Assembly (NCBI GenBank): GCA_938074205.1
Contig: CALJES010000014.1
Coordinates: forward strand, 1-44,667
Direction of reading: 5' to 3'
DNA length: 44,667 nucleotides
Origin: an uncultured bacterium
GTDB taxonomy: Bacteria > Armatimonadota > UBA5829
The notes under the pieces were generated by a model. The model worked only from the letters and a program-made list of their open reading frames with translations, was not told where the DNA came from and did no database searches. Positions 1-44,667 of the stretch are shown here, piece by piece (position 1 is the stretch's first letter; each line of letters opens with the position of its first letter). A program made the position numbers and the translations under genes.

Positions 1-28
1 ACGCTTTACTACCACTGGTGAGGAGTTG

Positions 29-1993
29 ATGAATCAAGGTAGAAGTATAGAACACGCGCCGGATCAGAGCCCGCATCCATCCGCGATACGCCTGAGGGTA
101 TTTCTTCTGGCTCTCGTGATAGTTCCTCTCGACGACTTCTGGGTAATCATGATGGAGAAAGTGCGGGAAGGACCGTATCCGACCACTATATCCCTCTTTC
201 CGAATGCGGTCTTCATCCTCTTCCTGCTGGTAGGGCTCAACTCTCTGTTGAAGCGAGCGCGTCCCAGCGCCGTGTTCACCAGAGCAGAGCTGCTGGCTGT
301 ATATTGTATGACCGTGATCAGCGCAGCGCTCGCGGGGCATGATATGCTGCCGAATCTGGTAGGAATGATGGTCTATCCCTGGTGGTATGCAACCCCTGAA
401 AACAGGTGGGACCAATTCGTGCCGTTCCTGCCGCAGTGGCTAAGCGTGTCAGATCCGAACGCAGTCAGAGACTTGTTCCTAGGCGGCTCGGACCTGTACC
501 GAACCGGGTATTGGCTCCTTTGGCTGAAGCCTGTGCTGTGGTGGCTGGCGTTCACGGTGGTAGTGGTGTTTGTGATGTGCTGCGTCAATACGATAGTCCG
601 CCAACAGTGGACACACAGAGAGCGCCTCACATTTCCCATAGTTCAGCTGCCGCTGGCGATGACTGAGCCTCAGGGAGACCTTTGGCGGGACAAGAAATTC
701 TGGTTGGGGTTCGGCATTGCGTTTGCCATTGACCTGCTGAACGGAATATCGGTCTGGGTCCCCTCATTGCCTAGGATAAACGTCGGTTTCGAGGGGCACG
801 ACCTCACCGGCGCGATTGCGAACAAGCCTTGGAACGCATTGGGTTGGACTCCATACACGTTCTATCCATTCGTCATAGGTATAGCCTACCTGCTGCCCAC
901 CGACCTGATTTTCTCGTGCTGGTTCTTTTATTGGTTCTGGAAGGCTGAAGCCGTCTTTGTCAGTGCCATGGGTTGGGATACCGTTCCCACATATATCTAT
1001 ACTCGAAACCAGGCGTGGGGCGGATTACTCGCGATTATCGTCACCCTTGCCTGGACGAGCCGCGGCTACCTGAAACAAGTGTGGCGTAAGATTCTTGGGC
1101 GACCATCTGAGCTAGACGATTCCGTGGAAGCGATGTCCTACCGTGCCGCGGCAATAGGCGCTCTAGCAGGGCTTGCCTTTCTCGCATACTTCATGAAGCG
1201 CATAGGCATGTCGCCAATGGTGGCAGTGGCCGCGTTCGTGCTCTATTTTGTCCTTGCGCTGGCACTTGCACGGATTAGGGCTGAGCTCGGCCCACCGGTT
1301 CACGATTTTCACTTCTCCGGGCCCGATTTCGCCATTCCGTCTTTCGTCGGAGTGGGTCGGCTGTCGAACGGGGATATGGTGGGGCTGTGTTACTTCTGGT
1401 GGTTCAATAGAGCCTATCGCAGCCATCCAATGCCCATAGTCGCGGAGACCACAAAAATTGCCGACCACGCCCGCGCGAGCCAAAGGAAATTTATGCTCGC
1501 AATTATGGTCGCGGTTGCCCTTGGCACGATCGCCACGTTTTGGTCCTATCTGCACGTGGGTTACAAGCTAGGTTTCGAAAGGGACGTCGCCCTCGGCGGA
1601 CAATACGCATACGGCGGATTTAAGCAACTTGCTAATTGGTGGGCCAGACCCAAGGAACTGATGGGCCCTAACTGGACGGTGAATCTTTCAATCCTAGGTG
1701 GGTTCCTGTTTTGTATGCTCCTTTCGTACACCAGGTTGACATTTATAAACTTTCCTTTTCACCCCATCGGATTCGCGGTTACAGCCAGTTGGGCAATCAA
1801 CATAGTCTGGGTTCCGCTTCTTATTGCTTGGTTGGTCAAGTCATCCATACTTCGATTCGGCGGTTTGAGGCAGTATCGATCGCTACTCCCGTTCTTCCTT
1901 GGACTCATTCTCGGCGGCATGACCATCGGCTGCATATGGGGGCTGATAGGCATAATCTTCAACGTTCCTTACTACAATTTCTGGGGAGCTTAG
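29..1993 (+). CDS. Polytopic membrane protein, DUF6785/DUF6784-like
   Basis: A 654-residue integral membrane protein of unknown function. The translation has about a dozen or more hydrophobic segments spread over its whole length, starting near residue 25, with short polar loops and no signal peptide. Two loops look conserved: one near residues 90-120 containing GHDMLPNL and YATPENRWDQF, and one near residues 415-430 containing LGPPVHDFHFSGPDF. These recall the DUF6785/DUF6784 proteins of Armatimonadota and Planctomycetota, distantly like oligopeptide transporters; that family call is from memory. I chose ATG at 29 rather than the in-frame TTG at 26 because AGGAG at 21-25 would touch the TTG. 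The gene ends about 140 bp before dnaA and may be co-oriented by chance. No substrate can be deduced. Confidence 0.62.
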   Translation: MNQGRSIEHAPDQSPHPSAIRLRVFLLALVIVPLDDFWVIMMEKVREGPYPTTISLFPNAVFILFLLVGLNSLLKRARPSAVFTRAELLAVYCMTVISAALAGHDMLPNLVGMMVYPWWYATPENRWDQFVPFLPQWLSVSDPNAVRDLFLGGSDLYRTGYWLLWLKPVLWWLAFTVVVVFVMCCVNTIVRQQWTHRERLTFPIVQLPLAMTEPQGDLWRDKKFWLGFGIAFAIDLLNGISVWVPSLPRINVGFEGHDLTGAIANKPWNALGWTPYTFYPFVIGIAYLLPTDLIFSCWFFYWFWKAEAVFVSAMGWDTVPTYIYTRNQAWGGLLAIIVTLAWTSRGYLKQVWRKILGRPSELDDSVEAMSYRAAAIGALAGLAFLAYFMKRIGMSPMVAVAAFVLYFVLALALARIRAELGPPVHDFHFSGPDFAIPSFVGVGRLSNGDMVGLCYFWWFNRAYRSHPMPIVAETTKIADHARASQRKFMLAIMVAVALGTIATFWSYLHVGYKLGFERDVALGGQYAYGGFKQLANWWARPKELMGPNWTVNLSILGGFLFCMLLSYTRLTFINFPFHPIGFAVTASWAINIVWVPLLIAWLVKSSILRFGGLRQYRSLLPFFLGLILGGMTIGCIWGLIGIIFNVPYYNFWGA

Positions 1994-2040
1994 AGGCGCG
2001 TCGTATGAAAACATTTTTCGCAAAAACATCTTGATTTCCC

Positions 2041-2070
2041 TTGGACGACGACCGCCGGCGGTGATATAAT
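2041..2070 (+). promoter_or_regulatory. Probable dnaA promoter
   Basis: TTGGAC at 2041-2046 and a perfect TATAAT at 2065-2070 are separated by 18 bp, the layout of a housekeeping sigma factor promoter. Transcription would start near 2077, leaving a leader of about 55 nt before the dnaA ATG. A second TATAAT at 2104-2109 has no good -35 hexamer at a suitable distance. Confidence 0.5.
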
Positions 2071-2131
2071 CTTGACCGCTCTATCCTTTCTGCTCGGCCA
2101 CACTATAATAATCTTGCAGGGCACCATTCAC

Positions 2132-3529
2132 ATGTCTGACTGGCAGCTGCAGCTTGGCGAGGACGACGCATACAGATCTCTTCAGGCAGCGTGGGAACGC
2201 GTCATGAAAGCGTTGGAGGAGCGCCTTAACAAGCCGTCCTTCGAAAGCTGGATCCGACCCACGCGCCCACTTGCGCTCGATGGCCCAGTGGTACGCCTGG
2301 GTACTCCAAGTAGGTTCGCAAAGCACTACGTCGAAACCAGATACTTGGACACCATCCGAGAGTTGCTGGAGCTCGAACTCGGCCAGCCTGTTCATGTTCA
2401 ATTCGAACTCGTGGAGGCCAATGAGCCAGTGTTGATGACCGATCGGCTGCCCAGGAAGCCTGTGCAGCGTCCGCCCGAAGACGAGGATGAACCGCTGTCG
2501 CAACCGCTCAACAGCCGATACACTTTCGAAAACTTCGTAGTGGGCGCCAGCAACAGACTCGCACACGCCTGTGCCGTCTCAGTGGCAGAAACGCCTGGCA
2601 AGACTTATAACCCGCTGTTCATCTACGGAGGCTCAGGGCTGGGCAAGACTCACCTAATGCAGGCGATCGGTCATCACATAGGGGACAACGAGCCTCATCT
2701 TCGAGTGTTGTATGTATCAGGGGAAACTTTCACCTACCATTATATAACCGCTCTGCGCGAGCACAAGACATCGCAGTTCCGACGAAAATACCGCGATGTG
2801 GATGTTTGGCTGGTCGACGATATCCACTTTCTAGTTGGCAAAGAGCGCACAGAAGAGGAGTTCTTCCACACCTACAACGCGTTGTACGACACAGGCAAGC
2901 AGATCGTTCTCACCAGCGACCGTGCACCCAAGGAACTAGACCTTGACAATAGACTACTTTCCAGATTCGAGTGCGGCATGATCGCCGACATAAAGCCCCC
3001 AGACTTGGAAACGCGCCTTGCCATTATCCAGAGCAAGGCCGCGAACGAAAACATGACGCTGCCCTACGAGGTTATGCTCTACATAGCCAGCCTCATAACC
3101 ACCAATATCCGCCAGATCGAGGGCGCGCTCATCAAGCTCCACGCCTACGCATCATTAATGCGCACGCAAATCACGGAGTCCTTGGCACAGGAGCTACTTG
3201 GCAACTACTTCACACCGCCATCACAGGCGATAGTGGACGCCCAAAAAGTGCAGCAGCAAGTCGCCCGCCGCTTTAACCTCGACGTTGAAGACCTCAAGGG
3301 TCCCAGTCGGACCAAGGACATCGTAGTAGCCAGGCAAGTAGCCATGTATTTGATGCGCCAGCTCACAGACTGGTCACTGCCCGCTATTGGCCGTGCCTTC
3401 GGAGGACGTGACCACACTACAGTATTGCACGCTTGCAAGTGCATTGCAGCAAAGATCGCGCTCGACAAGGCGTTCTCCAACCTTGTGGAAGATCTAGCCA
3501 AGGAAATCCGCGACGGGAGAAATTGTTGA
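2132..3529 (+). CDS. dnaA: Chromosomal replication initiator protein DnaA
   Basis: DnaA binds DnaA boxes at oriC as ATP-bound filaments, melts the duplex and recruits the helicase. The 465-residue product has the full layout: domain I at 1-85, a charged proline-rich linker at about 100-130, an AAA+ domain at 131-345 with Walker A GGSGLGKTH (166-174) and Walker B VWLVDD (225-230), and domain IV at 360-465 with the DnaA signature GRDHTTVLHACKCI near 425-438. The open frame reaches back to a TTG at 2072, but that adds 20 residues unlike DnaA N-termini. ATG at 2132, giving MSDWQLQ, is the more likely start, although its Shine-Dalgarno match is weak. The gene lies directly upstream of the probable origin. 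dnaN does not follow it. Confidence 0.97.
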   Translation: MSDWQLQLGEDDAYRSLQAAWERVMKALEERLNKPSFESWIRPTRPLALDGPVVRLGTPSRFAKHYVETRYLDTIRELLELELGQPVHVQFELVEANEPVLMTDRLPRKPVQRPPEDEDEPLSQPLNSRYTFENFVVGASNRLAHACAVSVAETPGKTYNPLFIYGGSGLGKTHLMQAIGHHIGDNEPHLRVLYVSGETFTYHYITALREHKTSQFRRKYRDVDVWLVDDIHFLVGKERTEEEFFHTYNALYDTGKQIVLTSDRAPKELDLDNRLLSRFECGMIADIKPPDLETRLAIIQSKAANENMTLPYEVMLYIASLITTNIRQIEGALIKLHAYASLMRTQITESLAQELLGNYFTPPSQAIVDAQKVQQQVARRFNLDVEDLKGPSRTKDIVVARQVAMYLMRQLTDWSLPAIGRAFGGRDHTTVLHACKCIAAKIALDKAFSNLVEDLAKEIRDGRNC

Positions 3530-3647
3530 TCCACTCGGTTATCAATTTGTGGATTCAGCTGTCAATATTAGTGTGCGTAACCAACCGGGTTAACTTACTA
3601 CCGATTTCACACATGTACACCTATCCTTCCACTACAACACTAGTAGC

Positions 3648-3656
3648 TTTTCCACA
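3648..3656 (+). promoter_or_regulatory. DnaA-box-like site
   Basis: TTTTCCACA differs from the consensus TTATCCACA at one position. It points the same way as the tandem pair about 40 bp downstream. Confidence 0.55.
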
Positions 3657-3694
3657 AGCAAGGCAAAACTGCGTACACGCTTCCTTCCATACAC

Positions 3695-3712
3695 TTATCC
3701 ACTCTATCCACA
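3695..3712 (+). promoter_or_regulatory. Tandem abutting DnaA-box-like sites
   Basis: TTATCCACT (3695-3703) is followed without a gap by CTATCCACA (3704-3712). Each matches 8 of 9 consensus bases and both have the same orientation. Directly abutting boxes suit cooperative DnaA binding and may nucleate the initiator filament. Confidence 0.6.
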
Positions 3713-3740
3713 ACATTAGCACCACCACAACCATCCCTCC

Positions 3741-3746
3741 TATAAT
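3741..3746 (+). promoter_or_regulatory. -10 element for a short-leader recF transcript
   Basis: A perfect TATAAT ends nine bases before the recF ATG at 3756. A weak -35, TTAGCA, lies at 3716-3721 with a 19-bp spacer. Transcription from here would start within a few bases of the ATG, giving a leaderless or nearly leaderless mRNA. This fits the absence of a Shine-Dalgarno sequence before recF. Confidence 0.45.
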
Positions 3747-3755
3747 TACCTAGTC

Positions 3756-4871
3756 ATGCAAGTAGACCATATCTGCCTGATTCATTTTCGAAACTATGAT
3801 AAGCTTGACTTCATTCCGCACCAACGAGCAAACGTAATCGTAGGCCGAAACGCTCAAGGAAAGAGTGCACTTCTCGAAGCCTTATACTTCCTTTCGACAA
3901 GCAAATCGCATAGAACTAATCGAGACTCTGAACTGATTCAGTTGGGGTCGGAATACGCTAGAGCCAGCGCAAATGTTAGGCGAGAGACCCGTCCGGACAT
4001 TACCATCGAAATAGCTCTGAGTAGAGTTCAAGGGAAGTCGTGTCTGATAGACAATAAGAAGAAGAACAGGTTACCAGATTTTGTAGGGCAGCTGAACGTG
4101 GTCATATTCAGCAGTTTCGACGTTGAAATGGTTCGAGGTGAACCAGCTCTCAGGCGTAGGTTTCTTGACCTTGAGCTTTCCCAGATTAGTGCCCACTATC
4201 TGTATGCCCTCTCCCGTTATAGGCGGACACTGGAGCAAAGAAACCGAGCGCTGAAGCTGGTGAACATTGGCCAGGCCCACTTGAAAACGCTGGAGCCTCT
4301 AGACCAACTACTGGCTACATATGGGGCCTCGGTGATGGTGAAGCGGGGTGAGTTTCTAGCCAAGTTAAACATAACCGCACAAGAAGCGTATAGAGGATTG
4401 GCGGCGGGTAATGAAATGCTAGAGGTGAATTATAAACCATGTGTGCCGATGGCAGGTGGTGGCCCCGAAGAGGTGATGCGTAGCCTGCTGAATGGACTTG
4501 CTGAAAAGAGGGACGTGGACATAGTTCGAGGAAGTACAAGTATTGGTCCGCACAGGGACGACGTGGAGATGAGGATAAATGGGGTGGGTGTTCGAGACTA
4601 CGCCTCTCAGGGCCAGCAAAGATCCACAGCGCTGGCGCTCAAACTTGCAGAGGCTATGATAGTTCGAGAGAGTGTTGGCGAGAGTCCGGTTCTCCTTTTG
4701 GACGATGTTTGCGCAGAGCTGGACATGCAGAGAAGGTCTGGAGCGTTAGCTTTTGCTGCGAGAGGATTTCAGTCGTTTGTTACTACAACCAGTTTGGAAG
4801 AATTGCCTGTTGGGGTGCTCGGTGAGGTGGGGGTTTTCGAGGTTAGTGCAGGAGCAGTGACGCAGCTATGA
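3756..4871 (+). CDS. recF: DNA replication and repair protein RecF
   Basis: RecF is an SMC-like ATPase that works with RecO and RecR to load RecA at single-strand gaps and stalled forks. The 371-residue product has Walker A GRNAQGKSA (30-38), the ABC signature SQGQQRS (284-290) and Walker B VLLLDD (312-317) followed by CAELD, which is the complete ATPase head of a normal-length RecF. ATG at 3756 starts MQVDHICLIHFRNY, a typical RecF N-terminus. The gene begins at the right edge of the probable origin and its stop overlaps the next start by 4 bp (ATGA), implying translational coupling with the DUF721 gene. The usual upstream partner dnaN is missing. Confidence 0.95.
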   Translation: MQVDHICLIHFRNYDKLDFIPHQRANVIVGRNAQGKSALLEALYFLSTSKSHRTNRDSELIQLGSEYARASANVRRETRPDITIEIALSRVQGKSCLIDNKKKNRLPDFVGQLNVVIFSSFDVEMVRGEPALRRRFLDLELSQISAHYLYALSRYRRTLEQRNRALKLVNIGQAHLKTLEPLDQLLATYGASVMVKRGEFLAKLNITAQEAYRGLAAGNEMLEVNYKPCVPMAGGGPEEVMRSLLNGLAEKRDVDIVRGSTSIGPHRDDVEMRINGVGVRDYASQGQQRSTALALKLAEAMIVRESVGESPVLLLDDVCAELDMQRRSGALAFAARGFQSFVTTTSLEELPVGVLGEVGVFEVSAGAVTQL

Positions 4872-5401
4872 CTGAGCCTGGGTTTCGGAAAGGCAAGCTG
4901 TCACCGGCCGGAAAAGTGTTGGGTGAAGTCCTATCCAGGCTGGGACTGGAGCGACGCTGGAAGGAGCACAACTTGCTGAGCAAGTGGGCTTCGGTAGTTG
5001 GAACACAAGTAGCAGCGGCGACCCGTATAGAGGGGATACGCGACGGCGTGCTCACTGTGTTGTGCAGAAGCAGTGCTTGGGCAAACGAGCTGTCCCTTTA
5101 CAAGGACCAAATTGTGGGGCGCCTTAACGAAATTGCCGGTGAAGAAATAGTGCGAGACATACGTTTCTCGACTAGGGGCTATCGCTCAGCGGCGAATGGC
5201 GCAGAAGCAAGGGGGAGCCAGGAGGTGCCAGCGGAGGCTCCTCTCAATAAGGAGGATGTGGAGTGCGCCCGAAGGATAGCGTCGGCCTGCAAAGACCCGG
5301 AGCTTGGTAAAGTAGTGGAGCGGGCTATTTTGACAGCGAAGAGATACCGCAAGCGAGGCCCGGAGTTGGAGTGCGAGAAGGAGGTGGAAAAGAATGGCTG
5401 A
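4868..5401 (+). CDS. dciA: DUF721 protein, DciA-like helicase loader
   Basis: A 177-residue DUF721 protein. Members called DciA are the widespread ancestral loaders of the replicative helicase DnaB, where DnaC or DnaI is absent. The N-terminal part, about residues 10-105, has the family pattern: a basic start, helices around WKEHNLLSKWASVVGTQVA, then GVLTVLCRSSAWANELSLYK, the typical central strand and helix. The rest is a charged, probably disordered tail rich in Glu, Lys and Arg. It overlaps recF by 4 bp and rtcB by 8 bp, so the three are very likely co-expressed. Position beside dnaA and recF matches the actinobacterial-style order recF-DUF721. The family call is firm; the loader role is taken from the family. 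Confidence 0.85.
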   Translation: MTEPGFRKGKLSPAGKVLGEVLSRLGLERRWKEHNLLSKWASVVGTQVAAATRIEGIRDGVLTVLCRSSAWANELSLYKDQIVGRLNEIAGEEIVRDIRFSTRGYRSAANGAEARGSQEVPAEAPLNKEDVECARRIASACKDPELGKVVERAILTAKRYRKRGPELECEKEVEKNG

Positions 5402-6851
5402 GTGGACCGGACCTGTTCAGAAGATAGACGACTATAGGTGGAGAATTCCGAAGTCGTACAAGCCCGGCATGCGTACCGACGGAGTAGTTTATGCGACGGA
5501 GAAAATGCTCCAGCAGATAAGAAAGGACGAGTCGCTGGAGCAGGTGGCTAACGTGGCTTTCCTGCCAGGTATTGTCGGTCCGTCAATGGCGATGCCGGAT
5601 ATCCACTGGGGTTATGGCTTTCCGATAGGAGGAGTTGCGGCCACTCGCGTTAGCGACGGGGTAGTCTCCCCAGGAGGCGTGGGATTTGATATAAACTGCG
5701 GGGTCAGACTTCTTCGGTCGGATCTCACGGAGACAGATATAAGCGGTCGAATAACTGAGCTGATAGACGAGCTGTATGTAAATATTCCGGCAGGTGTCGG
5801 TGGTGAAGGTAAGATCCGTGTGGACGAGGCCGATCTCAAGAAAGTGATGCTGAAGGGCGCAAAGTGGATGGTAGAACACGGCCTAGGCTGGCCTGAGGAC
5901 CTGGAGGTGTCGGAAGAGAATGGCGCTATGGAGGGCGCTGATCCCGATGCTGTGAGTAAGGAGGCGATTAAGCGCGGCCGACCGCAGCTGGGAACGTTGG
6001 GCTCGGGCAACCATTTCTTGGAGATTCAGGTAGTTGAGGAGATCTACGATGAGGGCATAGCCCAGGTATTCGGCATTGCGGAGAAGGGCCAAGTTACGGT
6101 GATGATTCATAGTGGGAGCAGGGGCTTTGGCCACCAGGTCTGTCAGGACAACCTGAACGTAATGCAACGGGCAATACAGAAGTACGGAATATCGCTGCCG
6201 GACCGCCAGCTGGCGTGTGCGCCAGTGACGTCGCCAGAAGGCCAGGCGTATTTGGCCGGAATGGCGTGCGCTGCCAACTTTGCGTGGGCAAACCGACAGG
6301 CGATAGTGCACTGGGTTAGAGAAACCTTTGAAAAGGTCCTTGGCAAGGGCGCGCACAGCCTGGGACTGCGGCAGGTCTATGACGTGGCGCACAACATTGC
6401 CAAGCTGGAGGAACACCCTGTAGATGGCAAGTCGGAGAAGCTTTGCGTTCACCGCAAGGGCGCGACACGGGCATTTGGTCCTGGTCATCCCCTGGTGCCC
6501 GCCCAGTATAGAGCCGTTGGGCAACCTGTGATTGTCCCTGGCGATATGGGTCGGTACTCATACCTGCTTGTGGGTACTGAGACCGCGATGCGAGAGACCT
6601 GGGGATCGACCTGCCACGGCGCAGGACGTGTGATGAGCCGTAATGAGGCAATCAAACATATGCACGGTTCGCAGGTGCAAAGCGAATTGGCAGGACGGGG
6701 AATATTCGTAAAAGCAAAAGGTAGAGAGACCCTATCGGAAGAAGCTTCGTATGCGTATAAGGACGTGCGTGAGGTAGTAGAAGCTTGCCATGGAGCAGGA
6801 ATTTCGCGGCTGGTAGCAAAAATGCGCCCACTAGGGGTTGTAAAAGGCTAG
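5394..6851 (+). CDS. rtcB: RNA-splicing ligase RtcB
   Basis: RtcB is a GTP- and Mn-dependent ligase that joins 2',3'-cyclic phosphate or 3'-phosphate RNA ends to 5'-OH ends, used in RNA repair and, in archaea and animals, tRNA splicing. The 485-residue product is full length and keeps the metal and guanylylation residues: Cys102 in FDINCGVRLL, Asn206-His207 in GSGNHFLEI, His239 in IHSGSRG, His333 in DVAHN and His408 in CHGAGR, the GMP-accepting histidine. A strong AAGGAGG inside the end of the DUF721 gene supports ATG at 5394. No RtcA cyclase or archease gene is next to it. Location in an operon with recF and the helicase-loader gene is unusual. Confidence 0.96.
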   Translation: MAEWTGPVQKIDDYRWRIPKSYKPGMRTDGVVYATEKMLQQIRKDESLEQVANVAFLPGIVGPSMAMPDIHWGYGFPIGGVAATRVSDGVVSPGGVGFDINCGVRLLRSDLTETDISGRITELIDELYVNIPAGVGGEGKIRVDEADLKKVMLKGAKWMVEHGLGWPEDLEVSEENGAMEGADPDAVSKEAIKRGRPQLGTLGSGNHFLEIQVVEEIYDEGIAQVFGIAEKGQVTVMIHSGSRGFGHQVCQDNLNVMQRAIQKYGISLPDRQLACAPVTSPEGQAYLAGMACAANFAWANRQAIVHWVRETFEKVLGKGAHSLGLRQVYDVAHNIAKLEEHPVDGKSEKLCVHRKGATRAFGPGHPLVPAQYRAVGQPVIVPGDMGRYSYLLVGTETAMRETWGSTCHGAGRVMSRNEAIKHMHGSQVQSELAGRGIFVKAKGRETLSEEASYAYKDVREVVEACHGAGISRLVAKMRPLGVVKG

Positions 6852-6903
6852 CCCGCAGCGTTGGGTTAGGAGGATCTAATCACTTAGCTAAAGGAGGGAT
6901 TCA

Positions 6904-7944
6904 GTGAAGGTCGTAAGGGTAGGAGTCATCGGAACCGGCGGTATTGCCGTGAACCAGCACATGCCAGCGCTATCTAAGCAGCCTGATGTCCAGATCCTGG
7001 CAGTGGCAGACGTTAATGAAGAGGCTGCAAAAAACGCTGCCGAAAAGTTCAGCGTACCGCACGTGTTCACCGACTATAAGCAGTTGATTGCCATGGACGA
7101 AATCGACGCCGTTCACGTGTGCACCCCCAACTACTTGCATATGGCACCGACTGTGGAGGCGTTAATGGCGGGCAAGCACGTGATGGTGGAAAAGCCGATT
7201 GCCCGCAACGCCGACGAGGCATCCAAGATGGTGGAGGCATCGCGCAAATCGGGCAAGAAACTCATGGTCGCGCAAAACGTCCGGTTTGACAGCAGCAGCC
7301 AGTGCCTGAAACGGTTTATTGATGCAGGTGACTTGGGAGAGATCTACTTCGCGAGGGTTTGGGCTTTGAGGCGCCGAGGCGTTCCGAGTTGGGGCGTCTT
7401 TACGGATAAGGAGAAGCAGGGAGGCGGGCCGCTGATCGATATCGGCGTACACCAGCTCGACTTGGCACTGTATCTTATGGGGCATCCGAAGGCAATGACT
7501 TGCTCTGGTCAGGCCTTTACTAAAATTGGAAACACTCCCGGCCACATAGGAGTTTGGGGGCCCTGGGATTGGCAAAACTACACCGTCGAAGATTACGCCG
7601 CAGGGTTTGTTCGGCTTGAGGGCGGAAGATCGCTGGTAATCGAGTCGAGTTTTGCTGCAAACATAGCCGAGGACAAATTCACTACCGCGCTCTTAGGCAC
7701 CAAGGGCGGTGCCGAGACTAACCCACTGCGCATCTTTGGCGAGGACAAAGGTATGGTGTATGACATCACTCCTGTGCACATACCAAGGGTGCACTCTTAC
7801 GAAGCCGAGGTTCGCGCTTTTTACGACGCGATCCAAAACGACACGGAACCACCGGTAACTGGCGAGCAAGCTCTGAACGTGATGAAAATCCTCGATGCGA
7901 TCTACAAGTCCAGCGAACTCGGGCGTGAAGTGGAGATCGCTTGA
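6904..7944 (+). CDS. Gfo/Idh/MocA-family oxidoreductase
   Basis: A 346-residue NAD(P)-dependent sugar or inositol dehydrogenase-type enzyme. The N-terminal Rossmann fold begins VGVIGTGGIAVNQHMPAL and continues to the family motif EKPIARNADEA (about residues 98-108). The C-terminal GFO_IDH_MocA domain has GGGPLIDIGVHQLDLALYLMG, including the Asp and His of the usual active site near residues 178-184. The start is GTG at 6904, chosen for the strong AAAGGAGG at 6890-6897 with a 6-nt spacer. It follows rtcB by 52 bp. No catabolic partner is adjacent, so the substrate cannot be named. Two further members of this superfamily occur at 33-36 kb. Confidence 0.9.
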   Translation: MKVVRVGVIGTGGIAVNQHMPALSKQPDVQILAVADVNEEAAKNAAEKFSVPHVFTDYKQLIAMDEIDAVHVCTPNYLHMAPTVEALMAGKHVMVEKPIARNADEASKMVEASRKSGKKLMVAQNVRFDSSSQCLKRFIDAGDLGEIYFARVWALRRRGVPSWGVFTDKEKQGGGPLIDIGVHQLDLALYLMGHPKAMTCSGQAFTKIGNTPGHIGVWGPWDWQNYTVEDYAAGFVRLEGGRSLVIESSFAANIAEDKFTTALLGTKGGAETNPLRIFGEDKGMVYDITPVHIPRVHSYEAEVRAFYDAIQNDTEPPVTGEQALNVMKILDAIYKSSELGREVEIA

Positions 7945-8050
7945 CGCAAAACGGCAAAGGTGTGGAAAAGAGGAGTCCGTTTTTCGCACTGCATTGGTCG
8001 GCGGGCTCCTTACCCGCCTCAGGATCACCCACTAAGGCCATTACGGAGAA

Positions 8051-9802
8051 TTGAGACTCTTGCTTGCGACGAGCACACAGCTAAGGCAGTTCCTGCGCGA
8101 GTATAGGCTGCTGTTGATTTTGGGCTGTTCCGCTTTGCTGGCTGAGCTAGCCTACGCAATATTGAATCTGTCCGCGATGCCCATGTATCTGAAGTTTTCT
8201 TTGCATCAGGAAGCAGCATTGGGCCTGATAATCAGCACCTTCCTACTGACAGAGGCTCTTTCTAGGCCAGCGTTTGGAGCGTTGGGGGACCGGATAGGTA
8301 GAAAGCCTCTTTTAGTGGCTGGACCCGCGGTAACGGCAGTGACGTCGTACATTACGGTGAAGCTCCAAGGGCCTTTCGCGGTGCCGGGACTAGTCCTGTT
8401 AAGAGCAATTGACGGTTTGGGCAGCGGCGCTCTTTGGCCCACCGCGTTTGCGACGATAGGTGACGTGGTTAATGAGAGACACCGCGGCGCTGCGTTGAGC
8501 GTTCTGAACGTGACGTACATGGGTGGGCTAGCGTTGGGCTTCTTGCTCGGCGGCGCAGCTAACGAAATCCAGGGCACGCTGACGGCATCCTTCTATCTGG
8601 TTTCGATCTTGCTTGGCACGGCAGTTGTAGTTTTGCTGCTGTTCTTCCAGGTGCCTAAGAGCGCGCCATCTCGTCCACTGCCGGAAACAGTTGGCGTGAC
8701 GCCTGAGCTGGAGGCGTTTCAGCATCCCGAAAGATTTCGTCTAGGCACGCTGTTCAGAAGCTTTGGGGAGGCGCCGGAGATGATCGTGTTGGCCTGTGTA
8801 ACGTCCCTTGGCGTGGGAATGCTGACACCCATTGTTAAGCTATACGGCGTCGAGCACCTGGGATTGTCGGAAACGGGGATCGGTCTTCTAGTTGCTCCGA
8901 TCGCGGCCTCGATGGGCGTTGCTGCTGTGCCGCTAGGCCATTTCGGGGACAGATACGGCAAGTGCCTCGCGCTGTGCTGGGGGCTGTTCGGCTGCGCCTG
9001 CGGCATGTGGGCAGTGGCTCTCTTTCGAAGCGTCGCAGTAGCCGTTGTCGCCGGGATTGTGATAGGGTTGGGATTTACGGTGGCCTTCCCTGCGTGGAAT
9101 TCGGTGGTGATCTCGGCTACCTCGCCGGACAGGCGTGGGGAAGTGCTCGGTGCAGTGGGGATGGCCCAGGGGTTGTCTGCTATAGTAGGAGCAAGCGCGG
9201 GGGCTTTCATATATGCGAGTGAATCCCTGAGCTTTCCTAGGCTTGGCTTGGTCAACTACAACGTGCCCTTCTGGCTAGCCGCAATTCTGCTGACGTGCTC
9301 GGCCGTCATTGCATTCACCTGGGTTCGTAACAAGCACGGCTTTAGGGATCCCGCGCCCGGAGTAACACCGGGGCAACAAAGAGCGGCGCTCGTCGCGTGC
9401 GCAGCTGCTCTGGTAAGCGTCGGTGTGTGGGTAGCGACGTGTTACACAAGGCCAATAGCGCCTGACAGGGTGACCTGGTGCTGGATTCAGCAATTGGTCA
9501 GGGGACGACCAGATAGAGCTATGCGGTTTGTAATTGCTAACTCAGGCGGTGGCTGGGACGGTGTTGCTGAAAGCCGGCTCCTGGCTCGGACATTTCGGGA
9601 ATGGGCGCGGAAACGTGAAGCCCGGTACACAGTATACAAGGCGAGGTTGTTTGACCACCATCGCGCTCAGGTTAAAGTGGTGTTTTTCTTGTCAGGGAAG
9701 CAGAGAAAGCATTTCGAAGTAGTGTTGCGTCGGTTGGAATCGCGCGAGTGGAAGATTGTTCGCGTGAGCGCAAAACCGAATTCACAAGCTTATTCTCGTT
9801 GA
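8051..9802 (+). CDS. MFS transporter with extra C-terminal membrane-anchored domain
   Basis: A 583-residue major facilitator protein. Residues 1-425 show about 12 hydrophobic segments and the loop 2-3 signature GALGDRIGRKPLL, with its echo GHFGDRYGK in the second half, indicating a drug or metabolite exporter-type MFS. After segment 12 an extra hydrophobic helix (about 445-465) leads into a soluble domain of roughly 115 residues that mixes helices and strands and looks like a small NTF2/DUF4878-like fold; that fold guess is tentative. MFS proteins normally stop after segment 12, so this is a fusion or lineage-specific extension. The start is uncertain: the frame opens at TTG 8051 with GGAG very close upstream, and no ATG precedes the first helix. 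Its stop codon overlaps the next gene's -35 box. Confidence 0.85.
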   Translation: MRLLLATSTQLRQFLREYRLLLILGCSALLAELAYAILNLSAMPMYLKFSLHQEAALGLIISTFLLTEALSRPAFGALGDRIGRKPLLVAGPAVTAVTSYITVKLQGPFAVPGLVLLRAIDGLGSGALWPTAFATIGDVVNERHRGAALSVLNVTYMGGLALGFLLGGAANEIQGTLTASFYLVSILLGTAVVVLLLFFQVPKSAPSRPLPETVGVTPELEAFQHPERFRLGTLFRSFGEAPEMIVLACVTSLGVGMLTPIVKLYGVEHLGLSETGIGLLVAPIAASMGVAAVPLGHFGDRYGKCLALCWGLFGCACGMWAVALFRSVAVAVVAGIVIGLGFTVAFPAWNSVVISATSPDRRGEVLGAVGMAQGLSAIVGASAGAFIYASESLSFPRLGLVNYNVPFWLAAILLTCSAVIAFTWVRNKHGFRDPAPGVTPGQQRAALVACAAALVSVGVWVATCYTRPIAPDRVTWCWIQQLVRGRPDRAMRFVIANSGGGWDGVAESRLLARTFREWARKREARYTVYKARLFDHHRAQVKVVFFLSGKQRKHFEVVLRRLESREWKIVRVSAKPNSQAYSR

Positions 9803-9827
9803 CAGCTCAGCTGGACGCTTCTATAAT
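9799..9827 (+). promoter_or_regulatory. Perfect sigma70-type consensus promoter
   Basis: TTGACA at 9799-9804 and TATAAT at 9822-9827 are separated by exactly 17 bp, the full consensus. The -35 hexamer overlaps the MFS stop codon. The predicted start of transcription, near 9834, lies only about ten bases before the ATG of the next gene, which has no Shine-Dalgarno sequence. Confidence 0.8.
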
Positions 9828-9843
9828 CGTGACACCCAAAGCC

Positions 9844-12171
9844 ATGTCGTCCTTAGCGTCCCCGATCGTCTCGCTTACTGAGGCAAACAGGCGTCCCGGA
9901 TGTGGAAATAAGGCAGCAGTCCTTGCCCGACTCATCTCAGCTGGCTTCGACGTTCCACCAGGGTTTGTTGTAACGTCCGATGTGTTTCTGTGGCACTTAA
10001 GATTGGCTGGGCTTGAGAAAATTGACCTCAGAACAGCAGACCGTGTTGAGAGAGGGGAGGCCCATACCGCTATTCTGAACACCGAAATAGCCCCTGAGAT
10101 ATGGGAGCTTATCGTTGATGCCTACGAAGAATTGGTTTATACAAGCAGTATTGGAGAACCTCGACTTGTCGTTAGACCGTCGGCTAATCCGCACCTGATC
10201 GGAGCGTATGAGAGTTTTACCAGCATAAACAGCCCTGAACAACTGCAGAAAGCAATCAGGCGCATATGGGCATCAGCTTGGACTGAACACGCTGACTGCC
10301 TACTCCGTCGAGACGTTCCGACGGGCCAAATAGAGCTCGGTGTGCTAGTGCAGATTATGGTCGACAGTGAAATCCACGGGCTTACCGTTACGGCTAATCC
10401 TCTGACAGGCAATCCTCATCAGATTTTGACCTGCACAGACGGCGCCTGCGGGAGTAAGGCGGTAGTATTTGACTTATGCTCATTAAATGTTGAAGGCAAC
10501 TTCGCTGGTGACAGCCCATTCGAAGCACTTATTTCGGCAGAAAAAGCTATTCTTGCGGAGCAAGTGGTAGGGCGACCGGCGGAGATCGAGTGGGCCTACG
10601 ACGGCAGTAGACTCTGGATCCTCCAGGCACAACGCTCAGAGGGTATCCCTGCATACTTTCCAATAACCGTGGCACCCGATGCGCGGGAGTTTGCTAGGGT
10701 GACGCGCAGTCCCGTTTCGGTCCTAGTGCGCAGCGTGCTGTGGCCGAGAGAGTCCGCTCGTGCCATCAAACTTCCGCTTCGTGCAGCCCGCGAGGAACAG
10801 AGTCTTATCAACGGTTTTGTCTATCGCTGCAGCTCGTCCGTGCTGCGAGATGCCTGCGTTATGAAAGATCCGCGCATCCAGGACGGTGAGATTGTTAGAG
10901 CTCAACGAGAACTGAATAGGATAACCGTTGAACTTCCAAGTCTCTCGGCAAATCTATCAGCACTGCTCCGCGAGGATCTAAACCGGATGCCTATGCGCGA
11001 GCTCATAAGAGTCTTCCACGAAGCTGCGCGCCTTTACAGGCGCAGTGTTGAACTGCTGGATTACTGTAGATATCCCAGCCAGCGGTTCCCGAAGCTTCTA
11101 AGGGAGTTCCTGGGAAGCGGAAGCGACGCCGAAAGCACATACCAACAGTTGATGGCGGGAGCTGCCTTGCCTTTTATAGCGAGGGATACAACTCTTCAGG
11201 ATCTAGGAGATCGCCTCGCTGCTGCGAGATCCACCGGCAAAATTGAGGATGACCAGTGGCGAAAGCAATTCAGGCAAGAGGTTGAGAACTTCGCGCGTGA
11301 ATATTGCTACGCCTTTCAGCATCACGGCGAACCATATGACGTGGCTTCATGGAAAAGTTGGATTGAGGATTCGGATATCCTATTTCGAATCATCGGTGCA
11401 CTCGCGCGGCGAGGGAAACGAGCGTCACTGCCGAGTCTCTGGGAAGTGAGGAAAAGAGCCGTTCCGCAGGTGAAACGCGACATTTTAGCGGCGTATAGCG
11501 GCCGAGCGCGCGAGCATCTCTCGAAGTTGATCGTTCAATCCCTGGGATGGGTTGAAGCAAGAAGCGCTGCGTATTGCGTGTGCGCTCGGGCAGGAACAGC
11601 CCTGCGACTGGCAATGTTGGAACTGGGCAGTAGGCTGCAAGGCTTCAGAGCGCTAGTGCGGCCGGAGGATATCTTCCATTTCGAGCTGGATGAGTGCGAC
11701 GAGCTAGCGTGTCGTGGGATGAGCATGAAAACAGGGGAAATAGTTCGTTTGCTTGCTGATAGGAAGCACCGTATCTGGCTGCAAGAGCGCCTGCAAGCGC
11801 CTGAAAAGCTGCCGATAGAAAGCGAAGCGGAGCCCAAACACGCTTCCCAGGATCAGATAAGAGGTCAGCCTTGCAGTCCTGGAGTTGCTCAAGGTCGAGT
11901 CCTGATCGCCGACAATATTTCGGACGCGTGTTCAGCAGAACCTGGGCATATAATTGTTTCCCGTGAGCTTACGTCAGCCTGGACGCCGCTTCTAGGTGTT
12001 GCTTGCGGCTTTGTGTCGGAGAATCCTGGCGAAACGGTAATTGCTTCAATGGCGGCTTTACATGGCAGCCCGATTGTTTCAGATTGTGTGGGCGCTACCG
12101 AGGTCTTTTCCACTGGCGAGTTGGTCGCACTCGACGGTCTCACTGGAAGAATTGAGCGAATACTAGGCTAA
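9844..12171 (+). CDS. PEP synthase/rifampicin phosphotransferase-like protein lacking the phosphohistidine
   Basis: A 775-residue protein with the domain order of PEP synthase-type dikinases and rifampicin phosphotransferase. The N-terminal ATP-grasp domain (about 10-265) has GNKAAVLARL, VPPGFVVTSD, RPSANPH, GLTVTANPLTGN and PAEIEWAYDGSRLWILQAQ. A helical middle region (about 280-670) is unlike PEP synthase, and a C-terminal swivelling domain (683-775) begins SPGVAQGRVLI. The swivelling domain normally carries the catalytic His in a TSHAAIVAR-type motif. Here the aligned stretch reads ETVIASMAALHGSPIV, with Val732 at the His position, so phosphotransfer by the usual route seems impossible. 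The LQSRP motif is also altered to LQAQR. ATG 9844 is the first start fitting the family; the frame opens further upstream without homology. Known relatives phosphorylate pyruvate or rifampicin; this one may bind ligand without transferring phosphate. Confidence 0.8.
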   Translation: MSSLASPIVSLTEANRRPGCGNKAAVLARLISAGFDVPPGFVVTSDVFLWHLRLAGLEKIDLRTADRVERGEAHTAILNTEIAPEIWELIVDAYEELVYTSSIGEPRLVVRPSANPHLIGAYESFTSINSPEQLQKAIRRIWASAWTEHADCLLRRDVPTGQIELGVLVQIMVDSEIHGLTVTANPLTGNPHQILTCTDGACGSKAVVFDLCSLNVEGNFAGDSPFEALISAEKAILAEQVVGRPAEIEWAYDGSRLWILQAQRSEGIPAYFPITVAPDAREFARVTRSPVSVLVRSVLWPRESARAIKLPLRAAREEQSLINGFVYRCSSSVLRDACVMKDPRIQDGEIVRAQRELNRITVELPSLSANLSALLREDLNRMPMRELIRVFHEAARLYRRSVELLDYCRYPSQRFPKLLREFLGSGSDAESTYQQLMAGAALPFIARDTTLQDLGDRLAAARSTGKIEDDQWRKQFRQEVENFAREYCYAFQHHGEPYDVASWKSWIEDSDILFRIIGALARRGKRASLPSLWEVRKRAVPQVKRDILAAYSGRAREHLSKLIVQSLGWVEARSAAYCVCARAGTALRLAMLELGSRLQGFRALVRPEDIFHFELDECDELACRGMSMKTGEIVRLLADRKHRIWLQERLQAPEKLPIESEAEPKHASQDQIRGQPCSPGVAQGRVLIADNISDACSAEPGHIIVSRELTSAWTPLLGVACGFVSENPGETVIASMAALHGSPIVSDCVGATEVFSTGELVALDGLTGRIERILG

Positions 12172-12241
12172 ACGCTGGCCCAGGTGAGGTATTCGCTAAC
12201 GAGTAAGTGCAAAAACAGGTAAAAATACCTAGCTTAAGGTC

Positions 12242-12270
12242 TTGACTGATTGCGCGCACGGTGTTATCCT
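12242..12270 (+). promoter_or_regulatory. Promoter for the anti-sigma-type kinase gene
   Basis: TTGACT (12242-12247) and TATCCT (12265-12270) are spaced by 17 bp. The predicted transcript starts near 12277 and has a leader of about 70 nt. Confidence 0.6.
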
Positions 12271-12345
12271 ACGCAGCGTACTGTCTGTAGTCGAACTCTT
12301 TTGGCAGAGATTCTCGTGCGATAGGAGACCAGATAGAAACGTCAA

Positions 12346-12891
12346 ATGAACCAAACCACAGATTTAAGCCGCCCGGCTGTGTGTACTCTAGACGATGTAA
12401 GGCAGGACCCTCTTGGTGACCGTGAAAGACTTGAACAGCTCCGCAGAGTTGAGCGCGAGTTCGGACTGCTGGAAGGAGAGGTAGCTTCTGAACCGTGGTT
12501 AATGGATTACTTCACTTTTCCAGCCACGACGAAGTACTGCAGAGAGGCGCGAACGCGCATAGAGAGACTGGTTTGTTCAGCGGGCGTTAGCGAACAGGTA
12601 AGGTACGACATCGCGTTGGCAGTTGGGGAAGCTGTAGCGAATGCCGTGGAACACGGCAATGGAAACAACCCGGACGGATCATTTACTGTGCGGTGTGTCG
12701 CAACGCCTAAAAGGATATTTGTCTCTGTGAGCGACCAGGGTCCCGGTTTTGATCCTGAGGAGCTACCTAGCCTAAGCGAAGCGCTGCTGCGAGATCGGGG
12801 CAGGGGAATACACTGTATCCTTGCAGTAATGGACGAAGTTGGCTTCGATTTCGCCTCAGGCACTACTGTGCGAATGGTAAAGTTCTGCTGA
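12346..12891 (+). CDS. RsbW/SpoIIAB-type ATP-binding regulatory protein
   Basis: A 181-residue protein with a GHKL-type HATPase_c_2 domain, as in the anti-sigma factors and serine kinases RsbW and SpoIIAB. The N-box is EAVANAVEHGNG (about residues 101-112), the G1 box is DQGPGFDPEEL and the G2 box is DRGRGIHCI. The fold therefore looks able to bind ATP. The first 55 residues are an extension before the kinase core. No anti-anti-sigma (STAS) partner, PP2C phosphatase or sigma factor gene is adjacent, so this is an orphan whose target is unknown. ATG at 12346 is the first Met, but the nearest purine-rich AGGAGA (12323-12328) is 17 nt away, so the true start could differ slightly. Confidence 0.85.
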   Translation: MNQTTDLSRPAVCTLDDVRQDPLGDRERLEQLRRVEREFGLLEGEVASEPWLMDYFTFPATTKYCREARTRIERLVCSAGVSEQVRYDIALAVGEAVANAVEHGNGNNPDGSFTVRCVATPKRIFVSVSDQGPGFDPEELPSLSEALLRDRGRGIHCILAVMDEVGFDFASGTTVRMVKFC

Positions 12892-12918
12892 GCAGCCCTC
12901 GGCGTGCCCATAAAATTC

Positions 12919-12956
12919 CGGCCTTCCGTGAGATGTACTTCCTCAACGGAAGGCCG
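12919..12956. terminator. Bidirectional hairpin between convergent genes
   Basis: An 11-bp perfect stem, CGGCCTTCCGT (12919-12929) pairing with ACGGAAGGCCG (12946-12956), has a 16-nt loop. It lies between the stops of convergent genes at 12891 and 12978. An AT-rich stretch (TAAAATT, 12911-12917) follows the stem in the minus direction. No T run follows in the plus direction. Confidence 0.7.
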
Positions 12957-12977
12957 ATTGCTCGTGTTTCCTAACAA

Positions 12978-15209
12978 TTAGGCTATAGACTTAACTGCCG
13001 CTACTATATCTTCCACCGTGGGCACCACAGCGGCCTCAAGCGGTTCGCTCATCGGAATCGGACAATCCTTGCCGCTCAGGAAGATGGGCTGCGCGTCGAA
13101 GTAGTCGAAGCCGAGGGTGCCGTCTTCGAACCGGTACTCAAAAACCTGCCGGGCAATCTCAGGACCAACGCCGCATCTGGGGTAACCTTCTGACACTGTG
13201 ATGAGCCGGCCGGTTTTTCGCACAGAGTTCGCAATTGTTTCCACATCCAGCGGGTTCAAAGTTCTGGGGTCGATGACTTCGACTTCGATACCTTCTTGTG
13301 CAAGCTGCTCAGCTGCCTCCATAGCGAAGTGCAGCATTCGACTGTATGCTACTACCGTGGCATCTGAGCCCTCGCGCTTTATGTCTGCGACGCCTATCGG
13401 GAGCACATAGTCCTCATCAGGGACTGGCCCCATAACGCCTGAGTAGAGCACTTTGTGTTCTATGAAGAGCACGGGGTTGTCATTACGTATAGACGCCTTC
13501 AATAAACCCTTAGCGTCGAACGGCGTAGACGGCATAACCACGTAGAGACCTGGAATGTGCAGGAACATAGCTTCCAAACTCTCGGAGTGATGGGCAGCTA
13601 TGCACCTGCCGACGCCGCCTTCGGTGCGGATTACCGCCGGCACCTTTGTCTTTCCGCCGAACATATAGCGGTTGTAGGCAAGATTATGGATTAGCTGGTC
13701 GGAGCCGATAGTAAGGAAGTCGATGTACATTATTTCCGCTACGGGTCTCAGGCCTCTCATCGCGGCTCCGCCGGCAGCCCCGACAATCGCTGCTTCACTT
13801 ATAGCTGTGTCGATCACGCGTTCTGGGCCAAACTCTTCGAATAATCCTTTCGTAGCAGCGTACGCGCCACCATAAAGACCTACATCCTCGCCCATTACAA
13901 TAACGCGCTTGTCGCGGCGCATCTCCTCAGCTTGAGCGTCCACTATCGCTTGTGCGTAGGTCTTTATCGGTATGCCGTACTTCTCCTCTAGTGCCTTGGC
14001 GTCGGCGGCCTTCAGCTTCGGCAGCGTGCTGCCGGAAAGTTTGCGCACTTCAGCCTCTATCTCCTTGATTAGAGGGGCCATCTGTCGTTCTGCGGCTATT
14101 TCGGCGGCTTTCTGTTTTGGATCTTCCGGCACATAGATGTCGTTAAACAGTTCGGATACAGGCGGATAGGGGCTCTCAAGGGCGTACTTGGTAGCGGTCT
14201 CAATCGTTTTGATTGCCATTTGCTCGACCGCATCCATTTCCTCTTCGGTTGCTATGCCGGCTTCGAGTAGCTTATTCCGAAGTACTACGATTGGATCGCG
14301 CTTTTTCCATTCCGCTTCCTCTTCGCGCGTCCTGTAAGCACGTTGATCGCTAGAGGAGTGGCCATACCAGCGGTATGTTTTGCATTCGATCAGAGTCGGT
14401 TCGCTCTTGGTGCGCGCACGATCCACGGCCTCCTGCACTGCCCTCTTGACCGCGAGGACATCCATCCCGTCGACAATCACACCTGGAATCCCGTAAGCAA
14501 CCGCTCTGTCCGCGATGTCTCTGATTCGCGAGGCCTGTCCGGCACACGCAACAGACTTATCGTGGAAGGGAACGCTCATTCCATAAAGGTTGTTTTCACA
14601 AATGTAGACGATCGGCAGGCCACAAAGAAGAGCTGAGCCCATATTTAGGGACTCATGAAACGCGCCCGTATTGGTTGCGCCGTCGCCGAAGAAGCAAAGA
14701 ACAACTGCCCCGGTGCCGAGGATCTTTTCAGCAAGGGCTCCACCTGTGGCTATAGGGATGTTGCCGCCGACAATGCCTGTTGAGCCCAGGTTGCCTTTTT
14801 CTACGTCGGCTATGTGCATGGAACCCCCGCGCCCTTTGCAGTAGCCGGTCTCTTTGCCCATCAGCTCCGCCATCATTTTGTTCCAGTGTTCCTGGCGAGC
14901 AGCCTCTCCGCCTTTCTTGGCGTGGAAGTTACCTATAGCACCGCAGTGCCCGTGCCCTCTATGGGTGCTGGCAATTACATCGCGTTCCTCTAAACAGGCA
15001 ATAGCACCCACCGCCACAGCTTCCTGACCGGCGTAAAGATGGGATGCGCCTTTTATTGTACCTTCGCGTAGAAGTTTGTATACGGTGTCCTCAAAGTGGC
15101 GTATTTCGCACATCTGCCTGAGGTAGTCAAGCAGCTCTTCCTTGCTCTCGGTGATTTCGGGAGAAGTCCTTGCTGGTTTGGTTTGCTTGGTGGAAGTCAT
15201 TTTTGGCAT
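12978..15209 (-). CDS. Fused alpha-beta E1 of a pyruvate/branched-chain 2-oxoacid dehydrogenase
   Basis: A 743-residue thiamine-diphosphate enzyme that joins the normally separate E1 alpha and beta chains and decarboxylates a 2-oxoacid, passing the acyl group to the lipoyl domain of E2. The alpha part (about 20-360) has GRGGSMH (127-132) and the ThDP motif GDGATNTGAFHESLNMG starting at 175. The beta part (about 415-743) begins with VIVMGEDVGLYGGAYAATKG and includes the SEAAIVGAAGGAA region. The substrate could be pyruvate, acetoin or branched-chain oxoacids; sequence alone does not decide. ATG at 15209 is chosen over the GTG at 15218 because AAGGAG (15218-15223) gives an 8-nt spacer to the ATG and overlaps the GTG. 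No E2 or E3 gene is adjacent, so the rest of the complex must be encoded elsewhere. Confidence 0.92.
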   Translation of the reverse strand: MPKMTSTKQTKPARTSPEITESKEELLDYLRQMCEIRHFEDTVYKLLREGTIKGASHLYAGQEAVAVGAIACLEERDVIASTHRGHGHCGAIGNFHAKKGGEAARQEHWNKMMAELMGKETGYCKGRGGSMHIADVEKGNLGSTGIVGGNIPIATGGALAEKILGTGAVVLCFFGDGATNTGAFHESLNMGSALLCGLPIVYICENNLYGMSVPFHDKSVACAGQASRIRDIADRAVAYGIPGVIVDGMDVLAVKRAVQEAVDRARTKSEPTLIECKTYRWYGHSSSDQRAYRTREEEAEWKKRDPIVVLRNKLLEAGIATEEEMDAVEQMAIKTIETATKYALESPYPPVSELFNDIYVPEDPKQKAAEIAAERQMAPLIKEIEAEVRKLSGSTLPKLKAADAKALEEKYGIPIKTYAQAIVDAQAEEMRRDKRVIVMGEDVGLYGGAYAATKGLFEEFGPERVIDTAISEAAIVGAAGGAAMRGLRPVAEIMYIDFLTIGSDQLIHNLAYNRYMFGGKTKVPAVIRTEGGVGRCIAAHHSESLEAMFLHIPGLYVVMPSTPFDAKGLLKASIRNDNPVLFIEHKVLYSGVMGPVPDEDYVLPIGVADIKREGSDATVVAYSRMLHFAMEAAEQLAQEGIEVEVIDPRTLNPLDVETIANSVRKTGRLITVSEGYPRCGVGPEIARQVFEYRFEDGTLGFDYFDAQPIFLSGKDCPIPMSEPLEAAVVPTVEDIVAAVKSIA

Positions 15210-15233
15210 GGGCTGCACTCCTTCACAAATGAA

Positions 15234-15255
15234 GCGCGGTCAATGAAAACCGCGC
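15234..15255 (-). promoter_or_regulatory. Hairpin in the E1 leader
   Basis: GCGCGGT (15234-15240) pairs perfectly with ACCGCGC (15249-15255) around an 8-nt loop. It sits in the 5' leader of the E1 gene, ten bases upstream of its ribosome-binding site. It could influence translation or mRNA stability; no known riboswitch is recognised. Confidence 0.35.
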
Positions 15256-15306
15256 CAAGGGTTGGATTCCGAAGGCTCTTTAAGATGGCCCTCTCTACAA
15301 CACTAA

Positions 15307-15336
15307 ATTGTACGCTCTTAGGATAGATTAAGTCAA
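15307..15336 (-). promoter_or_regulatory. Promoter for the E1 fusion gene
   Basis: On the minus strand TTGACT (15331-15336) and TACAAT (15307-15312) are separated by 18 bp, about 100 bp upstream of the start codon. It lies in the 157-bp gap between the xth stop and the E1 start, so E1 probably has its own promoter. Confidence 0.55.
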
Positions 15337-15366
15337 TCGCCCCAACTGCTTTGAAAGGCGCGGTCT

Positions 15367-16146
15367 CTAGCCCAAGTCAAAATCCGCAACAACGAACGTG
15401 TGGTCGGAAGGTTTCTCGCGAGCTCTCGGCTCAGTGTCAATCCAACAGTCTATAGAGCGCTCAGCCATCGGACGCGTTGCCCAAATGTGGTCCAACCTCC
15501 AGCCCATCCGCCTCTTGAACGAGTTTGGGATACGATAGTCCCAGAAAGTGTAATGCCCCGCCTCCCCAGGGTGATGTTTGCGGAAGACATCTACAAAGCC
15601 CCACTCTTTGACATACTCAAGAGCCTTGTGCTCCTCCGGGTGGAAACATACGCTGCCATACAAACCGTCCGGGTCGTAGACATCAATGGGTTCGGGTGCC
15701 ACGTTGAAATCGCCCACCCACAAAAGCATTTCCTCTGGGGAGAACTCCCTTTCAAAGTAATCCCGCATTCCGCGGATCCATCTAATCTTATACTCGAATC
15801 TTGGCGAGTCGACTGCAGTGCCCTGCGGCACGTAAGTGTTGATCAGCGTGATCCCTCGGAGCTTCCCTCGGATCACACGGGCTTCCTCATCTTCAGGCAT
15901 TTTACCCAGCCCTTTTCGCACATCTTCCAGAGGCTCCTTAGATATTATGGCGACCCCGTTGTATGCCTTCTGACCTGTGAAAACTACGTGGTAACCAGCC
16001 TGATTGATTTCGGCAGCCGGGAATTCGTCGTCCGCAACCTTGGTTTCCTGAATTGCGAGCGCGTCACATTCGTGATCCTTCATCCAGTCAAGTATCACCG
16101 GCAGTCGACTGCGGATTGAATTTGCGTTGAACGTCGCTATTCGCAC
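15367..16146 (-). CDS. xth: Exodeoxyribonuclease III
   Basis: A 259-residue Xth-type AP endonuclease and 3'-5' exonuclease of the EEP superfamily, used in base-excision repair. It starts MRIATFNANSIRSRLP with the conserved Asn. The metal-binding Glu lies in AIQETKV (about 34-40), the catalytic Asp-x-Asn in WVGDFNVAP (about 143-151), and the terminal Asp-His in SDHTFVVADF (about 248-257). The length is normal and all key residues are present. It stands between the E1 gene and a divergently transcribed alcohol dehydrogenase. A minus-strand TATAAT at 16242-16247 may be its -10 element, though no good -35 accompanies it. Confidence 0.95.
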   Translation of the reverse strand: MRIATFNANSIRSRLPVILDWMKDHECDALAIQETKVADDEFPAAEINQAGYHVVFTGQKAYNGVAIISKEPLEDVRKGLGKMPEDEEARVIRGKLRGITLINTYVPQGTAVDSPRFEYKIRWIRGMRDYFEREFSPEEMLLWVGDFNVAPEPIDVYDPDGLYGSVCFHPEEHKALEYVKEWGFVDVFRKHHPGEAGHYTFWDYRIPNSFKRRMGWRLDHIWATRPMAERSIDCWIDTEPRAREKPSDHTFVVADFDLG

Positions 16147-16429
16147 TTTGTCGCATCACCACACATATCGGTCACTCGAATTGTGAACCGCTAAACTTAG
16201 CTTTACCGCTAGAGAATCCTTTTACCATCTAGCTGCTGTGTATTATACCGCACAACTAACCTACGGACCATAACCGGTTGAAACAGGGTGTATAGTTGTC
16301 AATACCCCCATCAGGGTCCGCAGGTGAGCGGCAGGACAGGCACGTGATCGTGTATCATGATCGCGTTCAGATTAATGATGGATTGGCAGGTTAAAGTCAT
16401 TCCCTGGCCCAGCATCAGGAGCAGTGGAT

Positions 16430-17560
16430 ATGTTGAACGGTATATCAGACATAACCAGTCCTCAAATTATTCACTACGGAAAGGGCGCTTTCGCGAGAAT
16501 CTCAGCCGAGACATCACGACTAGGCAACAGAGCCGTAATAGTGACCGGCCGGAGACTTCACAATTCGGATTTGATTCGTCAGTTTATAAATGACCTCGAA
16601 TCCCTAGGCGTAGTCGCTTTCGCCTCCGAACCAGTGATATCCGAACCCACGGTAGACATGGTTGACGAACTGGCAGGCTTCTTGCGGTCGAAGAAAGCCA
16701 ATGTTGTAGTTGCTATCGGGGGCGGAAGCGTGATGGACTGTGCCAAAGCGGCGGCTGTGATGGCGGTTCACGAGGGCACTACTGAGGATTACCAACTCAA
16801 GCGCAGGGAGATCACGAATCCGCCGCTTGCGCAGGTTTTTGCTCCGACCACTGCGGGAACCGGATCGGAGGCGACACGGGTGGCGGTGTTGACCAATTCC
16901 CGTGTCGGCGTTAAGCGCAGCATCTCACATCCCTATATGACCCCGGACGTAGTAATACTAGATCCCGATCTTGCTATCACTTGCCCCAAGTATCTCACCA
17001 CGACGACTGCGATGGACGCGTTTTCTCACGCCATCGAAAGTGCCGTATCGACTAAGGCAAATGCCTATACGCGCCACATTGCTCTAGCCGCGATTGAAAA
17101 ACTGGCCGCCGGACTTCCTCGCTGTCAAACGAATGCCGCAGATATTGACGCACGGCTGGACTGCCTTCTTGGTGCATGCTTCGCCGGACTTGCCATGCAA
17201 CAGGGGATGGGTGCTTCCCACAGCTTAGCTCCTGCTATATGCGTCTTCACCGGCATGCGGCACTCGGAGGCAGTCGCTGTCCTGCTGCCGCACTCGATAA
17301 GGATGAACCTCCAATTCAAGCCATCTGCATATGATGAAGTCAAGCGAGCAATGGGCACGGATGATGTTGGCGGCCGCCTGGAATCTTTGTGCTCAGCGGG
17401 CGGATTCACCTGTAGCCTTTCTCGTTTCGGGGTAAAGGAGTCGGATTGGCCTGTTGTTCGGGAGATAATGTCGCGCTATGCCTCTCACCGCCAAACAAAT
17501 CCGGTTGAGGTAACCGATGACTACGCGAGGGAACTGTTCCTGCGTGCACTCAGCGGTTGA
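16430..17560 (+). CDS. Iron-containing alcohol dehydrogenase
   Basis: A 376-residue group III (Fe-ADH) dehydrogenase, an NAD(P)-dependent enzyme acting on alcohols, aldehydes, lactaldehyde or polyols. The dinucleotide-binding motif GGGSVMDCAKAAA lies near residues 100-112. Metal ligands are expected in TAMDAFSHAIES (about 195-206), GASHSLAP (about 263-270) and RHSEAVAVLLPH (about 279-290). ATG at 16430 has AGGAG at 16417-16421 with an 8-nt spacer, while the GTG at 16424 is too close. It has its own transcription unit, ended by a hairpin at 17586. The about 280-bp gap upstream holds a GATC-rich partial palindrome near 16345-16365 but no convincing -35/-10 pair. The substrate is unknown. Confidence 0.9.
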   Translation: MLNGISDITSPQIIHYGKGAFARISAETSRLGNRAVIVTGRRLHNSDLIRQFINDLESLGVVAFASEPVISEPTVDMVDELAGFLRSKKANVVVAIGGGSVMDCAKAAAVMAVHEGTTEDYQLKRREITNPPLAQVFAPTTAGTGSEATRVAVLTNSRVGVKRSISHPYMTPDVVILDPDLAITCPKYLTTTTAMDAFSHAIESAVSTKANAYTRHIALAAIEKLAAGLPRCQTNAADIDARLDCLLGACFAGLAMQQGMGASHSLAPAICVFTGMRHSEAVAVLLPHSIRMNLQFKPSAYDEVKRAMGTDDVGGRLESLCSAGGFTCSLSRFGVKESDWPVVREIMSRYASHRQTNPVEVTDDYARELFLRALSG

Positions 17561-17585
17561 AGGAATCAAATTAGGCAGAACAAGT

Positions 17586-17623
17586 CGAGGGCGGGAGCTC
17601 TCTTGTAAAGTTTCCCGCCCTCG
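17586..17623. terminator. Bidirectional hairpin between convergent genes
   Basis: CGAGGGCGGGA (17586-17596) pairs perfectly with TCCCGCCCTCG (17613-17623), an 11-bp GC-rich stem with a 16-nt loop. It lies between the stops of the convergent genes at 17560 and 17648. No U run follows on either strand. Stem and loop lengths equal those of the hairpin at 12919. Confidence 0.7.
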
Positions 17624-17647
17624 AAAAGGATGTTCAGCAGTTTTGTT

Positions 17648-18853
17648 CTAGAACTTGAGTACGTTAGAAAGTAGTTGCGCGGATCTGCCTGACCACGCTA
17701 TGTTGAGGCCCAATAACTCAGCGCCGTAGGTCCACTTGCTGCCTGAGTATCCGGCGCGCAGCGCAAACAGCTTGCCCAATCTGAGCTCGCCGCCGAGCCT
17801 CAACTTCGCATTGTCGTCATTGGCTCCGGTGATATTTACTAAGTCGGCTGCGAACAGGAAATTGCGGCCGAGCGCAGCTGCTACGCCGACGCTTATCATA
17901 GGATCGTCCTGGGTGTTCGTGAGACCTCGAACCTTCGGCTTAATAAAGTTGTTGACGACTACGCCGTACTGCCAGATTGAGTCGTTAGGTTTATAAATGA
18001 GGCCGACGTCCGCCTTCATAGTCGTTTTCCGCCCTTCACTTGGCAGTTCTTCGGCTTCGAAATTGAGGTCTGCCAGAACGTTCCCTCCGGATGCCGCCAG
18101 CGAGCCGACCCTAGTTCCCTTCACCTGCCAGCTTTTCCCCTCAGTGGATAGGATCTTAATGTTTGTGCCCAGCCACATCTTGCCGTTGGTGGTGTTAAAT
18201 CCTTTGCCCAAGAGAAGGCTAGGGCCATACACCACATTTGCGTCTACGAATGTTTGGTTCAAGTCATCCAGATAGGCATCAAACGCAGCGTTGGCTGCGG
18301 CGGTGTTTCCCGCGAGAGCGTTTGCGATGGCTGCGTCGAAGTTGGGATTATCGATTATGGTTTGCACGTTAGTCAGGTTGACGTCTTTTGAATCCCTAAA
18401 TAGAAGGGCAGCAGTAGCCCACTTTGCAGCCTCGGGACTGGGCGTTATCAGCGCATTCGCCTGAGCTTCGATCGTCACTCCGGTCGGTCCGGTAAATCCG
18501 GTAACCATGTTGAATGTAAGGCCGGTCCGTTGCTTCGCAAAATCATTTACCAAGCTCAGTGCGTCATCTTCGTCGCCGCCGAGTTTGTCGACGCTGTCCA
18601 GCAGATCGCTAAACGACGCACCAACAGTGTGAAAGTCTAGGCCAGGGAAGATAAATCTAAACTTCGCACCGGCACAAGCCGGGGCGGCAGGATTGAGCAG
18701 AGCCGTGGTGGCCGAATCATCGCCGAGGGCAATGCCGGCGCCTCCCATTGCCATCACACGCGCGGTTGAGCCAAAGTTGATGTCCGACGCGCCTGCCCCC
18801 ATCGGAACAATGGCGATCGCAAACGCAAGCATCAGAATCCTTTTCACATCCAT
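17648..18853 (-). CDS. TraF-like outer-membrane beta-barrel protein
   Basis: A 401-residue exported protein. A signal peptide (MDVKRILMLAFAIAIVPMGAGA, cleaved near residue 22) is followed by FGSTARVMAMGGAGIALGDDSATTALLNPAA, typical of the PF13729 family, which is annotated 'conjugal transfer protein TraF' but is mostly free-standing beta-barrels related to PorV, FadL and UPF0164 proteins. The C-terminal half alternates short amphipathic strands and ends in a Phe (LSNVLKF), as outer-membrane barrels do. No conjugation gene is near, so the TraF name should not be taken as function. AGGAGGG with a short spacer supports ATG at 18853. The gene implies a diderm envelope. Confidence 0.75.
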   Translation of the reverse strand: MDVKRILMLAFAIAIVPMGAGASDINFGSTARVMAMGGAGIALGDDSATTALLNPAAPACAGAKFRFIFPGLDFHTVGASFSDLLDSVDKLGGDEDDALSLVNDFAKQRTGLTFNMVTGFTGPTGVTIEAQANALITPSPEAAKWATAALLFRDSKDVNLTNVQTIIDNPNFDAAIANALAGNTAAANAAFDAYLDDLNQTFVDANVVYGPSLLLGKGFNTTNGKMWLGTNIKILSTEGKSWQVKGTRVGSLAASGGNVLADLNFEAEELPSEGRKTTMKADVGLIYKPNDSIWQYGVVVNNFIKPKVRGLTNTQDDPMISVGVAAALGRNFLFAADLVNITGANDDNAKLRLGGELRLGKLFALRAGYSGSKWTYGAELLGLNIAWSGRSAQLLSNVLKF

Positions 18854-19142
18854 GTTTTCCCTCCTAGCACATTAGTACTTAGCCAAACAGAGCCACTTTG
18901 TCAGTCTGCTTGACATTGCGATTGGCATATTCGGCGAGCCGAAAGAATTCTCCTCCTGTTCTTTAGGATCTTGCGAACACTCGCGGTAATTATCGGCAGC
19001 AGGCGGCAGTGTGCTTAAGGGCTTTTTCAAACGCGGGATTGTTCTAAGCGGTCGATCTGCAGAGCGAACTTGTTTAAATCTGTCGTTCAATTTTTATCTC
19101 GAGGATATAGGCAAAGTGCGGCACGATTTTCATGGAGAGACC

Positions 19143-19736
19143 ATGGTAGCCAAGCTTTTCTTGTATGTGGGATCTTTAATCGTGAGTGGCGGTCTAACGA
19201 CGTCCACTACGATTGTCGAGAGGACGGTACCCGTTTCGCGCCAGGCTGGCGCAGCCTCCACTTTACATTTTTTCTCGGCGGCCGGTCCGCCTGCGACTTC
19301 GGTTCTCCAGCCGGTTGGCACCGCTTGTACCGACGTTGAAAAGAGGTTTGTCAATCTAGTCAACGCGGAACGCAAAAAGCATGGTCTTAAAACTCTTTCT
19401 ATCAACCCCTTGCTCGTGGAAGTAGCACGCGCGCACAGTCGCGAAATGTGGGAGAAGAACTATTTTGACCACATATCCCCTTCGCTCGAGCTTAGAACGC
19501 CCATGGATCGATACCTCAAAAGTCTAGGCCGAACGCCAAGATGGGCGTTGCTTGGCGAAAACTTGTTCTATTGCTCGGTGGCAGACGTCGATCGCGGGCA
19601 TCGATGCCTTATGCAAAGTCCAAAGCACCGCGACAATATTCTGAATCCGGAATATCGTGAGATAGGTATAGGGTGTCTCACAGCGCCGGACGGCCAGTTC
19701 TACGCAACACAGCTCTTCCTCGCACAGATCGATTGA
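19143..19736 (+). CDS. Secreted CAP/SCP-domain protein (YkwD-like)
   Basis: A 197-residue exported protein with a CAP domain, the cysteine-rich secretory protein/antigen 5/PR-1 fold common in bacterial extracellular proteins of unclear activity. A hydrophobic N-terminus (MVAKLFLYVGSLIVSGGLTT) is followed by a linker and the CAP domain at about 65-197. Visible motifs are VNAERKKHGL, VARAHSREM, YFDHISP, LGENLFY, SPKHRDNILNPEYREIGIG and FYATQLF; the His and Glu residues of the CAP cavity are retained. ATG at 19143 is preferred over the upstream in-frame TTG because GGAGAGA lies just before it and it gives a clean signal peptide. The about 290-bp gap upstream, shared with the divergent TraF-like gene, shows no other gene. 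Confidence 0.85.
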   Translation: MVAKLFLYVGSLIVSGGLTTSTTIVERTVPVSRQAGAASTLHFFSAAGPPATSVLQPVGTACTDVEKRFVNLVNAERKKHGLKTLSINPLLVEVARAHSREMWEKNYFDHISPSLELRTPMDRYLKSLGRTPRWALLGENLFYCSVADVDRGHRCLMQSPKHRDNILNPEYREIGIGCLTAPDGQFYATQLFLAQID

Positions 19737-19827
19737 CGCCAACCTAGTAGACGCGCGATAATATCGGCGCGAGAGCAGCCGAGATGGTGTCCTCTCATCC
19801 TTGTTCACTTGTGCTGACAATAGTGTC

Positions 19828-20595
19828 ATGCTTCTAGTTATAGATGTTGGGAATACTACCACCGCGATTGCAGTCTTTGCGGGAGATGAGCTCAGAGGCG
19901 ATTGGCGTCTGAGCACCGACGCTCGGCGCACGGCAGATGAATATGCCGCCCTGCTTTATGTGCTGTTGGGCAAGTCGGATGTGACTTTTGAGGAGATTGC
20001 AGGGGTGGCGATATCTTCTGTCGTTCCATCAGCGATTGATGCACTGGTGCGGTTCGCCGAGAAGCATCTGAAGCTGGATCCATTCGTGATCTCTCCATCC
20101 GTAGATTTCGGCGTGAGAATCCATTATCACCCCGTGACAGACGTTGGGGCGGACCGGATAGCAAACGCTGTGGCGGCACATGCAAAATATGGAGGAAAGG
20201 TCATTGTAGTGGATTTCGGCACTGCGACAACGCTAGATGCAGTTTCGGAGAACGGCGACTATTTGGGCGGAGCAATACTTCCCGGCATCCAGACATCTCT
20301 CAACGCTTTGGTTGCTAAAGCAGCAAGGCTGACCGGCGTGCAGCTTGTCGCGCCTGAGAAGGCAATAGGAACATCCACAACTGCCAGCCTCCAGTCCGGA
20401 ATCATCTTCGGCACTGCCGGTCAGGTGGATGCACTCGTGGAAAAGTTCCAGGCAGAAATGGGCGGCGGCGCCAAGGTAGTCGCGACCGGCGGGCTGGCAG
20501 AGCTAGTTGCGCCCCACAGCCGCACCATAGAACACTGCGACGACCTTCTGACTCTCGAAGGTATTAAGCTGATATACACCAGGGCAAACCGCTGA
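19828..20595 (+). CDS. coaX: Type III pantothenate kinase
   Basis: CoaX phosphorylates pantothenate, the first step of coenzyme A synthesis, and needs a monovalent cation. The 255-residue product has the ASKHA phosphate-binding loop DVGNTTTAIAVF (6-17), the pantothenate-binding GADRIANAVAAH (about 108-119) and VVDFGTATTLDAV (about 128-140), all typical of CoaX. ATG at 19828 gives the standard MLLVIDVGNT start; the upstream in-frame TTG at 19801 adds nothing homologous. No Shine-Dalgarno sequence is seen, so a short-leader mRNA is possible. It is 15 bp upstream of dusB and probably in its operon. Confidence 0.95.
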   Translation: MLLVIDVGNTTTAIAVFAGDELRGDWRLSTDARRTADEYAALLYVLLGKSDVTFEEIAGVAISSVVPSAIDALVRFAEKHLKLDPFVISPSVDFGVRIHYHPVTDVGADRIANAVAAHAKYGGKVIVVDFGTATTLDAVSENGDYLGGAILPGIQTSLNALVAKAARLTGVQLVAPEKAIGTSTTASLQSGIIFGTAGQVDALVEKFQAEMGGGAKVVATGGLAELVAPHSRTIEHCDDLLTLEGIKLIYTRANR

Positions 20596-20610
20596 TTTTA
20601 TCTCAGGTTT

Positions 20611-21621
20611 ATGGGTCTAGTAATTGGCGGAATTTCAATAGATCCTCCACTTGTGTTGGCGCCTATGGCGGGGGTTACCAACCACGCGTTCAGGGTAATG
20701 TGCAAGCGCGCTGGCGGTTGCGGCCTTGTTTCCACGGAGATGTTCTCAGCCTACGCGATCAAATTCCGCGATCCCGGCACTAAAACTATGATCGACTGGA
20801 CAGAAGAGGAACGCCCTGTATGCGCACAGGTGTTCGGAGGAGACCCAGATACGGTTGCCATCGGGGCGAAGGCTCTTCAGGATGCTGGGGCGGATCTCGT
20901 AGACGTTAATATGGGATGTCCAGTGCCGAAGGTGGTAAGAAGCGGATCAGGCGCCGCACTTTTGAAGGATCTGCCAAGAGCGAAGGACATACTCGTCGCT
21001 GCACGCGAGGCCGTCTCGGTACCGCTCACCGTAAAGATGCGCCTGGGCTGGAGACAGGATGAAATGGTCGCAGTGAATCTGGCTCAGATAGCTGAGAAAT
21101 GCGGCGTAGACGCGATAACCGTTCACGGTCGGTACGCTACACAGAGTTATTCAGATAAGGCTGATTGGAGTGCCATTGCTGCAGTGAAGAGAAGTGTCGA
21201 GATACCTGTTATAGCAAACGGAGATATCGCCACGCCTGAAGACGCATTGAGGGCGTTCGAGATAACCGGCTGCGACGGTCTTATGATAGGCCGTGCGGCG
21301 CGAGGAGACCCTTGGATCTTCCGTCGCATCAGCCACTACTTGTCAACTGGTGAAAAGCTGCCCGAGCCAACACCTGTCGAGCGATTGCGCGCGGCCATAG
21401 TCCACGCGGAACTTTTGTGTCGAATCCACGGAGAGCGTCGGGCAGCAAAGGAAATGCGGGGACACCTGGTGCACTACATTAAGGGTGTAATGGGCGCGGC
21501 CTCTCTGAGAAACAGAATAATGAAAACAGAATCGATGGAGGAACTGCTGCAGGTACTACGCGAAGCTTTAGAGTCATTGGATGAATCGGTTGCCGAGCAG
21601 GCATCGGCTGCGAAAGACTGA
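20611..21621 (+). CDS. dusB: tRNA-dihydrouridine synthase DusB-like
   Basis: A 336-residue FMN enzyme reducing uridine to dihydrouridine in the tRNA D-loop. The TIM barrel (about 10-240) starts PLVLAPMAGVTNHAFRVM and holds the catalytic Cys in VNMGCPVPKVV (about 97-107), the FMN-binding Lys in TVKMRLGW, the RNA- and FMN-contacting HGRYATQSYS, and GRAARGDPWIF for FMN phosphate. A helical RNA-binding domain follows (about 250-325). This is the DusB/NifR3 type. It lies between coaX and the next gene with short gaps of 15 and 33 bp, so the three are probably co-transcribed. Confidence 0.94.
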   Translation: MGLVIGGISIDPPLVLAPMAGVTNHAFRVMCKRAGGCGLVSTEMFSAYAIKFRDPGTKTMIDWTEEERPVCAQVFGGDPDTVAIGAKALQDAGADLVDVNMGCPVPKVVRSGSGAALLKDLPRAKDILVAAREAVSVPLTVKMRLGWRQDEMVAVNLAQIAEKCGVDAITVHGRYATQSYSDKADWSAIAAVKRSVEIPVIANGDIATPEDALRAFEITGCDGLMIGRAARGDPWIFRRISHYLSTGEKLPEPTPVERLRAAIVHAELLCRIHGERRAAKEMRGHLVHYIKGVMGAASLRNRIMKTESMEELLQVLREALESLDESVAEQASAAKD

Positions 21622-21654
21622 GAGCAGGCTGCACGCACAGCAGGAACAACGCGG

Positions 21655-22569
21655 ATGAAGAAGGTCGTTAGCGTCAGTTTGGGTTCGTCGAAGCGCGACA
21701 AGACGTCGGTTGCTCGCATATTGGGCGAGGACTTCGAAATATCGCGAATAGGCACGGATGGCGATATGAACCGGTTCGCTCAACTAATAGCTGAACTAGA
21801 CGGCAAGGTCGACGCGATAGGTTTGGGCGGAATCGACAGATATTTGTGGGTGGACAACCGACGCTACACCGTTCGCGACGCCGACCGCTTGGCGCGTATA
21901 GCAAAGGTAACCCCTGTAGTCGATGGAAGCGGAGTGAAGAACACACTGGAGCGCCGTACAATCGAGTACCTCCAGACCGGCGGATTGGTGGATTTCCGCG
22001 AGAAGAATGTGATGGTTGTCTGCGCTGTAGACCGCTTCGGGATGGCACAAGCTGTTTGGAAGCTTGCGAGAAACGTTGTCTACGGAGATCTGATGTTTAA
22101 CCTGCACATACCCATTCCTATGCGTTCTTATAATACCGTCCGCACCCTGGCTTATATGTTTCTCCCTCTCATATGCAGACTTCCATTTCGGTGGCTGTAT
22201 CCCGTTGGCAAGGAACAGGAGAAAACCACTCCCAAATACGAGAGCTACTTTCGCTGGGCGGACGTTATTGCCGGAGATTTTCACATTATCCGGAGATACC
22301 TACCCTCCCCTGATTCGGATGCCCTAAGAGGCAAAATCGTGATTACGAATACTCTTACGTCCGAAGATACTGAGCTGATGTCTCAGAGAGGAGTTGCGAC
22401 GGTTGTCACATCGACACCGCAATATGAAGGAAGGTATTTTGCGACGAACGTCTATGAGGGTGTGCTCATAACCCTTCTAGGCAAGCGCCCCGAAGAAGTT
22501 ACCCATTCAGATTACGAGGAGCTACTGGCTCGAATGAATTGGAAGCCCACCATCACTCAATTGACCTAA
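21655..22569 (+). CDS. 'Quinate 5-dehydrogenase-like' conserved protein, function unverified
   Basis: A 304-residue conserved protein. The start MKKVVSVSLGSSKRDK and the stretches GTDGDM, IGLGGIDRYLW and TPVVDGSGVKNTLERR match a family automatically labelled quinate 5-dehydrogenase in Firmicutes, as I recall it. I see no convincing NAD-binding GxGxxG in the usual place, so the enzymatic label is doubtful. Residues near 135-185 contain hydrophobic stretches, but the protein looks mainly cytosolic. The last third has IVITNTLTSEDTELM and GVATVVTSTPQYEGR, resembling a Rossmann-like strand-turn pattern. It is the third gene of the coaX-dusB group. The true function is open. Confidence 0.65.
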   Translation: MKKVVSVSLGSSKRDKTSVARILGEDFEISRIGTDGDMNRFAQLIAELDGKVDAIGLGGIDRYLWVDNRRYTVRDADRLARIAKVTPVVDGSGVKNTLERRTIEYLQTGGLVDFREKNVMVVCAVDRFGMAQAVWKLARNVVYGDLMFNLHIPIPMRSYNTVRTLAYMFLPLICRLPFRWLYPVGKEQEKTTPKYESYFRWADVIAGDFHIIRRYLPSPDSDALRGKIVITNTLTSEDTELMSQRGVATVVTSTPQYEGRYFATNVYEGVLITLLGKRPEEVTHSDYEELLARMNWKPTITQLT

Positions 22570-22617
22570 ACATCCCATCGACAACACTGACAAACTCCAT
22601 GGCGATCGGTGTCCACA

Positions 22618-24339
22618 TCAACGAGAGTCGGGCTCTATCTTGACTGCGTCTTGGAACTTCGGGCCCTGTTTGCTGCGATCTATCCGATTGCCGCTCTCCA
22701 CGACATCCTTGCTAGACATTACGTAGATAGCGTATTTTCCTGTGTCGGTGGTTGCATCGTCGCAAGCGAGTTCTATCGCGTTTCCTTTTATTGTCAGACC
22801 ATCAACGCCGGCAGCGAATATCGCGGAGTTTATGCATCTAGAAACGGTGTTTCCTTCGATCACTACGTTCTTGTGAACGCCTGGTTTCGGAGGGTAGGAC
22901 ATATTTCGTAGGTAGGCCATAGCGCAAATAGCAGCCGGACCCATCGCGACGCCGTAGTTGCAGTTTTCGAATAAGCAGTCGCGAACGGTTACGTCGCGCG
23001 TGCCGATCGATTCGAAGAAGTGTGTAATCTCCGTGAGTACCATTATTCCGGGGCCGGTGCAGTTGATGAACTTGCACCCCTCTACGATAGCGTCTCTGGT
23101 TTGAACAAGCATTCCTCGTGCGCGGTTGTTTCGCACTATACAGTTCCGTGCTCGCAGCTTGGGCGCTCGGGTGGCGTTTCCAAAAACATCCCCTTCCCGC
23201 AGCTCATCCGGCAGCTTCTCCTCGAACTCCACCCGATGCACATTGCCCTCAGTGGATATTAGCTCTGCCTTGCGAACTTTAACCTTCGCGTAGGGAATAA
23301 GGTCTTCGGCGTGGGATATCTCCATCACATCTCCCGGGTCAGGCAGGTCGACCATTTTCAGGTTGTGCGCCGCAAGGATTGTGTGCTCGTCAACCTTTTG
23401 CTGGAAGGTCAGGTATAGTCCGGACTTGATATTTGCTCCGTCGTCGCCCATCGCTTCAAACTCGCATCCGCTCAAGGTAATCGTACCTTTACAGCCGGAA
23501 AAGTGGGTGGCATCTGCCGTTGCTGACATGGGTTTGCCAGGTTTGGGAACAACTCTGAATCGCTCCAGGGTGACGTTCGTGCAAACTACTCCTATGAATC
23601 CCATACCGGGCACTGTATGCACGGTGACATCGCGAACTGTTACGTTCTCGCATCTGCTGCACACTATTGCGCTTGGTCCATACACCTGGTGCCGGATCAG
23701 CAGCAGTGCTCCTGGCTTGACCTGGGCTTCGTGGTTTAGATGCAGGCGCAGGACTCTTTCGCGCACGAGCTCGGTTTTCTGGACCGAGTAGTATTCTTCC
23801 ATACCCTTTCTTTTGGGGAGCCGAGTGGCAGGGTCGAACTCCATGAACGCGCCTACAGGTTCGCCGCCCCGCACTGTATACTCAGGTTCTATTTCGACGT
23901 CGAAGTGGTTGTCCTCAACGGCTATCACCTTGCCCATCGAATACGAGGGTTTGTCCCAATCGATAGAAAAGTTTTTCAGTATCAAGTCCTTGCATTTGCC
24001 GAACCAGAAAATGCCCGTCAGCCCATGTATTGTGAACTCTGAGCCTTGCCCGTCGATTATTAAACCTGCGGCCTCAGACACAGGGAAAAGCGTCCCTGAA
24101 TTGCTTGGATTGGAGCCAGCGTAGAAATCGTAATTGCCCTTGGGGAATGCAAGTACAGCTGGCGCAGCTTTCTTGCATTCTTCCAGCGCGGCGAGCACAG
24201 CTTTAGTATCATCCTTGCCATCGTTTGGCACCGCGCCAAACTTCGTTACTTCAACCAGTGCCATCCCTGACTCTCCGGCAGCACAACAGATCGTCGCTAG
24301 AATAGCCAATATGAAACCTGCAAGAAACACCATTCTCAT
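22618..24339 (-). CDS. Secreted right-handed beta-helix protein, GH110/pectate-lyase-like
   Basis: A 573-residue exported protein, probably a polysaccharide-active enzyme. A signal peptide (1-20, ending ATICCAAG) precedes a Pectate_lyase_3-type entry strand, EVTKFGAVPNDGKDDT (30-45), then repeated parallel beta-helix turns to the end with recurrent NxTVRDxxV and GNxxxRC patterns. The segment CEFEAMGDDGANIKSGLYL (292-310), preceded by ATADATHFSGC, resembles the conserved acidic region of GH110 alpha-1,3-galactosidases; the paired Asp299-Asp300 could be catalytic. GH110 is a tentative call and a pectin lyase or epimerase is possible. It converges with the quinate-like gene (48-bp gap) and sits downstream of the mtlD operon, but about 290 bp separate it from DUF3866, so it probably has its own promoter. 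Confidence 0.78.
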   Translation of the reverse strand: MRMVFLAGFILAILATICCAAGESGMALVEVTKFGAVPNDGKDDTKAVLAALEECKKAAPAVLAFPKGNYDFYAGSNPSNSGTLFPVSEAAGLIIDGQGSEFTIHGLTGIFWFGKCKDLILKNFSIDWDKPSYSMGKVIAVEDNHFDVEIEPEYTVRGGEPVGAFMEFDPATRLPKRKGMEEYYSVQKTELVRERVLRLHLNHEAQVKPGALLLIRHQVYGPSAIVCSRCENVTVRDVTVHTVPGMGFIGVVCTNVTLERFRVVPKPGKPMSATADATHFSGCKGTITLSGCEFEAMGDDGANIKSGLYLTFQQKVDEHTILAAHNLKMVDLPDPGDVMEISHAEDLIPYAKVKVRKAELISTEGNVHRVEFEEKLPDELREGDVFGNATRAPKLRARNCIVRNNRARGMLVQTRDAIVEGCKFINCTGPGIMVLTEITHFFESIGTRDVTVRDCLFENCNYGVAMGPAAICAMAYLRNMSYPPKPGVHKNVVIEGNTVSRCINSAIFAAGVDGLTIKGNAIELACDDATTDTGKYAIYVMSSKDVVESGNRIDRSKQGPKFQDAVKIEPDSR

Positions 24340-24630
24340 GGGTTCATCCCCCCGCTACTCTACTGTTTAAGTGTCAACAATGCCTTCTGCGACTTATCTG
24401 GAGTCTCATAATTTAGCTGCAGCCGATGCCGTCCCCTTAGTAGTCGCCGTCAGGAACATTCTACGACAATGCAAAGACGTTTGTTTTAGAAAGCTTTCTT
24501 TCTGTCTGTTGAAACGTCGAACGAATTTGTATCACAAGTTGGTGTAGTAGGCAAGACAGCACGCAGGGATACCGCTCTTGCAAATCTCGTTCGGGAAGCG
24601 GCAAAGTATCGGGAGCTCGCACGCGTCGTC

Positions 24631-25716
24631 TTACACGCGGGTCTTAAGCATTTCGCCAGCTAATGCGCCTGCAGCGGCTGCCGACAAGAAGAACTCGGGA
24701 TCTTCCTCGAAGCTTCTGCCCATGCTGGAGAGCTCGAATCCCTTTTCGCGTAGTTCTTCGATACCAGGCCAGCCGTCCATGATTCGCGTCCGGTGCTTGT
24801 AGTGGATAGCTGAGTGGGCAATCTGTTCCTGGAGGGATATTAGCTTCATTTGATCAATCATAGGTAGAACCAGGATACATTTGGCCAATGCCACCCGTGT
24901 GAGAGCGGTTATAGTATGATGGCTGAGCCCGCGGTGACGCGGCCGGGGATCAGCGAAGCTTATTCTTGCTATTGCTATTGGAGTGCCTCCGAGAACCGCC
25001 ACTGCATTAATCAGTTCGCCCTGTTCTATTGAGGAGAATCCAAACCTTGTTCCGGTTCCAACGTTCCCTGGGCCAGGGCACACGACGGCAGCGTCGGCTC
25101 CGGCAACTTCTTTCGCGGCGATAAGGCCAGTGTATACATTCACAGCCTCTATGTCGCCACCGAATGCTTGTCCGGTTGTGATGGTTATGTCAATTATCCC
25201 CTTGCTCTTGAGTTCAGCCGCGTTTCGACTGAATGCCAGCGGCAGAGCTGCCGAATCCGTCATGACATACGCAACTCGGGCGCGGTGTTGGGTCTTTCTC
25301 TTTATAGCTGCTGATGCAGGTGCCAGTTGACTGTGCAGCTGCCCGATTACTACGGGCATTCCAGATAGGGAGTCAAATTTATCGATGGCTTCTCGTTCAG
25401 GGGAATCCTCTTCCTCGACTGCGAGAACAGCGTGCTGCACCGGGGTATATCGACATTTCATTATGTGCCCAGGGCATTCCTGATCTTGTTCGCCGGATGT
25501 CAAATTCGCCATTACGAAGTGGTAGCCGCCGGTGCCCAGCCCAAGTTTCACAGCAGTGGTGTTAAGGAGAACGGTGTCGCCGACTTTGAGAGGGCCGGTC
25601 AGGTTTGTATAAGCTATAGCGCGTGCGGCTTCGCCGCGGACGTCTACAGTGATCTCCTGCGCATCCTCGCGCACCGAGTCGATCGATACTACTGTTCCGC
25701 GCGCCGTGGTGAGCAT
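24631..25716 (-). CDS. DUF3866 family protein
   Basis: A 361-residue cytosolic protein matching DUF3866, a family of unknown function seen in Firmicutes and Actinobacteria. The N-terminal part (1-80) begins MLTTARGTVVSIDSV and has a small beta-rich domain with GPLKVGDTVLLNTTA and LGLGTGGYHFVMANL. The larger part (about 100-360) has an alpha/beta look, with VYVMTDSAALPLAFSR-like and GPGNVGTGTRFGFS stretches, and the ending HRTRIMDGWPGIEELREKGF. There are no signal or membrane segments. It starts 42 bp after the M20 peptidase gene and is probably the last gene of the mtlD operon. No function is assigned. Confidence 0.78.
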   Translation of the reverse strand: MLTTARGTVVSIDSVREDAQEITVDVRGEAARAIAYTNLTGPLKVGDTVLLNTTAVKLGLGTGGYHFVMANLTSGEQDQECPGHIMKCRYTPVQHAVLAVEEEDSPEREAIDKFDSLSGMPVVIGQLHSQLAPASAAIKRKTQHRARVAYVMTDSAALPLAFSRNAAELKSKGIIDITITTGQAFGGDIEAVNVYTGLIAAKEVAGADAAVVCPGPGNVGTGTRFGFSSIEQGELINAVAVLGGTPIAIARISFADPRPRHRGLSHHTITALTRVALAKCILVLPMIDQMKLISLQEQIAHSAIHYKHRTRIMDGWPGIEELREKGFELSSMGRSFEEDPEFFLSAAAAGALAGEMLKTRV

Positions 25717-25758
25717 TACTTCCGACCCCCGTAGATGATTTTGTATTCCCAGGCTTTG

Positions 25759-26883
25759 CTAGCGGCGCTCTGCAGCTAAAGTCAGCAGCGAGACTACTAA
25801 GTCTGCGGCTTTTTTGAGATCTTCAAGGCTGATGTATTCGTCAGGCGTATGGGGATTATGGTAGCCCACCCCCAGGACGACGCTGGGTATGCCCACTTCG
25901 TTGAATACATTCGCGTCGCTTCCTCCTCCGCCGTCCTGCAATTCCGGCTCAATGCCAACTCTGCGTGCGGCCTCCGCAGCAAGTTGTACAACTTCATCAT
26001 CCTTTGTGAATCGGAAGCCGGAGTACTCGCGAGTTGTCTCCACGTTTGCAACAGCGCCGATGCTGCCAGCTTCCTCAGTGAAAAGGCTTATCATATGCTG
26101 GACCTGCTCCGCCAGTTTGCTCTCGTTTCGGCTCCGTGCTTCACCCCGTACCACACACCTATCAGGCACAATGTTGCGGGCCTTCCCGCCCTCTATTACT
26201 CCAATGTTTGCCGTGGTTTCGAAGTCTATCCTGCCCAGTTTCATCTTTGCTATTGCGTTGGATGCTGCAACTATGGCGCTGATGCCCTTCTCCGGTTCAA
26301 CCCCAGCGTGAGCCGCACGTCCTAGGATTTCTACCTTGATGCTCTCGTGATAGGGTGCGCTCACAACGATACTCGCGACCGGCGCGCCCGTGTCCAAAAC
26401 ATAGCCAAGCTCTGCGCGAATCTTGGATTTGTCCAAGTTCTTTGCCCCAAGCAGGCCGATCTCCTCGCTTACGTCGAAAAGGATTTGGATGTCCGAGTGC
26501 GAGTCGCGGCTGGAAAGAAACTCTTCGACACCCTCAAGAACCGCCGCGATACCGGCTTTATTGTCTGCGCCGAGTATGGTATTGCCACTCGAACGCACAA
26601 CGCCGTCACTGATTTTCACTTGCAAATCAGCAGTTGGCTCCACTGTGTCCATGTGGCAGCAGAGAAAAATCGAGCACCCGCCGGGTAGGTTTCCTTTCTT
26701 GAATGCAATGATATTACCCGCGTTTCCGCCGATCAGTCTACCGGCATTATCTTCGTGGACTTCGAACCCTAGTGCTGACAGCCGTGGTTTCACGTAGTCG
26801 GCAACACCGCGCTCATTCTTCGAAGGGCTGTTTATCTGGAGTAGTTCCAAGAAAGTTCTGGTCAAACGGTCTAGATCTGCCAT
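25759..26883 (-). CDS. M20-family metallopeptidase (PepT-like)
   Basis: A 374-residue zinc aminopeptidase or deacylase of family M20. Zinc ligands and catalytic residues are visible: CCHMDTVEPT (His about 76, Asp about 78), ILGADNKAGIAAVLEG (Asp about 100), DVSEEIGLLGA (Glu-Glu about 133-134), VLDTGAP and, near the end, GYHNPHTPDEY with the final His. The lid domain includes GRAAHAGVEPEKGISAI. This pattern fits PepT-like tripeptidases that remove N-terminal residues, though M20 enzymes also act on acyl-amino acids. The start is supported by its spacing, 25 bp after the SIS gene. It is probably in one operon with the SIS isomerase and DUF3866 genes. Confidence 0.92.
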   Translation of the reverse strand: MADLDRLTRTFLELLQINSPSKNERGVADYVKPRLSALGFEVHEDNAGRLIGGNAGNIIAFKKGNLPGGCSIFLCCHMDTVEPTADLQVKISDGVVRSSGNTILGADNKAGIAAVLEGVEEFLSSRDSHSDIQILFDVSEEIGLLGAKNLDKSKIRAELGYVLDTGAPVASIVVSAPYHESIKVEILGRAAHAGVEPEKGISAIVAASNAIAKMKLGRIDFETTANIGVIEGGKARNIVPDRCVVRGEARSRNESKLAEQVQHMISLFTEEAGSIGAVANVETTREYSGFRFTKDDEVVQLAAEAARRVGIEPELQDGGGGSDANVFNEVGIPSVVLGVGYHNPHTPDEYISLEDLKKAADLVVSLLTLAAERR

Positions 26884-26908
26884 TTATATACTGCCTCTGT
26901 AACAAGCT

Positions 26909-27946
26909 TTACCTCGTAATTGTAACCTTGCTCAAACCGCGGGGTCGATCGGGATCGTTACCTCGCGCCAGAGCAAGATAATTGGCCAGAAGTTGACCGG
27001 GGACGATGTAGACTAGCGGACTGAGTTCTTCGGGAACAGCTACGTCCAGCCTGAACGCAGTCGTGGCAAGGGAAAGGATCTCAGTCTCGCTGCTCAGCAC
27101 AACGATTTCCGCGTTTCTCTCACAGAGTCTCTTTGCGATTTCCAGCATATTGCCGTAAGCTTTCCCTGGCGGAGCTATTAAGAAGCACGGATCAGATTCG
27201 TGAACGGCAGCGATAGGCCCATGCAGGAAATCTGCGGCTGAGTAAGCGTTTAGGCCAGTATAACTTGTCTCTGCAAGCTTCAGTGCCATCTCCATAGCCG
27301 TGCAGTAGTTAAAACCGCGCGATATCACGTAGCCATCATGCATATAACGGTATCTTTCAGCTCGGTCTACAATGTAGGGCTCTAGAGACATAACTTGCTG
27401 CATCGCATCCGAGCAAGCAATTAGCTTGTCCGCTTCTTGAGGGGAGTTGGCTAAACAGGCGCTGAGCAAGAACAGGGCAGCGAGAGTGGAGGTATAGGTC
27501 TTCGTTGCAGCTATACCCAGTTCTTCCCCCGCATGACAATAAATCGTGTGATGGGCAATTGTAGTGAGCAGTGACCCAGGCACATTCGTAATAGCAATAG
27601 TTAAAGCTCCAAGCTGCTTGGATCTTTCAAGATACTCTGCGACGTCTGCAGCTTGTCCAGACTGCGAGATGCCGACAACCAGCACTTGTTCCATCCGAAG
27701 CTTTGCGTTGTAGAGCGTGAAAACGGACAGGTCCGCAAGAGCGACGGGATAGCCATTCTTTACTTCCAGCAAGTACTTACCGTATACAGCAGCGTGATCG
27801 GAGGTGCCCCTGCCGGCAAGCACTATAAATCGAACGTCTTTAGACTGGATCTCCTTGGCTAGCCCAGTTACCACGTTTTTCTCGCATTCGAGTAGGTGTC
27901 TGATTACCTGCGGCTGCTGGTGGATTTCGTTTAGCATGTGTGACAT
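26909..27946 (-). CDS. SIS-domain sugar isomerase (GlmS C-terminal-like)
   Basis: A 345-residue protein with two SIS domains equal to the isomerase half of glucosamine-6-phosphate synthase, but without the glutaminase domain. The first SIS domain has FIVLAGRGTSDHAAVYGKY and GISQSGQAADV (about 98-108); the linking region has GIAATKTYTSTLAALFLL. The second domain ends PRGLSKVTITR, matching the GlmS C-terminus PRNLAKSVTVE, whose Lys is catalytic in GlmS. It may isomerise or deaminate amino-sugar or fructosamine phosphates, as AgaS and FrlB do. ATG at 27946 is chosen because AAGGAGAC lies directly upstream; the open frame runs 35 codons further, into the gap after mtlD, without homology. Confidence 0.9.
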   Translation of the reverse strand: MSHMLNEIHQQPQVIRHLLECEKNVVTGLAKEIQSKDVRFIVLAGRGTSDHAAVYGKYLLEVKNGYPVALADLSVFTLYNAKLRMEQVLVVGISQSGQAADVAEYLERSKQLGALTIAITNVPGSLLTTIAHHTIYCHAGEELGIAATKTYTSTLAALFLLSACLANSPQEADKLIACSDAMQQVMSLEPYIVDRAERYRYMHDGYVISRGFNYCTAMEMALKLAETSYTGLNAYSAADFLHGPIAAVHESDPCFLIAPPGKAYGNMLEIAKRLCERNAEIVVLSSETEILSLATTAFRLDVAVPEELSPLVYIVPGQLLANYLALARGNDPDRPRGLSKVTITR

Positions 27947-28019
27947 CGTCGTCTCCTTCTTATCGTCTTTGATAACGAGGTTCTTTCTAGCGGTAGGGTC
28001 GCTTTGCCTGCCAAGGTGG

Positions 28020-29195
28020 TCAGGGACGAAATTCGGTCTTGACCGATTCATACTGTCTTACAATTTCTCTGCTAAGCTCGGAATCCTCGGGTAGCTTGCT
28101 CACTTCGCGCAGTGCTCCAGCAGGACCTGCACTTCGTACCAGCTCCTGCAGCTTAGACGCCGTTGGGTCGGTTGGAATGTCGAAATAGAGTGCTGCAGCT
28201 ATGGCTTTGCAGACGTTTCGCGGGAAGATTCCAAATTCTAGAGAGAGTTTGGCTGCTCCCACAAGTCTGTCCTCAGGTCCGAGCTTGCGAATGGGGTCTC
28301 CGCCCACCCTCGATATCTGGTCGCCCAAAGCAATATTGGCAAATCGAGACAGCAAGTCTTCTATATGTGATTGGTGCTCCTCAGGTGAAAACCCATGTTT
28401 TTTGATAAGGGCCTCGCCAGTCTCGGCAAGAACAGCACGCACCGCTGTATTGATCTGCGGGTCGTTCACCGCCTGGTACACGTATTCGTAACCTTTGAGA
28501 TGTCCGAAGTATGCCGCAGCAGCGTGGCCGCAGTTGTGCGTGTAGAGTTTCCTGTCAACGTATGCTTGGAAGTTATCTTTCGGCTCGACGCCTACTATGG
28601 GGATCCATTCGCCCTTGATACCTGCTTTCGATACGGGTAGGTGTTTGTAAGGCTCAACCACCACGAGTAGCGGATCCTCGCGTTTCTGTTCGTCAGTCAT
28701 AACGGGCACCATCCGTCCGACTACACTTTCTACAAACCCAACATTCTCGCCCAGGTAATTGTGCAGATCAGACGGCAGGTGCTTTTGGACCTCACCCCGT
28801 AAGAACTCCGCCATGTGTTGCAGATTTTCACAAATAATTATGTTGATCGGCTCAGTTATACCAGCTCGTGCGCGAGCTTCAACCCCAGCAGCAATCGCAG
28901 GTGCTACTTTTGGAAGGGCATTGACACCGACGGCAGTACACATAAGCTGAGCAGACTTGATCTCCTCGGCAACAGCTGCCGTATCTGCGCCATTAACAGC
29001 ACGCACGTTTTTGACAATAACCGTCTCCGGTTTTTCGCACGCAATGCGAATAGGGTACCACCGCCTCTCGTTTAGAAGGCGAACAAGCTCCGGCACTACA
29101 TCGACAAAAACAACCTCAAACCCGGACTCGCTGAAGAGCTGCCCTGTGAAGCCGCGGCCGATGTTGCCAGCTCCAAACTGTACTGCTTTGTACAC
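28020..29195 (-). CDS. mtlD: Mannitol-1-phosphate 5-dehydrogenase
   Basis: A 391-residue long-chain polyol dehydrogenase of the mannitol dehydrogenase family, interconverting mannitol-1-phosphate and fructose-6-phosphate with NAD. The N-terminus YKAVQFGAGNIGRGF is the classic MtlD dinucleotide loop. NCGHAAAAYFGHLKGYEY (about residues 208-225) matches the active-site segment of the C-terminal domain. The start is GTG at 29195, seven bases after GGAGG. The open frame extends seven codons upstream to 29216, but that start would fall before the Shine-Dalgarno sequence. The gene opens a four-gene minus-strand run with SIS, M20 and DUF3866. No mannitol PTS gene is in the window. The family is certain; the exact substrate (mannitol, altronate or fructuronate relatives) is less so. 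Confidence 0.88.
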   Translation of the reverse strand: MYKAVQFGAGNIGRGFTGQLFSESGFEVVFVDVVPELVRLLNERRWYPIRIACEKPETVIVKNVRAVNGADTAAVAEEIKSAQLMCTAVGVNALPKVAPAIAAGVEARARAGITEPINIIICENLQHMAEFLRGEVQKHLPSDLHNYLGENVGFVESVVGRMVPVMTDEQKREDPLLVVVEPYKHLPVSKAGIKGEWIPIVGVEPKDNFQAYVDRKLYTHNCGHAAAAYFGHLKGYEYVYQAVNDPQINTAVRAVLAETGEALIKKHGFSPEEHQSHIEDLLSRFANIALGDQISRVGGDPIRKLGPEDRLVGAAKLSLEFGIFPRNVCKAIAAALYFDIPTDPTASKLQELVRSAGPAGALREVSKLPEDSELSREIVRQYESVKTEFRP

Positions 29196-29226
29196 TTTCT
29201 GGCCTCCAAACACCACCTTCCAAACT

Positions 29227-29256
29227 AGTATAGCACCGCGGCATCTTTTTCGTTAA
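29227..29256 (-). promoter_or_regulatory. Probable mtlD operon promoter
   Basis: On the minus strand TTAACG (29251-29256) and TATACT (29227-29232) are separated by 18 bp. The predicted transcript starts just after 29220 and has a leader of about 25 nt containing the GGAGG site. Confidence 0.45.
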
Positions 29257-29321
29257 GCATTAGGCGACTAGGGTGCCCGTCGGCACGACGTGGCAGTTGT
29301 GCGACACCCCGGTGGAAGAAT

Positions 29322-29349
29322 AGCGGCCTGGGCATCTGCCCAGGCCGCT
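29322..29349 (-). terminator. Terminator of the propeller/FN3 gene
   Basis: AGCGGCCTGGGCA (29322-29334) and its complement at 29337-29349 form a near-perfect palindrome, a 13-bp stem on paper around a 2-bp centre. It lies 40 bp past the stop of the minus-strand gene ending at 29390. A moderately T-rich ATTCTTCC follows on that strand. Confidence 0.75.
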
Positions 29350-29389
29350 GACGCCATTACAAAGGAGTCGCCGGTCTACGGCGCAACAG

Positions 29390-32236
29390 CTATTCTATCA
29401 CGCGCGCTGAGTCAGGGGCTCCCATTCGGATAACTGGAACCACGGCTCTAGTCGGCACCGGCGGTTGCGAGTGATCAACGTTGTACTCCGCGCCGATCAC
29501 ACCGGTGACTTCGATCATCGAACCCAACACGCTGGTCGGCGAGAATCCGATTATCTTGATCCCCCTCACCGGTTCCGAAGGTATCTGGTAACCTGAGCCG
29601 TCGTCAATTAGGAAGTAGAAGTTGCCCGCAGCATCCATCTGGGTGTCCTGCGTCAGCTTGCCGACGACCTTCACCAGTAAGCCGACGTTGTTCAGACCCA
29701 CCTGGCCTGCGACGCCTATTTGTGAACCTTGCGTGGCACCGCCTGCGCTCTTGTTAGCAACATAGAGCAACCCAGGTATAGCACCTCCGGACGTAACCAC
29801 GCATTCAATCGGCGTTATCCATCTCTCAAACGGAGCATAAGTCGCCGTTTGACCGATAGGCGAAGTTTGAACCTGATCGCTGGTTATCTGGCCAGCAATG
29901 TCGACAATGTCACCCTCGGTGACTGAGACGTTTTCGGGCATGCGGACCTTGATGCCGCCAGAGCGGTCGGGTTCTTCGACATAGAACACCGAGTTGGTTC
30001 TCACCGTTTGCGGACCCGGTTCATATACTTGCTGGAGCATCTGGCGGGTGACGACCTTGCCCTTCAGAAGCACTCCGCTGCCGTTCGCCCTCGTCTTCAC
30101 ATCACCGATGCTCAGGTCATAGCTTGCGGGTTGCCAGTTCACACCTAGGAATGTCAGAATATTCTCCAGCAATTTGCATGCCGAGAACGATCCGCGAGCC
30201 TGGCTCCACCAGCTGGAGCCCATATAGACGGACTGCACGTTTGTCTTGGTTGCGTCAGAGTAACCTACTACGAGACCCACGTCGTCGGGGTCCGCAATGG
30301 ACTGGTTACCCGAGCTGTCATACCATTTACCGACTTCCGAAGCAGTGCCGTCGGTGTAAGCCCTCACAAGGTAATTATTGAAGTTCCACTGCTGAGCCCC
30401 ATCCCATCCGGGAGGACCTGTTAGACCCTCGAACAGCACTGCAGCCTCCGGCACTCCTGCGATGGCTCTCAGATACCTGTACTTGGGATCCGAAACCCAA
30501 GGCGAACCTCCCGTACCGGCGCTGCTGGCGTTCGCGCGGTAGATATCTCGCAGTGCGAAATTGGGCTGCCTGACTCCCTTTCGATCAGCTATAGAGTCTA
30601 CATAACAGGCAAGAACTCGTCCCTGACTATACTTGCAGTAGTCCGCAATACACTGAGCGGTGTAACTAGTCATATTTCGGTGCGGTCCGAGTATGAGGAG
30701 TGAATAACCCGCAATATCGTCGTTTTCGATATTCGGATGATCCGGATCAGCGTCGTAGATCGTGGTATAAGAGACACCTCTGGCACTAAGGAATTCGTCA
30801 TAAAGCAGCCAGAGCGCGTCATAGGTAGGATTGTTTATTCTATCGGCCGCATTGAGTTCACTGTAGTTGAGCGCAACGCCTAGGCTCCGCGGAGCAGGCG
30901 CGGTAGAAGCCACGACTGAAACAGGTCCGACCTCGTTAGATGGCGCACTTTCGCCGCTTCCGTTGAAGCTGGTTACGTAGTAGTAGAACGTGCCGGGCGT
31001 CTGACCTTGCGCGGAATCCTTCCATTTCCAATAGTCGTCAGTGGTCGCATAGTAAGTCTCTGCCCCAGGAGCAGTTCCGCGATAAATCTTGTAACCTGTC
31101 GGCGCATCAAGAACGGTCTCCGGAGGCGACCAAGTCAATCTGATCTGCCCATAGATGTCGTTTGACGCGGACAGGTTTGTTGGCGGCGGAGGCGGACCCT
31201 GCAAATGAAACTTGTATGCTTGAGGAGTCGTTCCGGGGTAGCGCACAGCGAGATAAGTATTTCCTACATTGTCTGCTGCGATCCACACAGTATTGTTACC
31301 ACCCGGGCCAGACAGCGCAATGCTTGTCCAAGTACCTGCAGGCGGAGTTCCGGTCATACCAGCCGTGTTGCCGTAGCCGTCGATGTAGTTGCCATTCATA
31401 TCACATCGGATACAACTCGTATTGTTGTATCCGGAAATGTAGAGCACCTCGGGATGCTCAGGGTCTGCCGGGTTGTTTACGTATGCAATACCACGAGGGG
31501 ACCAAGCCGTGGCGAGGAAAGAAGGCTTCGTGAATGACCAGGTGGTGTCTTCCACGAAATCCGGTGTGACTTTCTTTATGTAGGGGGCGGCACTGGTCAC
31601 ATTAGCCCAGTAGCTGTTTCCAGCAGCGTCTACAGTTACGAACCACGGCTGTGCCAGTCCCAAATGACCCAAGCTTGCAATCCTTGACCAGCTTGTGCCA
31701 TCGAACTCAAGCACTTCGCAGTTTCGTGCCGTGGAGGATTCGTACTCCGCCACGTATACACGAGTTCCAGCTTGTCCATAGTTACCTTTTACAAAAATGC
31801 TTCGCGGCTTGTACGTGAGCAGTGACGAATCGATTGCTACGGACAAGTAGCCGCCACCTGGCGGTCCCACACATATCTGCTTGGCACCATAATCTGCTAC
31901 CCAGACAGTGTCGTCTGGACCAACGAACGCGTGCATCAGAAGGCAGCCTGCAGGCTTGACCTGATAACTAAGCGTCTGGCCTGTATCGATATAGTTGGTA
32001 GCTTCAGCCCCTCCTGATTCAGGACGCCATATCGATACGGCTGCGAGGCTGCTGCTCACTCCATAGAAGTATCCATAGTACTGGCTACTAGGATTGCTAT
32101 TGACGGCAATACCTCGGTTGTCTGCTGCTCCTGCATAGGGAATCGGGCACACAGCGGAGTATGAGCCCCCGAAGCAAGGGACAGTAACCATTGCGCAAAT
32201 GGCAAAGACTACAGTGCACAGCGTGAACGTTTTCAT
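29390..32236 (-). CDS. Large secreted protein: beta-propeller, FN3, ThuA-like and OB repeats
   Basis: A 948-residue exported multidomain protein. A signal peptide (about 1-24) is followed by an NHL-like beta-propeller region (about 35-345) with repeats such as VWVADYGAKQICV, VYVAEY and VWIAADNVGNTYLAV. A fibronectin type III domain spans about 350-445 (LTWSPPETVLDAPTGYKIYR). Residues about 450-715 have an alpha/beta pattern, with YSLLILGPHRNMTSYTAQ, like ThuA or class-I amidotransferase-type folds. The C-terminal 230 residues form two OB-fold-like units (SGVLLKGKVVT, GDIVDIAGQIT, GLLVKVVGKLT, GSMIEVTGVIG). It follows the pseudopilin-like gene by 48 bp and is probably in its operon. A role in extracellular carbohydrate or surface binding is inferred only. 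The OB units recur in three nearby genes. Confidence 0.8.
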   Translation of the reverse strand: MKTFTLCTVVFAICAMVTVPCFGGSYSAVCPIPYAGAADNRGIAVNSNPSSQYYGYFYGVSSSLAAVSIWRPESGGAEATNYIDTGQTLSYQVKPAGCLLMHAFVGPDDTVWVADYGAKQICVGPPGGGYLSVAIDSSLLTYKPRSIFVKGNYGQAGTRVYVAEYESSTARNCEVLEFDGTSWSRIASLGHLGLAQPWFVTVDAAGNSYWANVTSAAPYIKKVTPDFVEDTTWSFTKPSFLATAWSPRGIAYVNNPADPEHPEVLYISGYNNTSCIRCDMNGNYIDGYGNTAGMTGTPPAGTWTSIALSGPGGNNTVWIAADNVGNTYLAVRYPGTTPQAYKFHLQGPPPPPTNLSASNDIYGQIRLTWSPPETVLDAPTGYKIYRGTAPGAETYYATTDDYWKWKDSAQGQTPGTFYYYVTSFNGSGESAPSNEVGPVSVVASTAPAPRSLGVALNYSELNAADRINNPTYDALWLLYDEFLSARGVSYTTIYDADPDHPNIENDDIAGYSLLILGPHRNMTSYTAQCIADYCKYSQGRVLACYVDSIADRKGVRQPNFALRDIYRANASSAGTGGSPWVSDPKYRYLRAIAGVPEAAVLFEGLTGPPGWDGAQQWNFNNYLVRAYTDGTASEVGKWYDSSGNQSIADPDDVGLVVGYSDATKTNVQSVYMGSSWWSQARGSFSACKLLENILTFLGVNWQPASYDLSIGDVKTRANGSGVLLKGKVVTRQMLQQVYEPGPQTVRTNSVFYVEEPDRSGGIKVRMPENVSVTEGDIVDIAGQITSDQVQTSPIGQTATYAPFERWITPIECVVTSGGAIPGLLYVANKSAGGATQGSQIGVAGQVGLNNVGLLVKVVGKLTQDTQMDAAGNFYFLIDDGSGYQIPSEPVRGIKIIGFSPTSVLGSMIEVTGVIGAEYNVDHSQPPVPTRAVVPVIRMGAPDSARVIE

Positions 32237-32284
32237 TTCCCTTTCTCCTTTCGTTATAGGATTATTGCTGCGCTCTAAATTGGC

Positions 32285-33004
32285 TTACTGGGGCATATAT
32301 GCGCTTCGGTCTTTTTCCGTGTAGTACTTCACGTGGCCGTCCAGGAAGAGTATGTTCCAGCCGTCGTAATGCATCAGCTGGTAGATAAGATCGGTCCTGC
32401 TCTTGTTTTGCACCGGGTCCCACACCGTGCGCCGCTGATCCCAAGCAATCGGAATTCGATGGGTTGGAGTATAAACCCACGACCGCTGCTGACCATTCTT
32501 GTCGGGCATCCAGTAGACAGTAAAGTCCGGACGATCCATGGGTTGCCCCGCCAAGGAGTCCGAGTCAGGGCATTCCAACGGGCTTCCCGGATTGGGGTTG
32601 AAAAGATTGTAGTAGAATACTCGGTTCCAGGATGCGGGGAAAGAAGGGTCATACATTTTGTAAGGGTTTGCTGGACACCTCCAGGCTGCAAAACTGTTGC
32701 TGGAATACTTCTTAAGAACCTGTCCTATCCACCTGTCCTCGGGTGGAGGCGGAGAAGCCTGAGTCCAGGAGCCTGTGTAGTACCAAGCGTTTGCGTACGG
32801 CAGACGCCCTGACCAATCGTCTGCGTACATCGCTAGGGATCTGTGGATTTGCTGAAGGTTGGACTTGCAGCTACTTCGCCAGGCTCCATCACGTGCTCTG
32901 GCGAAAATAGGGAAAAGAATGGCTGCAAGGATCGCGATGATGGCGATTACTACAAGTAGCTCAATGAGTGTGAAGCCCTGTTTGCGAATAGATAATGTCT
33001 TCAC
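32285..33004 (-). CDS. Pseudopilin-like protein with H-x9-DG motif
   Basis: A 239-residue protein with a type IV prepilin N-terminus: [12 protein letters not shown], where prepilin peptidase would cut after Gly, then a hydrophobic helix with [19 protein letters not shown]. The globular part has [19 protein letters not shown] and ends with the H-x9-DG signature ([18 protein letters not shown]), as in the DUF1559-like pseudopilins abundant in Planctomycetota and Armatimonadota. The likely start is GTG at 33004, with a G-rich AGAGGGGGG upstream; the frame is open to 33046 but without a better start. It is the first gene of a pair with the propeller/FN3 protein. Its pilus or secretion machinery is not encoded in the window. 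Confidence 0.9.
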
Positions 33005-33063
33005 AACTAACCACCCCCCTCTGTGTTGAGCCACGCGTTCTGGCACAGCGTCCTTTATCCTGA

Positions 33064-33092
33064 ATTATGGCACGGGCTCTTTTGCCTGTCAA
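33064..33092 (-). promoter_or_regulatory. Promoter of the pseudopilin-propeller operon
   Basis: On the minus strand TTGACA (33087-33092) and CATAAT (33064-33069) are spaced by 17 bp. It is a strong sigma70-type match with a leader of about 50 nt before the GTG start. Confidence 0.75.
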
Positions 33093-33121
33093 GGGCTCAA
33101 CCCTGTTTTGCGCGAAAAATT

Positions 33122-33139
33122 ATTTCGAATTTTCGAAAT
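33122..33139. repeat. Perfect inverted repeat, operator candidate
   Basis: ATTTCGAA (33122-33129) and TTCGAAAT (33132-33139) are perfect inverted copies separated by TT. The repeat lies 29 bp upstream of the -35 hexamer of the pseudopilin promoter, where an activator could bind. Confidence 0.4.
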
Positions 33140-33236
33140 GTCGCAGAAAGCGGCCAAGTAAGCTCATTCGCTACGCTGGCGGAGGTGTCTGGTGAACTAA
33201 TAGTGTCAGGCCGACGGCACCCGGTGAACGCGACGG

Positions 33237-34478
33237 TCAGACTTCCTGATATCCCATCTCCGCCCATATTCTCTTTGCGAACTCAAAAGCCTCGGGAGGC
33301 GGAACAATTTCCCCTTTTATAGATGGCCAAGGTTGACCAGGTTTTCGATCTTCGGGAAAAGGTGAGAAGTCGTCATTTTCATAGCGCTTGCGAGTATTCT
33401 CGTCGCGAAAGTCCGGGATTTCATATGGCCGTCCACTGTCCAGACACGATCGCCATCCCTGGAAGGCGATAAGGGTCATATCAAGTGCGCGATATACGTT
33501 CATCCACGGTTGTTCGCCGGTTCGTATGGATTCGGCAAAGTGATACATAACGAAGAAGTCGCCGCCACCATGTCCCGCTTTTCTCGCTAGGTCAGCGTGA
33601 ACTGGGAACTCCGGTAAATAAATTTTCTCCCGCACATCACCTGGCCGCATGTCCCACGGCTCGTGTACAACGCGCACCATGGATGGATTTCCGTGCCGCA
33701 GGTTCTCCATTGCGCCACGCGTGCCGTGAAATCGATACCAGATACTGTGGCCTCGCAGCGACAACCCCATTAGCCGCGCAACCGAACCGTTATCCATTCT
33801 GCACAGGATAATTGCCCCGGGGTCGCCGCGCCGAAGATGCAGGCGCTCTTCGTCCTTCTCGGATTGGGGAATAGCGAGGGCATTTACTGAAATAGGCCTG
33901 GTGTCGGTCACATACATTATGGGGGACATTGCATGCGTAGGATAGTAGGTTGGGGGAATGTGGTTACGCCAGTGATTTACTCCTGGGGCGAGACGATTGT
34001 AGCCGGCGGAATCTATAGGATGATTGTATTCCCCTTCAGCATATTGAACCTCACCAATTTCACCTTCCTTGTAGAGACGGCGCATCTCCTGTGCGTAAAG
34101 CGAATACGCGTAGTTCTCAGCAAACATGTATATCTTCCCGTGCTTTTCGAACGAGCGAGCAAGGGCAACACCTTCTGCTGGGGTTTTGCAGGCAATGCAC
34201 TCGCTCATTACGTGTTTGCCCGCCTCGAATGCTTTGATCGCGAAGGGCGCGTGCTCGTGGTAATAATTCGCGAGAACTACGGCATCCAGGTCGTGTTCCA
34301 GAAACTTGTCATAATCCGTGTATGTTGCGACCCCGTACTGCTTGCCCGCTTCCTTAAGCTTGTCCTCTCTCACATCGCACAGAGCGACAAGCTCCATACC
34401 AACTGCGTCAGCAAACTTCGCAAAAGACAGCCCCCTTCCTATTCCCACTATTCCCAACCGAATCTTCTTTTCAGACAT
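33237..34478 (-). CDS. Gfo/Idh/MocA-family oxidoreductase
   Basis: A 413-residue cytosolic oxidoreductase. The Rossmann fold begins LGIVGIGRGLSFAKFA near residue 7. The usual EKP motif region reads GKHVMSECIACKTPAEG, so the conserved Lys is displaced and catalysis may differ or rely on another residue. HAMSPIMYVTDTRP and AEGEYNHPIDS belong to the C-terminal domain. ATG at 34478 with GAGAGG upstream is chosen; the open frame extends another 43 codons through the terminator of the preceding gene. It lies downstream of a Tat-exported relative at 34595-35905, but a strong terminator lies between them. Sugar or sugar-acid oxidation is inferred from the family. Confidence 0.88.
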   Translation of the reverse strand: MSEKKIRLGIVGIGRGLSFAKFADAVGMELVALCDVREDKLKEAGKQYGVATYTDYDKFLEHDLDAVVLANYYHEHAPFAIKAFEAGKHVMSECIACKTPAEGVALARSFEKHGKIYMFAENYAYSLYAQEMRRLYKEGEIGEVQYAEGEYNHPIDSAGYNRLAPGVNHWRNHIPPTYYPTHAMSPIMYVTDTRPISVNALAIPQSEKDEERLHLRRGDPGAIILCRMDNGSVARLMGLSLRGHSIWYRFHGTRGAMENLRHGNPSMVRVVHEPWDMRPGDVREKIYLPEFPVHADLARKAGHGGGDFFVMYHFAESIRTGEQPWMNVYRALDMTLIAFQGWRSCLDSGRPYEIPDFRDENTRKRYENDDFSPFPEDRKPGQPWPSIKGEIVPPPEAFEFAKRIWAEMGYQEV

Positions 34479-34551
34479 AGTGACCTCTCCCGAATCAGAG
34501 TATCTCAGTGGATCAACCGCATTGCGCAAGCAGTGTGGTAGAAAGTGCAAA

Positions 34552-34582
34552 GGGCTCCCGCGAGCGCATTTCGCAGGAGCCC
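34552..34582 (-). terminator. Terminator after the Tat-exported oxidoreductase gene
   Basis: GGGCTCCCGCGA (34552-34563) pairs with TCGCAGGAGCCC (34571-34582) with a single mismatch and a short loop. On the minus strand a T-rich TTTGCACTTTC follows. It sits 13 bp after the stop at 34595 and separates the two oxidoreductase genes. Confidence 0.8.
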
Positions 34583-34594
34583 CAACGCAAATCG

Positions 34595-35905
34595 CTAGAG
34601 CCTCCATCCCCTCCGATAGGGAGGATTGATGTAGTAGTCAGCCTCAGGGCAGTTTATAGCTCTCATATTCTCCGCATCCCAGTAGATTGGCTTGCCTGTG
34701 AGTATTGCGAGGTTTCCCAGTAGGATGGTTTCGGTTAGAGCTGCTGCGTAGTCGAAATTGGACATGGCCGGCTCACCGCCCTTGCACGCTCGAATCCACT
34801 CTTCGTGGTGCCCCGGCGAACGTGGGAGCGTCGGCTCCGGTTTCTTGTAGTCAGCAAAGTCTTCTGCAGGAAGAAGCTCGTAACGGCTGCAATAGTCGTC
34901 GCCTGCGTACAATCGGCCTTTCTCTCCGAGAAGCACGACGCCGCTTCCAGGCAGCTCGCGACCATACAGGACGTCCGATGAAGGCTTCAACCCACCGTCA
35001 TACCACTTCAGTCTTAGCGTACGCAGACCATCGCGTTCCGGGAAGTAGTAGGTGACTATCGACTGCTTCGGATAGGTCTCCTTCGTCTTGCCAAACACTT
35101 CTGCTTCGATGCAAGTAGGATTCCTCAGATCTAACGCCATAAAAGGCATGTTCAAAGTGTGGCAGCCCATGTCGCCCAGGGCACCGGTTCCGAAGTCGAT
35201 CCACCCACGCCAGTTGAAAGGTTCATAGCACGGGTGATACGGGCGTGCCGGAGCGGGACCCAGCCACAGATCCCAATGCAGATGGGGCGGAACCGGCGGA
35301 GTCTCAGTAGGCCTCTCGATGCCTTGTGGCCATATCGGACGGTTGGACCAGACAGCGATCTCATACACCTGTCCGATAGCACCTGAGCGTACTACCTCAA
35401 CTGCTTCTCTCAAACCGCTGCTCGCAGTGCCCTGATTTCCCATCTGGGTTGCGACCTTGTACCTGCGTGCGGTATCCCGCATTACTTGAGCTTCATAGAT
35501 AGAATGCGTTAGGGGCTTCTCACAGTAGCAGTGCTTGCCCATCTTCATAGCCATGACCGACGCAACCGCGTGGGTGTGGTCCGGCGTACTGACCACGACG
35601 GCATCAATCTGGTTGTCCATCTGGTCGAGCATTCTGCGGAAATCTGCGAAACTCTTGGCATTCGGAAAGTCCTTGAGAGCGGCAGCAGTGGCGTTGTCAT
35701 TTGTGTCGCACAAGGCAACTATGTTCTCGCTCTTCACGCCATCCAGATTTGCCCTCCCTCTGCCTCCGCAGCCTACGATGGCTATGTTCAGTTTATCGTT
35801 TGCTGGGTAGCCGAAAACCATTCGACTGTCGCGTAGGAAAAGAAAGCTGAAGCCACTAGCAGCTGCGCCTTTGAGCAATTCCCGACGAGAGATTTTCCTC
35901 GACAT
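34595..35905 (-). CDS. Tat-exported Gfo/Idh/MocA oxidoreductase
   Basis: A 436-residue oxidoreductase with a twin-arginine signal: ISRRELLKGAAASGFSFLFL (residues 5-24). The Rossmann fold follows with LNIAIVGCGGRGRANLDGV (about 38-56). The family motif GKHCYCEKPLTHSIYEA (about 122-138) is intact, and the C-terminal domain has WIDFGTGALGDMGCHTLNMPF. Tat export implies folding with bound NAD(P) in the cytoplasm, as in glucose-fructose oxidoreductase, and work in the periplasm. ATG at 35905, eight bases after GGAGG, is preferred over the further-upstream open frame. Such proteins are common in Planctomycetota and Armatimonadota carbohydrate loci, in line with the surrounding secreted proteins. 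Confidence 0.92.
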   Translation of the reverse strand: MSRKISRRELLKGAAASGFSFLFLRDSRMVFGYPANDKLNIAIVGCGGRGRANLDGVKSENIVALCDTNDNATAAALKDFPNAKSFADFRRMLDQMDNQIDAVVVSTPDHTHAVASVMAMKMGKHCYCEKPLTHSIYEAQVMRDTARRYKVATQMGNQGTASSGLREAVEVVRSGAIGQVYEIAVWSNRPIWPQGIERPTETPPVPPHLHWDLWLGPAPARPYHPCYEPFNWRGWIDFGTGALGDMGCHTLNMPFMALDLRNPTCIEAEVFGKTKETYPKQSIVTYYFPERDGLRTLRLKWYDGGLKPSSDVLYGRELPGSGVVLLGEKGRLYAGDDYCSRYELLPAEDFADYKKPEPTLPRSPGHHEEWIRACKGGEPAMSNFDYAAALTETILLGNLAILTGKPIYWDAENMRAINCPEADYYINPPYRRGWRL

Positions 35906-36061
35906 TTTTGTCCCTCCACCTGTTGTCAAAGAATGGGACTAAAGAGTCCTTCCCTGATGCTAATTCTGCAAGCGGGAAGCGTTATCCTCTTGAAGGTTCT
36001 GAGGGTCGGAGGGAGTAACCGAACAACGGCTACGGGCTAGAAATGCATTGGCTCGGCCCAA

Positions 36062-36817
36062 TTAGTAGATGCCTGCCAGGAACTCGCCGCCTGTGTTCCA
36101 CTTCACGTGCCCGTCGAGATAAAGCACATTGCCCCCGGCACGCGGGTCGCGCCAGTCCTTACGTAGATGGGTTAAGCTGAAGCTGTGCCAAGGCTGGGCG
36201 TCTCGTGCAGCACCAATTTTGGTAAGTTGTCTGAAGGCGGTAATAGGCTTACCGCTCAGGAGGTCAGTTCCCTTTACGCCGTCCGGCGATACATTTCCAG
36301 TGTAGGGGTTTTCTGTACCAAGTCTCCACTGATAGCTGGAGCCGTACTTGGGGTAGACGCACATGTCATATTGAGGACTCGTCTTCACAAATTTTCCGGC
36401 TGTGTCCAGCGGCGGCTGAATGTAATCCTTGGGGCAGCGGAAGACCGTGTATACGTCGTAACTGGTGGAAGGGTTGAGAGGTTTGCCGATGATGTAAGGC
36501 ACCAATAGATAGTGAATCTGGTGGATTGGGCAGGCCGGATCGTTCTTTCTAGACTCGTCCATTTGGATCGGTTGTCCAGAGTATTCGAACGAGTAGTAGA
36601 AGTTAATGGGCAGCGACGGCGGCATTACATCATTATATTGGTTGAGGTACATTGATAGCGCTCCATAGATCTGGCGCAAGTTGGAGGCGCATGCACTGAT
36701 TCTCCCTTGTTCTCTAGCACGTCCCAGTACTGGAAACAGCACTGCAGCCAGAATAGCCACTATGGCGATTACGACTAGGAGTTCAACAAGTGTAAATCCG
36801 CGTCTTCGCAGTTCCAT
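36062..36817 (-). CDS. Pseudopilin-like protein
   Basis: A 251-residue prepilin-type protein. The N-terminus [16 protein letters not shown] carries the prepilin peptidase site after Gly7, with Glu at +5, and a helix [20 protein letters not shown]. The globular part has [22 protein letters not shown] and ends [17 protein letters not shown], the DG-containing strand of the DUF1559-like group. Here the upstream His is not exactly ten residues before the DG. It precedes the Tat oxidoreductase by about 156 bp and has its own promoter. It is a paralogue of the genes at 32285 and 44098. Confidence 0.9.
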
Positions 36818-36861
36818 AGCATACCACTTTCGATGAAGTTTTTAGATCGCCGCCCGATATT

Positions 36862-36902
36862 ATTCTACCCCAACTATCTTATTGTGGTAACATTTCGTCA
36901 CC
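36862..36902 (-). promoter_or_regulatory. Pseudopilin promoter with overlapping inverted repeat
   Basis: On the minus strand TTACCA (36885-36890) and TAGAAT (36862-36867) are spaced by 17 bp. An inverted repeat, GGTAAC (36886-36891) N5 GTCACC (36897-36902), overlaps the -35 hexamer and could hold a repressor or activator. Confidence 0.45.
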
Positions 36903-36916
36903 ATTATTATCGGAAG

Positions 36917-38827
36917 CTAAAATAAAACCTCAAGCCAGGACGAGTTAATGACGCGTTCGGCGTTCACGGTTTCAAGTGTTCCAACCACCCACACTACGTC
37001 CCCCTCAGCTACTGGGGCATCGGTGACTACCCGGATGCCGCACGGTTGTACTGGATCCTGGAGATAAACAAACCCATCGTAGACCGCACTAACTATTAAA
37101 CCGCAAGCACTTGCTATAACCCCATCCACATTCGCCTTCATCGCGCTAAGACTGAGCGGTTCGAGGGCGACAATTCTCTGCGAACGGTCAGCTCGCCCTA
37201 TTTTGTCGCTTGCCTCGACAACAAAAGAGCCGGCCGAGTTAGCAGTTACCAAACCGTCGGAACTTATCTGGGCTATAGATCCGGTAGAGGCAGGTGCACC
37301 GTTCGGAAGCCTTTCATCGGTGATACTCCACGTTATCGGGGGCGTTCCTGCAACTGCGCGAAATCTCGTCTGCGCGCCGCTGACCATAGTTAGCGTGTCT
37401 GGGGATATTCTCAGATAATTGGGCTCCGCGCCGCCCACGTAAATGTCGTCGACATAAAAATCCGCCGCTCCGCTGGTCTCCTCAAATCTTATACACTGCA
37501 AGCCGCTGCCAGCGGATGCATCTTTAAAACTCGCTCCTGAAAGCTTCAGCACGCCGTTGACAAAAACTTGGTATCTTTTGATGTAGTAATCCAGCCTCAC
37601 GTCGATGCGGTACCATGTGTTCGGCTGACAGCTTGCAAGGGTTGACCACACAGGGTTGCCGAGTTGATCCGTGTCGTAGGCCTGCAGTTCCCCGTTTACT
37701 AGTCTGATTATACAAGCTTTGTATGCGCAGTGAGTCGTTCCTGCAGACACAAAGGCGTCGGTGGAGGCTGCCGAAAAGCTCATCCAGTACTCGAACCACT
37801 GGACCCCCGATGCTGGAGTGTTGGAAACGATGCGCTGTGCGTTTTGACATCTTAATGCCCCACATCTGCTGTTTGCGCGTCCACGCAGCACTACAGAACC
37901 GCTGCCTGCCCACCCATCTTGCCCGTCGAGAGCACCTCTTCGATAAACCGGAGGATCAAAGTTGCTTTCGAACAAAACTTCTGCTCCACTTTGCCGGGCT
38001 CGGTCGAGGATCATTAAGCAGTTTGCGATACGCCGGTCAGTACCGTCCGAGGGTGAGTTTACCGTCGTCCCGTTGATTACCATCGTTGTCGAGCCGCCAC
38101 CGTCGAATGACAGTCCATTGTGGCCGCCGAATTCTTTCAGCAAGTATCCCAGCTCGTTCGCAGTCATTCCCCTGCTCGACGGCTGCCTGCCGTCCACTGT
38201 GGCCAGGATGAGAGTCTTGTAGTCGGCGCTTACAGCAGCCCCCGTTCTGGGCTGTCTAGATGTTTGGTCGGGAATATCTGGTTCAACTTCCCATCCTACA
38301 ACACCGTTTCGAATAATCCTCGGACCGCCCGCCACCACGTTGTGCCACCACTGCTGGGGTGACATGAATATTCCCACCACGGCGTATGAGTTGTCGGACG
38401 GGAAAGCCATTGCTGTGCGGTCTGGGACTATCGGCGAGGTGCGTCCCGGCGGCAGTATCAGCAGGCCGTCCGTCATGTTGTGCCCTTGCGGTATGTGCCG
38501 AAAGTCATTCCACGGATCAGCAAAAGCGGCAAAATAATCGCAGTTTATACCGGCTACGGCATTGTACCTCTGACAAATTGACCGAACCGTCTCGCCATCG
38601 TCCGGTTTATCGTTGTCGTTCTTCAGACCTGCTCGAATCCTGACTCGCGGACTGGTGAGATCTACTATGAGAACGTGGATGTTTAAAGGATCAGTGGTTA
38701 CGCGATGCAGATGACGAACGGCAGGCGCGGGGTCTCCAGGGATCAAGACTTCCCATGTGTCTGCAGCGCTACACGGCCCGCAGCTAGCAAGAACTAGGAA
38801 TGAGGCTACAATAAGAGCTGAGCGCAT
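36917..38827 (-). CDS. Secreted phosphodiester glycosidase (NAGPA) with jelly-roll, Ig-like and OB modules
   Basis: A 636-residue exported protein. Signal peptide 1-21 (SFLVLASCGPCSA) precedes an NAGPA domain (about 40-275) with GINCDYFAAF, RTGAAVSADYKTLILATVDG and FDGGGSTTMVING, the conserved features of phosphodiester glycosidases (PF09992), which remove sugar caps from phosphodiesters in glycans or exopolysaccharide. Residues about 286-468 form a concanavalin-like jelly roll ending FYVDDIYVGG. About 475-560 is Big2/Ig-like, and 562-636 is an OB-fold-like unit. ATG at 38827 with GAGG eight bases upstream is preferred over the longer open frame. The jelly roll and OB unit are shared with the genes at 39739 and 41226. 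The glycosidase role is from the family; its substrate here is unknown. Confidence 0.88.
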   Translation of the reverse strand: MRSALIVASFLVLASCGPCSAADTWEVLIPGDPAPAVRHLHRVTTDPLNIHVLIVDLTSPRVRIRAGLKNDNDKPDDGETVRSICQRYNAVAGINCDYFAAFADPWNDFRHIPQGHNMTDGLLILPPGRTSPIVPDRTAMAFPSDNSYAVVGIFMSPQQWWHNVVAGGPRIIRNGVVGWEVEPDIPDQTSRQPRTGAAVSADYKTLILATVDGRQPSSRGMTANELGYLLKEFGGHNGLSFDGGGSTTMVINGTTVNSPSDGTDRRIANCLMILDRARQSGAEVLFESNFDPPVYRRGALDGQDGWAGSGSVVLRGRANSRCGALRCQNAQRIVSNTPASGVQWFEYWMSFSAASTDAFVSAGTTHCAYKACIIRLVNGELQAYDTDQLGNPVWSTLASCQPNTWYRIDVRLDYYIKRYQVFVNGVLKLSGASFKDASAGSGLQCIRFEETSGAADFYVDDIYVGGAEPNYLRISPDTLTMVSGAQTRFRAVAGTPPITWSITDERLPNGAPASTGSIAQISSDGLVTANSAGSFVVEASDKIGRADRSQRIVALEPLSLSAMKANVDGVIASACGLIVSAVYDGFVYLQDPVQPCGIRVVTDAPVAEGDVVWVVGTLETVNAERVINSSWLEVLF

Positions 38828-38845
38828 CCACGTTTCCTCACTACC

Positions 38846-38874
38846 GTGATACCTCAAAACTTGCCTCGCATCAA
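38846..38874 (-). promoter_or_regulatory. Probable promoter of the NAGPA gene
   Basis: On the minus strand TTGATG (38869-38874) and TATCAC (38846-38851) are separated by 17 bp. The -10 sits in GGTATCACGG, similar to the GGTGATATCACC context of the promoter at 43745. Confidence 0.4.
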
Positions 38875-38892
38875 GTGCAAATCAAAAATAAG

Positions 38893-38922
38893 GCCGTGCT
38901 CAAAACTTCTGGTGAGAACGGC
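38893..38922 (-). terminator. Terminator of the PEP-CTERM gene
   Basis: GCCGTGCTC (38893-38901) pairs with GAGAACGGC (38914-38922) with one mismatch and a 12-nt loop. The minus strand continues into TTATTTTTGATTT, a good U tract. It lies about 30 bp past the stop at 38954. Confidence 0.8.
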
Positions 38923-38953
38923 TTGCTCGACACAACCGTCGAACCGATACTAA

Positions 38954-39601
38954 CTATCTTCTCCGTTTTAGCAGCGCCGAAGCCGGCACGCCCGCAAGCA
39001 GAGCAACGAACCCGCTCGGCTCAGGTACTAGCGTTATTCTCAGTTCTGCCCAGCACCGGGTGATGTCCCAGGGGAAGTCCCATTTGGCATATAGCCAAGA
39101 CGTTTCCTTAAGCCACATGAGTTGGCCGTTGGCACCGGCATTGTAGGCCTCACTCTCCGGAGTATGCGGTCCCGGGCCAGTAGACTTCCAGCCGCTGTCG
39201 TTGGGCCCATACTCGCTGCCTATGTACTGGTGATTGGTTCCCCAAGCGCCGACCCACGGAATCCCCGGTTCTATTGGCCAAGCCTCACCAGCTGCACCAT
39301 TGAACTGGGACTCAATCGGCTGCCAGCCGCCGTCTCTAGGGCAGGTAGACGGCACCCAGAAATCGATGAGGTACAGGTTCGTACCTGCCGGTACCCCGCT
39401 GCCCTCGAGCGACCAGTACACTCTTCGAACGCCGTCCATTCCGCTGGCCTTCCAGGCTGTGGAAGAGTTGTAACCTGCTCCCGGACACTCGACCCAGCCG
39501 CCACCATCGCGGTGATGAATCGGTAGAATCCAGCTGGCCGCCGTTGCCGCGCTGCCTGCAGTCAACGCCAATATCACTACTGCAATTAGGACTTTTCTCA
39601 T
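38954..39601 (-). CDS. Secreted PEP-CTERM protein of unknown function
   Basis: A 215-residue exported protein. A signal peptide (MRKVLIAVVILALTAGSAATAA) is followed by a Trp- and Gly-rich body (WILPIHHRDGGGW, WSLEGSGVPAGTNLYLIDFW, WKSTGPGPHTPESEAYNAG) that I do not recognise, probably beta-rich. The C-terminus is a PEP-CTERM sorting signal: VPEPSGFVALLAGVPASALL followed by KRRR. Such signals direct cleavage and surface attachment by exosortase in bacteria making exopolysaccharide. No exosortase gene is in the window. GGAGGG before ATG 39601 supports the start. It has its own strong promoter and terminator, so it is a single-gene unit. Confidence 0.85.
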   Translation of the reverse strand: MRKVLIAVVILALTAGSAATAASWILPIHHRDGGGWVECPGAGYNSSTAWKASGMDGVRRVYWSLEGSGVPAGTNLYLIDFWVPSTCPRDGGWQPIESQFNGAAGEAWPIEPGIPWVGAWGTNHQYIGSEYGPNDSGWKSTGPGPHTPESEAYNAGANGQLMWLKETSWLYAKWDFPWDITRCWAELRITLVPEPSGFVALLAGVPASALLKRRR

Positions 39602-39667
39602 CGCCTCTTCCCTCCTTTCTCTTAAGCATTGCTACACAGAGCCTTTACAGTCCGGCAATGCGGAGGC

Positions 39668-39696
39668 AATATACTTGCTTACACTCGGCTTGTCAA
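39668..39696 (-). promoter_or_regulatory. Strong promoter of the PEP-CTERM gene
   Basis: On the minus strand TTGACA (39691-39696) and TATATT (39668-39673) are spaced by exactly 17 bp. Just upstream lies the inverted repeat GGTACAATTACC (39699-39710). Confidence 0.75.
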
Positions 39697-39738
39697 CTGG
39701 TACAATTACCTATTTTTGTAATTATTTGGGTGGACAAA

Positions 39739-41199
39739 CTAAAGTGCTGGTCGCAAAATCCGCAGGTCTCCTGTTCCTCGAATCCATACGCTGCATTCAG
39801 GTGTGCTCACTCCAGGCACTAGCACTTCTTTGCCTGCAACACCGATAACAGAGACGTAATCGCCTGCTTTCACAGTGGGTACCGGATCCACTCCTGAGAT
39901 TATGTTGTCATAGTAGCACTTAACGGGCGAACCTGGGGAGCCGTCTGAGATTAGGAAATACCTGCGCCAGTCGCCTCTCCGTTCTTGTCCTCGCACAGTC
40001 GGCGGGCTGGTGCCAGGAACGTTGACCACCTTTCCCCACACCTTAACAAGTTTTCCACAGAGACCGGGGGTTTCGAGGTTCTTCAGTGTAGTTCCCAAGG
40101 GACGAGGCTGATCGGAGGACGGTGCTGCTTGAGTTATTTGAATTGCGTCCAAATACCGTATGCCGGCATCATTGGTGCGCATTATTCCCGTGACGTCAAG
40201 CCGCTCGGCCTGGTTGGTAGATGGCCACACGCCTGCAACGTAGCTTGTCGATACCCAAACGGCGGCAGATCTGTCGTTTTCCTCAATAGCCAAATAGCCT
40301 GGGAATGGATTCTTTGTGAAGCAACCGCTTACGACCTTGTTCCTTAATATCACCCACGTGTCATCCGGCAATGAGAGGGCTTCAGAAATCGAAGCGCATT
40401 CCACTGGGGTTTCGAGAATTCCGAAGTCGATCTGGTCGAACCAATAAGTCTCATACGTCCACCATTTGCTGCCTAGCACTATTGTATCGATTGGTGCCCC
40501 ACCTCCCCACGGCAGCGATGCACGCCTACCGTTGAACACAAGCTTGTCGTCGATATAAAACTGGACATCGCCAGGATTGCCGGTGTAGTCTTTAATGATG
40601 ATCGTATACTTGCGCCAACCTTGCCTGCGTGGGACCAGAGGTTTTCCCGAAGTGCCGTTGAGTACTTGATAGCCGTCCGTGGCGGTGTAGATGCAGCAGT
40701 TATCGAAAAACGCTCGGTTCTTGTTGTTGAGCCTTCCGATCTCGCCCATAACGCCGATCATGAAAACCTCAGCGCCAGGCGAAGTGGTATCAAGGAGCGT
40801 TATGTAACCGTTGGGCCACTGTTCGTCATAAGGTGGCGGTGGAACAGGCCAGGGTATGTCGTTGTCTTCGAACATCCAGCACTTGAGATATACATTGTTG
40901 TCAAATGGGATTGGAAGCGCGCACTGACTGTTATATGTGACTCGGTAATTTACCCACTCCCGAGCAGAGTTAATCCCCGGCGTGCGGATATGACTGTTGT
41001 CCCCCTTCAAATCCTCGTGACCCTGAGCACCTCCCCAACCGGATGGTCCCTTTTTCCAAATATTGCCATTGATCGAGGGCTCAAATCCATCTTGAAAAAT
41101 TGTTGCGCACCAGCCGGCCGTCACGCCGCACAACGCCGTTATTGCAGCTACGAGTACCATAGTCCGCAGCACTGAGATTCTACTCGATTCCACAAACAT
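39739..41199 (-). CDS. Secreted protein with jelly-roll and two OB-like modules
   Basis: A 486-residue exported protein of unknown function. After a signal peptide (about 1-32, ending TAGWCA) comes a concanavalin-like region (about 33-275) opening TIFQDGFEPSINGNIWKKGP, with WRKYTIIIKDYTGNPGDVQF YIDD-type strands and ending FDQIDFGILE. Two OB-fold-like units follow: about 280-365 (WVILRNKVVSGCF, YLAIEENDRSAAVWVS, RLDVTGIM) and about 370-486 (KLVKVWGKVVN, YFLISDGS, GDYVSVIGVAG). The AGGAGGAAAAGAGAG run before ATG 41199 supports the start. It follows the 813-residue relative by 26 bp, so the two are probably translated from one mRNA. Carbohydrate binding is a reasonable guess from the fold but not shown. 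Confidence 0.75.
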   Translation of the reverse strand: MFVESSRISVLRTMVLVAAITALCGVTAGWCATIFQDGFEPSINGNIWKKGPSGWGGAQGHEDLKGDNSHIRTPGINSAREWVNYRVTYNSQCALPIPFDNNVYLKCWMFEDNDIPWPVPPPPYDEQWPNGYITLLDTTSPGAEVFMIGVMGEIGRLNNKNRAFFDNCCIYTATDGYQVLNGTSGKPLVPRRQGWRKYTIIIKDYTGNPGDVQFYIDDKLVFNGRRASLPWGGGAPIDTIVLGSKWWTYETYWFDQIDFGILETPVECASISEALSLPDDTWVILRNKVVSGCFTKNPFPGYLAIEENDRSAAVWVSTSYVAGVWPSTNQAERLDVTGIMRTNDAGIRYLDAIQITQAAPSSDQPRPLGTTLKNLETPGLCGKLVKVWGKVVNVPGTSPPTVRGQERRGDWRRYFLISDGSPGSPVKCYYDNIISGVDPVPTVKAGDYVSVIGVAGKEVLVPGVSTPECSVWIRGTGDLRILRPAL

Positions 41200-41225
41200 C
41201 TCTCTTTTCCTCCTCCCAAACTAGT

Positions 41226-43667
41226 CTATTCTTGGATAACGACAATGTCCGAAGCTTGCCTCGGATAGATCACTCGAACAACCGTGGAGTGATCGCAAGG
41301 ATTCCTTTCAGCAGTGCAAGTGCCTGTTACTGCCACATAGGCTCCGTCTGTTGGACATCCTCCGAATTCCGGATCCATTAATAATGCTCTACAATCAATT
41401 CGCACCCCCGTCGCCGCAGTGGAAGAATTCCACTCGGGTTTGCCCGCTAATAGTCCGGAACCGTCGTCTACATAGAAATATGACGGCAGGCCGTAAGCGA
41501 AAAACGAATGATTGACGCGTCCAAATACGGTGACAAGCATACCGTCGCTGCTGATGCCAGTAGTAACCGGGCTTCCTATCAAATCCCTACCGCTCACCGC
41601 TAGGGGCTTTATATCTACTGGTAACTCGCCAGTAGGGACTACTGCCGGCAGCCGAATTGATGAAGGCGAGCGCGATAGGTACTTAATCGGGTTTCGAGTA
41701 TCCGGCCATGTCTGGCGGTCGTCGTAAGGGTCGTCCTGGATAACAGCGCCCACCACACGGACAACATCGCCGCGCTGCAGCCTGAACTGCTGCGAGTACG
41801 GATCCCATATATCAAAGATCTCATCTCCAAATACGCGAACCAATATGCCAGCTGTGCGGTTCTTGGTTTCCAGGTAGACGTCGACATAGGATATGTAGGA
41901 CGGATCGTAGGCGGGCATAGGGAATATCACGATGTTGGTAACTACCAAATCGGCTATCTCAACAAAATCACCCAGGTTTCTGCGCTTCGCCTCGTCGACT
42001 GATATAGGATCCTCTTTTGTCAACACGATGTCATCGACGTTGAGAATGGTTCCCCATTGATAACCCGCATTCCACGGGTCGTGTCCGTGACCGACTCTGA
42101 AACCGATGAAGTAACCGGGGTCTGCTTGGAATCGGTAATTGACCCCATCTTTGGGAGGTGCCAGACCGAACGCAAATCTACGTGTGAATGCGTGCCATCT
42201 GCCCGGCTCTTCACCGGGAGGATGTGGTCCGTCTGGGCGATTTGGAATTACTCCGTCCGGATCTACAAGTCTGAAGGGATCGAATGGCCAAACCCAAAAG
42301 TCGTTCACACCAACCCAGTTAAGCTCCTTGGGGTAGGGAGGTATAGTTTGCAGATACCCTAAATCAGGGTCCCACTCGTCCCACACAGACCAATTGGTGT
42401 AGCCATAGCCCCAGGAGCAGAAGTCCGTCCACTTGTACTGCATGGCTGGGTCTGCAGAATTGAGATTCCAAACCCCTGCCCTCCAACTCAAACGGTATAC
42501 TCCCGGTCCGGTAGCTATGTTTGGGGATGCAATCCGCAGATCTCCTTGAGAAACCCATATGTGCAGGCATGGATTCTCTGACGACTGCGCGTAGGGACCC
42601 ATTAGTCTCGTAAACCCCATCTTGCCGCGGCCGGATGCATAATAGTTTTGGGGCTCTTGATCGAACTGCATGCCGAAGGCCGCGGTCCATCCTGGTGGCA
42701 GAGACGCTTTGTAGCACGGTGCCTTTGTTGGGTCAGTGTTGACAGGGTTACCAAATAGATCCCAGCAGCTCATCCAGTCGTAAATGTCGTAGGTGTCGTG
42801 AAGAGGTGTTCCGTAATCGACACACCAACGGTTATATGAATCGGACCAGTATGGTCGTAGGTCCTGTCCCGGCGCATAGGGCGAGTTTCCTGCGTAAACG
42901 TCGTCCACGTAGAAAACAGAGCCGCCTACCTGCTCAAATCCTAAAGCCTCAAGCCCTGATGACGCTCCCGAGTCCCTGAATTTAGAGTCGATACCTTTGT
43001 ACGCTCCATTAATGGCGACTGAGTAACGCGATCGGGCGTAGTCGAGTCTGATGGTGATCCGGTACCACTTGTCCGGAACGTATCCTGCCAAGTCAACCCA
43101 GTTGCCTGAGCCGCTGCCGTCTCCGTCCAGTGCCTCTATTCTTGCGCCGCTGCCGAAGCGAACAATTGCTGCCACTTGTGCAAGATCTCGTGAGCCGACG
43201 TATATATAAGCATTATGATAATCGAACGCACACTTGGCATAGCACTGCACGTATTGAACGTCTCTTTCCATGTTGCTGGTTACATTACGCAGCGCTTTCT
43301 GGCTTATGAACCTTGCGCTCTTCGCCAGGCCGTGGCCGCCCTCTTCAACCGCACCCGATCCTTGCCAACTGTCCTGACCGGTAATCGGACCAGTGGAGAA
43401 GTTTTCAAAACTGGTCGCGTAGTAAGTGCGCGGTTCGAAACTGAGGAGCTCGCGGCCATCCTCGCTAATCCTACAGGGCCAAGGCTGTGTAAGTTGACTG
43501 CCCGGATACCCTGCAGCAGTGTTGCAGCCGCTGTTGTTATAAACCCAATCGTAGATAACAAAAGGTGTGGAAAAGTCTTCTTGCAATACCACTATCTCCG
43601 CAGCGCCGGGTAGCAGCGCCGTTGTTACCAAGACCAGCATCCAAATGCCAAAAAGCGTTTTACGCAC
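41226..43667 (-). CDS. Large secreted protein with a nested jelly-roll module and OB repeats
   Basis: An 813-residue exported protein, first gene of the pair with 39739. Signal peptide 1-23 (ending ALLPGAAE). Residues 25-84 and 262-552 look like two halves of one beta-sandwich: the first opens VLQEDFSTPFVIYDW and the second closes ILNVDDIVLTKEDP. Between them, 85-260 is a complete jelly roll (TSFENFSTGPITGQDSWQGS to FYVDDVYAG) clearly homologous to the one in the NAGPA protein. The last 250 residues are two OB-fold-like units (about 558-675 and 690-813), e.g. RGDVVRVVGAVIQ and YVAVTGTC. The body is rich in Trp, Tyr and Asp, as in carbohydrate-binding proteins. No catalytic domain is recognised; binding of glycans is inferred. 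Confidence 0.75.
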   Translation of the reverse strand: MRKTLFGIWMLVLVTTALLPGAAEIVVLQEDFSTPFVIYDWVYNNSGCNTAAGYPGSQLTQPWPCRISEDGRELLSFEPRTYYATSFENFSTGPITGQDSWQGSGAVEEGGHGLAKSARFISQKALRNVTSNMERDVQYVQCYAKCAFDYHNAYIYVGSRDLAQVAAIVRFGSGARIEALDGDGSGSGNWVDLAGYVPDKWYRITIRLDYARSRYSVAINGAYKGIDSKFRDSGASSGLEALGFEQVGGSVFYVDDVYAGNSPYAPGQDLRPYWSDSYNRWCVDYGTPLHDTYDIYDWMSCWDLFGNPVNTDPTKAPCYKASLPPGWTAAFGMQFDQEPQNYYASGRGKMGFTRLMGPYAQSSENPCLHIWVSQGDLRIASPNIATGPGVYRLSWRAGVWNLNSADPAMQYKWTDFCSWGYGYTNWSVWDEWDPDLGYLQTIPPYPKELNWVGVNDFWVWPFDPFRLVDPDGVIPNRPDGPHPPGEEPGRWHAFTRRFAFGLAPPKDGVNYRFQADPGYFIGFRVGHGHDPWNAGYQWGTILNVDDIVLTKEDPISVDEAKRRNLGDFVEIADLVVTNIVIFPMPAYDPSYISYVDVYLETKNRTAGILVRVFGDEIFDIWDPYSQQFRLQRGDVVRVVGAVIQDDPYDDRQTWPDTRNPIKYLSRSPSSIRLPAVVPTGELPVDIKPLAVSGRDLIGSPVTTGISSDGMLVTVFGRVNHSFFAYGLPSYFYVDDGSGLLAGKPEWNSSTAATGVRIDCRALLMDPEFGGCPTDGAYVAVTGTCTAERNPCDHSTVVRVIYPRQASDIVVIQE

Positions 43668-44045
43668 GGAACATCCCTCCCCTCACGTGACTCGTCGCTG
43701 ACAGCGCAGCTCGACGCGCATTTCTGAACTCTGTTTACTAATGGGTGATATCACCAAATAAGAGGTTTGTCAACACTGTTTTAATTCGTGATCACCAATA
43801 TGTATTGTCAATTGGTCAAAAATCGTGGGGCTGGTCAGGAAATTATTGGCATCGGCATTACGCTGAGTAGAACGGATCAGACTGATATGCTAAAATTGTG
43901 TGGGTTGCGCGGGAGAAAACTGTAAGCAGACCTTAGGCACATGTGCTGCTGAGTGTCATTCGGGCTAGAGCCTTGTATGATTTGCCTCTCCGGAATAGTT
44001 TTTTCAGCCAAGTCAGGGCGACCAAGAAAATGTCTATCGAAAACG
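43668..44045. other. Noncoding region between gene pair and partial pseudopilin gene
   Basis: About 380 bp without a convincing gene. It holds the promoter and palindromes of the 43667-39739 gene pair at its left end. A second inverted repeat, GTGATCAC within a TTGGTGATCAC context, lies at 43788-43795. The middle part, about 43830-44040, shows no recognisable structure or RNA gene. Confidence 0.6.
43744..43773 (-). promoter_or_regulatory. Promoter with palindromic operator overlapping the -10
   Basis: On the minus strand TTGACA (43768-43773) and TATCAC (43745-43750) are spaced by 17 bp. The perfect 12-bp palindrome GGTGATATCACC (43744-43755) covers the -10. A related GTGATCAC palindrome lies about 38 bp upstream, and another TTGACA about 35 bp upstream. 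Confidence 0.6.
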
Positions 44046-44076
44046 GGGGTGCCTAGGCGTCTAATCTCGGCACCCC
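44046..44076 (-). terminator. Terminator of the partial pseudopilin gene
   Basis: GGGGTGCC (44046-44053) pairs with GGCACCCC (44069-44076). On the minus strand it is followed by CGTTTTCG. It lies about 20 bp past the stop at 44098. Confidence 0.65.
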
Positions 44077-44097
44077 TCATCAATATCACTGCGTTGC

Positions 44098-44667
44098 TTA
44101 CGGTGATATGGCAATCTGCATATTGAGTACCTTCTGCTGAGGCGTTGATGGATTTGGGTAGTAGTAGTTGTACCACTGTTGAGTGTTCTGATCATACATT
44201 GCAGCCGCTGTTTGATACTTTGGCGGATCTGTCGCGAACGAACCAATGTCGAACAGCTTTACGTGACCGTCCGCAAACAGTATGTGAGATCCGTTTGCGT
44301 GCAGCATATACTCACCCTTCGCAAACCCAGCAGGGGGGGCCAAACGCTCATGTGCTATCAAGAACGGATCTATCGGGCGAGCAGATTGATTAGCTGTGCA
44401 GTCATTCGCAGGACGCAAAGTTGCCATCGTCAGCCTGCCCAGCTCGCGAATCATTATCAAGTTGGCAGCACTCTTGACTATCCCCTCAGGAGCCTCAGTC
44501 AAACAACGGTTGAATACATAAGTCACCAGATAATAAATAGTAACGTTCGGCGTCTGACTCGCCGGCAAGGTCAAGTTCGTGGCAGCAGGACAACGCCAAG
44601 TCGTCGCAGGATCCTCTTTCTTCGTCACCTGCTCAACGTAGCTGTAAAGACCTTCCACCCAGTTGAT
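44098..44667 (-). CDS. Pseudopilin-like protein, N-terminus outside the window
   Basis: The C-terminal 189 residues of a minus-strand gene whose frame is open to the window edge, so the start is missing. The sequence contains ATTWRCPAATN, LIMIRELGRL and the H-x9-DG signature in MLHANGSHILFADGHVKLFD, placing it with the DUF1559-like pseudopilins at 32285 and 36062. The prepilin N-terminus itself is not visible. An apparent start at 44658 is only an internal GTG. The tail after the motif (about 45 residues rich in Tyr, Asn and Gln) is longer than in the two paralogues. A terminator follows. Confidence 0.82.
   Translation of the reverse strand: MNWVEGLYSYVEQVTKKEDPATTWRCPAATNLTLPASQTPNVTIYYLVTYVFNRCLTEAPEGIVKSAANLIMIRELGRLTMATLRPANDCTANQSARPIDPFLIAHERLAPPAGFAKGEYMLHANGSHILFADGHVKLFDIGSFATDPPKYQTAAAMYDQNTQQWYNYYYPNPSTPQQKVLNMQIAISP

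Follow-up and report, generated by a model that had tools for sequence, protein, structure and literature searches.

A probably phosphotransfer-dead dikinase family with rifampicin phosphotransferase architecture in one order of Armatimonadota, frequently encoded beside an RsbW-like kinase

Results

The locus and its gene content

The window analyzed here is the whole 44,667-nucleotide stretch of a genome from an order of Armatimonadota, and the named records among its relatives include UBA5829 and A05DMB-I-24. Genes for DnaA (2072–3529), a RecF/SMC-like ATPase (3756–4871), and DciA (4868–5401) cluster at positions 2072–5401, with rtcB next (5394–6851); since the first three lie together, the window probably holds the replication-origin region. 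An MFS transporter gene was found at 8051–9802, and its product has an extra C-terminal part (residues ~409–583) without a match to any Pfam family. The gene under study, designated here the pseudo-dikinase gene, is preceded by a sigma-70 promoter and followed by a gene for an RsbW-like switch kinase (Table 1).

Table 1. Features of the pseudo-dikinase locus (window positions, unless residues are given).
Feature	Position	Strand	Basis
Sigma-70 promoter, perfect TTGACA-N17-TATAAT	9799..9827	+	Pattern search; kept in 10 of 11 f1 genomes
Pseudo-dikinase gene, 775 aa	9844..12171	+	Open reading frame, Pfam, AlphaFold model, fold matches
Pseudo-dikinase domains	Residues ~1-270 (ATP-grasp), ~290-650 (helical middle), ~669-775 (swivel)		
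Lys23, equivalent of RPH-Lm Lys22; invariant	9910..9912	+	Alignment, PMC4844700
Arg111, equivalent of RPH-Lm Arg117; invariant	10174..10176	+	phmmer and family alignment
Ser124, aligned with RPH-Lm Thr136; always Ser or Thr in the family	10213..10215	+	Alignment
Glu249, aligned with RPH-Lm Glu297 (an Mg ligand); an acidic residue in f1 but His or Gln in f2	10588..10590	+	Alignment
Swivel (PEP-utilizers) domain, fold kept	11848..12168	+	2e28 match, Pfam
Val732 codon, at the catalytic phosphohistidine position	12037..12039	+	Alignments with relatives
Promoter-like TTGACT-N17-TATCCT before the RsbW-like gene, also in G002	12242..12270	+	Sequence comparison
RsbW-like switch kinase gene (HATPase_c_2, 181 aa), next gene downstream	12346..12891	+	Pfam

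Domain architecture

The pseudo-dikinase is a member of the PPDK_N/PEP-utilizers superfamily, as both Pfam matches exceeded their gathering thresholds (PF01326, 90.2 bits vs. 27, E 2e-25; PF00391, 35.6 bits vs. 23.1, E 7e-9). The AlphaFold model, built from 20 sequences with a mean pLDDT of 86.5, comprised three domains: ATP-grasp, a long helical middle domain, and a swivel at the C terminus. Over the full length, the fold was matched best by the structures of rifampicin phosphotransferase (RPH) 5hv1 and 5fbs–5fbu (Foldseek E 7e-32). Single domains matched PEP synthase, PPDK, HpeI, and the swivels of pyruvate kinase and enzyme I, and a match to D-Ala-D-Ala ligases was also found. Swivel residues 668–774 aligned with PDB 2e28, a Bacillus homologue of PykA, with a Z score of 17.1 and an rmsd of 2.3 over 107 residues. 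A viral fold search gave partial matches only. PADLOC returned no match, and membership in a defence system was therefore rejected.

Loss of the catalytic histidine

Residues 729–745 of the pseudo-dikinase read GETVIASMAALHGSPIV. In alignments with His-bearing relatives, Val732 falls at or next to the His column (canonical SHAAIVAREYGIP vs. TVIASMAALHGSP), and a gap-free count back from the conserved Gly-x-Pro leads exactly to Val732. The catalytic His of a swivel domain normally caps the helix at this place, and the swivel helix of the AlphaFold model begins at residue 731. The alignments revealed no His at or near the site in the swivel loop. His was absent in all 12 family members with a readable swivel loop, all from one order of Armatimonadota; the loop of canonical relatives in these alignments is SHAAIVARE or THGSVVARE. 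The residues in the His column are varied, differing somewhat by alignment, and a partial member (L024) reads SSQPGIESI at the loop. No replacement nucleophile is conserved at the site in the family alignments. His740, for which the original prediction had suggested a new catalytic role, occurs in the source genome only; Tyr stands there in the other 10 aligned members, so His740 was rejected as a substitute nucleophile. Most His-bearing relatives shown in the alignment also have Tyr at this position. The prediction of an intact gene without its catalytic His held: the reading frame is open, the site is fixed as His-less across orthologues, and neither a conserved His in the loop nor an orthologue carrying it appeared on alignment.

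His mutants of related enzymes are inactive, as reported for HpeH H581Q and Bacillus cereus RPH H827A (PMC12167813). Judged from its residues, the family is very probably phosphotransfer-dead, and the case for this dead-enzyme part of our reading is strong. It is very improbable that a separate protein gives the phosphohistidine in trans, in the manner of the HpeH/HpeI pair distributed over two polypeptides. Two-component dikinases do exist (PMC12167813), but the pseudo-dikinase has retained a dead swivel domain of its own, and apart from it a PEP-utilizers domain was found in the genome only inside a full-length PPDK-like protein. A free swivel domain as the donor was rejected, none being found in the genome. 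The source genome also encodes a separate protein of PPDK length in which the His is present.

ATP-grasp and substrate-phosphate sites

Arg117, Thr136, and Glu297 of RPH-Lm were mapped by phmmer alignment with the RPH-Lm chain, and Lys22 was placed by motif (Table 1). In RPH-Lm, Lys22 (contacting the alpha and beta phosphates), Arg117, and Thr136 touch the nucleotide phosphates, and resistance depends on each of them (PMC4844700). The original statement that the ATP-grasp domain keeps its major motifs proved only partly right. Lys23, Arg111, and Ser124 are kept, but the GLGExxVSG (GLGE/VSG) segment is absent from the aligned family ATP-grasp domains. Two further positions are unconserved: Glu, Thr, Ser, or Val occurs at the first acidic metal position, and the distal Arg position holds Arg, Gln, Asp, Asn, Lys, or Met. 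Members of f2 are additionally without Glu249 and Gln261. Glu667 and Lys670 of RPH, which hold the product phosphate beside the His, have no equivalents in the family alignment, and the equivalent of RPH Arg666, a position extrapolated from the phmmer alignment, is Arg in some members only. This pattern of residues agrees with possible binding of a phosphorylated ligand but no phosphotransfer; as residues alone, the retained Lys, Arg, and Ser are no proof of nucleotide binding.

The pseudo-dikinase might still be an enzyme that performs an ATP-grasp reaction for which the swivel His is dispensable; ATP hydrolysis, acyl-phosphate ligation, and AMP/PPi chemistry are examples. We consider this unlikely. 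The three kept phosphate-site residues (Ser or Thr at 124) would allow it, as would the fold match to D-Ala-D-Ala ligases and the dispensability of Glu297 in RPH-Lm, the Glu297Ala variant of which stays active (PMC4844700). It is opposed by the missing GLGE/VSG segment, by the variable first acid and distal Arg, and by the further loss of the second acid and Gln in f2, since variable metal and phosphate ligands are unexpected in a conserved enzyme.

Family, orthologues, and selection

Full-length relatives from the same order aligned end to end at 26–60% identity, and the family formed one clade with an SH-aLRT of 99 in a quick tree. No orthologue was detected outside the order among 291 genomes of the phylum; the genomes of the relatives are mostly draft assemblies. 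A search of genome contigs with the single protein returned no match, and an alignment query returned named Armatimonadota records. By architecture and loop residues, the pseudo-dikinase belongs to a lineage-specific family of predicted phosphotransfer-dead proteins with the RPH layout.

Against the nearest sister species (60% identity, dS saturated), dN/dS was ~0.13 in each of the three domains. On these comparisons, the gene is under purifying selection and is not decaying, as had been predicted. A decaying pseudogene or a sequencing error, which could account for a missing catalytic residue, has a negligible probability and was ruled out by intact orthologues in >10 species at ~30% identity, purifying selection, and the conserved promoter.

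The only full-length His-bearing relative of the RPH kind in the order is a distant paralogue in G008 (G008:C4, L129), which formed the long, nearest branch to the family in the quick tree. Elsewhere in Armatimonadota, the RPH-like proteins L027 (G042:C167) and L020 (G052:C27) have LLSQAG and PLSQAV, respectively, at the place expected to hold SH. These two His-to-Gln losses are apparently independent, and the close relatives L028 and L018 keep the His. In G008, the one genome with two RPH-layout paralogues, and in other Armatimonadota lineages, such proteins can be told apart only by inspecting the His.

Promoter

The promoter was correctly predicted to be a perfect consensus. Its chance expectation in the window is 0.01, and the 3.02-Mb genome contains 25 TTGACA-N17-TATAAT sites vs. 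one for the reversed control pattern; none of the other 24 has an ATG of a frame of at least 80 codons within 20 nt. In 10 of 11 f1 genomes, a perfect (12/12) TTGACA-N17/18-TATAAT precedes the ATG by 12–16 nt; G013 is the exception, and the G001 promoter was judged by eye on the printed sequence. In f2, G015 has a perfect copy 94 nt upstream; the G017 contig ends too early for the promoter to be judged. Only 16 nt separate the TATAAT of the pseudo-dikinase promoter from the ATG, and a nearly leaderless transcript is therefore expected: a transcription start at the usual 6–8 nt after TATAAT would leave a leader of ~4–10 nt, too short for a normal Shine-Dalgarno sequence. The promoter and the short leader suggest a strongly expressed, near-leaderless message.

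RsbW-like neighbour and genomic context

Orthologues of the RsbW-like gene were found at the same place and strand in G002, G003, G005, G009, and G011. The last four are longer, with an N-terminal STAS part (detected by Pfam scan in G003 and G005 and by similarity in G009 and G011), and represent a fused RsbV-RsbW; the proteins of the source genome and its sister species are without this part, which is fused N-terminally in other genera. In six genomes (g1, g2, g4, and G011), the next gene downstream, on the same strand, encodes a STAS-HATPase or HATPase protein. Most genomes outside the genus of the window have the RsbVW gene in convergent orientation to a DXS/IDI-2 gene pair; no DXS/IDI-2 genes were seen near the pseudo-dikinase in the genus of the window (g1), yet the dikinase-RsbW pair is still together there. 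The dikinase gene lies elsewhere, with RsbW not adjacent, in G004, G008, and G013, and RsbW is likewise not adjacent in f2. A SpoIIE/PP2C phosphatase gene adjoins the dikinase in G004, G008, and G014. This adjacency carries little weight because RsbW and SpoIIE paralogues are numerous (~3–17 per carrier genome), and it is probably a single event. The parts of a partner-switching system seen were an adjacent kinase and STAS domain in several genomes and a phosphatase in others; no sigma factor was seen at the locus.

Within the order, an RsbW orthologue (at least 100 bits) was present in 11 of 13 carriers of the dikinase vs. none of six non-carriers (Fisher p 0.001, a figure uncorrected for phylogeny and inflated by shared ancestry). 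One of the two carriers without it is a 67%-complete genome.

Upstream of the RsbW or RsbVW gene, several genera share a block resembling TTGAC(T/G) ... GGTGGTA, possibly a second conserved promoter or operator. The promoter-like sequence of the RsbW gene itself weakens the case for a strict operon and was counted against a regulatory reading. The G008 paralogue (L129/L151, 6175–8664) keeps its His in WLCHETNLCRE and adjoins 2-oxoacid dehydrogenase E2 and aconitase genes, and therefore gives no support to an RsbW link. No signalling genes were present among the scanned neighbours of the His-less RPH-like proteins in G042 and G052, so such a link is not general to His-less members.

A phosphotransfer-dead protein could also have a function unrelated to RsbW, as a small-molecule or nucleotide binder or a metabolic scaffold, with the adjacency being inherited synteny of no functional meaning. 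We regard this as a real possibility, although a rather doubtful one. All the evidence for the loss of phosphotransfer holds without any inference from the neighbourhood, and the RsbW gene is elsewhere in several genomes; however, the pair is kept in six genomes while the other flanks change, and the presence or absence of the dikinase tracks that of the RsbW orthologue.

Discussion

Proposed function

The whole lineage keeps the dead form, usually beside a signalling-kinase gene, and the protein is therefore probably a sensor or regulator. The family likely works as a ligand-responsive regulator, so far as residues and neighbours can indicate. The original prediction had offered a binding protein, a regulator, or a new use of His740; the neighbouring genes favour a role in binding or regulation, and only the His740 option falls away. 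Our favoured, if tentative, reading, to which we give slightly less than even confidence, is that the pseudo-dikinase is a nucleotide- or metabolite-responsive regulator of an RsbV/RsbW partner-switching pathway, the RsbW link being inferred.

Proteins of the RPH/PEP-synthase fold undergo a large swivel movement driven by ligand. In the proposed mechanism, the ATP-grasp cleft would bind a nucleotide or another phosphorylated ligand, and the middle domain would perhaps bind a small molecule. The swivel domain, no longer carrying phosphate, would move as an arm and dock according to the ligand. This ligand-dependent state would be read by the RsbW-type kinase or by its STAS/PP2C partners, which would make the pseudo-dikinase a metabolite-responsive, probably stoichiometric, input to the pathway. 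It is possible, though we hold it with some reserve, that an RPH-like enzyme was converted once, within this order, to a non-catalytic ligand sensor feeding the RsbV/RsbW switch. If true, the family would be a natural experiment in the change from dikinase to sensor, with the machinery kept and the chemistry dropped, and a new kind of metabolite input for partner-switching pathways. Neither a description of the family nor a ligand-sensor dikinase as a partner-switch input was found in the open-access full-text literature searched.

Comparison with known systems

The pseudo-dikinase shares with RPH-Lm the order of ATP-grasp, helical middle (substrate), and C-terminal swivel domains, as well as the equivalents of Lys22, Arg117, and Thr136. 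In contrast to RPH-Lm, the catalytic His825, Glu667, and Lys670 are not kept, the middle domain is shorter and divergent, and the GLGE/VSG segment is absent. It scored 82.7 bits vs. a cut-off of 999 for the curated RPH model NF041857, and the phosphohistidine required of an RPH was found in no member with a readable loop. Phosphorylation of rifampicin by the pseudo-dikinase is expected to be negative.

The ATP-grasp and swivel domains are homologous to those of PEP synthase and PPDK (2ols, Z 27.4 over 259 residues), but the swivel of the pseudo-dikinase is C-terminal, Pfam detected no PEP/pyruvate barrel domain, and the His is missing; the PEP synthase model TIGR01418 gave 98.7 vs. 739.75 bits. 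Annotation of such genes as PEP synthase or rifamycin resistance should be avoided. The phenol kinases HpeHI, CreHI, and PpsAB have the same three domains, and HpeI matches residues 4–270 (Z 22.4). However, HpeH needs its His (H581Q is inactive; PMC12167813), whereas the pseudo-dikinase has fused domains and has lost the His.

The resemblance to RsbU/RsbV/RsbW partner switching lies in the neighbouring genes, which encode STAS, HATPase_c_2, and SpoIIE-type proteins; a PEP-synthase-like protein did not appear in the partner-switching papers that the open-access full-text search returned. A regulatory precedent for the swivel domain exists in Bacillus subtilis, where the PEPut domain of pyruvate kinase modulates activity and replication (PMC9009071). 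As in the proposed role of the pseudo-dikinase, the swivel of PykA is a regulatory element and not a phosphate carrier (PMC9009071), and the folds match at Z 17.1; the PykA domain differs in keeping its TSH motif and in being attached to an active enzyme.
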